Origin: Alkalibacillus almallahensis
Lineage (GTDB): Bacteria > Bacillota > Bacilli > Bacillales > Alkalibacillaceae
Direction: 5' to 3'
DNA length: 64,000 nucleotides
Assembly (NCBI RefSeq): GCF_011761495.1
Contig: NZ_JAASRU010000011.1
Span: forward strand, 1-64,000
In this document: in pieces, positions 1-64,000 of the stretch
Layout: every line of letters starts with the position of its first letter
Numbering within the stretch: position 1 is the first letter of the stretch
Notes under the pieces: generated by a model
Database searches by the model: none
What the model was told of the DNA's origin: nothing
What the model saw: the letters and a program-made list of their open reading frames with translations, nothing else
Translations under genes and position numbers: made by a program

Positions 1-23
1 CGCGTTCGAAAGCGACAATGACT

Positions 24-52
24 AATATACCAAGTTGAAAACCGGAAGTCAA
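24..52 (-). promoter_or_regulatory. SigA promoter, downstream of a tandem pair, probably rrn P2
   Basis: On the minus strand TTGACT and TATATT are separated by exactly 17 bp. It reads out of the left edge of the window. In B. subtilis an rRNA operon follows lysS, so the target is probably a 16S rRNA gene just outside; that is inferred. Confidence 0.7.
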
Positions 53-118
53 CAACTTTTTATTAATCTTTTTAATCGATTGTTTGAATCGATTTTGCTC
101 TCAAAAAGCGACCTTTTA

Positions 119-147
119 AATATAACAACTATTGGTTAGAAAGTCAA
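119..147 (-). promoter_or_regulatory. SigA promoter, upstream of a tandem pair, probably rrn P1
   Basis: On the minus strand TTGACT, a 17-bp spacer and TATATT lie 95 bp upstream of a second promoter with identical hexamers and spacing. Two strong promoters in tandem are typical of Bacillus rRNA operons. The remaining stretch up to lysS holds no gene that I can see. Confidence 0.7.
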
Positions 148-387
148 TAGTTATTTTGTGATTTGATTTTGCTTTATGTTCCTTCAAATCACTGTCATTA
201 GCGCGTCTCTCAACGCGACAATTAATAATGTATCACGCCTGAAAATCATACGCAATAGTTTTGTTAATGTAAATTAATTCTGACAAATACAGCTTCTTTT
301 TACCTCTAATAACTACTAAGTTAGTTAACATCCTCTTTCGGTCACCATGTCATTCTATGCAATATGAATAATTCTTGTTCTCAACCA

Positions 388-430
388 TAAAAAAGACTTA
401 CCTACACCTTCAATAGTGTGGTAAGTCTTG
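388..430 (-). terminator. Rho-independent terminator of lysS
   Basis: A stem of about 14 bp (AAGACTTACCACAC pairing with its near-complement) is followed on the minus strand by a run of T. It lies just downstream of the lysS stop. Confidence 0.85.
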
Positions 431-451
431 GCTTCTTCTATACATAATCAT

Positions 452-1957
<1,506 letters not shown>

Positions 1958-2038
1958 CTATTAAGTAATCCTTCATGATACCTGATAATCTAGTTTAACC
2001 ACCAGGCGCATTAAACAGAAGGTTAGATCATCGTTTAT

Positions 2039-2536
2039 TCAAATATGTTCTGCATAATACTCTACACCAGCAAGTTCCTCAGAATCAAGTTCATTCACAT
2101 AGCTTTGAACGGTTTTATCGTTAATTTTTTCATGTTTAGCCAGATCAGACAAAGGCACTAACACAAAAGCACGTTCAGTCATTCGTGGATGAGGAATCGT
2201 TAAACGCTCGGTTTCTAAAGTCGTCTGAGCAAATAACAAAATATCTAAATCGATCTGCCTTGGTCCGTTTCGAAACGTTTTCTCACGGCCGACAGACTCC
2301 TCAATCGATTGCGTTAACGCTAATAATTCTAACGGTTCATAGGTGGTATCAACAGCGACCACCATGTTTAGAAAAGCTCCTTGATCAAGAAAACCAACTG
2401 GTGCAGTTTGGTAGACCTTTGATAATGCTATAAGCTCAACGTCCTGATCTTGAGATAAAGCTTCAATAGCCTCTTTCAAATAAGTTTCCCTCGGTTCAAT
2501 ATTCGATCCTAAAGCAATATAACTACGATAAGCCAT
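2039..2536 (-). CDS. folK: 2-amino-4-hydroxy-6-hydroxymethyldihydropteridine pyrophosphokinase
   Basis: Transfers pyrophosphate from ATP to hydroxymethyldihydropterin, the step before dihydropteroate synthase in folate synthesis. The N-terminus (YIALGSNIEPRE), the conserved GPRQIDLDILLF loop and LTIPHPRMTERAFVL are signature HPPK segments. The open frame extends 24 codons further upstream, but the ATG giving MAYRSYIALGSN has GGAG 7 nt ahead and gives 165 residues, the normal size. Its start overlaps the folB stop by 14 nt, so the two genes are translationally coupled. Confidence 0.96.
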   Translation of the reverse strand: MAYRSYIALGSNIEPRETYLKEAIEALSQDQDVELIALSKVYQTAPVGFLDQGAFLNMVVAVDTTYEPLELLALTQSIEESVGREKTFRNGPRQIDLDILLFAQTTLETERLTIPHPRMTERAFVLVPLSDLAKHEKINDKTVQSYVNELDSEELAGVEYYAEHI

Positions 2537-2897
2537 AAGGGCGCTCCCGTTCAATCTTAACTGCAACCGATTGGTAATAACCTGGGATTGGCGGACCTGG
2601 TTTATCAATTGTGATTTTAATCGCTTCTAAAATTGAAAATGCTCGAAACATGTCTTCAGCCAAAGTTTCAGCAACAGCTTCCACTAAGTTATACGCTTCA
2701 CCTTCAACAACAGCCTGAGCGACTTCATAGGCTTGACCATAATCTATGCTTTCATCCATGTTGTCAGTTTTACCTGATGACGTTAAATCCAACATAAGCT
2801 CTAAGTCGACTGTAAAACGTTGCCCTAACTTATTCTCTTCTGGAAACAAACCGTGATACCCATAAAACATCATGCCATTTAACTTAATCTTGTCCAT
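2523..2897 (-). CDS. folB: Dihydroneopterin aldolase
   Basis: Cleaves dihydroneopterin to hydroxymethyldihydropterin and glycolaldehyde in folate synthesis. MDKIKLNGMMFYGYHGLFPEE is the typical beginning of the family, with the catalytic region YGYHG, and the C-terminus carries VKIERER. The chosen ATG (124 residues) has GGGTGG 8 nt upstream; the longer frame would begin inside folP. It lies between folP and folK with overlaps at both ends, as a single operon. Confidence 0.95.
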   Translation of the reverse strand: MDKIKLNGMMFYGYHGLFPEENKLGQRFTVDLELMLDLTSSGKTDNMDESIDYGQAYEVAQAVVEGEAYNLVEAVAETLAEDMFRAFSILEAIKITIDKPGPPIPGYYQSVAVKIERERPYGLS

Positions 2898-3723
2898 GTT
2901 CATTCCACCCTTTACCAAGCATTGCATCCATCATGTCTACTGCACGTTTTACTTCCTTCACATCGTGAACCCGTACAATATCAACACCTTGGCTTACACC
3001 CTGACAAATCGTTGCAATCGTTCCTTCTAATCGTTCTTCAACAGGTAAACCCAGCGTTTTACCCACAATTGATTTACGTGAGGTTCCTAGTAAAATCGGA
3101 TAGCCGAGTGTTTTCAGTTCTTGCATACGTCGCATGGCGAGTAAATTTTGCTGATGTGTTTTACCAAAACCGACGCCAGGGTCTAAAATAATTTGCTCGT
3201 CATTAACCCCTTGTTGTTTCACGATTTCAATCGATTCCTTCAAAGAGGTTTTTATGTCATCCATTAGATCGTCATAATCTGATTCAGCTTGATTATGCAT
3301 TAAAATGATCGGACAGTTATATTTCTTTGCAACAGCCCCAATCTCTGGGTCATGCTTAGCACCCCATACGTCATTGATGATTGTCGCACCCGCTCGAACC
3401 GCAGCTTCAGCTGTTTTAGCTTTAAACGTATCAATTGAAATGGGTACAGATATATGATCGCTTAACGCTTGAATCACGGGAACCACTCGATCAATTTCTT
3501 CTTCTGCTGAAACAGGCGTGTGTCCAGGGCGTGTAGACTCCCCCCCGACATCAATTACTGTCGCACCATCTGCTACCATTTGCTCCGCCTGTGCCACAGC
3601 CCGTTCTAGATCATTAAACTGTCCACCATCCGAGAATGAATCGGGTGTTACATTTAGAATTCCCATAACCATTGTCTGATCGAATAATTGAAGCGACTGG
3701 TTCATAGGCTGAGTATCTTGCAT
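2884..3723 (-). CDS. folP: Dihydropteroate synthase
   Basis: Condenses hydroxymethyldihydropterin pyrophosphate with p-aminobenzoate; the sulfonamide target. Family signatures seen are MGILNVTPDSFSDGG near residue 25, DVGGESTRPG, IIND, and the C-terminal LGTSRKS and RVHDV. The ATG with GGGG 8 nt upstream (MQDTQPM) is preferred over a GTG six codons earlier that lacks a binding site; this gives 279 residues. Upstream, the pabB-pabA-pabC and cysK genes that precede folP in B. subtilis are absent and hslO is the direct neighbour. Confidence 0.96.
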   Translation of the reverse strand: MQDTQPMNQSLQLFDQTMVMGILNVTPDSFSDGGQFNDLERAVAQAEQMVADGATVIDVGGESTRPGHTPVSAEEEIDRVVPVIQALSDHISVPISIDTFKAKTAEAAVRAGATIINDVWGAKHDPEIGAVAKKYNCPIILMHNQAESDYDDLMDDIKTSLKESIEIVKQQGVNDEQIILDPGVGFGKTHQQNLLAMRRMQELKTLGYPILLGTSRKSIVGKTLGLPVEERLEGTIATICQGVSQGVDIVRVHDVKEVKRAVDMMDAMLGKGWNEHGQD

Positions 3724-3754
3724 GAAGATTCCCCTTTCCACACTAACTAAAAAA

Positions 3755-4624
3755 TTAGCTCTTTAATTCGCTCAATTCGTCTGCTGATAAGTGATAGACC
3801 TCATTACAGAAGTGGCAAGTTGCCTCTGCTCCACCATCTTCTTCAATCATCGACTGTATTTCTTCGTTTCCAAGTGAAGCAATCGCATTTTCCGTACGTT
3901 CTTTAGAACATGAACAACTAAATTCAACGTTTTGTTGTTCAACAATATGCCATTCATGTCCTTCAAAAAAGCTTTCCAAAATATCTTCTGGTTTTTTACC
4001 TTCTTGAATTTGTGTTGAAACAGTTGTCATTTGATTAATCCGTTCTTCAACGATTGAGATGGTTTCCTCAGTCGCACCAGGCATCATTTGAACAATAAAA
4101 CCACCTGAAGCTAAGATCGAATAATCTGTATCAACCAAAACACCCGCACCCACAGCTGACGGAACTTGTTCTGATGTCACAAAATAATACGTGAAGTCTT
4201 CACTAATTTCACCCGATACAATCGGAACTTGTCCTGTGAAATTATTTTTTAGTCCTATATCTTTCACGACGCCAATCGTACCGTTTGTACCCACAGCACG
4301 GCGAACGTCTAATTTGCCATGTTCATTTGAGTCAAAATCGACATGTGCGTTTTTGAGGTAACCTCGTATTTCACCTTTTGCATTTCCGTCTGCAACAATG
4401 GCACCGATCGGACCGTCACCTTCAACTTTAACCGTCAACTTATCATCACCTTTAAGCATAGCGCCCATCATCGACGTAATAGTCATCGTTCGACCTAAGG
4501 CCGCTGATGCAGTTGGCCATGTATCATGGCGGCGACACGCTTCACCTACAAATTGTGTTGATTCAATCGCATAAGCACGGACTTGTCCGTCAAATGCAGT
4601 TGCTTTAACTAAATAATCACTCAT
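3755..4624 (-). CDS. hslO: Redox-regulated chaperone Hsp33
   Basis: A cytoplasmic holdase activated by oxidative unfolding. The zinc centre is intact: a CxC pair at C237/C239 and a CxxC pair at C270/C273, which form disulfides when activated in studied family members. Length of 289 residues is normal. The start ATG has AAAGGAG 7 nt upstream, lying in the end of coaX, from which it is separated by only 2 nt, so it is probably co-transcribed with coaX. Confidence 0.96.
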   Translation of the reverse strand: MSDYLVKATAFDGQVRAYAIESTQFVGEACRRHDTWPTASAALGRTMTITSMMGAMLKGDDKLTVKVEGDGPIGAIVADGNAKGEIRGYLKNAHVDFDSNEHGKLDVRRAVGTNGTIGVVKDIGLKNNFTGQVPIVSGEISEDFTYYFVTSEQVPSAVGAGVLVDTDYSILASGGFIVQMMPGATEETISIVEERINQMTTVSTQIQEGKKPEDILESFFEGHEWHIVEQQNVEFSCSCSKERTENAIASLGNEEIQSMIEEDGGAEATCHFCNEVYHLSADELSELKS

Positions 4625-4626
4625 GA

Positions 4627-5403
4627 TTAATCTCCTTTCTCATTCGCGCAATATATCTCATATAAACCATGTAATGTCAGTTCAGTATCGACATAATCAA
4701 TGGTTTCAGATCCTTTACCAATTAATCTAGCCAAGCCACCTGTTGCGACAACAGTTGGCGTTTGATTAGCTTGAGCTTTAAATTGGTTCACGACAGCATC
4801 CACTTGGCCGACGTAGCCATAATAGATTCCTGATTGCATCGCTTCTACCGTTGATTGCCCGACCACTTGATGAGGACGACCAATCTCAATGCGTGGCAAT
4901 TTAGCCGCTTTAGCATACAAAGCTTCGGTCGAAATATTGATGCCAGGCGCAATCGCTCCACCTACATATTCTTCATTTTCGTTGACATAACAATAGGTCG
5001 TCGCCGTCCCAAAATCAATAATAACAGCCGGCGCGCCATACATTTTAATGGCACCAACTGCGTTAACAATACGGTCTGCACCAATTTCCTGAGGATTCGG
5101 GTAAGCCATTTTCAAATGAGCATCCACGCGTTGGCTACCTACAATCAATGGCTTTATGTGAAAGTAGTTTTCACACATCTTCTCTAAAGAAAACATAATC
5201 GGAGGCACCACTGATGAAATAATCACACCATCAAAGTCATCGAATGATAGCCCGTGGTGTTGCAACAAAGCTTTCACCTGCATGGCGTATTCATCTTCCG
5301 TTTTATGACGATCGGTTGCAATGCGCCACTGGTAAGTTAATTTGTCTTGTTCAAACACACCCATAACGGTATTGGTATTGCCTACGTCTAACACAAATAT
5401 CAT
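4627..5403 (-). CDS. coaX: Type III pantothenate kinase
   Basis: Phosphorylates pantothenate, the first step of coenzyme A synthesis; the type III enzymes belong to the ASKHA fold and are not feedback-inhibited by CoA. The N-terminal phosphate loop ([15 protein letters not shown]), [11 protein letters not shown] and IDFGTATTY with its catalytic Asp are present. Length 258 residues matches the B. subtilis enzyme. The gene sits downstream of ftsH as in B. subtilis, but a MITE-like repeat lies between them. Confidence 0.96.
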
Positions 5404-5544
5404 ACTGTCACACCATTTCTTTATAACAATTTAATAACGCGTCATTAGCTTGATGTTTCATTCAACGTAAATCATACCACAAACACTCAGTTTTTGTCGT
5501 GAAACCTACTCAAAATCTCAATGAATTAGCGGTATAACAACCTT

Positions 5545-5740
5545 TTATCTTTTAGTGGTGAATTTAATTAGTTAAGCACTAAGTTGTTGAATTGTGAGGA
5601 GCGAAGGTGGCGACTCCAGTGGGAACAGCACGAGTCTCGAGACCCCGCAGGCCGCGTTTTTCGGCCGAGGAGGCTCGAGCCGTGCCCACGGAAAGCGTCC
5701 ACCGGGAGCGGATCACAATTCAACAACGGTTCAAGCTAAA
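5545..5740 (+). repeat. MITE-like interspersed repeat, copy A
   Basis: Contains the perfect inverted arms TTGTTGAATTGTGA and TCACAATTCAACAA enclosing the conserved core (GGAGCGAAGGTGGCGACTCC to GGAAAGCGTCCACCGG). It is the simplest form, with no inserted module. Terminal ends are decayed. It lies between the ftsH terminator and coaX. The gap between ftsH and coaX holds no gene. Confidence 0.85.
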
Positions 5741-5749
5741 CCAACAACA

Positions 5750-5783
5750 AAAAACCTACCCTGAATCATTCAGGGTAGGTTGA
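5750..5783 (-). terminator. Rho-independent terminator of ftsH
   Basis: The stem AACCTACCCTGA with its complement is followed on the minus strand by six T. It lies 11 bp after the ftsH stop. Confidence 0.88.
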
Positions 5784-5793
5784 TATAACTTGG

Positions 5794-7842
5794 TTATTCT
5801 TTACGACGATCGTCATCTGATGCTTCATCATCTGAAGTAGTCTCATCGTTAGCTGTTTCATTTGAAACAGTCTCATCTGAGGACTCATCTTGTGATTGAA
5901 TATTAACTTGAACGTCTTGATTGTCATCTGAATCATCTTGACCATCTGTTTCAGTCTTTTCAGATGTTTGTTCAGAAGGAGTCTCATCAACCTCTTCTTC
6001 TTCGAGTGGCTCTGGTAAAACGCCATCTTCGAAAAGACCTTTAATCTGACGAGCATCAAGTGTTTCAACTTCAAGTAATGTTTTCGCAATGATTTCTAAT
6101 TGCTCTTTATGCTCTGACAAGATACTGTGAGCACGTTCGTAACAATCATTAATAATTGCTTGAACTTCTTGGTCAATCACATAAGCGATTTGATCACTGT
6201 AATTTGGTTCATTCTGAATGTCCTTACCTAAGAAGACTTGGCCTCCAGAACTACCAAATTGTAATGGACCTAACTTCTCGCTCATACCGAATTCAGTTAC
6301 CATCTTACGGGCAATGTTAGTTGAGCGTTGGAAGTCATTATGAGCGCCAGTACTTGCTTCACCGAAGATTAATTCTTCAGCAACACGACCACCTAATAAG
6401 CCAGTGATCTTATCAAGCAATTCTGGTTTCGTTTGGAAATAACGGTCTTCTTTAGGAAGCATTACCGCATAACCACCAGCTTGACCACGTGGCACGATTG
6501 TTACCTTATGAACCATATCGGCTTCATCAAGCACCATACCAATAACTGTGTGTCCACTTTCGTGGTAAGCGACAATGTTTTTCTCTTTATCAGAAATGAC
6601 ACGGCTCTTCTTGGCAGGACCTGCAATCACACGGTCAATCGCCTCATCGACGTGTTCCATTTCAATCTTCTTAGCGTCAGCACGTGCAGCAACTAAAGCT
6701 GCCTCGTTTAATAAGTTTTCTAGGTCTGCACCTGTAAATCCAGGTGTTCTTAACGCAATCGCTTTAACGTCCACTGATTCACTTAATGGTTTGTTACGTG
6801 CGTGGACTTGTAAGACTTCTTGACGTCCTTTAACGTCTGGGTTCTGTACCGGAATTTGACGGTCAAAACGACCAGGACGTAATAACGCTGGGTCAAGAAT
6901 GTCTGGGCGGTTTGTCGCCGCCATCATAATAATACCTTCATTGACACCAAAACCGTCCATTTCAACAAGTAATTGGTTTAATGTCTGTTCACGTTCGTCG
7001 TGACCACCGCCGACACCAGCGCCACGCTGACGTCCAACTGCATCAATTTCATCAATGAAAATAATACACGGTGCGTTTTTCTTCGCATTTTCGAATAAGT
7101 CACGTACACGTGACGCACCAACACCGACAAACATTTCAACGAAGTCCGAACCACTGATTGAGAAGAATGGTACACCTGCTTCACCAGCTACTGCCTTCGC
7201 AAGTAATGTCTTACCAGTACCTGGAGGGCCGACAAGTAAAACCCCTTTTGGAATACGCGCGCCCAATTCAGAGAATTTACGCGGATCCTTCAAGAACTCA
7301 ACAACTTCTACAAGCTCTTGTTTCTCTTCATCAGCACCTGCTACTTCATTAAATTTGGTCTGTTTCTTATCTTCAGTATACATCTTCGCCTTACTCTTAC
7401 CAAAGTTCATCATACGGCCACCGCCGCCTTGCATCTGGCTAAGTAAGAAGAAGAACAGGATAAAGATAATTAAAAACGGAATAAGTGTTGTGAAAAATTG
7501 CGCCCAAGCACTTGGTTCCTCAGCTGCTTGAACATCGACTAACCCTTGATCTCGAGCTGTATCCAGAACATTATTAACGATTTCTTCAGTCGCTGGAATC
7601 TCAGCACTGAATGATTCAGTTTCTCCCGTATCACCAGGCTGATATTCACCCGTTACATCATACGCAAAGTTCGTATATTGTAAGTTTAATTCTTCAATTT
7701 GGTCATTTTCTAAGACCTCTTGAAATTCATCGTAAGTGAGTTGTTCCGTTTCCGGACTCGGATTGTTCAACATTCCGATAATTCCGATGACAACTAAAAA
7801 GATTATTAAGTAAAATATGGTATTTCGGAACACCCGATTCAT
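5794..7842 (-). CDS. ftsH: ATP-dependent membrane zinc metalloprotease FtsH
   Basis: A membrane-anchored AAA+ protease for quality control, needed for sporulation in B. subtilis. Two membrane segments (about residues 10-25 and 117-136) flank an extracytoplasmic domain. Walker A GPPGTGKT (about 205-212), Walker [12 protein letters not shown] and the zinc site HESGH (about 427-431) follow. The last 65 or so residues form a very acidic, low-complexity tail rich in D, E, S and T, longer than usual. The start ATG has AGGAGG 6 nt upstream. It has its own promoter and terminator. Confidence 0.97.
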
Positions 7843-7942
7843 CACTAACCTCCTCCTAAGCTATGTGCAAACTAAGCTGTCTACCCATCATCTATAGTTC
7901 ATTGCTTGTTTCCTTATTTAAGTGCAAAACTAAACTTATGTT

Positions 7943-7971
7943 ATCATAATTATTTTACCTACCTCAAACAA
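7943..7971 (-). promoter_or_regulatory. SigA promoter of ftsH
   Basis: On the minus strand TTGTTT, a 17-bp spacer and TATGAT lie about 100 bp upstream of ftsH, immediately after the hpt stop. Confidence 0.6.
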
Positions 7972-7974
7972 TAA

Positions 7975-8511
7975 CTATGAATAAATCTCTTCTTTTAAAA
8001 CCCCGATATACGGAAGGTTTCGATAACGCTCTTGAAAGTCCAGTCCATAACCAACAACAAAGGCGTCTGGTACTTCAAAACCTACAATGTCTGCAAACAC
8101 ATCAGCTTTACGACCTGATGGCTTGTCTAACAATGTCACGATCGTAATGGAATTCGCTTGACGATACCTAAATAAGTCGACTAAATAACTTAATGTTAAG
8201 CCACTATCAATAATATCTTCGATGATCAACAAATCGCGACCTTTAACTTGTGTATCCAGGTCTTTCACGATGCGAACTTCCCCAGATGATTCCATGCCGC
8301 CGCCATAGCTTGAGACATCCATAAAGTCAATTTCCACATGCGTTTCAACACGTTTTAATAAATCATTCATAAACGGCATAGCACCTTTTAAGACACCTAC
8401 TGCCAGAGGGAACTTCCCGTCAAAGTCACGTGTGATTTGCGCTCCTAATTCTTCTGCTTTCGCTTGAATTTCCTCTTCAGAAATCAAGACTTCTTTAATT
8501 TCATTATGCAA
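7975..8511 (-). CDS. hpt: Hypoxanthine-guanine phosphoribosyltransferase
   Basis: Salvages hypoxanthine and guanine using PRPP. The PRPP-binding motif [27 protein letters not shown] and the C-terminal [19 protein letters not shown] are typical. The start is TTG, with AGGGGG 7 nt upstream; no ATG in frame gives the conserved VLISEEEI N-terminus with a binding site. It follows tilS by 11 nt, the conserved tilS-hpt-ftsH arrangement. Confidence 0.96.
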
Positions 8512-8522
8512 AACAAATCCCC

Positions 8523-9893
8523 CTATGATTCACTTTCATCGATTGAAAGTATGATATGACGTGTATCCGATAAATCAGCCCAATCGCTCTGTTTTAATAA
8601 AGGAATCCACAACACACGACCATTTGCATCTGTCACCACCGGCCATGTATCACGCTCATTTAAAGGAACTTTTTCATCAATGAAAATATCCTTTACTTTT
8701 TTATGGCCATTTAATCCTTTAGGTCTTATACGATCACCCGGACGTCTTGTTCGAACGGTTAACGGCCATGACACATCTGATTTTGAGCCAACCATGACGC
8801 GATCATTTAAATCGAGTGTTTTACTATATTCAGAACTTATCTCTTGAACCTGTATCGTCCACCCATTAGGTAGCCGCTTCAGATCGCCAATATTCAATGG
8901 AATCTCATAACTCCTCGATTCGAGCGTCTGGGTTGTCACCGTACACGTATCGTATGATTTAATAGCCTTTAATCCTTGTCGTAACGTCCATTCACTATTA
9001 GGCGTTTCAGATGCTAACCATTCTTTAAACGATTGAAAATCACGACGATAAGACTGATTACTTACACTAAGATAGTTTAATATTAGATGAAAGCCTCGCC
9101 TTTGTAAAGGTAATGGTAGGGCCTCAAAAAAATTAATTGAAAAGGTCACCTTTTGTTCACAAAATTGGCTAATCGCCATCATACGTTCCTCAGCCCATTC
9201 ATTTAACAGCTGATGATCTTCGGTTAATTCATGATGAAGGTCCATAGCACTATTATGTATATTAGGATTCTCTGATTGAACAAATGGTAACAGCTGATGA
9301 CGGAAACGATTGCGCGTATAGTCGTCCGAAGCATTGCTTGGGTCTTCACGAAAAGGAATCGAATGTTGATTGACATAATCCCTAATCTGCTCCTTACTCA
9401 CCTTTAACAAAGGACGAATAACGTGAAGTGAATCTAACTGTTTACTAGCTTCCATGCCTCTTGGAAAGACGCCTTTACTTAGGCGCATGAACATCGTTTC
9501 AATTTGGTCATCACCATGATGGGCTAAAACAAGTTTTCCAGATTCACTTACTTCCTTTGCGAAGGCATCATAACGTAATGTTCGCGCTGCTTCTTGTACA
9601 CCTGTTTGGGTCTTTTGTTGATAATCTTTAGTATCAACTTTAAGTAAGCGACAAGGAATGGATAAGTTGGTAGCTTGTTCACCCACAAACAAACTGTCCG
9701 CTTCAGATTCTTCACCGCGTAACTGGTGATCCACTGTTAGGACTGTAAGGGTTAAATTCCAATCTGATTGTATGTTGTACAGTAAATGGAGTAACGCCAT
9801 GGAATCAACGCCCCCTGATACAGCAACATAAAGTTCATCACCTTGTTGAATTAGCCCTTGCTCTTGGATAAATTGTTTTACTTGTTCTTCCAT
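8523..9893 (-). CDS. tilS: tRNA(Ile)-lysidine synthetase
   Basis: Converts C34 of the CAU-anticodon tRNA-Ile to lysidine so that it reads AUA. The N-type ATP pyrophosphatase loop SGGVDS is at residues 26-31, followed by [16 protein letters not shown]. The C-terminal substrate-binding domain includes RTRRPGDRI. Length 456 residues is normal. It is co-transcribed with hpt, 11 nt downstream. Confidence 0.95.
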
Positions 9894-9976
9894 AAGACAA
9901 GCCGCCCTTTTGATGATTCATCACCACTTTATCGTACCATTATACCAAATCCTCATTCAATTAACAGCGGGAGCGA

Positions 9977-10903
9977 CTATAATAATATATAGATCATGAA
10001 TCCATTAAACGCCACCATTCCACTCAATGTAATTAAGTCACGTTCACTGATGCGCCTATTATTTACTTTAGTCGTGCGTTGTTGGACTGGGCGAGAGCGG
10101 ATTAAATGTTGCACGACTTGATCAACATCACGTTTCATATGCAAAGCGTCACGGTATTTTCCTAATAAGGCTTGTTTGATCACTTGTTGAAAGGGCGTAA
10201 TCCGCTTGCTACTAGATAAGAAGCGCCAAAGTATTTGTTGCTGACCGTTGGAATCAAATTTCAACGGGCGTTCAGCGTGCATCAAACAAATCGCCAAGGC
10301 AAACAGATCGTAGGTTGGTTCAGCTTTTCGTCCACCTAGCCGCCAAAACCCTCGGTCATAGATCGACGTATATTCTCGAATACCACGTCCTACCTGCGTA
10401 ACACCCCCAACATCCACTAACCGAATTCGTTTCAAGCTATCATCAAAAATCATATTATCTAGCTTTAAATCACCAAAAATATAACTCATGCTATGAAGTT
10501 GATGGAGTTCAGATAAGAGTCGTGACATTAATCGTCCAAGATCAACTAATGATAACTTTCCCACTAGCGTTGTCATAGGTTTACCTTGCACATATTCCAT
10601 CACGTAAAAGCTTTGCTTCATTCGATTAGGAAGATAACCATCATCTACATCGATTAAAGAGGGCCCAAGTGAAATACTTTGGGCCCGTTGCAATTTCTTT
10701 AAAATATTAGCTTCAGCCGTAACAACGGATGGATCGCGACTAATTTTCAAAGCCACTTTCTTACCCGATGCTTCAACAAGGTAAGTTGATCCTCGCGCAC
10801 CTTCACCTAATAGCTGTTTAATCTGATACTGTCTTTTATGCCACAGACCATTAATCTTCGTCCCATTAGCTAGACGAACGGTAGGATGGATCGATGACAT
10901 CAT
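9977..10903 (-). CDS. yabT: Serine/threonine protein kinase, YabT type
   Basis: A Hanks-type kinase with a glycine loop (GEGARGSTYLV), the ATP-anchoring lysine K53, the catalytic loop GDLKLDN (144-150, catalytic D145) and DVGG in the position of DFG. One hydrophobic segment closes the protein (about 290-308), anchoring it by its C-terminus. B. subtilis YabT has this layout and is a DNA-activated spore-development kinase that phosphorylates RecA; this role is carried over by homology and position. Its start (AGAGGGG 6 nt upstream) lies inside the end of the VWA gene, overlapping it by 38 nt. Confidence 0.88.
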   Translation of the reverse strand: MMSSIHPTVRLANGTKINGLWHKRQYQIKQLLGEGARGSTYLVEASGKKVALKISRDPSVVTAEANILKKLQRAQSISLGPSLIDVDDGYLPNRMKQSFYVMEYVQGKPMTTLVGKLSLVDLGRLMSRLLSELHQLHSMSYIFGDLKLDNMIFDDSLKRIRLVDVGGVTQVGRGIREYTSIYDRGFWRLGGRKAEPTYDLFALAICLMHAERPLKFDSNGQQQILWRFLSSSKRITPFQQVIKQALLGKYRDALHMKRDVDQVVQHLIRSRPVQQRTTKVNNRRISERDLITLSGMVAFNGFMIYILL

Positions 10904-11615
10904 ATGCTGCCCCTCTCATTACATCATCTTGTTCACTAATATGGAAGGCCTTTGCCGCTTCACGCAATGCTGAACCAGTAGGGGTAATGCCACCCACAGC
11001 AAACTTCGGAAACACCTTAGCAATCCGTTTACCATCATCCGTCCAATCAAGCAGCAACTTCACAACTTGCTTACGAGTCGGGAATTGGTAAACCGTATAC
11101 ATGAATTGACCTTGTCTTGCATCTAAACTGATCATTAAATCATCTAAGGCCTCTTTCACAGCTGACATTTTCGTTTGCATACTAGCACTCGTATCCACTA
11201 GAATCACCATATTTAAATCAACTGTTTCACTTAAATCTTCCATAACCTCTTGTACTTCACCCCTTGTCTCAGGTGGCAAAGCTTCTTCATTTGTTTCATC
11301 ACCTAAAATACTCTTTAGTTCTTGATTCACATAACCTTGAATCGTTTGCGTCATAGCTTGTTGGGTCACCATTTGCATCGTTTCGGATAAATCATCCGCA
11401 TATACGATTCGACTAACCCCTTTACCTGCTTCAGCTATTTCATTGACTTCACGCAAGCCAATCGGTTCTTCTGTTTGATCGTCATCTAATACACCAATCA
11501 CATTAACAGATACCCCTGTTGATACAATGTGACGACTAACAGCTACTGGATCTTCTCCTTGATTGGAACAACCATCTGTGATTAATAGAATCTGACTAAC
11601 ACTACCTTTATTCAA
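10866..11615 (-). CDS. yabS: von Willebrand factor A domain protein YabS
   Basis: The MIDAS elements appear in unusual order: a Thr/Asp-containing strand at the very N-terminus (ILLITDGCSNQG) and the DxSxS motif (ILVDTSASM) near residue 140. This order is, as I recall it, normal for YabS of Bacillus. The function is unknown; the conserved pairing with yabT, right after spoIIE, points to sporulation. It overlaps yabT by 38 nt, so both are translated from one message. Confidence 0.85.
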   Translation of the reverse strand: MNKGSVSQILLITDGCSNQGEDPVAVSRHIVSTGVSVNVIGVLDDDQTEEPIGLREVNEIAEAGKGVSRIVYADDLSETMQMVTQQAMTQTIQGYVNQELKSILGDETNEEALPPETRGEVQEVMEDLSETVDLNMVILVDTSASMQTKMSAVKEALDDLMISLDARQGQFMYTVYQFPTRKQVVKLLLDWTDDGKRIAKVFPKFAVGGITPTGSALREAAKAFHISEQDDVMRGAAYDVIDPSYRSSS

Positions 11616-11678
11616 CTGCCAACGCCTCCTTCAACATTTACAATCATTGTTGACAGTCAAAAATAGAAATATACGTCA

Positions 11679-14126
11679 TTAAACCGTAGCCACCGAAGAG
11701 AATGAAGCCCATTTCGGTCGACTCTTTTCAATTTTTGTCACTAACACGGTCATATCATCGACTATAGCCCCGTGATGACTACGAATCGTTTCTTCTAATA
11801 TTAAATCTGCCACATCTTGAGGATCATCTGTTTCAAGCTCACGAATTTTCCGTTTCAACCACATTTCTCGGTTATCTTCAGTTGCCACAGTCTCTAAAAT
11901 CCCATCACTCACCATAACGAGTAAGTCGCCATCTTTGAGCGATTCATAAACAGGTTCGACATCGAATTCTTCTAAAATACCAATCGGTAAGTTGCCCGAT
12001 TCAATCGGGTAGACAGCATCGCCTCTTTTAATAAAACTCATCATAGCACCAATCTTCAAGAAGTTCACATGTGGTTCTTGTAAATCAATCACAGCCAGAT
12101 CAAGCGTCGCATAGATCTCATCGGATGTTCGCAACGATAGAATCGAATTAATCGACTGTAAAGCGACTTGTTCATTAATACCCGATTGTAAAATTTGTTT
12201 GAGTAGTTTCAATGTTTCCGAGCTTTCTAAATAAGCCCGTTCGCCATTTCCCATACCATCACTAATCGCTAAAACAAAGCGACTCTTTCCTAACGGCAAC
12301 GTCATATATGTGTCGCCTGATAATAGATTGCCTTGTTTCGCTGCGTGAGCTACTCCAGAAGCTAACTGATAATTTTTCACCGAACTAAAAACAAACGTCC
12401 GATCACCATGCCGTTCTGAAGAAGCCGTTTCTTCGTCTACTACGACTGTTTCATTTAATAAATCCGATAACAGCGGGGCAATGACTTTTTCTGCTTCTCC
12501 GTGATAATCGTTAAAATAGAGTGTCATTTCTAAATCAATATTACCCTTATCAATCGAAAATAATTCCAGATGCTCCAATGAATAACGGTTCTCATAAAGC
12601 ACGCGGCGAATCATTTGTTCATGCCAAACATAATCTTCTCGTTCCTTTACCATTTCTGTCGCGAAATTATTCATCACTTCTGATACACCATTGAGTTGTT
12701 CCGATACAAACTGACGACTTTCTCTCACTTGTTGTTTTAACCGCTTATTCGCTTTATAAAATGAGAATTCATAACGCATTTGATCCACGACTTGATCACT
12801 TTTCACACAGAAATTCCGCAATTTCCCCATTTGAAAATTAAGTTGCGATGAGTCTCGTTCTTCAATCGCCATCATCATTTGTTTTAACACAGGATAAGTA
12901 CGATCAAATTGATTCACCCAACAAGTCTGTTTTTTAAGACAGGTTTGACACGTCTTCTCCGTCACCCGACTCAAATACTCGTCCACATCATGCATGTCAT
13001 CAAACTTCGTCGTATCCGTTTCAATCGAAGCAAAACTATCCGATAAAGCTTCGAACATTTCCGAGAATCGTTCTACTCGGTTCGCTGTTGCATCTCGAAC
13101 TTTTTGTAGATACTGCTCGTTTTCCGCTTGTGCTTCTTCCGTTCCAGGGACATACTTAGCCACTTTCTTACCAAGCATGGATGGTGTCAGCAAAAATAAA
13201 CCAGCTGCTATGACGGTCTGCCATAACAGATTGTGTAGCGACATCATTTCAATGTTATAAATACCAATTAATAATGCAGCAATAAGTGCACCGAACGTCA
13301 TCACAGTTCTGTTAACATTTTTTAATAATCCAGCTAATAACCCGATAAGGGCTAATAAGCTAATCTGATAAAGTTCAATAGCACTCGTCAAACTCAACAT
13401 TAAACCAACCATCACGCCTACAGCCGAACCTGCCGTCGTTCCCGCTACTAAAGCAGCAAATAACACAATGTAGATCGCCATGATCTGGTCAATCGCAATA
13501 CCATTGATGGTTAATCCGACCATGCCTGTTAACACAGCTGTCGCTAATATCATGGCACAGATCATTTCTTCTACTTTGAATTTCGCACGCGGGGGTTTTA
13601 GCGAATTAAATGGATACGCTTGCAAAAATACCATCACTAAAAACCCAGCAAGCGTACCTTCAATCACAAACATCGTCATATCATAAATCGTAAAAACACC
13701 TTCAAAGGCAACAATCATTAGCCTTGCTAACACAACACTCGCACCACTTGTCAAAGCCAACCACTTCAGACGTTTTGAACGAGTTTGTCCCCAATGATGG
13801 TCAATCATCAGCATCAACAAACTGCTCAAACTGATAAAAACTGCGTGTGGGATACTAACAGTTAAAGCCCCTAATATCATACACAACATCGTCAATGGAG
13901 CAAACGACCGTTTTGTAACTGCTGTAACAGCCAAGAAAGCGATCGCAAACGGCGAAATGTCCGATAATATAATGGCTCGTCCTAATAATAATCCTAATAA
14001 GTACCATAATAGTCCGTACGTAATCATCAATTGATACAAAAACTTTGCCAACCTATTGAGTACTGGCATCGTTTCGTTTAGGCGACGATTACTGGCGAAT
14101 ATAGATCGTTTTGATAGAGAACTCAC
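11679..14126 (-). CDS. spoIIE: Stage II sporulation protein E, PP2C-type phosphatase
   Basis: Dephosphorylates SpoIIAA-P at the polar septum, which frees SigF in the forespore. The N-terminal third holds about ten membrane segments. A central region carries the cysteine cluster CQTCLKKQTC. The C-terminal PP2C domain shows AISDGMGNGERA and LLVMVSDGILE with metal-binding aspartates. The GTG with AAGGGGTGG 7 nt upstream is chosen over a GTG eight codons earlier, giving 815 residues, near the usual 827. Confidence 0.96.
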   Translation of the reverse strand: MSSLSKRSIFASNRRLNETMPVLNRLAKFLYQLMITYGLLWYLLGLLLGRAIILSDISPFAIAFLAVTAVTKRSFAPLTMLCMILGALTVSIPHAVFISLSSLLMLMIDHHWGQTRSKRLKWLALTSGASVVLARLMIVAFEGVFTIYDMTMFVIEGTLAGFLVMVFLQAYPFNSLKPPRAKFKVEEMICAMILATAVLTGMVGLTINGIAIDQIMAIYIVLFAALVAGTTAGSAVGVMVGLMLSLTSAIELYQISLLALIGLLAGLLKNVNRTVMTFGALIAALLIGIYNIEMMSLHNLLWQTVIAAGLFLLTPSMLGKKVAKYVPGTEEAQAENEQYLQKVRDATANRVERFSEMFEALSDSFASIETDTTKFDDMHDVDEYLSRVTEKTCQTCLKKQTCWVNQFDRTYPVLKQMMMAIEERDSSQLNFQMGKLRNFCVKSDQVVDQMRYEFSFYKANKRLKQQVRESRQFVSEQLNGVSEVMNNFATEMVKEREDYVWHEQMIRRVLYENRYSLEHLELFSIDKGNIDLEMTLYFNDYHGEAEKVIAPLLSDLLNETVVVDEETASSERHGDRTFVFSSVKNYQLASGVAHAAKQGNLLSGDTYMTLPLGKSRFVLAISDGMGNGERAYLESSETLKLLKQILQSGINEQVALQSINSILSLRTSDEIYATLDLAVIDLQEPHVNFLKIGAMMSFIKRGDAVYPIESGNLPIGILEEFDVEPVYESLKDGDLLVMVSDGILETVATEDNREMWLKRKIRELETDDPQDVADLILEETIRSHHGAIVDDMTVLVTKIEKSRPKWASFSSVATV

Positions 14127-14175
14127 GTCATCACCACCCCTTATATGCACAGTTAATCACGAATATGACTAAAAC

Positions 14176-14219
14176 TTTGTCAAAATCACGAGTAGCAATG
14201 GAAAAAATTTTCGACTTTT
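14176..14219 (-). promoter_or_regulatory. Two candidate Spo0A boxes upstream of spoIIE
   Basis: TTTGTCAAAA (14176-14185, plus-strand reading) matches the core of the 0A box TTTGTCRAAAA. A second, AAAAGTCGAAAA on the minus strand at 14208-14219, matches six of seven core bases. The first includes TTGACA on the minus strand. spoIIE of B. subtilis is Spo0A-activated from an unusually spaced SigA promoter. Confidence 0.55.
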
Positions 14220-14327
14220 CCTTTCGTTAATTGATGAAATAAGCGTACAAATAAGATTTAAGGTACATGCTTTTACAAAGGTTGATGAACATCAACAAAA
14301 TTTACAAGAGAAATCGTTGAAATCTTG

Positions 14328-14359
14328 TTGACACACGCACTCTCGTATTGTACTATAAT
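14328..14359 (+). promoter_or_regulatory. Promoter of the tRNA-Met/tRNA-Glu operon
   Basis: A perfect TTGACA is followed by TACTATAAT. TACTAT lies at 17 bp and the perfect TATAAT at 20 bp, so which hexamer serves as the -10 is open. It lies 32 bp upstream of tRNA-Met. Confidence 0.6.
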
Positions 14360-14390
14360 CTTTGTGCTCAACAGAGCAGATTTAAAACTT

Positions 14391-14464
14391 GGCGGTGTAG
14401 CTCAGCTGGCGAGAGCGTACGGTTCATACCCGTGAGGTCGGGGGTTCGATTCCCTCCGCCGCTA
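14391..14464 (+). tRNA. tRNA-Met (CAU), elongator type
   Basis: A full cloverleaf can be drawn: acceptor GGCGGTG pairs with CGCCGCT (one terminal G-U), the anticodon stem CGGTT/ACCCG presents CAT, and the T arm is GGGGG-TTCGATT-CCCTC. There is a first base pair, unlike the C-A mismatch of initiator tRNA. CCA is not encoded. Confidence 0.93.
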
Positions 14465-14479
14465 TTTTTTTAATACTAA

Positions 14480-14551
14480 GGCCCGTTGGTCAAGCGGTTA
14501 AGACACTGCCCTTTCACGGCAGTAACACGGGTTCGAGTCCCGTACGGGTCA
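14480..14551 (+). tRNA. tRNA-Glu (UUC)
   Basis: Acceptor GGCCCGT pairs with ACGGGTC, the anticodon arm CTGCC-CTTTCAC-GGCAG presents TTC, and the T arm is ACGGG-TTCGAGT-CCCGT. It lies 15 nt after tRNA-Met in the same transcript. CCA is not encoded. Confidence 0.93.
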
Positions 14552-14560
14552 CTAAAGATG

Positions 14561-14599
14561 AAGCCCGACATTGTTATTAATAACAATGTCGGGCTTTTT
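14561..14599 (+). terminator. Terminator of the tRNA operon
   Basis: A near-perfect hairpin built on AAGCCCGACATTGTTAT and its complement is followed by TTTTTA, 10 nt after tRNA-Glu. Confidence 0.9.
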
Positions 14600-14683
14600 A
14601 TGTATATTTGATTATTTGATGAATACCAAAAAATAATCTTATTAAAAAAACGACCTTATAGCTTCATATTCATTACCTGTACG

Positions 14684-14974
14684 TTACCAAAATGCTTCTT
14701 CTTCGTTAGACAAATTTAAAACAAAGGGATATAGACCCAAGATCGCTAATGTAATAATAATTCCTATAATAATAGTTGTACCTACTGAAAAATCGAATAG
14801 TACATTAATTGGTAATATCAAGACTAACGGTAAAAGAGCTAATCCCCCGTTTCTAAATCTAGATGAAGCAGACTCATATTGCTTAGTTTCACAGTATGGG
14901 CAATTCAATCTAAATAACCTTCTTATCGTTTGTTTCCAAGTCCATTTTGTACCACAGTTTTGGCAAACAGGCAT
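14684..14974 (-). CDS. Small zinc-ribbon membrane protein
   Basis: A 96-residue protein with an N-terminal zinc ribbon (C4xxC7 and C25xxC28) followed by two hydrophobic segments (about residues 45-62 and 66-86) and an acidic end. It resembles the short CxxC-x-CxxC membrane proteins found across Bacillaceae, whose function is not known. No obvious partner is adjacent; it stands alone between the tRNA operon and a gene-poor patch, and may be accessory. The gap from here to yabR carries only a broken gene, a repeat relic and a terminator. Confidence 0.7.
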   Translation of the reverse strand: MPVCQNCGTKWTWKQTIRRLFRLNCPYCETKQYESASSRFRNGGLALLPLVLILPINVLFDFSVGTTIIIGIIITLAILGLYPFVLNLSNEEEAFW

Positions 14975-15126
14975 AATAGACCCCCTCTTGTGAAAATGAT
15001 ACTCCTTGTTAGTTGAATAACGTTATTGACCACAAAATGATAATTTCCCTGGATTCTCAATGATTTAATAAAATTTTATAACTGATATGCTTATACTATT
15101 TTCCGATCAAAATATCAAACCTAAAT

Positions 15127-15388
15127 CTACAAAGCTAAAATTATTTCCAAGCTAGTAAAAAGTAATATACCAAATAATAAAATTTTAAATGATTCTTTAT
15201 AAGATTTATTTTTTCTATGCTCTTTTATCACAATAGTCCAAATAAAATTAAGTGAAAAGAATACTTATAAATGCAATTGTAAGAAAATATGACGACATAT
15301 CGTTAGATGCAGAAACAATTACTATAACTAATAAAGCCAAACCAGCAACATCATTGTGGTTAATTTTATGTTCTCTACTATGCGCCAC
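15127..15388 (-). pseudogene. Frameshifted small membrane protein gene
   Basis: A GTG start preceded by AGAGAG opens 46 codons (beginning MAHSREHKINHNDVAGLALL) that stop shortly after ISILF. Removing one T from the run TTTT (plus-strand AAAA at 15255-15258) joins this to a second frame reading SLNFIWTIVIKEHRKNKSYK and ending LEIILAL-stop. The restored product of about 87 residues would have three hydrophobic segments. I do not recognise the family. A sequencing error in a homopolymer would look the same. Confidence 0.55.
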
Positions 15389-15412
15389 GATGATACTCTC
15401 TTCTTTTTAATT

Positions 15413-15475
15413 GGCTCTGTTAAAGTTAAGTGTTGATTTGTCAGATTGTTAACGACGATAGTGGTTGATCATTTG
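15413..15475 (+). repeat. Relic left end of the MITE-like repeat
   Basis: GGCTCTGTTAAAGTTAAGTG followed by TTGATTT matches the left terminal arm of the repeat family found elsewhere in this window. The conserved inner core and right end are not recognisable, so this is a remnant or a diverged member. Confidence 0.5.
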
Positions 15476-15571
15476 AGGCGTAAAAGTGACTCATCTAACA
15501 CCAATGGCTACCATTCAAAACTTCACCTTAAATTGTGTGACCACCTCAACAAATATCGTAGAGCTTAAATT

Positions 15572-15609
15572 TAAAAAAATGCCACAACAGAACAATGTTC
15601 CGTTGTAGC
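15572..15609 (-). terminator. Terminator of the divIC-yabR operon
   Basis: The hairpin GCTACAACGGAAC / GTTCTGTTGTGGC is followed on the minus strand by seven T, about 50 bp after yabR. Confidence 0.85.
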
Positions 15610-15655
15610 TTCTCTAAAATCGCTATATATTGACTTATCTAAATAGACAGCAAGA

Positions 15656-16036
15656 TTACCCTCTTTTAGCACCACCGCCACCACGGCGAGATTCCGTATG
15701 CTTTTTAAGTGAGGACATCTTTTCTTCACTATCCTTTAAAAATTTGTTCATTTTTGATTCAAAATTTTCTGCGCGTTTCTTCTGCTCTTCGCGCTCATAT
15801 TTCACATCCGCCTTTTTAATGGATAATCCAATCTTGCCATTATCCTCTACATTTAAAACTTTAACCTCGACCTCATCACCGACGGATAAGTGTTCGCTAA
15901 TGTCCTTAACGAACTGATCTGCTACCTCACTAATGTGGACCAAGCCAGTTGACCCATCTGGAAGCTCAACGAAAGCTCCAAAATTCGTAATGCGGGTCAC
16001 CTTACCGTGCAACTTGCTGCCTACTTCAACTGACAT
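15656..16036 (-). CDS. yabR: S1 RNA-binding domain protein YabR
   Basis: A single S1 domain fills residues 1-75 (GKVTRITNFGAFVELPDGST, GLVHISEVAD, KIGLSIKKA), followed by a charged, basic and glycine-rich tail ending RRGGGGAKRG. S1 proteins of this size bind RNA or ribosomes; the specific role of YabR is not known. Position after divIC matches B. subtilis. Confidence 0.9.
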   Translation of the reverse strand: MSVEVGSKLHGKVTRITNFGAFVELPDGSTGLVHISEVADQFVKDISEHLSVGDEVEVKVLNVEDNGKIGLSIKKADVKYEREEQKKRAENFESKMNKFLKDSEEKMSSLKKHTESRRGGGGAKRG

Positions 16037-16110
16037 AAAGAAAATGCTCCTCCTTAATAATAATAAGAAAATCTACTCTTTATCATTATATATAAGCTCG
16101 ATTAAAAGTG

Positions 16111-16512
16111 TCAATAAGAAGGCTCACCTTCTTCACTGTCTTCAGGCAAGTTGAAAATTACTTCACCTTCACGGGAGAAGAAATAATCTTTCCGTGCGAT
16201 TTGTAATAAATACTCAGTGTCATTTAATAATTCAACTTCTCGTTCTAATCGATCTTGTTCATCTTTAGCTGCTTTTAATTCCTCTTGAAGTTGTTCTTGT
16301 TCTGCTTTTTTATCTTCATGTATGGCTTGTTGTTGTATATAATAACCTGAAAGTGTACCGACCACTAATAAGAAAAGTAAACCAAAGGCGATTAAGCGAC
16401 GTTTAAGAAGCTTTTTCTCTCTTCGCTTTCGAGCAAGATAAGCTTCTTGTTCTTTAACATATGTTGAATCTAACTTTTCAACATTATCCTTCCTCTTCTT
16501 CTTCTTGAACAT
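16111..16512 (-). CDS. divIC: Septum formation initiator DivIC
   Basis: A bitopic division protein of the FtsB family that works with DivIB and FtsL at the septum. A basic cytoplasmic N-terminus (about 35 residues) is followed by one membrane segment (RLIAFGLLFLLVVGTLSGYY) and a coiled coil (about 65-100). The start is taken as ATG giving MFKKKKRK; the preceding GTG, which sits at better spacing (7 nt) from AAGGAGG, is an equally possible start. It overlaps the end of yabQ by 29 nt. Confidence 0.93.
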   Translation of the reverse strand: MFKKKKRKDNVEKLDSTYVKEQEAYLARKRREKKLLKRRLIAFGLLFLLVVGTLSGYYIQQQAIHEDKKAEQEQLQEELKAAKDEQDRLEREVELLNDTEYLLQIARKDYFFSREGEVIFNLPEDSEEGEPSY

Positions 16513-17092
16513 CACTTGCACGCCTCCTTTTCTTTATAAGTAGCACTAGTTTTTTCCACATAAACCTAATTCTATTATCGCAAGTTTCGACGAAGTGTTT
16601 AAGGTACTTTTTTACTATTCTCGGCACAAACGGGGCCAATAACAGCTTGATCAGCTTGATTAATGTCATTATTAATCGCCATACAATACTTAAAACAAAA
16701 ACGACTATGCCCGTCAAAACGCGGAAAATCCATGTTAAAGGTTTAACAAGCACATAATCTATGAGCTGATAAATAACGCGAAAACAAGCGGACAAAAAAT
16801 TCAAAAAATACGCAAAAAATCGTAGGAATATGTCTTGAAACAGCGCATAATATGTCGAAATACCTAGAGCTAAGGCGATTATAAAATAAAATCGCAGTGC
16901 TCCACCGTTAAGTTGAAACAGGGTATAGTACAACCATACCCCCACTAACCCACAAAATAAACTATCAATTACTAATCGGTTCTTAAAATCATGCGGACGA
17001 ACCAACTGCTTGTACACATCAAATAGTGCACCGATTAGTAATCCACATAGAATAAGGATGAGCATCGTGGTGAATTGTGTTGTTAGCGTCAT
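16484..17092 (-). CDS. yabQ: Spore cortex biosynthesis protein YabQ
   Basis: An integral membrane protein with an N-terminal cluster of four to five hydrophobic segments and a strongly basic C-terminal tail. YabQ is required for cortex formation and localises to the outer forespore membrane in B. subtilis. Length of 202 residues is close to the usual size. It overlaps yabP by 4 nt, so the two are coupled, and divIC by 29 nt. Confidence 0.88.
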   Translation of the reverse strand: MTLTTQFTTMLILILCGLLIGALFDVYKQLVRPHDFKNRLVIDSLFCGLVGVWLYYTLFQLNGGALRFYFIIALALGISTYYALFQDIFLRFFAYFLNFLSACFRVIYQLIDYVLVKPLTWIFRVLTGIVVFVLSIVWRLIMTLIKLIKLLLAPFVPRIVKKYLKHFVETCDNRIRFMWKKLVLLIKKRRRASDVQEEEEEG

Positions 17093-17394
17093 TTCAATAA
17101 CTTGCTAAAGAATCCTTTAGCTGGCTGTTGTTTAGACTCGTCGATATAATCAAAAGAATAGATTTTACCTTGGATCGTGAGCAACCCTTCATCAACATTC
17201 AAATTCTTCATATGCAAATTATGGCCGCGCACCATCAAGTACCCTAGTGATGTCTTTAACAGAAATTCCTCTGTATCAAAACTATCGACATCCAAAACCC
17301 CTGTTAACTTCAATTCCTTTCGATCAGTCAAAGTCACAGCATGTTCTCGTTTTTCCTCGCGATCTGGTTGATAGAGTGATTTTTCATATGGCAT
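17089..17394 (-). CDS. yabP: Sporulation protein YabP
   Basis: A 101-residue YabP/YqfC-family protein needed for cortex assembly. The family core is readable: LTGVLDVDSFDTEEFLLKTS then GYLMVRGHNLHMKNLNVD. Preceded by a candidate SigE promoter and overlapping yabQ, it forms a mother-cell sporulation unit ahead of the housekeeping divIC gene. Confidence 0.92.
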   Translation of the reverse strand: MPYEKSLYQPDREEKREHAVTLTDRKELKLTGVLDVDSFDTEEFLLKTSLGYLMVRGHNLHMKNLNVDEGLLTIQGKIYSFDYIDESKQQPAKGFFSKLLK

Positions 17395-17418
17395 GTCTAC
17401 CCCTCCTATTCACTAGCC

Positions 17419-17447
17419 ATCTTATGACTAGTAACAAGAGTTCATGC
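17419..17447 (-). promoter_or_regulatory. Candidate SigE promoter of yabP-yabQ
   Basis: On the minus strand GCATGAA, a 14-bp spacer and CATAAGAT approximate the SigE consensus. yabP is SigE-dependent in B. subtilis. Confidence 0.5.
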
Positions 17448-17452
17448 ATCAA

Positions 17453-17719
17453 TTAATCATTTGTTTCAACTTTTTCTTCTTTAATGACTGTGTATAGACG
17501 TGTTGTTTGATCCTTTTTCACATGTTCCTGTAAGGATTCTACTTGAATGACTAGTTTCTTATGGCCGTACTGAATCATAACTTCATCCCCGACAGTAAGG
17601 TCAGATGATGCTTTTGCTGGTTGACCATTAACTTCTATACGGCCTTGATTCGCTACATCTTTCGCTACTGTACGTCGTTTAATTAAGCGTGATAGTTTTA
17701 AAAATTTATCTAAGCGCAT
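17453..17719 (-). CDS. yabO: S4-domain RNA-binding protein YabO/RlbA (Hsp15-like)
   Basis: A heat-shock-protein-15-like S4 protein (MRLDKFLKLSRLIKRRTVAK) thought to bind 23S rRNA on stalled 50S subunits in ribosome-associated quality control. The S4 fold covers most of its 88 residues. Of two adjacent ATG codons the second is better spaced from GAGGTG. It follows yabN by 9 nt. Confidence 0.9.
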   Translation of the reverse strand: MRLDKFLKLSRLIKRRTVAKDVANQGRIEVNGQPAKASSDLTVGDEVMIQYGHKKLVIQVESLQEHVKKDQTTRLYTVIKEEKVETND

Positions 17720-17728
17720 CATGTCACC

Positions 17729-19177
17729 TCATTGCTGATTTCTTTTAATCTCTTGCCAATACTCCTCAAGCTCTTCTAAAGACAAGTCAGTTATCGCTTG
17801 ATTGCTCTCGTTTACACGTTTTTCAACGCTTTGAAATCGTTGAGTAAATTTATCACACGTTCGATTGAGTGCTACTTCTGGATCGATACGATAATATCGT
17901 GCTAAGTTCACAAGCGAGAATAAGACATCTCCTAACTCTAATTCCGCTTCATCACTTGTTTCATTCGCCACTGCCTCTTCAAATTCCTTTAATTCTTCAT
18001 AAACTTTCGCTACAACTGGTTGAGCTTCTTTCCAATCAAACCCTACCTTAGCAACCTTCTTTTGAATCTCTTTTGCTAATAATAAGCGAGGTAGTGACTC
18101 ATTCACATCATCTAATACTGATTCTTGTTTCGGACGGCCTTGTTGTTTAATTTCTTCCCAATTCCGTTTCACATCATCTGCTGAATCTACGTTTTCATCA
18201 CCAAAAACATGAGGATGGCGTTCAACCATTTTGTCCGTCACATTCTGAATAACATCATCAACTGTGAAATAACCATGATCTTCACCAATTTGACTATGTA
18301 GCATCACTTGGAGGAGAACATCACCTAACTCTTCAGCTAAATGATCATCATCCTGTTGATCAATCGCTTCGATCACTTCATACGCCTCTTCTATCAAATA
18401 GGGGCGGAGTGACTCATGTGTTTGTTTCTGATCCCAAGGACATCCTCCTGGGCCTCGTAACCTTGCAATAACCTCGCGCAACGCTGTGAACGTATGGTGT
18501 AATTGATCTCGAGGTTGAGGTGGCACATAGACCGTAATTAAATTACTCACCGGGAAATTCCGATCAAGTTCATATAATGGGACTGTTCGCTGCCAAGCTT
18601 GGTCACTTCCAGCTGCATGAACAATAGTAATGGGATAATCATGAGGTAAGTCTTCCATTAACGTCAACTTCACATCAGAGGCCGTGACAGTATCAAACAC
18701 TTGGCTAATCAATAGATGCTGCTCATATTGAATAACATGTCTATCGAGGGCTGTTCCGTCTAATAATTGGAACCCTTCGATCGGATCAACATTGACAGCT
18801 GTTAAGAGTGGATCGATGAAACTCTGCCCGCCTTCAATCGAAACCGTAATATCATCTTGCTCTGTTTCCAACAATAATTGCACCGTCTTTTCAGCGACCA
18901 TTGGATGCCCTGGTACTGTATAAATGATATCTTTTTGTCTAGCTTGCTTAATTAAATCTTCAGCAATAGTTTCATAGACACTCGCAAATTGGTCATTCGC
19001 CTCATAAACTTCATCGTAGCTAGAAAATGTGACACCTTCTGCTTGCAGATCATGAATAACTGGATGATCAAGCGTTCGAGTTAAAACGTTTTCTTGTTTT
19101 ATGAGTTGTCGGTAAATGCCTAATGGTAACTGATCAATCGTACCAGCCCCAAGACCAACAATATGTATATGTCCCAT
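17729..19177 (-). CDS. yabN: YabN: tetrapyrrole methylase domain fused to MazG pyrophosphohydrolase
   Basis: The N-terminal half has the tetrapyrrole methylase fold (IVGLGAGTIDQLP, YTVPGHPMVAE). The C-terminal half is MazG, hydrolysing NTPs or dNTPs, with PGGCPWDQKQTHESLRPYL, EEAYEVIEAI and the metal-binding EELGDVLLQV repeated later as ELGDVLFSLV. Fusion of the two is usual in Bacillaceae. The methylase substrate is unknown. The upstream gap is occupied by repeat copy B, which separates it from the flippase gene that is its usual operon partner. Confidence 0.93.
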   Translation of the reverse strand: MGHIHIVGLGAGTIDQLPLGIYRQLIKQENVLTRTLDHPVIHDLQAEGVTFSSYDEVYEANDQFASVYETIAEDLIKQARQKDIIYTVPGHPMVAEKTVQLLLETEQDDITVSIEGGQSFIDPLLTAVNVDPIEGFQLLDGTALDRHVIQYEQHLLISQVFDTVTASDVKLTLMEDLPHDYPITIVHAAGSDQAWQRTVPLYELDRNFPVSNLITVYVPPQPRDQLHHTFTALREVIARLRGPGGCPWDQKQTHESLRPYLIEEAYEVIEAIDQQDDDHLAEELGDVLLQVMLHSQIGEDHGYFTVDDVIQNVTDKMVERHPHVFGDENVDSADDVKRNWEEIKQQGRPKQESVLDDVNESLPRLLLAKEIQKKVAKVGFDWKEAQPVVAKVYEELKEFEEAVANETSDEAELELGDVLFSLVNLARYYRIDPEVALNRTCDKFTQRFQSVEKRVNESNQAITDLSLEELEEYWQEIKRNQQ

Positions 19178-19200
19178 GCAATCCCTACCTTCTACTAATC

Positions 19201-19475
19201 TTTGACTCTGTTAAATTTTAGTGTTGATTTTCATATGATGTAGCACTGAGTTGTTGAATTGTGAGAAGCGAAGGTGGCGACTCCTGATCGACTAAAAACG
19301 GTCACGTCCTGTGACCAACGTCGACATTAGGCCGTCCGGGCCGTCACGGGAATAGCACGAGTCTCGAGACCCCGCAGGAAGTGCTTTCCTTCCGAGGAGG
19401 CTCGAGCCGTGCCCGCGGAAAGCGTCCACCGATAGCGGATCACAATTTCAACAACGGACTGACTTTATCAAAGCC
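19201..19475 (+). repeat. MITE-like interspersed repeat, copy B, with inserted module 1
   Basis: Has recognisable terminal ends (CTCTGTTAAATTTTAGTGTTG at left, ACTTTATCAAAGCC at right) and the inner arms TTGTTGAATTGTGA/TCACAATTTCAACAA. A roughly 60-bp module (GGTCACGTCCTGTGACC to GGCCGTCCGGGCCGTCAC) is inserted after GCGACTCCT. The right terminus touches the stop codon of the flippase gene. Confidence 0.88.
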
Positions 19476-21043
19476 TAATCTTTAAACCATTTCCCGATCT
19501 GTGGTAATTGGGCTAATGTTTGCCGCTCATAGATATTGAATAACTTGCTTTGAGTCATCATAAATAAAATAACTACTACTCCAAGTCCACACATCAACAC
19601 AACAGCAATACTTAATAACCATCGCTGATCTTCCTGTAATAATCCTAACGCTTCTAAACCAAACGAAAATAATGAAACGAGCGCCACCATTAATAAGACA
19701 GATCCAGTCGCTTTAATCGTGAAAGGGAGTAAATTCGTTAATTGTGACTGTTTAATCCAAGTGATATAACATAGAATCAAAACCAATAAACTCGCAATCA
19801 CAGATGAAAGTGCTCCGCCCATGATGCCATGTATAGGTATGAGCCATATGTTTAAACTGACTTTCAAAACTAACAACAATCCCACGCCGAGCAGTTGTTG
19901 TAAACGGACCTGATAAGCCTGCAACATAACAGATAATGCCATTAAGAGTGACAAGATAAAGACAAGCATGACCAGCCATTGAATCGTACTTGTTCCATCT
20001 GAAGACTGATAAAACAAAGGATTCAGCCATGGCATAATCACGACTAATCCGCCTGCAGCACTTAATGATAACAACCACGTCACCTTAAAGGCGAGGCGCT
20101 CATCTAATTTAGAAATCTGTCCACTCACTTGTTCAAAAGCAGGGACAATCGCAAACGCTAAAGCCGACCCGAACACTAAACCGAGCTGAATCAACGGGTT
20201 CCCTCGGTCAAATACACCTTTTGCTACTTTCGCCTGTTCAAAGGTTAACCCAAATTGTTCTAAACCTCGCACCATCGTCATGACATCTACCAACTGAAGT
20301 AATAGATGCAAGATATGAGTCAAACTATAAATAATCATCCCTGTCATGAGCGATTGCACTAATTTTTTAGAAATCGTTATTGGCAATCCAAATGACAATT
20401 GATGTCGAAATCGTGATTGTTTAAATAAGATTAGTAATAATGCAAAAGCAACAATCGTTCCTACTATTGTTGCGAGACTTGCCACATAGCCTAATGTATA
20501 TAACGAGGCAGAAGTCTGAACGATCAAAATAGTTGCAACAATAATGCCGATCACACGTATAAATTGCTCTATGATCTGGGACCAAGCCACAGCTGCTGGT
20601 TGTCCCTTCGTTTGAAACAACCCTCGTAAAAAAGCTGTAAACGGAATCAGTAAAAACAATAAGCTACTCATTCGTACAGCTTCCAACAGAGCAGGGTCAC
20701 CCATTAACTCGACAATTTCAGGCGCTAATAAAAACAAACTCAGACTGATCACAAAGCCCGTGCCACATAATAAATAAAACACCGCAGACGCGTTATGTAA
20801 ACGAGCCTGGGCGTTTTGATTGAGCTCATGAGATAAGGTATGAGAGATCGCACTCGGAAAACTATAAATCGATAACATTAATGCTAGCGAGATCAACGGG
20901 TAAATTTGTTGATAAATATATAACCCTTCATCACCTGCTAAGTTTTGTAACGGAATGCGATACACCATACCTAATATCTTACCAATAAAACCTGCAATCG
21001 TTAGAATAATTGTACCTTTTAACCATTGATCCGCCCGCGACAT
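19475..21043 (-). CDS. yabM: MOP-superfamily polysaccharide/lipid flippase, YabM (SpoVB-like)
   Basis: A 522-residue integral membrane protein with about 14 hydrophobic segments and the family start MSRADQWLKGTIILTIAGF. Relatives (SpoVB, MurJ, YabM) translocate lipid-linked precursors; the substrate of YabM itself is not established. It sits between spoVT and yabN as in B. subtilis. Its stop codon coincides with the end of repeat copy B. Confidence 0.9.
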   Translation of the reverse strand: MSRADQWLKGTIILTIAGFIGKILGMVYRIPLQNLAGDEGLYIYQQIYPLISLALMLSIYSFPSAISHTLSHELNQNAQARLHNASAVFYLLCGTGFVISLSLFLLAPEIVELMGDPALLEAVRMSSLLFLLIPFTAFLRGLFQTKGQPAAVAWSQIIEQFIRVIGIIVATILIVQTSASLYTLGYVASLATIVGTIVAFALLLILFKQSRFRHQLSFGLPITISKKLVQSLMTGMIIYSLTHILHLLLQLVDVMTMVRGLEQFGLTFEQAKVAKGVFDRGNPLIQLGLVFGSALAFAIVPAFEQVSGQISKLDERLAFKVTWLLSLSAAGGLVVIMPWLNPLFYQSSDGTSTIQWLVMLVFILSLLMALSVMLQAYQVRLQQLLGVGLLLVLKVSLNIWLIPIHGIMGGALSSVIASLLVLILCYITWIKQSQLTNLLPFTIKATGSVLLMVALVSLFSFGLEALGLLQEDQRWLLSIAVVLMCGLGVVVILFMMTQSKLFNIYERQTLAQLPQIGKWFKD

Positions 21044-21119
21044 AATAAACCTCTTTCTGAATTTAATACATCACTATTATAGCATAAAACAGGTTCAAGA
21101 ACGGACCATTACGGTACAA

Positions 21120-21653
21120 CTACTCCATTTGTCGAGCTAAAAAGTTACTCGCCGTCTCACACACTTTGATTTCAACATCTGCAAGCGTTCCTTCTTCAGC
21201 AAACATCACGATACTTCCGACGGGATCGCCATTAGAAATTATCGGATGGATAATAAACGACGCCAGTGACTCTTCCTGACCTTGAACTAAGTCAACGGAA
21301 TACGTCTGTCGCTCAACCACTGAATCCCGATTTTCCATCGCTTTTTCAATCGCTTCTCCGATGGGTTGCTTTAAGTACGATTTCTTCGAAGCACCTGCGA
21401 CCGCAATGTACTCATCACGATCAGATACTAACACCTTATAACCCGTCGCATCGAAAAGTGCATGAGCGTATTCTTGGGCAAACTCACCCAACTCATTGAT
21501 CGGTGAATATTTTTTCAAAATCACTTCTCCATCACGATCAACAAAAATCTCGAGTGGATCACCCTCACGAATACGTAACGTTCGCCTAATTTCTTTAGGG
21601 ACGACAACTCTTCCTAGGTCATCAATTCGACGCACAATTCCTGTTGCTTTCAT
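21120..21653 (-). CDS. spoVT: Stage V sporulation protein T, forespore regulator
   Basis: A swapped-hairpin AbrB-type DNA-binding domain (MKATGIVRRIDDLGRVVVPK) is joined to a GAF-like C-terminal domain (about 55-177). SpoVT modulates SigG-dependent genes late in the forespore. Length of 177 residues is standard. A strong candidate SigG promoter lies upstream, matching its known control. Confidence 0.97.
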   Translation of the reverse strand: MKATGIVRRIDDLGRVVVPKEIRRTLRIREGDPLEIFVDRDGEVILKKYSPINELGEFAQEYAHALFDATGYKVLVSDRDEYIAVAGASKKSYLKQPIGEAIEKAMENRDSVVERQTYSVDLVQGQEESLASFIIHPIISNGDPVGSIVMFAEEGTLADVEIKVCETASNFLARQME

Positions 21654-21721
21654 ACTGTGTAATCCCCACTTTCCCTGATGTTACCCATCAGTTGATGAGT
21701 GTCGTGTTTGGTTCTTAATCG

Positions 21722-21750
21722 TAGTATGAAGCAGTAGAAGAAAACTATGC
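21722..21750 (-). promoter_or_regulatory. SigG promoter of spoVT
   Basis: On the minus strand GCATA, a 17-bp spacer and CATACTA match the SigG consensus. The -35 element overlaps the end of mfd. spoVT belongs to the SigG regulon in B. subtilis. Confidence 0.75.
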
Positions 21751-24700
21751 ATGGTTTGGTTGTTTTTTCACTTGATGCAGTTTCGTTAACAAATCTTCCA
21801 ATACATCGTAACGTTCTTGTTTTTGTTTACGTCCATAATTAATCATAATCTTAAGCTTATTGCCTTCTGTTCCTAGTTGCACCATACGTCCATATTCATT
21901 GGCTAAAACAAATAGCTCAGAGCCGTCGACTGTTAAACTTGCTTCTTCATCCATCATCATTTCAATCGACTGATTCTTCTCATGAACTGTTTCAATTCGT
22001 TCTTTCTGAGCTAACAAGCGAATGCGAGCCACTTGCAGAAGTTCTTCTACTTCTTGCGGATATGGACCGAAACGATCGAGCAATTCATCTTTCATATCAA
22101 AGATTTCCTGCACATCATTTGCTGCGTTAATTCGTTTATACATTTGGATTTTCTGCGTTTCATCATCGATATAGTCACTTGGAATGTAAGCATCAAGTGA
22201 CAGCGTCATTTCGACTTCGAACGGTTTCGTTTCTTCATATGGCTTACCTTCTTGTTTCGCCTGGATCGCCTCATTTAGCATTTGCGAATATAAATCGAAA
22301 CCGACTGAGTCAATAAAGCCATGTTGTTCAGTACCTAATAAATTACCAGCGCCACGAATCGATAAATCGCGCATCGCAATTTTGAATCCTGATCCTAATT
22401 CTGTGAACTCTTTAATGGCTTCTAAACGTTTTTCAGCCACTTCTGAAAGCACTTTATTTTGCTGGTGGGTAAAGTAAGCATAAGCTAAACGATTCGAACG
22501 ACCGACACGTCCACGTAATTGATATAACTGACTAAGCCCCATACGATCAGCATCATTCACGATCAAGGTGTTTACATTCGGAATATCGACTCCTGTTTCG
22601 ATAATGGTTGTACTGACTAATACATCATAATGACCTTCTAAGAAATCAAAAATGATATTCTCAAGCTGACGTTCATTCATTTGACCATGCGCGAACGCAA
22701 CACGTGCATCCTCTACTAATTCATCCACTTCAGCTGCAACACGGTCAATCATATCAACGCGATTAAATAAAAAGAATACCTGACCATCACGCGACATCTC
22801 TCGTTCAATCGCTTCTTTAATAAATGGCGGATTATATTCAACCACATACGTCTGAATTGGAAAACGGTTTTCAGGTGGTGTCTCAATGACTGACAAATCA
22901 CGCACACCGACCATCGACATATGCAAGGTTCTTGGAATTGGCGTTGCGGTTAGCGTTAACACGTCTAGATTAGCCTTAATCTGCTTAATCTTTTCTTTGT
23001 GCTTCACACCAAAACGTTGTTCTTCATCAATCACAAGTAAACCTAAATCTTTAAACTGTATATCCTTCGATAACAGACGATGCGTTCCAATGACGACATC
23101 AACCAACCCTTTTTGTAGATCCGAAAGGGTTTCCTTTTGTTGTTTGGGTGTTTGGAAACGGCTAAGCACACGGACATTAATCCCGTATTCTTCAAACCGT
23201 TCTTTAAAGGTTTCATAATGTTGTTGTGCCAAAATGGTCGTTGGAACAAGCATCGCGACTTGCTTATTATCAACGATCGCTTTAAAGGCTGCACGAATCG
23301 CCACTTCTGTTTTACCGTAGCCGACATCACCACATAATAAGCGGTCCATTGGGCGTTCTTTCTCCATATCAGCTTTTACTTCTTGAATACAACGCATCTG
23401 ATCTTCTGTTTCTTCATATGGGAAGGCCGCTTCAAACTCCCGTTGCATTTCATCATCTTCCGAAAAGGCAAACCCTTTCGATGATTCACGTTCAGCATAT
23501 AATTTAATTAAATCATCAGCGATATCTTCAACGGATGATTTAACTCGAGATTTGACTTTCTTCCACTCTGTTCCGCCTAAACGGTATAACTTCGGTTCTT
23601 TGCCTTCTGACCCGACATATTTTTGAACTAAATCAATTTGTTCAACAGGGACAAACAACTTATCGTTTCCAGAGTAACGAATCACCATATAGTCTTTGTG
23701 AACGTCACTGACTTGCATCGTTTCAATGCCTAAATACTTACCAATACCGTGATTTGTATGAACAACATAGTCACCAGTTTCTAATTCTTGATAGCTTTTA
23801 ATCCGTTCAGCATTAGATAAAGTCTGCTTCTTGCGTTTTTTCGGCATTTTCTTTTTAAACAGTTCTTCTTCCGTTAACACTGCTAATCGGTAACTCGGCA
23901 TTTCAAAGCCTTCACTTATATAGCCAGTGATAATAATCGGCTTTGAAACAGGTAAAGCTGTCGTATTAGGCGCACGACTTGCCGTCATTTCGTAGTCATC
24001 TAAGACTCGTTCGACTCTTTCAGCTCTTTCTTCATTCGCCGCAATAATGACAACAGAAAACTCAGCCTCACGCCACCGTTCCATTTCATTTTGAAGTAAA
24101 TTCATTTGCCCGTGGAATTGCTGCATTTGCCGACTAGACATATTAATCACATTTTCCGGCTTTGTATTCGGAATATGACGCAAGAATAACGATAAATAAA
24201 CCTTCGAAAACGTCATGCCTTGCCAAACCGTCAACCAATCAAAGGAAAGGGTGAGCCCTTGAACGATCGCTTGACGCTGCAACATATCCGTGTACCAATT
24301 CGCTTCTTCACGGTCGAGTTGTTCTGCTGTTTCTGAGATTCGGCTCATTTCATCTAACATTAAAACCGTTTGCTCTGGGAAGTAATCTAGCAAACTATTT
24401 TTCTCACCGTAAAGAAGTTGAACATATTGTGAGATTCCATCAAACATCTCACCTTGTTCTAAACGTTCTATATCATAATTAATATGTTCATGTAATTGTT
24501 CCCGCTCTTCATCCGTGCTAAGTTGTCGAGCCGTTTCCTGGCGTAACATTTTGAGCTCGGTCGCCGCGTGCTGCATTTGTTCAACTGTCGCAACAAACTC
24601 CTCAGCTGGACTGATTTGGATCGTCTGAATCTCGCCTTGGGAGCGTTGTGTTTCCGCATCGAAATAACGAATCGATTCGACCTCATCATCAAACCACTCG

Positions 24701-25284
24701 ACACGAATCGGATAAGCTTCAGTTAATGGATAGACATCGACGATTCCACCACGGCGACTCATTTCTCCAGGCGCATCAACCAAATCAACCATTTTATAGC
24801 CTAAATGATGCATGTTTTCGATCATCTGCTCAGGCGGCGCCTCTTCACCCGTAGTTAGCGTCACTTCATAACGATCGAGCATGGATGCAGGGGGTAACAG
24901 TCGCTTGAACGCCGAAATGGGCACGACTAAAATTCCTCGTCCACGTTGACGCCACAGTTTTAAAGCCTCTAACCGTTGCGCTTTTAATTCAGGGGAAGCA
25001 GACACAATCTCAGCAGCTAAAAGTTCATTAGCTGGATAAAGATGAACGTCTTGCTCGTTTTCTGATACAGCGGATAGTTCCTCATAAACTTTTTGCGCTT
25101 GCTGTAACTGGTGTGTGACATAAACAATCGGACGTTCTGAAGATTCAGCTACAATCCCAGCCAATACTGCGCGTGATGGATTGGTTAGGCCTGAAACTTG
25201 TTGTTCGTTCATTCCTTGTTCTAAGCCTTCGATAATTGTTGCGAAATCGTCTTGTAACGACAAATATTCTTTAATGTTTTGCAA
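21745..25284 (-). CDS. mfd: Transcription-repair coupling factor Mfd
   Basis: Removes stalled RNA polymerase and recruits UvrA. The order is a UvrB-like N-terminal half, the polymerase-interacting domain (GDYVVHTNHGIGKYLGIETM), then a RecG-like translocase with Walker A GDVGYGKTEVA, the DEEQRFG box, TATPIPRTLHMS and QLRGRVGRSNR, and a C-terminal UvrA-interaction-masking domain. At 1179 residues it is full length. It follows fin, as in B. subtilis. Confidence 0.97.
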   Translation of the reverse strand: MQNIKEYLSLQDDFATIIEGLEQGMNEQQVSGLTNPSRAVLAGIVAESSERPIVYVTHQLQQAQKVYEELSAVSENEQDVHLYPANELLAAEIVSASPELKAQRLEALKLWRQRGRGILVVPISAFKRLLPPASMLDRYEVTLTTGEEAPPEQMIENMHHLGYKMVDLVDAPGEMSRRGGIVDVYPLTEAYPIRVEWFDDEVESIRYFDAETQRSQGEIQTIQISPAEEFVATVEQMQHAATELKMLRQETARQLSTDEEREQLHEHINYDIERLEQGEMFDGISQYVQLLYGEKNSLLDYFPEQTVLMLDEMSRISETAEQLDREEANWYTDMLQRQAIVQGLTLSFDWLTVWQGMTFSKVYLSLFLRHIPNTKPENVINMSSRQMQQFHGQMNLLQNEMERWREAEFSVVIIAANEERAERVERVLDDYEMTASRAPNTTALPVSKPIIITGYISEGFEMPSYRLAVLTEEELFKKKMPKKRKKQTLSNAERIKSYQELETGDYVVHTNHGIGKYLGIETMQVSDVHKDYMVIRYSGNDKLFVPVEQIDLVQKYVGSEGKEPKLYRLGGTEWKKVKSRVKSSVEDIADDLIKLYAERESSKGFAFSEDDEMQREFEAAFPYEETEDQMRCIQEVKADMEKERPMDRLLCGDVGYGKTEVAIRAAFKAIVDNKQVAMLVPTTILAQQHYETFKERFEEYGINVRVLSRFQTPKQQKETLSDLQKGLVDVVIGTHRLLSKDIQFKDLGLLVIDEEQRFGVKHKEKIKQIKANLDVLTLTATPIPRTLHMSMVGVRDLSVIETPPENRFPIQTYVVEYNPPFIKEAIEREMSRDGQVFFLFNRVDMIDRVAAEVDELVEDARVAFAHGQMNERQLENIIFDFLEGHYDVLVSTTIIETGVDIPNVNTLIVNDADRMGLSQLYQLRGRVGRSNRLAYAYFTHQQNKVLSEVAEKRLEAIKEFTELGSGFKIAMRDLSIRGAGNLLGTEQHGFIDSVGFDLYSQMLNEAIQAKQEGKPYEETKPFEVEMTLSLDAYIPSDYIDDETQKIQMYKRINAANDVQEIFDMKDELLDRFGPYPQEVEELLQVARIRLLAQKERIETVHEKNQSIEMMMDEEASLTVDGSELFVLANEYGRMVQLGTEGNKLKIMINYGRKQKQERYDVLEDLLTKLHQVKKQPNHA

Positions 25285-25339
25285 AACTTTTCTCCCCCTT
25301 ACCTCAACAGAAAAAAGGCCTTGGTCCTTACCAAAGCAA

Positions 25340-25567
25340 CTAATGGATAAAATAATCTTGTTCGAATAGATTAGGATTTTGCGTTAGAATATCTTCACAC
25401 TCCTCGCAAACTAACCATAAATGCAAAGCACCATCTGGTGTTGTTTGTAAAAATTCATGGAAATTAGTTTCTTCTCCTGAGTGTTCTAACAACCAATTTT
25501 CAAGCATTGAATCACCATCAAACTCTTGCATCACCTTATGACAATGACGACATGATACATGTAACAC
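25340..25567 (-). CDS. fin: Anti-sigma-F factor Fin
   Basis: Antagonises SigF in the forespore to allow the switch to SigG. Two CxxC pairs (SCRHCHK and VCEECED) form the zinc site seen in the family. The GTG that gives a VLHVSCRHC start has GGGAGG 7 nt upstream and yields 75 residues, like B. subtilis Fin (76); the longer frame starts upstream of that binding site. It stands between pth and mfd in the conserved order. Confidence 0.9.
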   Translation of the reverse strand: MLHVSCRHCHKVMQEFDGDSMLENWLLEHSGEETNFHEFLQTTPDGALHLWLVCEECEDILTQNPNLFEQDYFIH

Positions 25568-25642
25568 ATCAGAACCTCCCTCAATTACCAAGCTATACTA
25601 TGTTATAGCTTAACCAACGTGAAGGTTCTATATTCGATTATA

Positions 25643-26203
25643 TTATTGATTGAAGTCATTCATCACTTCTAAAAATGGTTTCTCACACCATGCTTCACAC
25701 GCCCGTGCAGCCTCTTCGATGGATGGATTGACTGATTGTTGCTCAGCTTTTGAGAATTTACCTAACACATAATCGACAACTGACTGCTCGCCTTCTGGTT
25801 TATCAATTCCAAATCGTAGACGATTGAACTCTTTAGTCCCCAATTGATTAATAATATCTTTTATTCCATTATGGCCACCATGACCACCTTTTTGGCGCAA
25901 GCGAATTTTTCCAGTCGGTAAATCAAGGTCATCATAAATAACCAGTACGTCCGACGGTTCTAGATTAAAATAATCAACCGCTTCACGTACTGATTGCCCA
26001 GATAAATTCATATACGTTTGGGGTTTTAATAATAAGACTTTTTCACCGTTCCAATTTTCTTGGACATAATGGCCTTTGAATTTATCTTTTTTATATTTCC
26101 AACCGTTTTCTTCAACCATGTGATCAATGACTTGGAAACCAATATTGTGACGTGTTTTTTTATATTTTAAACCGGGATTACCCAGACCTACTATACACTT
26201 CAT
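25643..26203 (-). CDS. pth: Peptidyl-tRNA hydrolase
   Basis: Recycles peptidyl-tRNA released from ribosomes; called spoVC in B. subtilis. MKCIVGLGNPGLKYKKTRHN contains the catalytic His (TRHNIGF), and YDDLDLPTGKIRLR and GGHGGHNGIKDI are family signatures. Length of 186 residues is normal. It lies directly downstream of ctc, separated by a terminator hairpin. Confidence 0.97.
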   Translation of the reverse strand: MKCIVGLGNPGLKYKKTRHNIGFQVIDHMVEENGWKYKKDKFKGHYVQENWNGEKVLLLKPQTYMNLSGQSVREAVDYFNLEPSDVLVIYDDLDLPTGKIRLRQKGGHGGHNGIKDIINQLGTKEFNRLRFGIDKPEGEQSVVDYVLGKFSKAEQQSVNPSIEEAARACEAWCEKPFLEVMNDFNQ

Positions 26204-26247
26204 GTTCCGAAACTCCTTATTTCTTTCTATGTAAAACGATTAAATGG

Positions 26248-26292
26248 AAAAAACAGATCGAAGCGCACAACATGAGCTGACTTCGATCTGTT
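26248..26292 (-). terminator. Terminator between ctc and pth
   Basis: The stem AACAGATCGAAG with its complement and a 17-nt loop is followed on the minus strand by a T run. It lies 21 bp after ctc. Confidence 0.8.
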
Positions 26293-26312
26293 CACTTCAA
26301 GTAAATATCAAA

Positions 26313-26963
26313 TTATTTTTCTTCTTCGTTATCTTCGGATTTTTCGTTAATCACTTCAGGCTCAGCGTTTTCTTCAGATACTCCTTCATCGCCTACTTCA
26401 GGAACATCTTCTTGTTGTGGTGGTAATACAGTCACAATCGTTGTATCTTCATCATCAAGAAGTTCAAAGTTCTTACCAGATTTCAGATCGCCTACTGTGA
26501 CACTGTCACCAATTTCTAATTCATTAGCATCGATTGTGATATCTTCAGGGATATTACGTGGTGTTGCACGTACGTTAAGCATGTGCATCGTTTGTTGCAT
26601 CACGCCACCTTCTTTTTCACCTTTAGATTCACCTTCGATATTAGCAGACACTTCTACGTCTACTTCAGTAGACATATCAACAAGATAGAAGTCGACGTGT
26701 GTTAATTCGTTTTTAATGACATCTGTTTGATAATCATAAAGCATTGCTTCTAACGATTTGCCACCTTCAACTTCTAAAGAGAACACCGCATTACGGCCTT
26801 CATCTCTAACTTTTTTAAGTAAATCCATACTATCTACTGAAACCGTGATTGGGTCTTTATCCTTGCCGTAAACAACGGCTGGTACTCGACCCGCTGCACG
26901 AATCTGTTTTGTTTCAGAACGCGTTGTGTCTTGTCTTTCTTTCGCTTGAATTACTGCTGCCAT
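26313..26963 (-). CDS. ctc: Ribosomal protein L25 / general stress protein Ctc
   Basis: A two-domain L25/TL5 protein that binds 5S rRNA on the large subunit. The N-terminal L25 domain covers about 90 residues (AAGRVPAVVYGKDKDPITVS), followed by the TL5 beta domain and a very acidic tail. Length of 216 exceeds that of B. subtilis Ctc slightly. Overlapping SigB and SigA promoters precede it. Confidence 0.95.
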   Translation of the reverse strand: MAAVIQAKERQDTTRSETKQIRAAGRVPAVVYGKDKDPITVSVDSMDLLKKVRDEGRNAVFSLEVEGGKSLEAMLYDYQTDVIKNELTHVDFYLVDMSTEVDVEVSANIEGESKGEKEGGVMQQTMHMLNVRATPRNIPEDITIDANELEIGDSVTVGDLKSGKNFELLDDEDTTIVTVLPPQQEDVPEVGDEGVSEENAEPEVINEKSEDNEEEK

Positions 26964-27008
26964 GTGTATTCAACCTCCGTTTTGTAAGAAACTTTCTGAT
27001 ATTTACTC

Positions 27009-27045
27009 TTACCCTCTATTATACCTTTTTAAACGAAAATGTAAA
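27009..27045 (-). promoter_or_regulatory. Overlapping SigB and SigA promoters of ctc
   Basis: On the minus strand GTTTAA, a 14-bp spacer and GGGTAA match the SigB consensus GTTTAA-GGGWAW. Interleaved with it are TTTACA, a 16-bp spacer and TATAAT for SigA. ctc is the classic SigB-dependent gene. Confidence 0.65.
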
Positions 27046-27049
27046 ATTA

Positions 27050-28003
27050 TTAATCAAAAAGTGAACTGATCGAACGGTGTTCATGAACCCGTTTGATCGA
27101 CTCACCAATTAAATCACCAACAGATAAACGGACAACTTTATCTGTTCCTAAGTCATCAGATAATTTAATCGTATTCGTCACAACACATTCTTTAATGGCT
27201 GAATTCTCAATCCGTTCAATTGCTGGGCCAGATAACACAGGGTGTGTACAGCACGCATAGACTTCTTTTGCGCCATTCTCAATCATCGCATTGGCAGCCA
27301 ATGTAATCGTACCAGCTGTATCAATGATATCATCGACAAGAATAGCAGTTTTACCTTCAATATTACCCACAATATTCATAACTTCAGCTACATTCGGTTG
27401 TGGTCGACGCTTATCAATAATCGCGATTGGCGCACCTAAACGATCGGCCATTTGCCTGGCACGGGTTACACCACCGTGATCAGGTGAAACAATAACCACA
27501 TCTTCTAACCCTTTTTCTAAGAAGTAATCGGAAAGGGTTGGTCCTGCGATCAAATGGTCAATAGGAATGTTAAAGAAGCCTTGAATTTGCGCGGCATGTA
27601 AGTCCACAGAAACAACACGATCTGCACCAGCCGTCTCTAATAAATCCGCGACTAATTTCGATGTAATCGGCTCACGTGAGCGTGCTTTACGATCTTGACG
27701 TGCATAGCCATAGTAAGGCATCACAATGTTAATTGTACGCGCTGATGCACGCTTTAACGCATCAATCATAATCAATAATTCCATCAAATGTTCGTTAACA
27801 GGGTTACTCGTTGACTGGACGATAAACGTATCGCATCCACGTACACTTTCTTCAATGTTAATTTGAACTTCGCCATCTTTAAACCGTTTCACCGAGGATT
27901 TGCCGAGTTCGACACCAACAGAATCAGCAATTTCGTGGGCTAACTCAGGATTTGAAGTAAGGGAAAATACTTTCAGACTAGGGTCTTGGTATTGATTAGT
28001 CAT
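27050..28003 (-). CDS. prs: Ribose-phosphate pyrophosphokinase
   Basis: Makes PRPP from ribose 5-phosphate and ATP, for nucleotide, histidine and tryptophan synthesis. The signature [20 protein letters not shown] and PRPP loop [11 protein letters not shown] are intact, and 317 residues is the standard length. It is downstream of glmU in the usual order and probably co-transcribed, with 57 nt between. Confidence 0.97.
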
Positions 28004-28060
28004 AAAAAAGGAACCTCCACCATCTCGTTTGTTTTATAATTAAGCTTGCTCAACCTTATG

Positions 28061-29434
28061 TTAAGATCGTTTCTTCAAACGATCGACATAACCTTCTTTA
28101 TTCTCTTGTCTAGAACGAGCAATCGATAACGCTTTTTCTGGCACATCTTTCGTAATCGTAGAACCAGCAGCGACATAAGCACCCTTCTCGATGGATACAG
28201 GGGCAACTAAGTTCGAGTTACAGCCAATAAATGCATCATCTCCTATAACCGTTTGATGCTTCGATTGTCCATCATAATTAACCGTAATACTGCCACAACC
28301 AACGTTCACATTGTTACCAAGTTCCGCATCACCTAAATAAGATAAGTGCGATGCTTTACTATTTGATCCCATTGTTGTCTTTTTCACTTCAACGAAATTA
28401 CCCACTTTAACATCATCACTTAATGTGCTTTCAGGGCGAATATGAGCGAAAGGACCAATTTGAACTCTCGAACCAATTTGACTATTGGTGACAACACTTT
28501 GCTTAATTAGAGTTTCTTCTCCAATTGTAGCATGATTAATGGTCGTATGGGCACCAATCACTGAATGGGAGCCAATCTGTGTATTACCATGAATATGGAC
28601 ACCTGGTTCAAGCGTAACATCTGTTCCGATGGATACGTCAGGTCCAATATATGTCTGATCTGGATCTACGATGGTGACACCTTGGCGCATATGATACTCG
28701 TTAACCCGTTTTTTCATCAGTTTCTCTGCTTTAGACAACGCCACGCGATCATTGACGCCCACTGTTTCTTCAACATGTGTCGTCTTATGCGCTGCCACGG
28801 TTTCGCCACGTTCGTTCGCTATTTCCAACACATCAGGTAAATAATACTCACCTTGCGCATTATCATTCGATACTTGAGATAAAGCCTCGAATAATAATTC
28901 ATTATCGAAACAATATGTACCCGTATTAATTTCAGTTACTGCTTTCTCTTCGTCGGATGCATCTTTTTCTTCTACGATTTTTTCAACTTGACCATTAACC
29001 TGACGAATGATTCGACCGTAACCAGTAGCATCGTCCACGTCAGTCGTTAAAACCGTCACTTTAGCTTGTTGTTGTTCATGCTGATCCATTAATTCACGCA
29101 TCGTATCAGCTGTAAGTAATGGGGTATCTCCACAAACGACAACCGTTGTTCCTTTTTGACCTTCTAAAACTGAACTTGCCATCTGTACGGCATGGCCTGT
29201 CCCTAGTTGCTCTTCTTGAACAGCATATTGCGTCTGATCACCTAACTGTTCTTGTACTGATTCAGCTCCATGACCTACAATCGTCACGATTTGATTCAGC
29301 CCTAAATGATTTAACTGATCCACGACATGTTGCACCATAGGCTTTCCGCACACGGGGTGAAGCACTTTATATAATTCTGATTTCATTCTTGATCCTTTAC
29401 CTGCCGCCAAAACAACAGCATTACGATTCGTCAT
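28061..29434 (-). CDS. glmU: Bifunctional GlmU: N-acetylglucosamine-1-phosphate uridyltransferase / glucosamine-1-phosphate acetyltransferase
   Basis: Makes UDP-GlcNAc for cell-wall synthesis. The N-terminal uridyltransferase has [20 protein letters not shown]; the C-terminal part is a left-handed beta helix of hexapeptide repeats with the acetyl-transfer site. The ATG giving [12 protein letters not shown] has GGAGGG 6 nt upstream and yields 457 residues; the longer frame adds 22 unlikely residues. A SigA promoter precedes it. Confidence 0.97.
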
Positions 29435-29504
29435 TCTTTTCCCTCCAACAGTCAAACAAAACTTCATTATTAACAGTTTGAAACCATTATAATCATCCAT
29501 TATG

Positions 29505-29533
29505 AATATATCTTAAAACAAGCCTACATGCAA
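29505..29533 (-). promoter_or_regulatory. SigA promoter of glmU-prs
   Basis: On the minus strand TTGCAT, a 17-bp spacer and TATATT lie about 70 bp upstream of glmU. Confidence 0.6.
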
Positions 29534-29612
29534 CTTAACCGCTAATTCTGTCGACTAAAATAAAGAGAGATTTATAAAAACAAGTTTAAGTTCATTCCTT
29601 TTGGGTTAAAGA

Positions 29613-29653
29613 TAAAAAAAGAGATTCAATCGCGCTAACGATTGAACCTCTGT
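29613..29653 (-). terminator. Terminator of spoVG
   Basis: The stem AGAGGTTCAATCG with its complement is followed on the minus strand by six or more T, 12 bp after spoVG. Confidence 0.88.
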
Positions 29654-29664
29654 TCATTACTTTT

Positions 29665-29952
29665 TTAAGAAGCGCCTGCTTCTTCGTATTCCACTTCTTC
29701 ACCTGCACGACGGTACTCTTCCAAGACAGCATCTTGGATTTTACCACGTGTACCAGAATTAATTGGGTGGGCGATGTCTCTAAACTCTCCGTCTGGCGTA
29801 CGTTTACTAGGCATCGCTACAAATAGCCCATTATTCCCATCAATTACACGAATATCATGGACGACAAATTCATCGTCTAAAGTAATTGATGCAATAGCAC
29901 GCATACGACCATCAGTGTTTACACGACGAAGCCTTACGTCTGTTACTTGCAT
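29665..29952 (-). CDS. spoVG: Regulator SpoVG
   Basis: A 95-residue nucleic-acid-binding regulator involved in septation and sporulation control. [20 protein letters not shown] and [20 protein letters not shown] are nearly invariant in the family. The ribosome binding site AAGGTGGTGAGA precedes the ATG. The yabJ gene that normally lies between purR and spoVG is absent; instead a terminator separates them and spoVG has its own SigH promoter. Confidence 0.97.
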
Positions 29953-30034
29953 TCTGTCTCACCACCTTTTGGAAATTAAACTGAACCTTTTTCGCACAAT
30001 ATAATTGCACAAAATTTATAGGACTCTAATTTTA

Positions 30035-30063
30035 CTTTTCAACAATGAGACTTAAATTCCTGC
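30035..30063 (-). promoter_or_regulatory. SigH promoter of spoVG
   Basis: On the minus strand GCAGGAATT, an 11-bp spacer and GTTGAAAAG fit the SigH consensus RNRGGAWWW-N11/12-RNNGAATWW. The flanking upstream DNA is extremely AT-rich, as at the B. subtilis spoVG promoter where AbrB binds. Confidence 0.8.
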
Positions 30064-30104
30064 TAAAATTTTTATTTTTTTATAATTTTGTGACAAAGAT
30101 AAAG

Positions 30105-30150
30105 AAAAATAAGGAGCTAATCTGTCCTAGAACATGATTAACTCCTTATT
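30105..30150 (-). terminator. Terminator of purR
   Basis: The stem ATAAGGAGTTAATC with its near-complement is followed on the minus strand by a T run, directly after purR. Confidence 0.85.
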
Positions 30151-30155
30151 GAATC

Positions 30156-30971
30156 TCAAGAATTGAAATAGTTACCTCGCATCACTTTTACATCTTGCGC
30201 TTTTTCATTAACATCATGGATTTTTAGTAATGATGTATAATTCATCACACGTCGTTCTTCATCTTCATCCTCAGCTTCAGCTAGAACACCGATCCCTTTA
30301 ACATGGGCATCGAACTCAGCCATTAAACTTTCCATCCCTTTAATCGTACCGCCTGCTTTCATAAAGTCGTCCACTAATATAACATTCGAACCAGGTGTAA
30401 TATGTCGCTTAGCTAAAGCCATTGACTGAATCTTTCGGGATGAGCCTGATACGTAGTTGATACTAATAGTTGAGCCTTCAGTCACGATTGGATCACGACG
30501 GATGATGACGACTGGTAAATTAAGTGCTTCGGCCACTGCATAAGCGATTGGAATCCCTTTAGTCGCTACTGTTACAACATAATCAGCTTCTATATGTTGA
30601 AATGCAGATCCAAAAATCTTACCAATTCGCCGTACATAATAATTATGACCTAATAAATCACTCATATATAAATATCCACCAGGCAAAATGCGAGTCGGAT
30701 CTTCTAACAACTCAATCAACTCATCGATAAAATTCTGACTCGCTTCTAATGGATAATCAGGAACATATTTAACGCCACCTGAATAGCCAGATACCGTTTC
30801 AATTCGTCCTATCCCTAACTGTCTGAACATATCATCAATGATATCTATGTCTTCACTAATGGATGATTTTGCTGCTTCGTACGTTTTTACAAAGAACGGA
30901 AGTGAGACGAGAATTCTTGGGTTTTCCTTAAAATAATGCGTCATGGCTGCGATTCGTTGACTTCGTTTCAT
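30156..30971 (-). CDS. purR: Purine operon repressor PurR
   Basis: Represses purine synthesis genes and is released by PRPP. An N-terminal winged-helix domain (about 75 residues) is joined to a phosphoribosyltransferase-like domain whose PRPP motif reads VILVDDFMKAGGT. The ATG with GAGGTG 6 nt upstream gives MKRSQRIAAM and 271 residues; a GTG three codons earlier overlaps the binding site. A PurBox-like site upstream suggests autoregulation. Confidence 0.95.
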   Translation of the reverse strand: MKRSQRIAAMTHYFKENPRILVSLPFFVKTYEAAKSSISEDIDIIDDMFRQLGIGRIETVSGYSGGVKYVPDYPLEASQNFIDELIELLEDPTRILPGGYLYMSDLLGHNYYVRRIGKIFGSAFQHIEADYVVTVATKGIPIAYAVAEALNLPVVIIRRDPIVTEGSTISINYVSGSSRKIQSMALAKRHITPGSNVILVDDFMKAGGTIKGMESLMAEFDAHVKGIGVLAEAEDEDEERRVMNYTSLLKIHDVNEKAQDVKVMRGNYFNS

Positions 30972-30984
30972 TTCATCCACCTCA

Positions 30985-31029
30985 AAAACCGAATAATTAA
31001 CCCTACTATATCACGAATTGTTTGGCATG
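30985..31029 (-). promoter_or_regulatory. PurBox pair candidate upstream of purR
   Basis: AAAACCGAATAAT (30985-30997) matches 12 of 13 positions of the PurBox AWWWCCGAACWWT. A weaker inverted copy (10 of 13) lies at 31017-31029, with 19 bp between. PurR binds such inverted pairs. Confidence 0.45.
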
Positions 31030-31036
31030 ACTATAT

Positions 31037-31885
31037 TTAGCGTAGGGCATGGACTGTGTAAACTTCCTGACAGAACCCTTTTAAGCTGTTATAAATTCGA
31101 TCTGCTTTGGCTTCCTGCTGAACAAGTGCATAAACGGTCGGACCGCTTCCACTCATTAAAACACCAGGTGCACCAGCTTTTTGCATTCTTTCTTTTATTT
31201 GTGCAATGGTTGAATGCATCTCAACTGTAATCGGCTCTAACACGTTATTCAACTCAGCACAAACCTTGCCAAAATCCTGTTCATCAAGCGCATGAATCAT
31301 CGCTAAAGTATCAGGATGCGTCATTTCATTTAAATTGACACGTTTGTATATTTCCTTCGTTGAAACGCCAACAGTTGGTTTCGCAATGACCACATAGCAC
31401 GGTGGCAGTGGCGTAACAGGTTTTAGCACTTCGCCTCTCCCACGAGCCAATTGTGTGCCACCTTGAACACAAAACGGTACGTCTGAACCGATACGCTCAG
31501 CTAACTGTTCCATTTCTTGATTTGATAAACGTGTATCGAATAGTCGATTTAAACCTCGGATTGTCGCAGCAGCATCACTACTACCACCTGCAAGACCTGC
31601 TGCAACAGGGATCTGCTTATCAATTTCAATCCTTACACCTTGTTTAATTGAGAACTGTTGTTTGAATATATTGGCTGCTTGATACGCTAAGTTTTGTTCA
31701 TTGTCTGGCACGAATCGGTTCTCCGATTCAATTTGGATTTGGTCGTTATCTAACTTTTCGAAGCTTAAACGATCAAATAAATCAACGGTTGTCATAATCA
31801 TTTCAACTTCATGATAACCATCGTCTCGTTTATGTAAGACATCAAGTGTTAAATTTATTTTGGCTGGTGCTTTTTCAAATACCAT
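31037..31885 (-). CDS. ispE: 4-diphosphocytidyl-2-C-methyl-D-erythritol kinase
   Basis: A GHMP kinase in the non-mevalonate isoprenoid pathway. It shows AKINLTLDVLHKRDDGYHE at the N-terminus, the ATP-binding glycine loop PVAAGLAGGSSDAAA and the C-terminal LMSGSGPTVYAL. The chosen ATG gives MVFEKAPAKINL; TAGGTGA precedes it. It stands between sspF and purR as in B. subtilis. Confidence 0.96.
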   Translation of the reverse strand: MVFEKAPAKINLTLDVLHKRDDGYHEVEMIMTTVDLFDRLSFEKLDNDQIQIESENRFVPDNEQNLAYQAANIFKQQFSIKQGVRIEIDKQIPVAAGLAGGSSDAAATIRGLNRLFDTRLSNQEMEQLAERIGSDVPFCVQGGTQLARGRGEVLKPVTPLPPCYVVIAKPTVGVSTKEIYKRVNLNEMTHPDTLAMIHALDEQDFGKVCAELNNVLEPITVEMHSTIAQIKERMQKAGAPGVLMSGSGPTVYALVQQEAKADRIYNSLKGFCQEVYTVHALR

Positions 31886-31956
31886 GATCATCACCTACTG
31901 TTTTCATCATCTCTGTGATTGTATCATATACGAACGAGTATCTGTTATCAATGCAA

Positions 31957-31990
31957 AAGAAAAAGCAGACCTGAAAATCAGGCCTGCTTT
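31957..31990 (-). terminator. Terminator of sspF
   Basis: The stem AAGCAGGCCTGA / TCAGGTCTGCTT is followed on the minus strand by a T-rich tract, 10 bp after sspF. Confidence 0.85.
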
Positions 31991-32000
31991 CCCCAACGTT

Positions 32001-32177
32001 TTAACGTTGTTCCTTATCCATCTGTTCTTGTGCCATCTCAACAGCCCGCTTCACCATGTTACCGGCATCTCTTGATTTGATACCGCCCCAACCTTCTCTT
32101 TGTACCGTGTCGTAAAACCCCAGCTCTTTTGCGATCTCATCCTTGAAACGATTAGACATTACGCCTTTTCGACCCAA
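32001..32177 (-). CDS. sspF: Small acid-soluble spore protein, SspF type
   Basis: A minor alpha/beta-type SASP that coats spore DNA. The family core is clear: [15 protein letters not shown] and [16 protein letters not shown] start it at a TTG giving [11 protein letters not shown] (58 residues), 9 nt after AAGGAG; the upstream TTG abuts the binding site. It follows veg, the conserved arrangement. Confidence 0.93.
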
Positions 32178-32298
32178 CGACCACAACTCCTTCTGTCGTT
32201 TAATACGACACGCTTAGGTTATGTACGATTAGGAATTCGAAACATGGTAAGTGTTGAGGGCATTAACAAAAAGAAGAAAAATAAACGATTAGCTTAAA

Positions 32299-32553
32299 TT
32301 AAGCTAACTTAGTCCTCTCATCTGTAAATGTAATTTTAACTGTTTCAGTTAAAACATCCGCATAGCTGTAAGAAACACGTTCGAAAGCGTGTTCATCTTG
32401 ATCAAGTTCAACAATAAAAACGGAGGGGTATGTTTCCGCCAGAACGCCACAACGTTCAATTGTTTTACGACGACCACCGTTTGCTTCTAGCGTTAGACGT
32501 TCACCAATTTTAACGTCTAGTGCTTGTTTAATTTCACCCAATGTTTTTCCCAT
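32299..32553 (-). CDS. veg: Veg protein
   Basis: A short, highly expressed protein that stimulates biofilm formation in B. subtilis. [40 protein letters not shown] and [12 protein letters not shown] are strongly conserved. The ATG with AGGTGGA 5 nt upstream gives 84 residues; the open frame extends further only by chance. Two tandem SigA promoters lie upstream. Confidence 0.95.
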
Positions 32554-32575
32554 TAAACTCCACCTCACTATATAA

Positions 32576-32604
32576 ACTGTAACACATTTCCTATTGTTAG
32601 TCAA
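32576..32604 (-). promoter_or_regulatory. SigA promoter of veg, proximal
   Basis: On the minus strand TTGACT, a 17-bp spacer and TACAGT, about 20 bp upstream of the ribosome binding site. Placement and flanks resemble the B. subtilis veg promoter as I recall it. Confidence 0.65.
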
Positions 32605-32613
32605 AAGTTTTTA

Positions 32614-32643
32614 ATTATACCAATATAAGCGATCATATGTCAA
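32614..32643 (-). promoter_or_regulatory. SigA promoter of veg, distal
   Basis: On the minus strand perfect TTGACA and TATAAT hexamers are separated by 18 bp, just upstream of the proximal veg promoter. Confidence 0.75.
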
Positions 32644-32710
32644 TAAAAAGTCTCATCTTCTTCTTAATATGACCGAATTCAGCAAATTCATACATTAAAA
32701 ACTCGTTAAA

Positions 32711-32737
32711 AAAATTAAACACCGCTATCGGCGGTGT
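32711..32737 (-). terminator. Terminator overlapping the end of yabG
   Basis: The stem AACACCGCC / GGCGGTGTT-type hairpin is followed by TAATTTTTTT on the minus strand. Its ascending arm contains the last codons of yabG and its stop. Confidence 0.8.
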
Positions 32738-33618
32738 TCTTGTGGATGTTCATTTGTTTGGGGTAATCCCTGCATATAAGGTAGACCAATTCGAAATAAG
32801 CCTCTCGTTTCAACGCCTCCTATTCCTTTTTCACGCGTGATCGTTTTGTGAAGTACATCATGTAAATCCACCTTATCCATGAATGAGGTGAAGCCTACTT
32901 TCGCCGTAACATATACAGGATCTAGTGCGTGGATATTAATTCGTGTAGGTGAACTCGCAAAATTCGCTCCCGCTTTAATTAACGACTCAAAATGAGATTG
33001 ACATGCCCCTGCAAAAATCACCATTTGATCCAGACTCGGTTGTATACGTCTAGCTTCACGTACAGATTCAACGAAATATTTACTATTACGATAAGCACGA
33101 ATGTCCTGCTCTTCACCTTTATCTTTAGAATACGCATCATGGCCAGTAATCACGAGGATGTCAGGTTGAATTTTTTGAACAAGCTCTTTCGTTTTTTCTG
33201 GCATCTCTGACTCATTCACGTGAATTCCGTGAACTTGTAAGCCCAGCCGTTTATATAACATGATACATTTTTTAAGGAATAAATGATCCCCATCAATGTG
33301 TAGGACTTTTGGACATAGTTGAAATTGAATAATAGGGTCTTCAGCGACCATAGAAGATGTATAATGACGAAATGACTGTAAATAATAATCTTGACGAAAC
33401 ATACGATAAGACGTTGCTTCACTTTCACGAATCGATTGCTCTAATTGATTACGTTCATTATCTTCCACTCGTCTTAAATCAGAGGAAGGTGCATCAACCT
33501 CTAGTCGGAAGTTTTCCCCGAATAGCACAATTTCATCCTTATGAGAATGTTGCACACGAAATAACAGATCATGATTATAGGAATAACGTGTCACAATATC
33601 TCCTTTTTGCCAAGTCAT
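32725..33618 (-). CDS. yabG: Sporulation-specific protease YabG
   Basis: A cysteine-type protease that processes spore coat proteins after assembly. Conserved segments include CPKVLHIDGDHLFLKKC, PDILVITGHDAYSK and FAGACQSHFESLIKAGANFA, whose His and Cys residues are candidates for the catalytic pair. The ATG giving MTWQKGDIVTR yields 297 residues (B. subtilis 290). Position between ksgA and veg is conserved. Confidence 0.93.
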   Translation of the reverse strand: MTWQKGDIVTRYSYNHDLLFRVQHSHKDEIVLFGENFRLEVDAPSSDLRRVEDNERNQLEQSIRESEATSYRMFRQDYYLQSFRHYTSSMVAEDPIIQFQLCPKVLHIDGDHLFLKKCIMLYKRLGLQVHGIHVNESEMPEKTKELVQKIQPDILVITGHDAYSKDKGEEQDIRAYRNSKYFVESVREARRIQPSLDQMVIFAGACQSHFESLIKAGANFASSPTRINIHALDPVYVTAKVGFTSFMDKVDLHDVLHKTITREKGIGGVETRGLFRIGLPYMQGLPQTNEHPQEHRR

Positions 33619-33695
33619 AGCGCTCGCCCTTTCCGCAGATGCCCTTCTCATTACACACTATTACATAGGACAAATAAATGTGCTATGTAATCCCA

Positions 33696-33743
33696 TAAAA
33701 AAATCTAACATCTTTTGTTTTTCACAAACAAAAGATGTTAGAT
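33696..33743 (-). terminator. Terminator downstream of ksgA, beyond repeat copy C
   Basis: An 18-bp perfect stem (ATCTAACATCTTTTGTTT and complement) is followed on the minus strand by seven T. It serves the ksgA transcript but lies 228 bp past the ksgA stop because repeat copy C intervenes. Confidence 0.85.
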
Positions 33744-33758
33744 GCTTTATAATTTCGA

Positions 33759-33966
33759 GGCTTTGTTAAAACTTAGTGTTGGTTTTAACTTTATTTAACG
33801 CTAAGTTGTTGAATTGTGAGGAGCGAAGGTGGCGACTCCTGCGGGAACAGCACGAGTCTCGAGACCCCGCAGGCCACGCCTTTGGGCCGAGGAGGCTCGA
33901 GCCGTGCCCGCGGAAAGCGTCCACCGACAGCGGATCACAATATCAACAACGGACTATAACAGAGCG
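33759..33966 (+). repeat. MITE-like interspersed repeat, copy C
   Basis: Left end GGCTTTGTTAAAACTTAGTG and right end GGACTATAACAGAGC; inner arms TTGTTGAATTGTGA and TCACAATATCAACAA. The core is the simple form, nearly identical to copy A. It separates ksgA from its terminator. Confidence 0.88.
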
Positions 33967-33970
33967 AAGA

Positions 33971-34846
33971 TCAATTATTTTTTACATAATGGCTCATGAC
34001 ATCGCTTAAAGATCCGAACTCTTTAAGCGTTAACGATTCTCCCCGCCTTGTCCCATCAATATTCGATTCTGCAAACACTTGATCAAGTGTCGATGCATCC
34101 AATTCTTTAAAAGCACGTTTTAAATTATTACGTAACGTTTTCCGACGTTGACCAAAACTTGCTTGAACAATCTCAAAGTACAACGCCTCATCTTTAACAG
34201 TGACATATGGCTGATTTCGAACATTTAATTGCAAAATCGCTGAATCAACATTAGGTTGCGGGACAAAACACGTTTTCGGAACCGTCATAATGACATCAGA
34301 TTCGGTATAATACTGGACAGCAATGGATAACGACCCATAATCCTTAGAATTCGGAGCCGCAGCCATGCGAGCAGCTACTTCCCTTTGCATCATGACTGTG
34401 ATCGACTCAATTGGAAGCTGACGTGATAACAACTTCATTAAAATGGGTGTCGTAATATAATACGGTAAATTTGCCACAACTTTGACCTGTTTACCCTCAG
34501 GAACATGTTCAGCAATAAATGCATTTAAATCAACCTCTAAAATGTCTTGATGGGTCACTGTCACTTGCGGATAAGGCGACATCGTATCTTCTAAAACATC
34601 GATTAAGCGCCCGTCAATTTCAAACGCATAAACATGTTCAGCTTTTTTAGCTAATTGTTCAGTTAATGCACCAATCCCTGGACCGACTTCGATCACCACT
34701 GTTTCATCATCAATACCTGCTTTGGACACAATCTTTTCAAGAATATTAACATCAACTAAGAAATTTTGCCCTAAACTTTTCTTAAAAGATAATTGATGAC
34801 GCTCCATAATTTCTTTCGTCCGTGTTATTGTCGCTATCGGTTTCAT
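33971..34846 (-). CDS. ksgA: 16S rRNA dimethyladenosine transferase KsgA (RsmA)
   Basis: Dimethylates two adjacent adenosines near the 3' end of 16S rRNA. SFKKSLGQNFLVDVNIL, the SAM-binding VIEVGPGIGALTEQLA and the catalytic NLPYYITTPI are intact. Length of 291 residues is standard. Its ATG overlaps the stop codon of rnmV by 4 nt, so the two are coupled. Confidence 0.97.
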   Translation of the reverse strand: MKPIATITRTKEIMERHQLSFKKSLGQNFLVDVNILEKIVSKAGIDDETVVIEVGPGIGALTEQLAKKAEHVYAFEIDGRLIDVLEDTMSPYPQVTVTHQDILEVDLNAFIAEHVPEGKQVKVVANLPYYITTPILMKLLSRQLPIESITVMMQREVAARMAAAPNSKDYGSLSIAVQYYTESDVIMTVPKTCFVPQPNVDSAILQLNVRNQPYVTVKDEALYFEIVQASFGQRRKTLRNNLKRAFKELDASTLDQVFAESNIDGTRRGESLTLKEFGSLSDVMSHYVKNN

Positions 34847-35403
34847 GGTTGCTGTCGCTCCTCTTTCAAGATCTCATCCATAACGGATTCGAATTCATCC
34901 ACTGTGATTTGAAACATGTTTAATCTTTTTTCTAATTGTTTAGCATTCGCATAGCCAATTTTTAATCGCTCACCTAAACGCTCACGCCGTGGTTTAGCAC
35001 CCGCCCCACCTACTAACCCATATTCCAGTAAATAAGGACGCCACTCTATAGGCTGATAAGATGTCTGACGTAGTTCATAAACAGCTTCCAGTGCTTCGTG
35101 AATCGCCTGTTTCGTAGCGTGCTCTACCCCTAGTCCATTCGAGCCTTTTGCTTCATCTTTTGGCATAAAAGCATGCTTACACCCTGGGACTTCTTGTTGC
35201 ACAATCCGTCTAATCCGTTCACCTGGAAAATCTGGATCAGTAAAAATAATCACACCGCGTTTAGCCTGTGCGTGCTTAATTCGTTCTAAAGTTGGCTGGT
35301 CAATAGCTGAACCATTTGTTTCAATCGTATCAGCGTCTACCGCTTGCTTTATTTTAGCTGTGTCGTCACGACCTTCTACGACGATAACTTCTTGTATTTT
35401 CAA
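34843..35403 (-). CDS. rnmV: Ribonuclease M5
   Basis: Matures 5S rRNA. The Toprim domain spans about residues 1-100: VIVVEGRDDTAKIK carries the catalytic Glu and IIFTDPDFPGERIRR the DxD motif. The conserved C-terminal helix region follows. Length of 186 residues is normal. It sits between yabE and ksgA as usual. Confidence 0.96.
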   Translation of the reverse strand: MKIQEVIVVEGRDDTAKIKQAVDADTIETNGSAIDQPTLERIKHAQAKRGVIIFTDPDFPGERIRRIVQQEVPGCKHAFMPKDEAKGSNGLGVEHATKQAIHEALEAVYELRQTSYQPIEWRPYLLEYGLVGGAGAKPRRERLGERLKIGYANAKQLEKRLNMFQITVDEFESVMDEILKEERQQP

Positions 35404-35440
35404 ATCAATGCCTCACTTTTATTCATATCAACTTCAACAT

Positions 35441-35478
35441 AAAAAATCCTGCTATACCTTCATAGTATAGCAGGATTC
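35441..35478 (-). terminator. Terminator of yabE
   Basis: The stem AATCCTGCTATAC with its complement is followed on the minus strand by a T run, 18 bp after yabE. Confidence 0.88.
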
Positions 35479-35495
35479 TTCCAAAGGCGAAAATA

Positions 35496-36755
35496 TTAAT
35501 CAAGTACTCGAACTTGAACAGATCTACGGCCCCATTGGAGTGCGTCCGATCTTGAATTAGTTAAAATATCAATCTTGTTACCGTTAATAGCACCGCCTGT
35601 ATCAAGTGCAATAGCAGTAAATGAACCAGATGGTGTTTTCACTTCTACTCTAGAATGTAACGGAATAACACTAGGATCAACAGCAATTATTCTCATACCA
35701 TTATGAGTTGTTTTATTATTAACATTTACACCTGTTGCTGTATAGCCTGAACAGCCACTACAGTCTGCTGTATATTTCGTTGAAGTAAACGTTTGAAAGC
35801 CACCAGATGATTCAGAAACTTGTTGAACATCTGATGATTGTGAACTCGACTCATTTGATGAGCTAGATTGTGCTGTTTGTGTTGGCTGCTTTGTTCCTTT
35901 TGCGACCACACGATTTTCACTTTCCTCAACGATTTCCTCTTCAACTAGTTCACGAGAAACCTCTTCGCCGTTCTCTTTGGTAATCTTGTATTCTTCCACT
36001 TTTTTACCATCTTGACCTGATTGAACGACTTCACTATCACCTTGCATAATCGAATCATCTTCACGTGTTTCTGTTTCATGAGGAACATCTTTTTCGACTG
36101 TTTCATACTCTGTAGAAACGCGAACAATTTCGATTGTACGGTTATCTTTTACTTTTTCAGTAGGATCCACATTGATACGATCATTGTCATCTAATGCAAT
36201 CCCTTGCTTGTTTAATAGATTTTCTACCGTTTGATTAGGAACATGAGCTGTTTGTTTTTCACCACCATCATTAATGGTGACTTCAAGAGCTTTATTGATT
36301 GCGATATGCATATTATTGCGAATATCATCTTGAGCCGAAACGGACATTTGATCGTTTTCGGATAGCTCAATTCCTTCATCATTCAAAAAGTTTTGTACGT
36401 TATCTTCTGTTGTATAGTAATGATTTGATTTATTTCCAATTGTAACGACGACTTCATCTGTTTCTTTGTAAGTAAGCTCCATTCCATCTTCTACTGGAGC
36501 GTCTAATGACTTAGACAACTCATCATGTTTACCAACCTCTAAGTCTATTTCAGTCAATAAACCTTCAACGGTGTCAGCCGTTGAATGAACAGTTTCTTCC
36601 TCACCGTTTATAGAGACTGAAACTTCAGCTTTCATTGCATCGCTGATAAACATGGCAACTGAGAAAAAGGCAATTAACACTGAAAAGAAAATAATAGACA
36701 TGTGTTTCGACGTGAAGCGACGTCCGCTTCCTTTCGCCTGTTCAAAATTTGCCAT
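35496..36755 (-). CDS. yabE: Cell-wall-binding protein YabE: DUF348 repeats, G5 and 3D domain
   Basis: A secreted or membrane-anchored cell-wall protein related to resuscitation-promoting factors. It has an N-terminal membrane segment (about 20-37), three DUF348 repeats (about 45-210), a G5 domain (about 215-290), a serine- and glutamine-rich linker, and a C-terminal 3D domain with the three aspartates in TADCSGCSG, AVDPSVIPLHS and ALDTGGAINGNKIDI. The 3D fold suggests lytic transglycosylase activity. A perfect-hexamer-like SigA promoter precedes it. Confidence 0.93.
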   Translation of the reverse strand: MANFEQAKGSGRRFTSKHMSIIFFSVLIAFFSVAMFISDAMKAEVSVSINGEEETVHSTADTVEGLLTEIDLEVGKHDELSKSLDAPVEDGMELTYKETDEVVVTIGNKSNHYYTTEDNVQNFLNDEGIELSENDQMSVSAQDDIRNNMHIAINKALEVTINDGGEKQTAHVPNQTVENLLNKQGIALDDNDRINVDPTEKVKDNRTIEIVRVSTEYETVEKDVPHETETREDDSIMQGDSEVVQSGQDGKKVEEYKITKENGEEVSRELVEEEIVEESENRVVAKGTKQPTQTAQSSSSNESSSQSSDVQQVSESSGGFQTFTSTKYTADCSGCSGYTATGVNVNNKTTHNGMRIIAVDPSVIPLHSRVEVKTPSGSFTAIALDTGGAINGNKIDILTNSRSDALQWGRRSVQVRVLD

Positions 36756-36781
36756 AAACTATGCCTCCTTGTACGCAACCG

Positions 36782-36810
36782 ATTATAGGCACCCTATACC
36801 AATAAGTCAA
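36782..36810 (-). promoter_or_regulatory. SigA promoter of yabE
   Basis: On the minus strand TTGACT, a 17-bp spacer and a perfect TATAAT lie about 25 bp upstream of the yabE start. Confidence 0.75.
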
Positions 36811-36962
36811 CTAAAAAAGTCCTATTTACACATTACATTTTGATGACAATCTTTGATATTTGTTTACAAATTGGTCGCTATTTGATACCTAAAACCATCA
36901 TTAACCAAGCATACTTGATTTATACGTACGTGGGTCATTTTATTTTATGAACGGTTTTTTCA

Positions 36963-37727
36963 TTATATGCGAAATAGATTTTTGGCATTTTTATTTGTTT
37001 CTTTTGCTACTTCATCAACTGAGATCTCTTTGAGTTCAGCAATTTTCTCAGCGACGAGTTTCACATAAGCTGGCTCATTACGTTTGCCTCGATTGGGGTG
37101 CGGAGCTAAAAATGGGCAATCCGTTTCGATTAATAGCTTCTCAAGCGGTACCTCTTGGGCTACGATTTTGGGATCTGTCGCATTTTTAAACGTGACAGGC
37201 CCCCCTAAAGATATATGAAATCCTAAGTCTAAACATTCTTTTGCGTAAGAGACATCATCATTATAGCAGTGCATAATGCCGCCAGTTTCTCCTGCCTGTT
37301 CTTCTTTTAAAATCTCAACAATATCAGCTGTTGCTTCGCGGTTATGAATAATAATTGGCATATTCACGCGTTTAGCTAAAGCGATTTGTTGACGGAATAC
37401 GTCTTTTTGTACGTCTTTGGGTGATTTGTCCCAGTGATAATCTAAGCCCATTTCTCCAATGGCGACAACTTTTTCATGAGCGCTTAATTCTTCTATCCAT
37501 TGTAAGTCCTCATCTTGCATATCAATCGCATCAACTGGATGCCAGCCTATTGCTGCGTAGATGAAATCATATTGTTCAGCGATTTCGATGGCTATAGGAA
37601 TAGTTTTACGATCGAAACCGACGACTACCATTTCAGTAACGCCTTCATCTAAAGCTCGTTGAATGACTTCATCACGGTCTTCCATAAATTGATCAGCATT
37701 TAAATGCACATGTGTATCAAATAACAT
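36963..37727 (-). CDS. tatD: TatD-family metal-dependent DNase
   Basis: A TIM-barrel hydrolase (YabD). Metal ligands are visible: the HVHL pair near the N-terminus (LFDTHVHLNAD), a Glu in AIGEMGLDYHW, His in IIHNREA and GIMHCYN, and Asp in IETDCPFLAPHP. Length of 254 residues is standard. It is separated from upstream metG by a hairpin, as a probable minor read-through partner. Confidence 0.95.
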   Translation of the reverse strand: MLFDTHVHLNADQFMEDRDEVIQRALDEGVTEMVVVGFDRKTIPIAIEIAEQYDFIYAAIGWHPVDAIDMQDEDLQWIEELSAHEKVVAIGEMGLDYHWDKSPKDVQKDVFRQQIALAKRVNMPIIIHNREATADIVEILKEEQAGETGGIMHCYNDDVSYAKECLDLGFHISLGGPVTFKNATDPKIVAQEVPLEKLLIETDCPFLAPHPNRGKRNEPAYVKLVAEKIAELKEISVDEVAKETNKNAKNLFRI

Positions 37728-37753
37728 GACGTTGCACTCCTTTTCATATACAT

Positions 37754-37784
37754 GAAAAAGGGACGAAATTCGCCCCTTTTTTAT
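37754..37784 (-). terminator. Terminator of metG
   Basis: The hairpin AAAAGGGGCGA / TCGTCCCTTTT is directly downstream of metG and ahead of tatD. The T tract is short, so read-through into tatD is likely. Confidence 0.7.
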
Positions 37785-37787
37785 CTT

Positions 37788-40106
<2,319 letters not shown>

Positions 40107-40268
40107 AACATAATCATTAATATATTCAGTTAGGTTCTATTGTAACGATTTTAAGCGTTAATTTCCATTGTTTTTCATTGTACATCCTATTTCTTTAAGA
40201 CACATCTACACCATTCATGTATGTTGTTTCAATTTGAAACACTTTACTAGTAAATATACTTTAATTAA

Positions 40269-40297
40269 TTGACTATACATACAAAGAGTGGTAAATT
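40269..40297 (+). promoter_or_regulatory. SigA promoter of abrB
   Basis: TTGACT, a 17-bp spacer and TAAATT lie about 47 bp upstream of abrB. I see no convincing 0A box here, although abrB is Spo0A-repressed in B. subtilis. Confidence 0.55.
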
Positions 40298-40343
40298 TAG
40301 TCTCGAAAGATAGCGAAATTATGATCGAGAGGGGAGAAACAAA

Positions 40344-40619
40344 ATGAAATCAACTGGTATTGTAAGAAAAGTCGATGAATTAGGACGAGTAGTTATTCCA
40401 ATTGAACTTCGTCGTACATTAGACATCAACGTTAAAGACGCACTAGAAATCTACGTTGACGACGATCAAATTGTTTTAAAGAAATACCAACCTAATATGG
40501 CTTGCCAAATTACTGGAGAGGTTTCTAACGACAACATCATGGTTGGCGACGGAAACATCGTTCTTAGTAAAGAAGGCGCACAACAATTAATTAATGAAAT
40601 CCAAAAGAAAATGAATTAA
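40344..40619 (+). CDS. abrB: Transition-state regulator AbrB
   Basis: A swapped-hairpin DNA-binding repressor of post-exponential genes. The N-terminal domain (MKSTGIVRKVDELGRVVIPI and ELRRTLDINVKDALEIYVDD) is nearly identical to known AbrB, and the tail is a multimerisation domain. AGAGGGGAG precedes the ATG. Together with the SigH promoter of spoVG nearby, it fits the AbrB-Spo0A-SigH circuit. It is one of few plus-strand genes. Confidence 0.97.
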   Translation: MKSTGIVRKVDELGRVVIPIELRRTLDINVKDALEIYVDDDQIVLKKYQPNMACQITGEVSNDNIMVGDGNIVLSKEGAQQLINEIQKKMN

Positions 40620-40623
40620 AGTG

Positions 40624-40653
40624 AGAAGGCGGGGTTATGATGCCCCGCTTTTT
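40624..40653 (+). terminator. Terminator of abrB
   Basis: The hairpin AGGCGGGG / CCCCGCTT is followed by TTTTTC, just after the abrB stop. Confidence 0.88.
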
Positions 40654-40659
40654 CTATGT

Positions 40660-41541
40660 TTAGGACTCATGATAAGCATCATAAATATCACGACTTGAAA
40701 TACCACGATCTAAGGCGACTTTTTTAACTGCAGCTTTCGTTTTGATACCTTCCTCAGACTTATAGTAATCAACATGTTCAATAATTGACCAGGATTCCCA
40801 CCAACGGTCTTCTTCCTCATCTGTTTGATCAGCTGGCTCTACAGTGATGCAAAATTCACCACGTATAGTGGCATCATTTGAACAAGCCCACTCGTAAACT
40901 TCCTCAACGGTTCCAGACACATACTCTTCAAACGTTTTAGTTAGCTCTCTAGCCAGTGTTACTCGGCGAGACGCATGATATACATCAGCCATCCGTTTTA
41001 AAGTTTGCTTTACACGGTAAGGCGACTCATAAAAAATCAAAGTATTTCCTGTCCGATCTAACTCTTTTAAACGATTTCGTAAGTCTTGATCTTTCTTCGG
41101 CAAAAATCCAGCAAACGTGAACGTATCAGTTGGTAACCCTGAGCCAACTAAAGCGGTTAATGCTGCATTGGCACCTGGTAACACAACGACATGAAGCCTT
41201 TCTTCGCGTGCATCTCGCACTAATGTGTACCCTGGATCCGAAATGAGTGGCATACCAGCATCACTCACTAAAGCAATCGATTTCCCCTCACCTAAATCAG
41301 CTAGCAAACTTGCCCGCTTTGATTCCTCACTATGTTCATGGAAACTGACTAATGATTTTTCTATTTCAAAATGATTTAATAGTTTCTTCGTTTGCCGTGT
41401 ATCTTCACAAGCGATTAAATCGACTTGTTTTAAGACATCCACCGCACGGAATGTCATATCATTTAAATTTCCAATCGGCGTTGGGACGATGTATAAAGTT
41501 GAGCTCTGGTCTTTACCGAAACTTTTTTGAATCTGAACCAT
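40660..41541 (-). CDS. rsmI: 16S rRNA (cytidine1402-2'-O)-methyltransferase RsmI
   Basis: Methylates the ribose of C1402 in the decoding centre. The SAM-dependent tetrapyrrole-methylase fold is shown by LYIVPTPIGNLNDMTFRAVD, ACEDTRQTKKLL, VSDAGMPLISDPG and VLPGANAALTALVGSGL. Length of 293 residues is normal. The yazA (GIY-YIG) gene that lies upstream of it in B. subtilis is absent; yabB is 17 nt away. Confidence 0.96.
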   Translation of the reverse strand: MVQIQKSFGKDQSSTLYIVPTPIGNLNDMTFRAVDVLKQVDLIACEDTRQTKKLLNHFEIEKSLVSFHEHSEESKRASLLADLGEGKSIALVSDAGMPLISDPGYTLVRDAREERLHVVVLPGANAALTALVGSGLPTDTFTFAGFLPKKDQDLRNRLKELDRTGNTLIFYESPYRVKQTLKRMADVYHASRRVTLARELTKTFEEYVSGTVEEVYEWACSNDATIRGEFCITVEPADQTDEEEDRWWESWSIIEHVDYYKSEEGIKTKAAVKKVALDRGISSRDIYDAYHES

Positions 41542-41558
41542 TTGAAAATTCTTCCTTT

Positions 41559-42296
41559 CTAGCCATGTAAAATCGCCTTCATCGCATCCGTGTACGCTCC
41601 GTTTTCCTGATGAATATAAAACGGCGGCTCGACTTTAATATCTGATTTTCCATCTTTTAAAAACTCGATTAATACCATGGTCGCATCTCGATTCGGTTTG
41701 GCATGGACGAACTTTAGTCGTTTGATCGCTAATTGAAAGGTTTCAGCTAAGGTCATGATTTCAACTAAACGATTGGGACGATGAACCATCGAAACTTTGC
41801 CCCCTGATTTAACCAGACGACTACAGGCTTGTAACACATCAGTTAGCCCACCATAAACCTCATGTCTTGCGATCGTTAAATAATCATTATTATTTTGTTT
41901 CTCTTTCGAATCCGTTTTAAAGTAAGGCGGATTACACGTCACAACATCGAACTGTTGATTATACTGTTTCGATACCTCACGAAGGTCACCATGAATCATT
42001 TCGATATGATCTTCTAGTTGGTTAAGTTTAACATTACGTAACGCCATATCATATAACCGTTCTTGAATTTCAACGCCATAAATTGAAGCATTGGAACGCT
42101 TAGATAAATACAACGGGATAATGCCATTACCTGTACACAAATCCATGACGCGACCACGTTTAATTGGTAAATATGTGAAATCAGCTAACAAGACAGCATC
42201 AGCTGAAAATGCGAACGCTGACGGGCTTTGAATCACTTGCCGTTCATCATCGGTAAATAAGTAGTCAATTCGTTCATCACCTTTTAATTCTACCAT
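41559..42296 (-). CDS. yabB: tRNA1(Val) A37 N6-methyltransferase family protein YabB
   Basis: A small-domain methyltransferase with the SAM motif VMDLCTGNGIIPLYLS and the adenine-N6 motif NPPY (VVTCNPPYFKT). Relatives (TrmN6/YfiC) methylate A37 of tRNA-Val; the exact target in Bacillus is inferred. Length of 245 residues is normal. Confidence 0.9.
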   Translation of the reverse strand: MVELKGDERIDYLFTDDERQVIQSPSAFAFSADAVLLADFTYLPIKRGRVMDLCTGNGIIPLYLSKRSNASIYGVEIQERLYDMALRNVKLNQLEDHIEMIHGDLREVSKQYNQQFDVVTCNPPYFKTDSKEKQNNNDYLTIARHEVYGGLTDVLQACSRLVKSGGKVSMVHRPNRLVEIMTLAETFQLAIKRLKFVHAKPNRDATMVLIEFLKDGKSDIKVEPPFYIHQENGAYTDAMKAILHG

Positions 42297-42388
42297 GCCC
42301 TTTAAACCTCTCTTCTAATAATCATAAACACGCTAACAATAAACATCCTTTACTACACATAGCAGTAAAGGATGTTCAGTGAATCTAT

Positions 42389-42721
42389 CTAGTTAAAAAA
42401 CTTTAAGCAAAACATACAGTCTTCTTCTTCTCTTGGTGTTCCAAAATAGACGTGACAAATATGGAAGCCTTCTTCATAAATACGCGCCAAATTATCATAG
42501 CCTTCGCCAACTCGTTTGGCAGCTTTATGTTCATGTTTAGCGGGTTCATCCTGTGTTAAATCGTCTACACGCTGACGCAAATGATGGTTTTCATGCGATA
42601 ATTGATGATTTTCTTCCATTAGTTGAACGAGATCGTTTTTCAACAACGAAAAATCTTGCTGTAATTCTTCAAACTGTTTTTCTAAATGAGAAAAACGCTC
42701 TAACACTTCCTTCTTGTTCAC
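42389..42721 (-). CDS. yabA: Replication initiation control protein YabA
   Basis: Binds DnaA and DnaN to limit over-initiation. An N-terminal coiled coil (about residues 1-60) is followed by the C-terminal zinc-binding part [10 protein letters not shown] and DCMFCLKFF with the C3H-type ligands. The GTG preceded by GAGGTGG at 5 nt gives [12 protein letters not shown] (110 residues); the longer frame begins inside ricT. Confidence 0.94.
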
Positions 42722-42734
42722 AACATCCACCTCA

Positions 42735-43562
42735 TTACTCTGTTGCTGGCACTTTAATGGCGCCTTCATCAATTAATTCATCAACTGTATATTCAACTGT
42801 GCGTTCCATTTCTGTTAACTCAACCTGCACAAGACGCTCTAACATATTCAAGCCGACAACTTTACCAGATCCGTTAGAAGTTGTTAGGCTTTCACCAATA
42901 TCAGGTAGCTCTTGTTTAGCTTCTTCGTACATATCATTCTCATATTTTAAGCAGCACATCAAACGGCCACATAATCCAGAAATTTTGGCTGGATTTAATG
43001 ATAAGTTTTGGTCTTTTGCCATTTTAATTGAGACAGGTTCAAAGTCACCTAAGAAAGTAGAACAACAAAGCATACGTCCACAAGGCCCGATTCCGCCTAA
43101 CATCTTAGCTTCATCACGCACACCAATTTGGCGTAATTCAATCCGTGTCTTAAACACTGACGCTAAATCTTTCACTAAATGACGGAAGTCCACACGTCCA
43201 TCTGCCGTAAAATAAAAAATAATTTTGTTACGGTCAAATGTATACTCTGCATCAACCAAATTCATATCGAGTTGATGCTCTTTAATCTTACTCGAACATT
43301 CATTAATCGCTTGGTTTGTCATCTCATTGTTTTCAGTTACCGTCAATTTATCTTTGTCATCTGCTTCCCGAATCACTTTCTTAAGCGGTAAGACAACATC
43401 TTCTTCATCAACTTGACGATTTGAAATCACAACGCGACCAAACTCGATCCCGCGAGCCGTTTCAACAATGACATAATCTTCAGTTGTTAATTGTAGCTCT
43501 CCTGGGTCAAAATAATATATTTTACCCACTTGTTTAAAGCGGACACCAATAATTTCTATCAC
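42735..43562 (-). CDS. ricT: RicT (YaaT), stage 0 sporulation / RNase Y specificity complex subunit
   Basis: A PSP1-domain protein of the RicTAF iron-sulfur complex that directs RNase Y and supports the phosphorelay. The cysteine-rich core [17 protein letters not shown] and [15 protein letters not shown] are invariant features. The GTG 6 nt after GAGGTG gives 275 residues, as in B. subtilis. It follows holB with overlapping ends. Confidence 0.95.
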
Positions 43563-43567
43563 GTTTA

Positions 43568-44560
43568 TCACCTCTGCAATTGAAGGACTAAATGTTCCAT
43601 TGCAAGTGTATTGTGAACATTGTAGGCTAACCTACGTTTCGTTTGAAGCAATTCATATACACACGCTTTGGCTTCATGTAATGTCATCGTATATTGAAAT
43701 TGCTTTAATCGGTCATTTTGATCAATTAAAACGATACGATCTTGTCGATCTAAATGGTATGAAATAATATCTTGATACCATAATGTTAGTAAATCTATTC
43801 CTAGCTCGTGCTGGTGGCGTTCCTGGAAATGTTGTAGCCACACTTGATGGAGGAACAGATATCCTTCTTCTTTAGGATTCATGACTTTATCTATTAATTG
43901 TATCACTATTTTTCGTGCTTCGGCAAACCAACTATCCTCTTCATAAGTCATAGCTTCGTTTAAATCAAAATTAAGGGCTGCATAAATTTGTGCCGTAGAC
44001 TCAGGTATACCTTGTTCGATAAATTGCTGTGTTAAGTCATTTTGATTCAAAGCATGGAATTGTATACGTTGGCAACGTGACAAAATCGTATTCAGCACAG
44101 AACCCACATTCTCAGTCATTAAAATCGCTACCGTCTGCTGGCTAGGTTCTTCTAAGAATTTCAATAAGCGATTAGCCGCATTGGTTGTCATTTTGTCAGC
44201 TTCTGATAAGATATAAACTTTTTGATTGGATTCTAAGCCTGTGTATGTAAATTCTTTTTGCAGAAATTCGATTTGTTCTTTTTTAATCGATTGTCCTTCT
44301 GGTTCTAGCCAATGGACATCAGGGTGATTGCCTGATTTAATTCGCTTACATGACCGACATTCCCCACAAGGTTCACTCGATTCTTCTACAGCTTCTTCAC
44401 AAAACGACCGCATCGCAAATAAAAGACTGGCGTTTTGTTTGCCAGTCCCTTTTGGCCCATGGAATAAATAAGCGTGTGCCATTCTATTTTTAACAATACT
44501 GTTTTGTAGCATACGGGTTGCAACAGGTTGTAATTCTTGTAACTGTGCCCACGTTTCCAT
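43568..44560 (-). CDS. holB: DNA polymerase III delta' subunit
   Basis: A clamp-loader subunit of the AAA+ family. It has a modified P-loop GPKGTGKQNASLLFA, the zinc module CGECRSCKRI, and SRCQRIQFHAL. Length of 330 residues is standard. The second ATG of the frame is preferred because the first abuts the binding site. Confidence 0.94.
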   Translation of the reverse strand: METWAQLQELQPVATRMLQNSIVKNRMAHAYLFHGPKGTGKQNASLLFAMRSFCEEAVEESSEPCGECRSCKRIKSGNHPDVHWLEPEGQSIKKEQIEFLQKEFTYTGLESNQKVYILSEADKMTTNAANRLLKFLEEPSQQTVAILMTENVGSVLNTILSRCQRIQFHALNQNDLTQQFIEQGIPESTAQIYAALNFDLNEAMTYEEDSWFAEARKIVIQLIDKVMNPKEEGYLFLHQVWLQHFQERHQHELGIDLLTLWYQDIISYHLDRQDRIVLIDQNDRLKQFQYTMTLHEAKACVYELLQTKRRLAYNVHNTLAMEHLVLQLQR

Positions 44561-44579
44561 TAACGTCATCCTGTTCTAT

Positions 44580-45020
44580 TTAAGCATATAAATTCATAAG
44601 AAGTCCTTTGATTTCACCAATATCATCTAATACATCAATGGAGCTTTTCTCTTGATCTAACACATCATCCGTCAGTTTAACCAATTTTTCATCGACTTGT
44701 TTCACAATTGATAACGTCTGGTTTCCGCCATTTAAGTCCCATTTCCGCGACTGTTCAAGCTCCAAACCATAATTAGTCGCTTCCTGAATAAATTGACGAA
44801 CCATTTGTTTGTATTTGCCTAGGTCAGGGAAGGAGCGAAATTTCGCCACTTTTTCACCTTGCTTGGTTAAATCACCTAGCAAGCGGTTAAGCTCAGATTC
44901 CTTCATTTTCTGAGCTTCTTGTCCGACCACGCTTTGGAATGACGATTTCATATTCATTTGTTTGGGTTGTTTTTGCTGCGTGGCCTCTAATTGCGCACGC
45001 ATTTCTTGAGTTACTTTCAC
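44580..45020 (-). CDS. yaaR: YaaR (DUF327) protein
   Basis: A 146-residue, largely helical protein of unknown function found in the tmk-yaaQ-yaaR-holB cluster of Bacilli. No catalytic motif is evident. Basic N-terminus and regularly spaced hydrophobic residues suggest a helical bundle. Confidence 0.85.
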   Translation of the reverse strand: MKVTQEMRAQLEATQQKQPKQMNMKSSFQSVVGQEAQKMKESELNRLLGDLTKQGEKVAKFRSFPDLGKYKQMVRQFIQEATNYGLELEQSRKWDLNGGNQTLSIVKQVDEKLVKLTDDVLDQEKSSIDVLDDIGEIKGLLMNLYA

Positions 45021-45036
45021 AATCAGTCACTCCTGC

Positions 45037-45426
<390 letters not shown>

Positions 45427-45443
45427 TTAGCACTCATAAAGCA

Positions 45444-46085
45444 TTATTTTTGAAATCGATGATCTAAATATTGATTAACTGTCGCTTCACACGCTTGTTG
45501 TACCGCTTCAATCGGTTGATGAGCATCGATACTCTGAATGCGATCAGAAAAACGTTCTTTTAATAGATCATAGGCTTCTTTTACTTTTTGGTGGAAATCA
45601 AGCTTCTCTAAATCAAGACGATTTTTCTCACGTTGATCATTATCTTGTATCCGATCTAAGCCGATTTGAGGATCGAGATCAAATAAAATCGTTAAATCTG
45701 GCATACAATCCTCAATCGCAAATTTATTAATATCATACACATCGTCAATTCCTAAACCGCGAGCATGTCCTTGATAAGCCAAACTACTATCGACAAAACG
45801 GTCACATAAAACAACTTTACCATCTTCTAATGCAGGGATAACCTTTTCAATTAAATGTTGACGGCGCGCAGCTGCATACAATAGCGCTTCTGTTCGCGCA
45901 TCCATCGCTGTATGGCCAGGGTCTAAGATCACTTGGCGAATCTTCTCAGCAATATCAATGCCACCTGGCTCTCGCGTCATTAATACGTGATACCCTTTAT
46001 GCTCAAGTTGATCCGCAATATATTGAATCACTGTTGATTTACCAGCGCCTTCTCCACCTTCAAATGTAATAAATAATCCGCTCAC
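45444..46085 (-). CDS. tmk: Thymidylate kinase
   Basis: Phosphorylates dTMP to dTDP. The P-loop [15 protein letters not shown], the DR(F/Y) motif [14 protein letters not shown] and the LID region are present. Length of 213 residues is standard. It is 12 nt downstream of yaaO. Confidence 0.96.
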
Positions 46086-46097
46086 AACACTCTTCCT

Positions 46098-47540
46098 TTA
46101 CTCTATAGAATAAACCTTAATCTGTGTATGACTAGATGAACCTGCCGTTTGAATATGGACAGATTCAGCTTTTGCTTGTTCAATCATCTCTACCGCTTCA
46201 GACGTAATGATTTCCCCTTCTACGATGACAGGAATTCCTGGCGGGTAAGGGGTGATCGACTCAGCAGCAATCCGACCAATCGCTTCCTGAAAATTGATAA
46301 ATACTTGGCTGAATTGCCTCAAATCTTTATAAGAATACGGTAGACGCACAATACCACTTTGAAATGAGATATTAGTTTCTATTCTATCATGGTTTGGCTT
46401 AAATGGAATGCCTTTCAAACAATCCGTCATGGTTCTTATTCGCTCTTCCCACGATTCATCGTCTAAATTTAAGCCATGAATCAATAATAGCTGTTGTTCA
46501 CTGACTAATTCAGCATCAATCCCATTCTCATGCAACCACATTAACACATCGTGTAAATTATAACGATCCGACGTTATAATCGTTTTTAATGGATCATCAA
46601 CACCTTTACGAACCGCTGACACTTGAAAACCATCGAGCTGATCAATCATCTTATTAAACTTTTCAATCCAGTCTAGCGTCTTCTTCACGTCTTCCTTATG
46701 TAGATTCGCAACTGTATAACGAGCTAAATCTAAGCTCATCATAATTAAATAAGACGGACTACTTGATTGAAACACTTGTAAATAATATTTTAAAAGGTTA
46801 GCTGACACATAAGCTGACTGCAAATGTAAGAATGACCCCATCGTAAGGGCTGGCAGTGTCTTATGGGCTGACTGAACCACAACATCTGCACCACAATCAA
46901 CCGCAGATTTCGGAAAGGCATCACTCACTTTAAAATGAGCCCCATGAGCTTCATCTATTAAAACAGGAATCTGACGAGCGTGTGCTTCCTTTACAATTGA
47001 TTTTAAATCATACGTGGCACCGAAATAATCAGGATACGTTAACACAACCGCTTTAATACTTGGGTAGCTACTTATAGCCTCAGCCATTACCTCAGCACGC
47101 AGTGAACTAAATCGGCCCGTTGCTTGATCAAAATCTGGCGTCACAAATATCGGCCTCGCACCTACTAGATGAAGTGCGTGCATAATCGATTTATGACTGT
47201 TGCGCTGAACTAATACGTGATCACCCGCTTCACAAGTCGCCATAATCATCGCCAAATTACCAGCCGTTGTCCCATTCACCAAGAAATACGTCTCATCCAC
47301 ACCATAATAATGTGCCGCTAATTGTTGTGCCTGAGCAATAGCTCCACTCGGTTCATGTAAATCATCTAAACCAGGCAATTCCGTTACATCATAAGCTAAA
47401 AACGGACGCCAATCAGCAAACTCATCCGGAAATAACTGCCCATTTTTATGCCCCGGGACATGATAGGAGTGCGGTGAATTACTTATATGCTCTTTTAAAG
47501 AGTCAACAAGCGGTTTCTGGCTTTGATCCAATTTAATCAC
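46098..47540 (-). CDS. yaaO: Orn/Lys/Arg decarboxylase family protein YaaO
   Basis: A PLP-dependent fold-type I decarboxylase. The PLP lysine is in SAHKTLPALTMGS; an upstream segment VLIDEAHGAHF binds the cofactor, and the N-terminal PHSYHVPGHKNG is typical. The substrate is not certain; B. subtilis YaaO is likewise uncharacterised beyond homology to arginine/lysine decarboxylases. In B. subtilis xpaC and yaaN lie upstream; here a plus-strand murB is divergent instead. Confidence 0.88.
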   Translation of the reverse strand: MIKLDQSQKPLVDSLKEHISNSPHSYHVPGHKNGQLFPDEFADWRPFLAYDVTELPGLDDLHEPSGAIAQAQQLAAHYYGVDETYFLVNGTTAGNLAMIMATCEAGDHVLVQRNSHKSIMHALHLVGARPIFVTPDFDQATGRFSSLRAEVMAEAISSYPSIKAVVLTYPDYFGATYDLKSIVKEAHARQIPVLIDEAHGAHFKVSDAFPKSAVDCGADVVVQSAHKTLPALTMGSFLHLQSAYVSANLLKYYLQVFQSSSPSYLIMMSLDLARYTVANLHKEDVKKTLDWIEKFNKMIDQLDGFQVSAVRKGVDDPLKTIITSDRYNLHDVLMWLHENGIDAELVSEQQLLLIHGLNLDDESWEERIRTMTDCLKGIPFKPNHDRIETNISFQSGIVRLPYSYKDLRQFSQVFINFQEAIGRIAAESITPYPPGIPVIVEGEIITSEAVEMIEQAKAESVHIQTAGSSSHTQIKVYSIE

Positions 47541-47707
47541 CTAATCTTCATTCGTTGATAACCCTATTTTACACGAAAAAAGTCTCAAAACACATTGCAT
47601 CAAACGGTAAATATTCATTTCGTGTTATAATAAGAATAATATAAACTGACGCGTCTATAACAAACCATTCATACGCGTAAAATCAAAGCGTTGAGGTGAT
47701 GAACTGC

Positions 47708-48628
47708 ATGGCAACTAATGCATCGATCGAACAACAATTACAACAAATACTTGATGATGACCATATCATGATTAACGAACCCTTAAGAAACCATACGTAT
47801 ACAAAACTTGGCGGCGCAGCTGACTACTTCGTCACGCCTTCCTCCTACGAAGCCGTTCAAGAAGTGGTGAAATTGGCTAACCGTGAACAACTCCCATTCA
47901 CCCTTCTCGGTAATGGATCGAATTTAATCGTCAAAGACGGTGGCATTCGCGGGATTATCTTAAGCCTGAAAGAATTAAAAGACATTACAGTCGAAGGAAA
48001 TGAAATGATTGCACAAAGTGGCGCTCGAATCATAGATGTTTCCTACCGTGCGTTAGACGAACAACTAACAGGATTAGAGTTCGCCTGCGGGATCCCCGGC
48101 ACAGTAGGAGGAGCATTGTTCATGAATGCTGGCGCATATGGAGGCGAAATCAAAGACGTCTTAAAAGAAGCCGTTGTGGTGGACCCTGATGGCAACTTAC
48201 TGACCCTTTCAGCTGATGCCTTTGACCTACAATATCGCCACAGCAACATCCCTGAAAAAGGCTATATCGTCTTAGAAGCCTTATTCGTCTTAAAACCAGG
48301 CCAATACGATAACATCAAAGCCACCGTGGATGATTTAACGTATAAACGTGAATCCAAACAACCTTTAGAATATCCATCTTGCGGCAGTGTCTTCAAGCGC
48401 CCACCTGGTTACTTTGCAGGTAAACTCATTCAAGACAGTCATTTACAAGGTAAAGGCGTCGGCGGTGCTGAAGTGTCCACTAAACATGCTGGATTTATCG
48501 TGAACAAGAATAACGCAACAGCGACGGATTACATTCAATCTATTGAACTTGTGCAAAATACAGTCAAGGAAACCTTTGGCGTTGACCTTGAACGAGAAGT
48601 TCGGATTATTGGAGAAGATCCTGAATAA
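47708..48628 (+). CDS. murB: UDP-N-acetylenolpyruvoylglucosamine reductase
   Basis: Reduces UDP-GlcNAc-enolpyruvate to UDP-MurNAc with FAD and NADPH. FAD-binding TLLGNGSNLIV, GIPGTVGGALFMNAGAYGGE, the catalytic Ser in PSCGSVFKRP and the C-terminal Glu region (FGVDLEREVRIIGE) are present; it is the shorter, type IIa form. The ATG giving MATNASIEQ is 9 nt after GAGGTG. A plus-strand gene at a site where B. subtilis has yaaN/xpaC, it may be a second murB; that needs the rest of the genome. Confidence 0.93.
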   Translation: MATNASIEQQLQQILDDDHIMINEPLRNHTYTKLGGAADYFVTPSSYEAVQEVVKLANREQLPFTLLGNGSNLIVKDGGIRGIILSLKELKDITVEGNEMIAQSGARIIDVSYRALDEQLTGLEFACGIPGTVGGALFMNAGAYGGEIKDVLKEAVVVDPDGNLLTLSADAFDLQYRHSNIPEKGYIVLEALFVLKPGQYDNIKATVDDLTYKRESKQPLEYPSCGSVFKRPPGYFAGKLIQDSHLQGKGVGGAEVSTKHAGFIVNKNNATATDYIQSIELVQNTVKETFGVDLEREVRIIGEDPE

Positions 48629-48644
48629 ACGCTCTAAATTTAAA

Positions 48645-48975
48645 AGCTTTGTTAAAGTCCGTTGTTGATATCGTGATCCACTTTCGGTGTATAGTTTAGT
48701 TTCGCTGTATGTGTTGGGAGTTTCGCTGTATCAAGCGATGGTTTCGCTGTATGTAAGCATGTTTTCGCTGTATAATGGAGAGATTTCGCTGTATAGAGCA
48801 CCAATTGCGCTGTATCATGCGCCTTTTTCGCTGTATCACTGTATCACAGCGGGATCTCGAGACACGCGCTATACCATCGACGACCCAGAAGACTAATGTC
48901 GACACCAACGCTACTCACAATTCAACAACTCAATACTTTGTTATTTAAAAATAAACACTAAACTATAACAAAGCC
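48645..48975 (-). repeat. MITE-like interspersed repeat, copy E, inverted, interior replaced by a 21-bp array
   Basis: The ends match the family in reverse orientation: AGCTTTGTTAAAGTCCGTTG with TTGATATCGTGATCC at left, and CACAATTCAACAACTC to AACAAAGCC at right. The conserved core is gone except for short remnants (ACTTTCGGTG, GATCTCGAGAC). Its place is taken by a regular array. Two short open frames cross it but look incidental. Confidence 0.8.
48700..48836 (+). repeat. Seven-unit direct repeat TTTCGCTGTAT with exact 21-bp period
   Basis: The 11-bp unit begins at 48700, 48721, 48742, 48763, 48784, 48805 (TTGCGCTGTAT) and 48826. The 10-bp spacers are all different. A period of 21 bp puts every unit on the same face of the helix. 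On the reverse strand the units translate as an IQRN heptad. Confidence 0.92.
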
Positions 48976-48978
48976 AAT

Positions 48979-49026
48979 TTAAAAGACGCAACGACTGTTA
49001 AATTTAAAGTCGTTGCGTCTTTTAAA
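48979..49026 (-). terminator. Bidirectional hairpin between murB and csfB
   Basis: A stem of 16 bp (AAAAGACGCAACGACT and complement) has T-rich flanks on both strands. It can end csfB on the minus strand and transcripts from murB on the plus strand. Confidence 0.85.
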
Positions 49027-49053
49027 TTATTCTATAAAAAATAGGAGAGGAGA

Positions 49054-49245
49054 TTACATCAACATCTGATTTGTTAACGGACGAGATTTCATTTTCTCAA
49101 CGTAATATTGATACTGCTCTTCTTCAGGATTCGTTTGAACTATTGCACGCTCGCATGACTGACAAATAAAATTCGTTAAAACATAGATTCCTTGCGCTTT
49201 CCATTGATCACACACTTGGCAGTAGTGAAAGGTCATTTGATTCAT
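49054..49245 (-). CDS. csfB: Anti-sigma-G factor Gin (CsfB)
   Basis: A small zinc protein that blocks premature SigG and late SigE activity during sporulation. Two CxxC pairs (YCQVCDQW and ICQSCERA) are in the expected places. The ATG 5 nt after GGAGGTGG gives MNQMTFHYCQVC and 63 residues (B. subtilis 64). It lies next to bofA in conserved order but is flanked on both sides by copies of the MITE-like repeat in opposite orientation. Confidence 0.92.
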   Translation of the reverse strand: MNQMTFHYCQVCDQWKAQGIYVLTNFICQSCERAIVQTNPEEEQYQYYVEKMKSRPLTNQMLM

Positions 49246-49264
49246 CGGTTCCACCTCCACTACC

Positions 49265-49294
49265 TATCATCCCCAGCTTAATAGATTCTTATAC
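49265..49294 (-). promoter_or_regulatory. Candidate SigF promoter of csfB
   Basis: On the minus strand GTATA, a 15-bp spacer and GGGGATGATA resemble the SigF consensus. The predicted start would leave a leader of only about 13 nt, which weakens the call. csfB is SigF-dependent in B. subtilis. Confidence 0.4.
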
Positions 49295-49320
49295 ATGTTC
49301 TATGAAACTTTTTATAAAAC

Positions 49321-49585
49321 AGGACTGTTAAAGTATAGTGTTGATTTTCGATTGATGTAGCACTTAATTGTTGATTTGTGAGGAGCGAAGGTGGCGACTC
49401 CTGTGGGAACAGCACGTGTCTCGAGACCCCCAGAGGCCCACAGGATGTGGGTCACTTCGGCGTTTGTGATTGACGTCCGGAACTTAGCCGAAGTTCCTTT
49501 AGCTTCCGAGGAGGCTCGAGCCGTGCCCGCGGAAAGCGTCCACCGAAAGCGGATCGCAATTCAACAACGGACTTTAGCAAAGCTA
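49321..49585 (+). repeat. MITE-like interspersed repeat, copy F, with module 2
   Basis: Ends GACTGTTAAAGTATAGTG and GGACTTTAGCAAAGC; inner arms TTGTTGATTTGTGA and CGCAATTCAACAA. It carries module 2 (CCCACAGGATGTGGGTCACT to AGCCGAAGTTCC) as in copy D, without module 1. It lies between the bofA terminator and csfB. Confidence 0.88.
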
Positions 49586-49590
49586 TAAAA

Positions 49591-49621
49591 TTAAAAGCGA
49601 ATGCAATACTGCACTCGCTTT
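49591..49621 (-). terminator. Terminator of bofA
   Basis: The stem AAGCGAGTGCA / TGCATTCGCTTTT is followed by a T-containing tract on the minus strand, 14 bp after bofA. Confidence 0.75.
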
Positions 49622-49634
49622 ACCTTCAACAACT

Positions 49635-49898
49635 CTATAAGATTAACAGATGGATGGCCACTAATGCTCCTACACCCATCACGCCTAAGAATCCTGCAAC
49701 AACAGATGTAAATAAATTAATCGGAATATGTAAACCAAACATTGCACCAAACACATTAGCAATGAAAATAAACAATGCCCCTATCACTATTTTAAATACA
49801 CCTTTAGATAACCAATGCATCATACTAACAGGCACACCAAACAGCAACAATAAAATAATTAAAGCTAAAAGTGCTAATACCACGACAATTGGATCCAT
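49635..49898 (-). CDS. bofA: Pro-SigK processing inhibitor BofA
   Basis: A membrane protein of the outer forespore membrane that restrains the SpoIVFB protease until engulfment is complete. Two to three hydrophobic segments are seen (VVVLALLALIILLLLFG and IGALFIFIANVFGAMFGL, then a C-terminal one). The ATG 7 nt after AAAGGAG gives MDPIVVV and 87 residues, exactly the B. subtilis size. The usual yaaL gene between recR and bofA is absent. Confidence 0.93.
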   Translation of the reverse strand: MDPIVVVLALLALIILLLLFGVPVSMMHWLSKGVFKIVIGALFIFIANVFGAMFGLHIPINLFTSVVAGFLGVMGVGALVAIHLLIL

Positions 49899-49967
49899 AC
49901 TAGAACTCCTTTCGCTTGTCCTAGTAGAATCATATGCGCGTATTAGCACGATTAGAACTTCATTCAA

Positions 49968-50564
49968 TTATAAATCGCGACGTCCCTCTAGTGCTTTCGA
50001 TAACGTCACCTCATCAGCGTATTCTAAATCGCCTCCGACAGGTAATCCATGTGCAATTCGGGATAGACGAATGCCTGATGGTTTCACGAGACGTGAGATA
50101 TACATCGCTGTCGCTTCCCCTTCCACATTCGGATTCGTCGCCAAGATTAGTTCTTCTACCTGCTCATCTTTAAGTCGCTCAATCAACGTCGATACGTTTA
50201 TATCTTCTGGTCCAATTCCTTCCATTGGTGAAATCGTTCCGTGTAATACGTGGTACTTGCCTTGGAAATCTTTCATCTTTTCCATCGCAATGACATCTTT
50301 TGGATCTTGCACCACACATATGACTGTTCCATCACGCGATTCATCACTACAAATACTACATGGATCTTGATCCGTTATATGACCACATGTACTACAATGC
50401 GTTAGCTCACGTTTGGCGTTGACGAGTGATTTTGCAAAATCTAATACATCGTCTTCTTCCATTTCTAACACAAAAAATGCCAGGCGAGCGGCAGTTTTTG
50501 GACCTATACCTGGCAGTTTTGTGAAACTATCAATTAGCTTCGTAATTGGTTCTGGATAATACAT
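49968..50564 (-). CDS. recR: Recombination protein RecR
   Basis: Acts with RecO to load RecA at gaps. The helix-hairpin-helix [15 protein letters not shown], the zinc finger [16 protein letters not shown] and the Toprim domain ([15 protein letters not shown]) appear in order. Length of 198 residues is standard. It is 16 nt downstream of ebfC, in the dnaX-ebfC-recR operon. Confidence 0.97.
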
Positions 50565-50580
50565 TTATTAGCATGGCCTC

Positions 50581-50883
50581 CTAAAACATTCCCGGCATAT
50601 TCATACCTTTCGTAAATTCACCCATCTTTTCGTTTGTTGTGTCATCTACTTGTTTCAACACATCATTCGTTGCTGCAATAATTAAATCTTGTAGCATATC
50701 AACATCATCTGGGTCGACGACTTCTTCATTAATTTCAACGTCGGTAATTTCTTTTTTACCACTAGCGACAACCTTGACCATTCCGCCACCAGCAGTCGCT
50801 TCAAAGGACATCTCATGTAATTCTTCTTGCGCCTTCATCATCTTCTTCTGCATTTTCTGCATTTGTTTCATCATATTATTCAT
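50581..50883 (-). CDS. ebfC: Nucleoid-associated protein EbfC/YaaK
   Basis: A YbaB/EbfC DNA-binding protein, dimeric with helical tweezers. The methionine- and lysine-rich helix [19 protein letters not shown] is followed by [20 protein letters not shown] and [15 protein letters not shown]. The ATG 9 nt after AAAGGG is chosen; an ATG three codons earlier almost touches the binding site. It lies between dnaX and recR. Confidence 0.94.
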
Positions 50884-50913
50884 ATAATCCATCCCTTTCA
50901 ATCAAATATTTTA

Positions 50914-52644
50914 TTAAGAATCTTTCACTTCCACAAAATCATCCCCGAATAACTGTTGAGCTTCGGTAATGACTTGTTCCTCTTCAGCTGGGTTACTTTC
51001 TTCCTCATGTTCGGTTGATTCGTTTGGTGCAACTGTTTCTGTTTCATCATCTGATTGTTGATTTAAGAAATCCTCTCGAATCGGCTGCCAATCATCTTTT
51101 GGAATTGGAATCATCGTCAGCCTTTTACCAATATATTCACTTAAAGCTGTTTCAATCATTTCTTGGTTTTCTTCAATGAGCTTACAATGAATTTCATATT
51201 CAAATGCTATAATAAGTGATTGTGGTGAAGCAGCTTTAGGCTCACTATTCACTAGTTTAGCATGGGCAGGTGGACTTGTCTTTTTTAACTGCTCCATAAA
51301 AGATGCCCAATTATGACGAACCGATTGAATATCGTCTTTTGTAGCGTTCGATAGCGTTTGGCGCACTTTTTCATATGGGACTTTATATTGCTTCTGACGG
51401 TTGGTTTGTTGGCGCTTAGGTGCTTCTTGTGGCGCCTGTGATTGATTAGCCTGCGGGACACCCTGTTCTTTTAGTGTCTTCAGTTCCTTCTCTAAGTTCG
51501 CAATCTGTTGTAACAGTTCTGGTGATGCGGCAGATCCCTGTTGTTCTTCAGCTTCACTAGGTAGTTCGCGAATATTTAATAGCGCCACTTCAACTAAAAT
51601 TTTCGGGCTATTGGTCCATTTCATATCTTGTTGCGTTTGGTTTAAGACTGAAATTGCTTCTTCTAACCAATAACCTGTCAGTTGTTGACGCACTTGATGA
51701 AATTGCTCATTCGGAATCGCGCGAACAAGCGCTTCTTCCATGCCATCTGCACTGTTGTACATTAACAAATCACGTAAGAAGTTGATAAAATCAAAAACGA
51801 ACTGACTCGGATCTTTCCCTTCTTGAATCATTTGGTCGAGTAGCGTTAAAGCTTGCTTCCCATCTTGCTGAATGAGCGATTCAATCATTGCCAGTAACTG
51901 TTCTTGGGCAATCGAGCCGGTTACTGCTAACACGTCTTCCATATGAATATGGCCATCTTCACTATAGGCGATCGCTTGATCAAGTATACTTAACGCATCA
52001 CGCATACCACCCTCAGCGGTTAGACCAACATGAACAATCGCATGATCATCGTACGGAATATCACTATCATCGAGGATTAATTTTAAGCGATCAACAATAG
52101 CTTGTTGAGAAATTCGTTTAAAATCAAAGCGCTGGCAACGCGATATAATCGTCAATGGAATCTTATGTGGTTCAGTCGTTGCCAAGATAAACATCACATG
52201 CTCAGGTGGCTCTTCTAAAGTTTTGAGTAAAGCATTGAATGCACCTGTCGATAACATATGCACTTCATCAATAATATACACTTTATAAGTCAAAGCACTA
52301 GGCGCGTACTTCACCTTATCTCGAATCTCACGAATATCATCTACACCGTTATTAGAAGCGGCGTCTATTTCTATAATATCTGAAATCGAACCGTCTTGAA
52401 TGCCACGACATGCATCACATTCACCACATGGCTCCTCGACAGGGGCGTAATTACAATTAATTGCTTTAGCAAATATTTTCGCCGCACTTGTTTTCCCTGT
52501 CCCGCGTGGTCCTGTAAATAAATAAGCATGGGCGACTTTAGACTGTAGAATCGCATTTTGTAGCGTTCTAGTAATATGCGATTGACCGACAACATCCGTG
52601 AATTGTTGTGGTCGCCACACTCGATACAATGCTTGATAGGCCAT
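50914..52644 (-). CDS. dnaX: DNA polymerase III gamma/tau subunit
   Basis: The clamp-loader ATPase. Walker A GPRGTGKTSAAKIFA, zinc module CGECDACRGI, Walker B IIDEVHMLS and SRCQRFDFKRIS are intact. A tau-specific C-terminal extension follows. The ATG giving MAYQALYRVWRPQ is 7 nt after GGAGAT; 576 residues. An A AAA AAG heptamer in frame about 120 codons before the stop could allow a -1 shift that ends eight codons later. It is followed by ebfC-recR. Confidence 0.96.
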   Translation of the reverse strand: MAYQALYRVWRPQQFTDVVGQSHITRTLQNAILQSKVAHAYLFTGPRGTGKTSAAKIFAKAINCNYAPVEEPCGECDACRGIQDGSISDIIEIDAASNNGVDDIREIRDKVKYAPSALTYKVYIIDEVHMLSTGAFNALLKTLEEPPEHVMFILATTEPHKIPLTIISRCQRFDFKRISQQAIVDRLKLILDDSDIPYDDHAIVHVGLTAEGGMRDALSILDQAIAYSEDGHIHMEDVLAVTGSIAQEQLLAMIESLIQQDGKQALTLLDQMIQEGKDPSQFVFDFINFLRDLLMYNSADGMEEALVRAIPNEQFHQVRQQLTGYWLEEAISVLNQTQQDMKWTNSPKILVEVALLNIRELPSEAEEQQGSAASPELLQQIANLEKELKTLKEQGVPQANQSQAPQEAPKRQQTNRQKQYKVPYEKVRQTLSNATKDDIQSVRHNWASFMEQLKKTSPPAHAKLVNSEPKAASPQSLIIAFEYEIHCKLIEENQEMIETALSEYIGKRLTMIPIPKDDWQPIREDFLNQQSDDETETVAPNESTEHEEESNPAEEEQVITEAQQLFGDDFVEVKDS

Positions 52645-52743
52645 GGACGTAATCTCCTTTAGTTTCTCTTCTTCCATTATAACCGATTCGATTCAGACAT
52701 TTCAAAACGTAATACAATTGTTTCGTAAACGCTGTAATATCTT

Positions 52744-52773
52744 AAAAAAACTCACCCGCTTAACAGGTGAGTT
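52744..52773 (-). terminator. Terminator of the SRP RNA gene
   Basis: The stem AACTCACCTGTT / AGCGGGTGAGTT is followed on the minus strand by seven T. Confidence 0.88.
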
Positions 52774-52786
52774 GTCATCATTATGT

Positions 52787-53060
52787 ACGCCGTGCACCCA
52801 TCTTCGATAAAGTAACTCATAAGCGTTACGTCAGATTCTAGCTCGGTCCAGGTTGCCCTGCGACACACAAGAGGGGCCGCTTACTGCTGCTTCCTTCCGG
52901 ACCTGACAGGGTTCACGGGTTCTCGTTGCACAGGACCCAGACGTCAACACTGTGCACTGACGTCAGACCTTAAAGCTACTTTACCTCAGACGGGAATTCA
53001 GTCCCACTATAGCGGATTGTGGGTTACAGGGCACCGCTACCTCCCCACCTAGCACGGCAA
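52787..53060 (-). ncRNA. scr: Signal recognition particle RNA (scRNA, Bacillus large type)
   Basis: The 6S-like Bacillus SRP RNA of about 270 nt with an Alu domain. The 5' end GCCGTGCTAGGTGGGGAGGT pairs at its end with the 3' GCACGGC. The apical SRP54-binding hairpin is visible as GTCAGGTCCGGAAGGAAGCA with its GGAA tetraloop. Location between tadA and dnaX is as in B. subtilis. Ends are approximate, set by the terminal pairing. This RNA fills most of the gap between tadA and dnaX. Confidence 0.95.
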
Positions 53061-53104
53061 GTGTTCATTTAATTATAGAGCGCCTTTTCAAAAGCGCATA
53101 TACT

Positions 53105-53133
53105 AGTATATTACGTTTAATCCGAATTTGCAA
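53105..53133 (-). promoter_or_regulatory. SigA promoter of scr
   Basis: On the minus strand TTGCAA, a 17-bp spacer and TATACT lie about 45 bp upstream of the mature 5' end, consistent with a short processed leader. Confidence 0.65.
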
Positions 53134-53161
53134 TAACAAAGAAATCCAATTCGTTAACAAA

Positions 53162-53623
<462 letters not shown>

Positions 53624-53659
53624 CTATATCACCTAAACCCATTATAACATGGCATGGAT

Positions 53660-53688
53660 GCATATTAACGATTGACCTCTCATAAATT
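53660..53688 (+). promoter_or_regulatory. SigE promoter of yaaH
   Basis: GCATATT, a 14-bp spacer and CATAAATT match the SigE consensus closely. yaaH (sleL) is SigE-dependent in B. subtilis. Confidence 0.75.
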
Positions 53689-53717
53689 CATAAAGAATAA
53701 GTGAGAGGAGTGCGTTT

Positions 53718-55001
53718 ATGTTAATTCATGTCGTCGAACGAGGTGATTCCTTATATTCAATCGCCAATCGTTATCAAGCATCAGCAGATGAATTGATTAT
53801 GATTAATCAATTAGAAACACCAAATGATTTAGTCGTCGGGCAAACACTCGTCATCCTTAATGATGAGTATACAGTGCAAGCTGGTGACAGTTTTTATTCT
53901 ATTGGTCAAAAACTGAATATCCCGTTTGAAGAATTAGCTGAGTATAATGATTTGAATTACAATGAACCCTTAATGATCGGGCAAGTCTTATCTATTCCTC
54001 AGCCATCCAAAACCACTATATCAACTAATGCCTATGTCGAACCGTTCGGGGATACAGTGAGCGATCAACTGATTGAATCTGCAATGAATCGTACACCTTT
54101 ATTAACGTACTTAGGATTATTTAGTTATGAAGTAAATGATGACGGTACATTAACACCACCACCAATTGAACCATTACCTGAGATTGCTAGCGAGAATCAG
54201 ACTGCACTTATGATGGTCATCACCAATTTACGCGATGGTTCCTTCGATCAGGAACTTGGCCGTAGAATATTAACGAATCAGCAAGTACAAGATGAATTAT
54301 TTAACCAAATCATCGCAACAGCAAACGAAGTTGGGTATCAAGATATTCATTTCGACTTTGAGTTTTTACCTACAGATATGCGAGAGGCTTATAATCAATT
54401 TCTCCAAACCGCAAAAGACCGTTTATCACCAGAAGGTTTGATGATTTCTACCGCTCTTGCACCGAAAACAAGCGCTGAACAAACAGGTGCGTGGTATGAA
54501 GCACATGATTATGCTGCCCACGGTGACATTGTCGATTTCGTTGTGCTCATGACGTATGAATGGGGTTATAGTGGTGGTCCAGCAATGGCCGTATCGCCGA
54601 TTGGTCCCGTCACCGATGTGGTCGAATACGCTTTAACTGAAATTCCTGCCGATAAGATTATGCTTGGTCAAAATACTTATGGCTATGACTGGACATTGCC
54701 TTATGAAGAAGGCGGCGACCCTGCTCAAGCCATTAGTCCCAATCAAGGCATTCAACTGGCAAACGAGTACAATCAAGCGATCGAATTCGATGAGGAAGCG
54801 CAAGCACCCTACTTCTATTATTGGGATGAAGATGGCAACCAACACGAAGTCTGGTTTGAAGACGCTAGAAGTATTCAAGCTAAATTCGACCTTATTAAAG
54901 AAAAAGGGTTGCGAGGGATTAGTTACTGGAAACTCGGCTTAGCTTTTCCTCAGAACTGGGCATTGCTTGATCACGAATTTAATATTCGAAAATTAAACTA
55001 A
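53718..55001 (+). CDS. yaaH: Spore cortex lytic N-acetylglucosaminidase YaaH/SleL
   Basis: A spore-coat or cortex-associated glycosidase acting in germination. Two LysM domains (about residues 2-47 and 50-95) are followed by a glycoside hydrolase 18 domain; the catalytic motif reads DIHFDFEFLP with the acid Glu. No signal peptide is seen, as usual for this mother-cell-made coat protein. Length of 427 residues matches. Its last codons overlap the convergent downstream gene by 9 nt. Confidence 0.95.
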   Translation: MLIHVVERGDSLYSIANRYQASADELIMINQLETPNDLVVGQTLVILNDEYTVQAGDSFYSIGQKLNIPFEELAEYNDLNYNEPLMIGQVLSIPQPSKTTISTNAYVEPFGDTVSDQLIESAMNRTPLLTYLGLFSYEVNDDGTLTPPPIEPLPEIASENQTALMMVITNLRDGSFDQELGRRILTNQQVQDELFNQIIATANEVGYQDIHFDFEFLPTDMREAYNQFLQTAKDRLSPEGLMISTALAPKTSAEQTGAWYEAHDYAAHGDIVDFVVLMTYEWGYSGGPAMAVSPIGPVTDVVEYALTEIPADKIMLGQNTYGYDWTLPYEEGGDPAQAISPNQGIQLANEYNQAIEFDEEAQAPYFYYWDEDGNQHEVWFEDARSIQAKFDLIKEKGLRGISYWKLGLAFPQNWALLDHEFNIRKLN

Positions 55002-55745
55002 ATAGACATGGCGTTCATCAAATTCCGTTAAGTCAAACGCTTGCTGAAGACCGCGACTGTTAATTAATTCTTTATCCACTTCTTTAACTGGAATTGTCAG
55101 GTGAAATGGCTCCTTAAATGGGTTAGGCGAAACAGCAATTCGTTGTTCGTCTAACCATTTTGCTTGTATAGGCTCGTCCAAGCCTTGAAAGTGTTGTCTG
55201 AACCCATCTTTGAACATTTTAACCTCTTCATGTTTGGGTGTTCCTGGTTCATTTAAGCACATATAAAGCGACAAATCATCGCAGAATTGCAGTAACTTAA
55301 AATGAAAGTTTTGTTCAGATTGCCCGGGTAATGATTGTTGCTTAATAGATTGTTGTCGATTTATTTCCCGGGTAATAAATTCGGAAATGATCGGATCATC
55401 AGATTGTTGGTCAAAAAATGACGCATAATGCCAACTGCATAATAGAGCTGCATATGCCGACTGTTTATGAACCTGGTCGACTCCCCATGAATAATGCTCG
55501 ACTTTCGGTTTGACGGGATAATCCATAAATGAATGCGGCTGACCTTTATCATCGTTCCAAATAGGTTCTGCATCTAGAGGAATCCAAGCATAGTCATGAT
55601 GAGACACGGCATATTCCACTTGATCGCGCCACTTTTCTCCTTCGAAAATGTTAGATAACCATTGCTTCGCTATTTCGCCGCTTACAAGCGCATGATCATG
55701 TTGGCGAATCATGATAAATGAATCTTCTCGTTCTGTTATAATCAA
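54993..55745 (-). CDS. DUF3891 family protein
   Basis: A 250-residue protein with clustered histidines and aspartates in the N-terminal third (RQHDHALVSG, SHHDYAWIPLD) and HYASFF further on, which look like an HD-type metal site. Its biochemical role is unknown. The TTG start has GGTGGTGAG 5 nt upstream; an internal ATG at MIRQHDHAL is an alternative. It is convergent with yaaH and ends within that gene. Confidence 0.8.
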   Translation of the reverse strand: MIITEREDSFIMIRQHDHALVSGEIAKQWLSNIFEGEKWRDQVEYAVSHHDYAWIPLDAEPIWNDDKGQPHSFMDYPVKPKVEHYSWGVDQVHKQSAYAALLCSWHYASFFDQQSDDPIISEFITREINRQQSIKQQSLPGQSEQNFHFKLLQFCDDLSLYMCLNEPGTPKHEEVKMFKDGFRQHFQGLDEPIQAKWLDEQRIAVSPNPFKEPFHLTIPVKEVDKELINSRGLQQAFDLTEFDERHVYLV

Positions 55746-55794
55746 ACGAACTCACCACCTTCTATGAACAAGTTATGAGCTAGATGAATCTAGC

Positions 55795-56304
55795 TCATAA
55801 CTGTTTTAAGGATTCACGATTAAAATCTGGAATATCATCAGGGTTTCGACTCGTTACAAGGTTATGACAGACGACAACGGGCTGGTCATGATAAATAGCA
55901 CCTGCATTTTCTAAATCGACGACAATAGAATCATAACCTGTGACATGACGGTCTTTTAAAGTTTTAGCTGTGATCAATAATTGTGGTCCATGGCAAATCG
56001 CAAATACGGGTTTATTTTGTTCCATAAAATCACGAGCGAACTGAACAAATCGGTCATCTGCGCGCAATTGATCAGACGAAAAGCCTCCAGGGATAAACAA
56101 CGCGTCAAATTCATCTGGACTGAGATCATCGATACCATAATCAACTGCTACTTCCACTTCCCCGCGCTTTCCTTTTACCACTTGGCCACTCAGTTTTCCA
56201 ATCGTTTCTACTGAATGTCCCGCTTCACGAAACGCATAGGCTGGGTCTGTGTACTCTCGGTCTTCGAAGTCATTCGTCATGAGACACGCAATCCGTTTAA
56301 ACAT
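55795..56304 (-). CDS. DJ-1/PfpI family protein (YraA/YfkM type)
   Basis: A class I glutamine-amidotransferase-like protein; relatives act as deglycases or stress proteins, and some show peptidase activity. The nucleophile Cys is in FAICHGPQLLI with an adjacent His, and the conserved Glu is in the FEDREYTDP region. The ATG 8 nt after AAGGAGG gives MFKRIACLMTND and 169 residues. Confidence 0.88.
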   Translation of the reverse strand: MFKRIACLMTNDFEDREYTDPAYAFREAGHSVETIGKLSGQVVKGKRGEVEVAVDYGIDDLSPDEFDALFIPGGFSSDQLRADDRFVQFARDFMEQNKPVFAICHGPQLLITAKTLKDRHVTGYDSIVVDLENAGAIYHDQPVVVCHNLVTSRNPDDIPDFNRESLKQL

Positions 56305-56385
56305 AGCGAACCCCTCCTTGACCTCATCGTTTTTGTTATTAACACTATTCCCGTTACCTATAAAATCAAACGACTTCACCCAGTC

Positions 56386-57699
56386 CTATTCATAGCGAAA
56401 TTGTTGGAAAATCGCATGATCCTGCGCTTTATAAACCTGTTTTCCAACGATATCATTAATAATTTCCATATTCCGTTGAACAGCAAGCCCTAAATTCGTC
56501 GCCGCTGTCCCATGAGAATGATCAATATTCGTCACCACATAAAACTGATGATCACGTTCATCGTTGAATTGCAGGCGATACTCACGCGTCAAATCATACA
56601 TCCACTTATCTTTATTCTCCCATTTAACTCTGTCTTCAAAGCGGTCCGTAAACCATTTAGGAATATCAGGCTTATACCCTGTCGCTAACACTATTTTTTC
56701 AGTGTCATACTCAAACGATTGTTCTTCCTGCCACTGCTGACAGACCAATTCATATGAACCGTCTTTCTGCTTAATGTCATTGACTTCCGTTAACGGTTGA
56801 ATCGTTACTTGTGGGTCTGTTTCACCAATCGAGAAATTATATAATAAATGGTAAATATGATCCAACGTCTTCACATCCACCCCGTTACGCAACGGATCTA
56901 ACGTCTCCAATGTCCGCATACGTTTATCAAACTCTAATTGATGGAAATAATCCACATACTTCGGAGAGAAAAACTCCTGTCCAATACTAGCTGCTTCAAG
57001 CTGGAAAATCCCTTTACTGCGCGTAAACCACGTAATATGAAAAGAATAATTTTTCCGCTCTTGTAATAAATCATAAAAGACTTCTGCTGCACTTTGGCCT
57101 GAACCGACCACCGTCACATGGTCAGACTTTAACAATTCATCTTTATGTTCTAAATATTGACTCGTATGCAACACATCTTCTTCGGGCAAATCTTCCGCTG
57201 CATTTAACACAAGCGGTTTTGAGCCCGTTGCCATCACGACATGCTTTGTATAATAATGTGACGTCTCACCTTGCTCGACGTCTTCTACAACTACTTCATA
57301 ATGGGGTTCAGAATCATTTTGATGATCAATCACATCTACCACGCGATGACCATAATAAAGGCCATTAATCTGAGCTGCTGCCCATTGTAAATAATCATTA
57401 TATTCTTGACGCGGAATTTCTAAACGATGATAAAAGAAAAATTTATATAGTCGTTCATGGTCATGCAAATAATTTAAAAACGAATACCGACTCGTTGGAT
57501 CTGCGAATGTCACCAGATCGGCTAAAAACGATACTTGTAAATCCATCCCATCAATTAGCATGCCTGGATGCCAATTCATTTTCGGCGTTTCATCGAAAAA
57601 GATTCTGTCGACGTCATCCAAATCTTCAGTTAATGCGGCTAAACCTAAATTAAAAGGTCCAATACCAACACCAATAAATGTATAGAGTTTATCATCCAT
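56386..57699 (-). CDS. Lysine/ornithine N-hydroxylase family flavoprotein (IucD/PvdA/SidA type)
   Basis: Class B monooxygenases of this family hydroxylate the side-chain amine of lysine or ornithine to start hydroxamate siderophores. The FAD motif FIGVGIGPFNLGLAAL and NADPH motif VTVVGSGQSAAEVF are intact, and IVLATGYKPD marks the second FAD contact. The ATG with AAGGTGAT upstream gives 437 residues. No siderophore synthetase, acetyltransferase or transporter is adjacent, so the substrate and pathway cannot be read from context. Confidence 0.87.
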   Translation of the reverse strand: MDDKLYTFIGVGIGPFNLGLAALTEDLDDVDRIFFDETPKMNWHPGMLIDGMDLQVSFLADLVTFADPTSRYSFLNYLHDHERLYKFFFYHRLEIPRQEYNDYLQWAAAQINGLYYGHRVVDVIDHQNDSEPHYEVVVEDVEQGETSHYYTKHVVMATGSKPLVLNAAEDLPEEDVLHTSQYLEHKDELLKSDHVTVVGSGQSAAEVFYDLLQERKNYSFHITWFTRSKGIFQLEAASIGQEFFSPKYVDYFHQLEFDKRMRTLETLDPLRNGVDVKTLDHIYHLLYNFSIGETDPQVTIQPLTEVNDIKQKDGSYELVCQQWQEEQSFEYDTEKIVLATGYKPDIPKWFTDRFEDRVKWENKDKWMYDLTREYRLQFNDERDHQFYVVTNIDHSHGTAATNLGLAVQRNMEIINDIVGKQVYKAQDHAIFQQFRYE

Positions 57700-57776
57700 T
57701 AAGATCACCTTTTTCTATTGTGTAGTCTGTACTTATTTAAGTTTCCTATTTTGTGGGAATCTAAACTTGTTTCATA

Positions 57777-57820
57777 AGAAAAAGCACAGCACTCGGAATA
57801 ATGTTCGAGTACTGTGCTGT
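57777..57820 (-). terminator. Terminator of acsA
   Basis: The stem AGCACAGTACTCG with its near-complement is followed on the minus strand by a T run, 16 bp after acsA. Confidence 0.88.
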
Positions 57821-57835
57821 TAATAAAATCATTAA

Positions 57836-59551
57836 TTATTCTTCCAACGTCGACGTATCGCCTTCTGGTAGGCCTAGTTCACGCGATTTAAGGAGTCTAC
57901 GCATAATCTTACCACTACGTGTTTTCGGAATGGCGTCCGTTACTTGAATTTCACGTGGGGCTGCATGAGCCGCAAACCCTTTCTTCACGAACTGACGGAT
58001 TTCTTCTAATAAGTCTTCAGATTCTTCGTAACCCTCATTAAGCGCAACAAACGCTTTAATGATCTCACCACGTTCAGGGTCAGGTTTACCGATGACACCC
58101 GCCTCAGCGACAGCTTCATGTTCGATTAACTTACTTTCGACTTCAAATGGACCGACACGTTCACCTGATGTATTAATGACATCATCTAAACGTCCTTGGA
58201 ACCAGAAGTAGCCATCTTCATCTTGGTAAGCACTATCACCAGACACGTACCAACCGTTTAAGAAATAACTTTCGAATTTCTCAGGACGTTTCCAAATCGC
58301 ACGCATCTGAGCTGGCCAACCCGCTTTAATCGCTAAGTTACCCATTTGGTTCGGAGGCAATTCTTCACCTTGGTCATCTACAATCGCTGCGGTTACACCT
58401 GGAATCGGTTTACCCATCGAACCAGGACGAATATCCATCGTTGGATAGTTACAGATTAATTGCGCGCCTGTTTCGGTCATCCACCACGTATCGTGAATCC
58501 GTAAATTAAAGGCTTTTTTGCCCCAATGAATGACTTCTGGATTTAACGGTTCACCGACACTTAAAATATGACGCACACTGTCTAATTTAAAGTCATCTAC
58601 AATCTCTTTACCTGAGCTCATTAACTTACGGAATGCCGTTGGCGCAGAATACCATACGGAAATTTGATAATCATCTAATGTTCCGTACCATGCCTCTGGA
58701 CTAAAACGACCACCAACCACGACGTTCGTTACCCCGTTTAACCACGGCGCAAAGATACCATAGCTCGTGCCAGTTACCCAACCTGGGTCAGCAGTGCACC
58801 AATACACATCATCCTCTTGTAAATCGAGCACCCATTTACCCGTTTGATAATGTTGGATCATCGCATTATGAACATGATAAACCCCTTTTGGTTTACCTGT
58901 TGAACCTGATGTATAATGAATCACCATACCGTCTTCTAAATCAACCCATTCAAGATCGAATGATTCACTCGCTTGTGCCATTTCTTTATGATAATCGATA
59001 TAACCATCTGGAATGTCACTTGAGTCACCGACTAAGACGACTTTCTTTAAGTCAGGCAATTGATCTTCAGGCACACGTGATAATAATTCAGGCGTCGTAA
59101 TGAGCATAACCGCTTCACTATCTTCCAAACGGTCTTGTACCGCCTGTTCCATAAATGCTTCAAACAACGGGCCAGCAATCGCACCGACTTTCAAAACACC
59201 TAAGAAGCTCGCGTAAAATTCAGGCGATCTCGGCATGAATAAAAACACGCGATCACCTTTCTCAATGCCTTGATCTTTTAACACATTCGCAAACTGATTA
59301 CTTTGTTTTTTCAACTGATCAAATGTTAAGGATTCCTTGCGGTCAGGTGAGACGTATTGTAACGCGACCTGATCTTTTTTATCGGGATTTTCAGCATGAC
59401 GATCGACTGCTTCATATGCGATATTCACTTTACCTGTCTCATGCCAAGTGAAGTTCTCTTTCGCTTCATCCCAGCTGAAGTTTTGGTATGTTTCTTCATA
59501 ATTGTTTAAGTTGTGTTGTTTGTTACTACCTTTTAAAACGTTTTCACTCAT
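57836..59551 (-). CDS. acsA: Acetyl-CoA synthetase
   Basis: Activates acetate to acetyl-CoA via acetyl-AMP. The AMP-binding loop HYTSGSTGKPKGVYH, WVSGD-like SGDSAYQDEDGYFWFQGR and the acetylation-target lysine motif TRSGKIMRR near the C-terminus are present. The ATG 6 nt after GAGGTG gives MSENVLKG and 571 residues; the longer frame is spurious. The acuABC genes that regulate AcsA are not adjacent. A cre-like site lies in its first codons. Confidence 0.95.
   Translation of the reverse strand: MSENVLKGSNKQHNLNNYEETYQNFSWDEAKENFTWHETGKVNIAYEAVDRHAENPDKKDQVALQYVSPDRKESLTFDQLKKQSNQFANVLKDQGIEKGDRVFLFMPRSPEFYASFLGVLKVGAIAGPLFEAFMEQAVQDRLEDSEAVMLITTPELLSRVPEDQLPDLKKVVLVGDSSDIPDGYIDYHKEMAQASESFDLEWVDLEDGMVIHYTSGSTGKPKGVYHVHNAMIQHYQTGKWVLDLQEDDVYWCTADPGWVTGTSYGIFAPWLNGVTNVVVGGRFSPEAWYGTLDDYQISVWYSAPTAFRKLMSSGKEIVDDFKLDSVRHILSVGEPLNPEVIHWGKKAFNLRIHDTWWMTETGAQLICNYPTMDIRPGSMGKPIPGVTAAIVDDQGEELPPNQMGNLAIKAGWPAQMRAIWKRPEKFESYFLNGWYVSGDSAYQDEDGYFWFQGRLDDVINTSGERVGPFEVESKLIEHEAVAEAGVIGKPDPERGEIIKAFVALNEGYEESEDLLEEIRQFVKKGFAAHAAPREIQVTDAIPKTRSGKIMRRLLKSRELGLPEGDTSTLEE
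59533..59546 (-). promoter_or_regulatory. Catabolite-responsive element in the 5' end of acsA
   Basis: TGAAAACGTTTTAA on the minus strand matches 13 of 14 positions of the cre consensus TGWAANCGNTNWCA. It covers codons 2-7. acsA is CcpA-repressed in B. subtilis. Confidence 0.5.
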
Positions 59552-59748
59552 GACCATCACCTCATTCGAATTGTTGTCAAACTTATTTAATTGTTTAAAA
59601 ATTCTGTACTCATATTGTATATGAAATCGCTTCACATTAAAAGTGATGAACTTAAAATCGCCTAATTTTTGCATGAGGACTATTATAGGTGATCATAATG
59701 ATTTAACTGATGACGTTTCTTCTTTTCGCTTACATGTCACGCATTGAT

Positions 59749-60237
59749 TTACTCTTCTATTTCTAATTCTTCATCCCAATCAAAACTTGAGTTATTTAAG
59801 TAAGTGTATAAGTTGTTTTCGTCAATAACTTCATAAGAACCATGAATGAAAGGTTCACTTATTAATATTTTATTTTCATATATAGAAATATATGTGGAAG
59901 GCTGAGAGTTTGAATGGTGCAAAACAATTCGGTAATGATCTTTATTTGATAGATTATAGTGATTACTTTCTTTTAATTCTATATCAGAAAAGTTCTCAGA
60001 TATTTCATGGATTTTTTTCTGATCAGTTAAATTTTTTGCATGCAGCATTTCTGAATCTAAACTTCTGTGCTCGATTCTCACCATATCTATTTCTTCATCA
60101 TGATTATATTCATCCTTAACAGTATTAAACTCATTTTCAAAAGTAGTGTATTTCATATAATCATTTACAAAATAGACCGTTAAACCAATAACAATTATAG
60201 TACTGACTAACAATAAAATTTTCTTCTTATCTCTCAT
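59749..60237 (-). CDS. Hypothetical membrane-anchored protein
   Basis: 162 residues with a basic start and a single N-terminal hydrophobic segment (ILLLVSTIIVIGLTVYFV), followed by a highly charged, asparagine-rich extracytoplasmic domain and an acidic end. There is no lipobox cysteine. Base composition is more AT-rich than the housekeeping genes to its left. I do not recognise the family. It marks the start of the accessory stretch. Confidence 0.65.
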   Translation of the reverse strand: MRDKKKILLLVSTIIVIGLTVYFVNDYMKYTTFENEFNTVKDEYNHDEEIDMVRIEHRSLDSEMLHAKNLTDQKKIHEISENFSDIELKESNHYNLSNKDHYRIVLHHSNSQPSTYISIYENKILISEPFIHGSYEVIDENNLYTYLNNSSFDWDEELEIEE

Positions 60238-60340
60238 ATAATCATCCTAAACTTTAGTTTAATTATAAGCATTGTAATACCTAACGGAAGGAACTATAAT
60301 TATTATATGAAATAAATTCGGTAATTTATTTCATACTTCC

Positions 60341-60379
60341 ATAAAAAATGACTGTCGAGACAAGACTCTCGACAGTCAT
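60341..60379 (-). terminator. Terminator downstream of the 153-residue orphan gene
   Basis: The perfect stem ATGACTGTCGAGA / TCTCGACAGTCAT is followed on the minus strand by six T, about 40 bp after the gene. Confidence 0.88.
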
Positions 60380-60416
60380 AAAATCAAATACTTATGCTTG
60401 ATTATCTGGAATTATA

Positions 60417-60878
60417 TTATGATGTGTAACTAACCCAACTACCATTTGACTGTTGTACTTGTTGAATAATATAAGCAGATGTTGGGTCATGAACATTCCC
60501 AGACATATAAGTGTGGTCTGGTGTCGAAGCATTACTCCAATAATCTAATTTCACAAACTGAAATTCTACATTAATATAGTTACCATTTCTCAACAAATCA
60601 CCTAAACGTTCAAAGGCAATAGCACCTCCTCTGACATATGATGCAATTGCATCAGAATTCTGATTATCTGCAATACTTACCATCTCATAAGCAACTGTAG
60701 ATATTGTACCAACGGTTCTACCAAACAGTGTGCTCAACGATGATAATAATACTCCTGCTAGATTTGAAGAAACGGTACTTTGTCCTGCACCATACTGTAG
60801 TTCATCGTGAAACGCCATATGAGATTGTTCAGCATCTTGTACCTGTTTAAGATTCATAACTTTTGTAACTAATGCCAT
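60417..60878 (-). CDS. Unrecognised 153-residue protein, possible output of the split-sigma module
   Basis: No family is recognised. There is no N-terminal signal peptide. A central stretch of small and hydrophobic residues (about 38-70, with GVLLSSLSTLFGRTVGTIST) is followed by an aromatic, asparagine-rich C-terminal half. Ribosome binding site AAGGAG precedes the ATG. It has its own terminator, and an upstream motif shared with the amidase gene on the other side of the sigma operon. A secreted or self-assembling product is conceivable but not shown. Confidence 0.7.
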   Translation of the reverse strand: MALVTKVMNLKQVQDAEQSHMAFHDELQYGAGQSTVSSNLAGVLLSSLSTLFGRTVGTISTVAYEMVSIADNQNSDAIASYVRGGAIAFERLGDLLRNGNYINVEFQFVKLDYWSNASTPDHTYMSGNVHDPTSAYIIQQVQQSNGSWVSYTS

Positions 60879-60917
60879 TAATAATCACTCCTTAAACTTT
60901 TTTGATGCGCATCTACT

Positions 60918-60951
60918 ATATAAAGAGCGATTTACTACTTATAAAACAACC
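60918..60951 (-). promoter_or_regulatory. Candidate promoter motif shared with the amidase gene
   Basis: On the minus strand GGTTGTTTT, 17 bp, then CTTTATATAGTAG, about 40 bp ahead of the orphan gene. The same two blocks occur ahead of the amidase leader frame on the plus strand. It is a candidate site for the divided sigma factor. Confidence 0.4.
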
Positions 60952-61041
60952 AAATGATAATTAAATTTTCCAACAGACTACAAGGCAGGTAATTTAAATT
61001 CAAAATCCATTTACCTCTTGCTTCATTGGAATTAGGAAAAA

Positions 61042-61254
61042 TTATGTCCTTTCACTTTTATTCTTCTCAACAAATTCCCAGAAATCAATCGGTTTGATTT
61101 TCTCGCTTTTCACAGCTTCAACGACTTTCAAATTGATTTCCTGCTCCACGTCCTCTTGTTCTTGGTAGCTAGTATGATTGATACTCTTCTTAATTTTTGG
61201 TTTCATCATCTTCAGCGTTTCATGAATGATGACATTTTCATCGAAGTTCTCCAT
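61042..61254 (-). CDS. RsoA-like partner with sigma region 2 signature
   Basis: 70 residues. The segment SYQEQEDVEQEINLKVVEAV has the pattern of sigma-70 region 2 (reQEDleQEi-lKvve), with no HTH. B. subtilis RsoA (YvrHa) is a protein of this size that supplies region 2 for SigO. The gene follows the region 4 protein by 25 nt and has GGGGAG 6 nt before its ATG, so both are one operon. The assignment rests on pattern and context. Confidence 0.6.
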   Translation of the reverse strand: MENFDENVIIHETLKMMKPKIKKSINHTSYQEQEDVEQEINLKVVEAVKSEKIKPIDFWEFVEKNKSERT

Positions 61255-61279
61255 ATCTTTCTCCCCTTTCTACAACTGG

Positions 61280-61846
61280 TTAACTCAATTTACTTTTAAT
61301 TTTGTTAACAGCATCTCGCTTATGCTTAGAGATATTCTGAGAACTATCATTGAAGTATTCTGCAATCTCCTTAATTGATAACTGCCCCATGAACGTTAAC
61401 TCTAAAATGCGTTTTTTCTTGTTAGACAGCTCATTGATCGCATTTATGAGTCTCTCATCGGAGAATATGTCTGTTATAGTTCCGTGCAAATCATAATCGT
61501 CATATTCTGCATGAAATAAATCAATAATAGCTGCATCATCACCTTTTGACACTGGTTTATCAAGAATTAAGACATGGCGATCTTGGTGCTTTTTTAGCTT
61601 TTGATCATAGTCATTGGTATACCTTCTAGATAATACTGATATATAACTAACCAACCTATATGTCATATAAAACTTAATAAACTGCTGATTTAATTCTTGG
61701 TTTGCGTTTTCATCGTTGTGCTCAATCGCTTTTTTAAGCAAAAGAAAATGATCTTGATCTTGGAAAAAACTTTTTATGATCGGTTGTTCGAATAATTCAG
61801 GATTCTGATTAACAAATTCATCTACATAATAATAAGCCTCGTACAT
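61280..61846 (-). CDS. SigO-like sigma factor subunit with region 4 HTH
   Basis: 188 residues. The C-terminal 55 residues form a sigma region 4 helix-turn-helix (LSNKKKRILELTFMGQLSIK then EIAEYFNDSSQNISKHKRDA). The N-terminal part is helical and acidic and lacks a convincing region 2, which seems to be supplied by the next gene. B. subtilis SigO (YvrI) has this organisation. The second ATG is chosen, 7 nt after AAGGAGG; the first is 1 nt from it. It is driven by a SigA promoter abutting a LexA box. Confidence 0.7.
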   Translation of the reverse strand: MYEAYYYVDEFVNQNPELFEQPIIKSFFQDQDHFLLLKKAIEHNDENANQELNQQFIKFYMTYRLVSYISVLSRRYTNDYDQKLKKHQDRHVLILDKPVSKGDDAAIIDLFHAEYDDYDLHGTITDIFSDERLINAINELSNKKKRILELTFMGQLSIKEIAEYFNDSSQNISKHKRDAVNKIKSKLS

Positions 61847-61912
61847 GTCCATTCCTCCTTAATTTCAAAAGAGAAATAATCATCAAGTAATCAACTTTTT
61901 TTATCAAAAAAT

Positions 61913-61926
61913 CGAACATATGTTCT
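61913..61926 (-). promoter_or_regulatory. LexA (DinR) box at the split-sigma operon
   Basis: CGAACATATGTTCT matches 13 of 14 positions of the Bacillus SOS box CGAACRNRYGTTCG and holds a perfect 12-bp palindrome. It directly abuts the -10 hexamer on its downstream side, where a bound repressor would block initiation. Confidence 0.75.
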
Positions 61927-61955
61927 ATTATATGATTAAGTACTTTTGTTTTCAA
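61927..61955 (-). promoter_or_regulatory. SigA promoter of the split-sigma operon
   Basis: On the minus strand TTGAAA, a 17-bp spacer and a perfect TATAAT lie about 80 bp upstream of the sigma-subunit gene. Confidence 0.75.
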
Positions 61956-62022
61956 ATAATATTTCATAATTAGTAAACTTTTGTTTTAAGCTTTCTCTTT
62001 ATATTAAAAAGGGGGCTATAAG

Positions 62023-62172
62023 ATGGATGTTAATTTATTATATGACTTAATAGGAAACTTTGGTTTTCCTATTGCGATCACGATTTATTTATTAATTAGA
62101 CTAGAAAAAAAGATCACAGAGCTAACATCTGCAATCACAAAGTTAAGAGAAAATGTTAAATCTAAACTTTAA
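62023..62172 (+). CDS. YvrJ family small membrane protein
   Basis: A 49-residue protein with one membrane segment (GNFGFPIAITIYLLIRLE) and a charged helical tail (KKITELTSAITKL). The N-G-F-P-I/V-A pattern is that of the YvrJ family. In B. subtilis yvrJ is next to and controlled by the sigO-rsoA pair. GGGGG lies 7 nt ahead of the ATG. It is divergent from the sigma operon. A holin-like role has been a natural guess for such peptides, but none is shown here. Confidence 0.7.
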   Translation: MDVNLLYDLIGNFGFPIAITIYLLIRLEKKITELTSAITKLRENVKSKL

Positions 62173-62378
62173 CTAATAAAAAAGAAGCCTAAGTAATGAT
62201 AAAAGTTTGTTGTGTTTAATCTTCAAAAGTGAATAACTTTAAACAATATAATAGACAGCAAAAATAATTTTGGACTGACTTAAATTATTAACACAATTTA
62301 AAACACTTCAGTATCTACTTGGGTCGCCATCTTCCACCATTGATTATTAATGTATTTCTAAAGCAATTTAAGATAAGA

Positions 62379-62411
62379 GGTTGTTTTTAATTACTTAAAT
62401 ACACTTTAAAT
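62379..62411 (+). promoter_or_regulatory. Candidate promoter motif ahead of the amidase leader frame
   Basis: GGTTGTTTT, 16 bp, then CTTTAAATACTATG. The blocks resemble those upstream of the 153-residue orphan gene. It is 14 bp before the ribosome binding site of the leader frame. The 200 bp between yvrJ and this motif show no gene. Confidence 0.4.
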
Positions 62412-62440
62412 ACTATGAGAACAAAAAGGAGGGCAATCAA

Positions 62441-62506
62441 TTGAAAGTAGGAAGTAACAATTCAAATTACCGAATTTTAATTTTAAAAAGGAGTTGTTTT
62501 AATTGA
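62441..62506 (+). CDS. Possible 21-residue leader peptide coupled to the amidase gene
   Basis: A TTG start 7 nt after the strong AAAAGGAGGG opens 21 codons (MKVGSNNSNYRILILKRSCF) and ends at a TGA that overlaps the TTG start of the amidase by 4 nt. The amidase ribosome binding site (AAGGAG) lies inside this frame. The arrangement is that of a translationally coupled leader. Confidence 0.4.
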   Translation: MKVGSNNSNYRILILKRSCFN

Positions 62507-64000
62507 CTATTACAAAAGATACAGTGCTAAAAAGTGGTGATTCAGGTGAAGATGTAATTTTGTTACAACAGGCCTTAGTTAACAATAACTTTTATCCAAA
62601 TATTGATGCGGATAATAACGGTGTGGACGGAATTTACGGACCTAGCACAGAAGATGCGGTTCGCAGGTTTCAAATCGTTCATGAATTAACAGTAGACGGC
62701 ATTGCGGGGCCTTCAACACTTTCCTCCCTTGGACTAATTGATGGAAATTCTGGAGAGATCTCCGAAAGTACTGTTTTGAGTCCAGGAAATTCTGGAGAGT
62801 CCGTTAGAGTATTACAACAAGCCTTAGTAGATAATAATTTCTATCCAAATATTGATGCTGAGAACAACGGCGTTGATGGAATTTACGGTCCCAACACAGA
62901 AGATGCAGTTCGACGCTATCAAATTATGAATGGATTAACAGTAGACGGCATTGCAGGATCGGAAACACTTACTTCCCTTGGGTTGGAAGCTCGTACCTCT
63001 CCTGAAGAGGAGGACGACACAGGAAGTGTTGATTTTATCGGCGGTGATTTAGGTGATATCTCCATTTCTCAGGTCTTTATCCCTACTTTAAATTATAATC
63101 GACCTGGTTATTCTATGTTTCCTCGATATATTACGATTCATGAAACAGCCAATACTGCTCCTGGAGCTACTGCTTTTATGCATTCCAATTATGTTCAAAA
63201 TCCTAGCACTCTTTCATCTTGGCATTTCACTGTAGATGACAGCCGAGTGATTTATCAACACTTGCCTACAAATGAATCAGGCTTTCATGCTGGGGATGGA
63301 TCCGGGGACGGAAACAGGAATAGTATCGGCATTGAATTATGCGTAAATAACGGAGGAGATTTTGTACAAACAAGAAGGAATGCAGCTGTGTTAGTTCGTA
63401 AATTAATGCGTGATTATAACATCCCGATTTATAACGTGGTCACCCACAACCACTGGAGTGGCAAATTTTGCCCAGCGAATATGTTAGAGCATTTTGAAAG
63501 TTTTCGTACACAGGTTAAGAGATCCACTCTTCCAGAGCCCGAACCTGCGGATTATTATACAATCACTTCACCTTTTGGTGATAGTTTTGAGTTTATTGAC
63601 AAAGATGCTACTACTGGAGTTAGTTACTCAACTGCTTATGACATTAGCTTTGGGCCCTTAAGTGGTCAATTAGAGGGTGAAATCATTTTGGGAGATCCAA
63701 AAAATGTCGAGTGGAGTCTTGATTTAGATGAGGATCCGGTGATAATTGAAACTGACACTTTTAAAAATGAAATAGACAATATTTTCGAAGAAATGATCCA
63801 TGGCATAAAAGAGGAATTATTGCCAGGGTATGACGAAGTAACTGAAGCTCGTGCTGAATTGGATTTAGCTCTGGGAAATGATATCGATAAAGTAATAGAA
63901 GCAAGGATGAGCTCCTTTGATTTTAATTGGGGATTTTCCACCGATTTCCCTTATATTGCGGATATGGATTATTTGACACTAGAGGTACTATTTGAAGTAC
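62503..64000 (+). CDS. N-acetylmuramoyl-L-alanine amidase with two peptidoglycan-binding repeats (partial, runs off the window)
   Basis: At least 499 codons. Two PG-binding-1 repeats (about 8-78 and 92-162) are nearly identical, each with NNGVDGIYGP, EDAVRR and LTVDGIAG, so recently duplicated. An Amidase_2 domain follows (about 205-330): zinc ligands H213 in YITIHETAN, His in VTHNHWSGK and C323 in FCPANM, as in phage and XlyA-like amidases. The remaining 170 residues are acidic and unrecognised. No signal peptide is seen. Start is TTG, 9 nt after AAGGAG, with an in-frame stop just before it. Confidence 0.85.
   Translation, partial: MTITKDTVLKSGDSGEDVILLQQALVNNNFYPNIDADNNGVDGIYGPSTEDAVRRFQIVHELTVDGIAGPSTLSSLGLIDGNSGEISESTVLSPGNSGESVRVLQQALVDNNFYPNIDAENNGVDGIYGPNTEDAVRRYQIMNGLTVDGIAGSETLTSLGLEARTSPEEEDDTGSVDFIGGDLGDISISQVFIPTLNYNRPGYSMFPRYITIHETANTAPGATAFMHSNYVQNPSTLSSWHFTVDDSRVIYQHLPTNESGFHAGDGSGDGNRNSIGIELCVNNGGDFVQTRRNAAVLVRKLMRDYNIPIYNVVTHNHWSGKFCPANMLEHFESFRTQVKRSTLPEPEPADYYTITSPFGDSFEFIDKDATTGVSYSTAYDISFGPLSGQLEGEIILGDPKNVEWSLDLDEDPVIIETDTFKNEIDNIFEEMIHGIKEELLPGYDEVTEARAELDLALGNDIDKVIEARMSSFDFNWGFSTDFPYIADMDYLTLEVLFEV

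Follow-up and report, generated by a model that had tools for sequence, protein, structure and literature searches.

What is a strictly periodic run of short, nearly identical DNA words doing between two genes of a bacterial chromosome? The question is raised by a stretch of 64,000 nucleotides from Alkalibacillus almallahensis (NCBI RefSeq assembly GCF_011761495.1, contig NZ_JAASRU010000011.1, positions 1 to 64,000 of the forward strand), hereafter called the window, for which a first-pass annotation had reported seven 11-bp units at a constant 21-bp period. This description was borne out. At positions 48700-48836 of the plus strand lie seven 11-bp cores with the consensus TTTCGCTGTAT, which we counted in the window as starting at 48700, 48721, 48742, 48763, 48784, 48805 and 48826; 10-bp variable spacers separate them, and every step is exactly 21 bp. 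Six cores match TTTCGCTGTAT exactly, and the sixth in order (48805), TTGCGCTGTAT, carries a single mismatch. Two core-like words on the same strand stand out of register: TTTCGGTGTAT (48682-48692), 18 bp 5′ of the first core in the left part of the repeat shell that surrounds the array, and TATCACTGTAT (48834-48844), which overlaps the end of the last core at the shell-side junction. The array is not a product of chance, since the pattern CGCTGTAT-N13-CGCTGTAT gives 47 exact pairs in the 2.71-Mb genome and the same pattern read backwards gives 0. The window also holds a weak 15-bp tandem repeat of 3.5 copies at 5828-5880.

Among 79 units from 15 Alkalibacillus arrays, chosen with no more than two mismatches to the core, core positions 4, 5, 8, 9 and 10 are invariant (79/79). 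The spacers had been described as all different. This stood for their pairwise likeness, the six window spacers having a mean identity of 2.47 of 10 positions versus 2.62 in letter shuffles. Alkalibacillus spacers are nevertheless not free sequence (C in only 1 of 79 units at position 9 and again at position 10, A in 48 of 79 at position 2), and the window-array spacers are found again in the paralogs at C16 and C7. Of 94 Alkalibacillus units, 77 have TT, 8 have AA and 9 have another pair directly ahead of TCG, so that an A-tract and a T-tract seem to swap at this place, which may point to a role of DNA shape. In another genus with such arrays (g73), the bases before TCG are TT in 40, GT in 8, TA in 4 and AA in 4 of 62 units, and the swap is not clear.

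The genes around the array are murB, gin and bofA. It is flanked on the left by murB (47696-48628, plus strand; MurB_C, 3.3e-35), whose end lies 71 bp from the first core, and on the right by Gin (csfB), the sigma-G inhibitor (49054-49260, minus strand; Gin, 1.1e-16), and thus lies between convergent genes. A near-perfect inverted repeat between these genes (48976-49028) likely serves as a two-way terminator. The repeat shell named in the first-pass annotation was confirmed: BLAST of window positions 48630-48980 returned 78 genome matches. This number includes the window's own hit and hits confined to the array, and most of the remaining ones cover the left or the right shell part. Both parts were delimited on the plus strand from these matches and from alignment, the left at 48630-48699, with an inverted match to 49541-49599, and the right at 48846-48975. 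When five array-bearing and six array-free copies were aligned, the array occupied the interior between common left and right parts, and the array-free copies had a shorter or a hairpin interior in its place. The shell is a dispersed element of the Bacillaceae-1 (RF01690) type with the array in its interior. BLAST matches and alignment place a second copy, with a hairpin interior instead of an array, at 49326-49599 of the minus strand, and this interior matches the Rfam RF01690 Bacillaceae-1 RNA (49437-49503, minus strand; 53.6 bits, gathering score 35). The second copy lies near the array-bearing one in inverted orientation, and the two flank gin. The scan that detected it gave no RF01690 match above the gathering score in the array-bearing window copy. 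At the same score, ten own loci gave three RF01690 entries at two places, C5:129.7k (contained in both L058 and L045) and L057; no match was found in four array-bearing own loci (L032-L035) or in three array-free shell loci (L049, L052, L056). Two tandem SAM riboswitches lie near the C7 array (L033, 565-677 and 769-877, minus strand).

The window array is one of 13 found in the A. almallahensis genome, twelve by the exact pair pattern and one more at C9:30.6k. The shell is present at five of them (window, C16, C7, C9:24k and C9:110k), and for seven own arrays BLAST gave no shell match. The arrays of the window, C16 and C7, all within the shell, have common spacers in the same order, the C9:24k array has several of these spacers in a different order, and the array at C5:86k contains near-duplicate spacers. 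Uniqueness to this genome, with degeneration in sister strains, had been named as a result that would refute the first reading, but the array is not unique: the exact two-core pattern, searched in a collection of 84,980 species that may leave out the window's own genome, was detected in only two stretches, both from A. salilacus DSM 16460. The congeners G001 and G003 gave no match to the exact-pair, mismatch-tolerant or degenerate patterns (G004 was covered in one search). For the C3:10.8k array, five stretches from G001-G004 were read at the corresponding position; they matched the locus on one side, and no 21-bp array was detected in them.

A period of 21 bp is seven codons long, and the array could in principle code short heptad-repeat peptides in an IQRN or a TAK frame. 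In favour of coding, none of the 12 own arrays scanned has a stop in the TAK frame (0 stops in 63 own units), and stop-free frames occur elsewhere too (three in G282 and two in G002, over 16 units each). However, 2 stops interrupt the TAK frame over 16 units of A. salilacus, 8 of the 12 own arrays lack an upstream start in it, and the N-termini differ; in the g21 arrays (G138) each of the frames contains at least 11 stops over 65 units; and both ORFs of the window are without a Pfam match above the cut-off. Synonymous-substitution evidence for coding had been named as the result that would overturn a DNA-level reading; the analysis gave no sign of coding, even though every own array scanned has one open frame. 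We rejected the coding of peptides on the A. salilacus stops, the lack of a common start and the lack of an open frame in g21, and we hold it to be exceedingly improbable.

The steps between cores bear on the same question. Successive cores were compared in 13 core sets, two of them with the Alkalibacillus core, for steps of up to 70 bp only. Besides 452 steps of 21 bp, there were 19 of 20 bp, 14 of 22 bp, 15 of 31-33 bp, 51 of 41-44 bp, 20 of 50-54 bp and 5 of 60-63 bp; the remaining ones measured 8 bp (2), 18 bp (2), 27, 47 and 48 bp (1 each). Nearly all steps other than 21 bp sit near multiples of the helical turn. For the 94 steps longer than 22 bp, the best period within a range of 3-22 bp was 10.35 bp (R 0.83), and R was 0.83 at 10.5 bp, 0.80 at 11 bp and 0.34 at 3 bp; after removal of the 41-44 and 62-63 bp steps (n=39), it was 0.68 at 10.5 bp and 0.38 at 3 bp. 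Twelve of 72 steps are multiples of 3, a count that takes in steps of 20, 22 or more than 22 bp except those of 41-44 and 62-63 bp and leaves out the 8- and 18-bp steps. Steps of 20, 22, 32 and 53 bp shift the reading frame, which argues further against coding, but depart little from the same helical face. Most of the long steps were contributed by g21 and the genome G291, whose arrays have a common layout and are partly orthologous, and these steps therefore represent few independent events. The g21 alignment contains 22 elements with at least five cores (L267-L304), among which the orthologs L278/L285/L295 and L273/L297 remain; these elements have a common layout of about ten cores within unrelated flanks, many with one three-turn step, and by eye the last core is of the GGACA type in 22 of 22 and the first in 14 of 22. 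In G291, three loci (L100, L102, L104) show two core blocks with a long gap between recognised cores (51 bp in the first, 72 bp in the other two), and by eye the gaps hold similar words that resemble CAA(A)TT.

When orthologous arrays are compared, divergence in the cores is 3.6 to 10 times lower than in the spacers. Mismatches amounted to 36/1242 (2.9%) in cores, 303/2045 (14.8%) in spacers and 1028/5481 (18.8%) in flanks for g21, to 14/260 (5.4%), 51/262 (19.5%) and 359/1691 (21.2%) for g73, and to 6/154 (3.9%), 54/141 (38.3%) and 70/577 (12.1%) for Alkalibacillus. These figures come from 28 pairs, which are not independent, in 9 g21, 6 g73 and 2 Alkalibacillus groups, with L272/L303, L273/L287/L297, L278/L285/L295 and L314/L323 left out; cores were chosen by similarity to the consensus, and homogenisation among copies could add to their conservation. 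At one Alkalibacillus locus (L007/L063), which adjoins a gene that we named mreB/mbl-like from its sequence, 48 of 81 spacer sites differ, compared with 5 of 77 core sites and 41 of 277 flank sites.

With steps near whole turns across lineages and cores conserved relative to spacers, the suggestion that the units lie two helical turns apart for a protein on one face of the DNA is the likeliest reading. The array is thus probably, if by no means surely, a chromosomal strip of putative protein-binding sites, presented every two turns on one face of the duplex. The predicted reader would be a cooperative DNA-binding protein, whose copies would sit two helical turns apart on one duplex face, probably touching, and we infer that the strip would not be a promoter element but would act on the chromosome (its structure, supercoiling, a boundary or segregation). 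It appears that arrays gain and lose units and spread by copying to new intergenic sites, in the window within the Bacillaceae-1-type element, and that spacers drift as cores are held.

The origin of the units is where the first-pass annotation fared less well, having taken the unlikeness of the spacers as proof against simple tandem duplication. Eight of the 28 ortholog pairs show an indel of exactly 21 or 42 bp, anywhere in the compared stretch and alongside indels of other sizes, and spacers of 21-bp arrays across the order range from identical to unlike. Together with the near-duplicate spacers at C5:86k, these indels and this graded likeness fit duplication followed by spacer drift. Template-driven expansion, offered as the other route, draws no support from any result here.

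The same build occurs beyond the genus, with other cores. NCBI places Alkalibacillus in the order Caryophanales, formerly called Bacillales. Allowing up to three mismatches, a three-core pattern matched 4 of 299 genomes (the own genome, G302 with ten matches, and G255 and G276 with one each), and the matches in G302, G255 and G276 have variant cores and keep the 21-bp step. The reversed control of this search matched three genomes, of which G291 has 21-bp arrays with yet another core, and G211 and G284 look like plain tandem repeats. A degenerate pattern, with three core letters left free, was then tested in 397 genomes: it was found at 21 bp in 78, part of them plain tandem repeats, and at 24 bp in 4, all plain tandem repeats by eye. 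Counted by hand, the reversed degenerate pattern occurred in 51 of 397 genomes at 21 bp and in 3 of 397 at 24 bp, its matches being partly arrays with other cores (G002 in the window's genus, G393, G360) and partly plain repeats. With 51 genomes matched in reverse, there is no clean null at 21 bp, and the comparison singles out the period but not the TCG skeleton. We accordingly make no claim of a TCGNNNWA skeleton common to the lineages, most core sets having been found with TCG patterns and the reversed pattern matching 51 genomes against 78.

Reading 88 pattern loci, some of which show one array twice and 30 of which stem from the reversed pattern, we found 37 plain tandem repeats, 32 intermediate cases and 19 with clearly variable spacers and conserved cores; the last come from 19 genomes, 14 genera and 10 families. 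A motif-blind scan for four cores of 9 bp at periods of 14-60, run over 1.05 Mb from 12 genomes plus the window, detected three arrays at 21 bp (the window, G255 and G030), two at 20 bp and one each at 39, 42, 51 and 57, with none at the remaining 41 of 47 periods. Of the three, only the one in G030 is new, because the window array was already on record and the G255 stretch had been included on account of its array. Other settings gave 4 at 21 bp versus single matches at 20, 42, 45 and 51 with four cores, and 3 at 21 bp versus 1 at 15 with five cores; three-core settings gave no 21-bp excess (one each at 20, 21, 42 and 63). The expectation that relatives carry the pattern therefore came true in part: the 21-bp layout exists elsewhere in the order with different cores, and the exact core pair was seen in only two Alkalibacillus genomes, the own one and that of A. 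salilacus.

Several genomes show variations of their own. The genus g73 (L307-L326; G392, G104) has two core types, or dialects, per genome, the TTCGCGGAAT type and the TGTGGTCGAA type, both at 21 bp. G261 (L239, L254) gave 120 matches of a 21-bp pattern, the top count in its list, with AAnnCGCTCGCC-type arrays, and in G066 (L171, about position 414; L174, about 12144) the step is 20 bp instead of 21, for example TTCGCTCAA. Plasmid and phage records gave no BLAST match to the array plus shell. In IMG/VR, 42 stretches matched a five-unit 21-bp pattern, with spacer conservation above 0.85 in 40, below 0.72 in 1 and between these values in 1, and 40 of the 42 are plain tandem repeats; the two-core Alkalibacillus pattern matched 32 stretches, and the five of these with a third near-core look like tandem repeats.

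Placement relative to genes is far from even. From 108 arrays with at least three cores, we removed 3 that fall inside a short ORF and 4 that reach the edge of a locus; in this set the C19 array is split in two, the G149 loci, though included, gave no array under this rule, and G013 was not taken in. Of the resulting 101 arrays, 53 lie between same-direction, 41 between convergent and 7 between divergent genes, compared with 124, 28 and 59 of the 211 remaining gaps, 60 bp or longer, at these loci (Fisher p 1.6e-7 for favoured convergent and 1.2e-5 for avoided divergent gaps). With one array per locus group (70), the counts are 40, 27 and 3 (p 1.7e-5 convergent, 9e-6 divergent). Because gin falls below the 80-aa limit set for ORFs, the convergent placement of the window array was scored as tandem.

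Location downstream of genes would also suit an RNA element, a transcribed array that binds a protein or small RNA or that folds, and the shell family is entered in Rfam as an sRNA. However, six strands of four arrays gave folding z-scores versus shuffles of 0.97, 0.35, 1.84, 0.49, -1.41 and 0.26, no Rfam match up to E 10 overlaps the array, cores are evenly oriented relative to same-direction genes (28 same, 25 opposite), and the helical steps fit duplex DNA. We give an RNA role very little credence. Hairpins between spacers and cores, considered for the frequent AGC seen by eye in spacers, were likewise rejected, as folding is no better than in shuffles.

The convergent and 3′ placement could also reflect arrays that promote DNA wrapping or bending, by gyrase, by an HU-like protein or through phased A/T tracts that curve the DNA, to manage supercoiling at the ends of transcription units. 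A/T-rich positions beside the core are consistent with this, and the REPs of E. coli are reported to be targeted by gyrase (PMC3733652). By contrast, the strongest constraint falls on a specific, lineage-specific core, which a universal wrapping enzyme would not need, and we regard wrapping as rather improbable.

A stronger competitor, though still an unlikely one, is a selfish dispersed repeat whose cores are sites for a trans-acting transposase or recombinase that copies arrays to gene ends, with no host function. The g21 elements, with their common layout and last core amid unrelated flanks, speak for it. So does G302, where one seven-unit array occurs twice about 1.2 kb apart (L088, C11:160.7k; L092, 161.9k) with unlike flanks and, by eye, homology that ends at the outer cores. 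Five own arrays lie inside the MITE-like shell, and REP repeats show the same location preference (PMC3733652). Core orientation in g21 follows GC skew (34/43, and 18/22 with one per ortholog group, p=0.004), which also favours this reading, but the bias is missing in g73 (8/15, and 2/5 by group) and is weak and opposite in Alkalibacillus (4/16 on the G-rich strand). A general replication-strand bias was rejected on these same counts, the g21 result being suggestive. Against a purely selfish repeat, orthologous arrays keep their place across species with conserved cores, which indicates that constraint continues after insertion.

Returning to the strip of protein-binding sites, we put forward a wider and more tentative proposal. 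Such arrays may form a widespread class of Bacillales chromosomal sites, locked to the helix at 2, 3, 4 or 5 turns, with a core dialect for each lineage and two in some genomes. Their putative readers would be cooperative DNA-binding proteins of a fast-evolving family, by which the chromosome may be organised or marked at gene ends. If this holds, annotation misses, or may log as stray ORFs, conserved nucleoprotein sites that number several to a dozen or more in many genomes of a large order. The dialects would offer a natural series for finding the protein, core against core, and for following the joint shift in specificity of a DNA-binding protein and its many dispersed sites, and the helical steps make a clear, testable prediction.

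We found no description of such arrays in the open-access literature searched, which leaves out most subscription journals, and comparison was made with known repeat systems. CRISPR arrays also combine regular repeats with unlike spacers; their repeats measure about 23-47 bp and their spacers about 26-40 bp, and they are accompanied by cas genes. We rejected a CRISPR-like array, as the units here have 11-bp cores and 10-bp spacers, and the spacers drift and are alignable between orthologs. The shell, though not the array, belongs with MITEs such as bcr1 and with RF01690, being dispersed with inverted ends; seven own arrays are without a shell match. The STAR elements of Staphylococcus aureus likewise lie between genes and consist of short direct repeats that are conserved and set apart by variable spacers, but they are not known to have a fixed helical spacing. 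Plasmid iterons are direct repeats about two helical turns apart, and the array likewise consists of direct repeats in helical register; unlike iterons, the arrays are dispersed over the chromosome and only about half of each unit is conserved. Iterons stand next to an initiator gene and a replication origin; the genes beside the window array are murB and gin, neither of them an initiator. REP repeats are linked to a HUH transposase. Like REP/BIME, the arrays are dispersed, intergenic, on the 3′ side of genes and rarely divergent (27 convergent, 40 tandem and 3 divergent of 70), with several families across genomes. REP repeats are intergenic and follow genes, chiefly where the neighbours run in the same direction or converge, and their unit is a palindrome of 20-40 bp (PMC3733652). 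The array cores, unlike these, are direct, non-palindromic and phased at 21 bp, and the six strands folded are not clearly better than shuffles. In our analysis, the array would work like a phased iteron array and appears to be distributed like REP repeats, and we liken it to both and assign it to neither.
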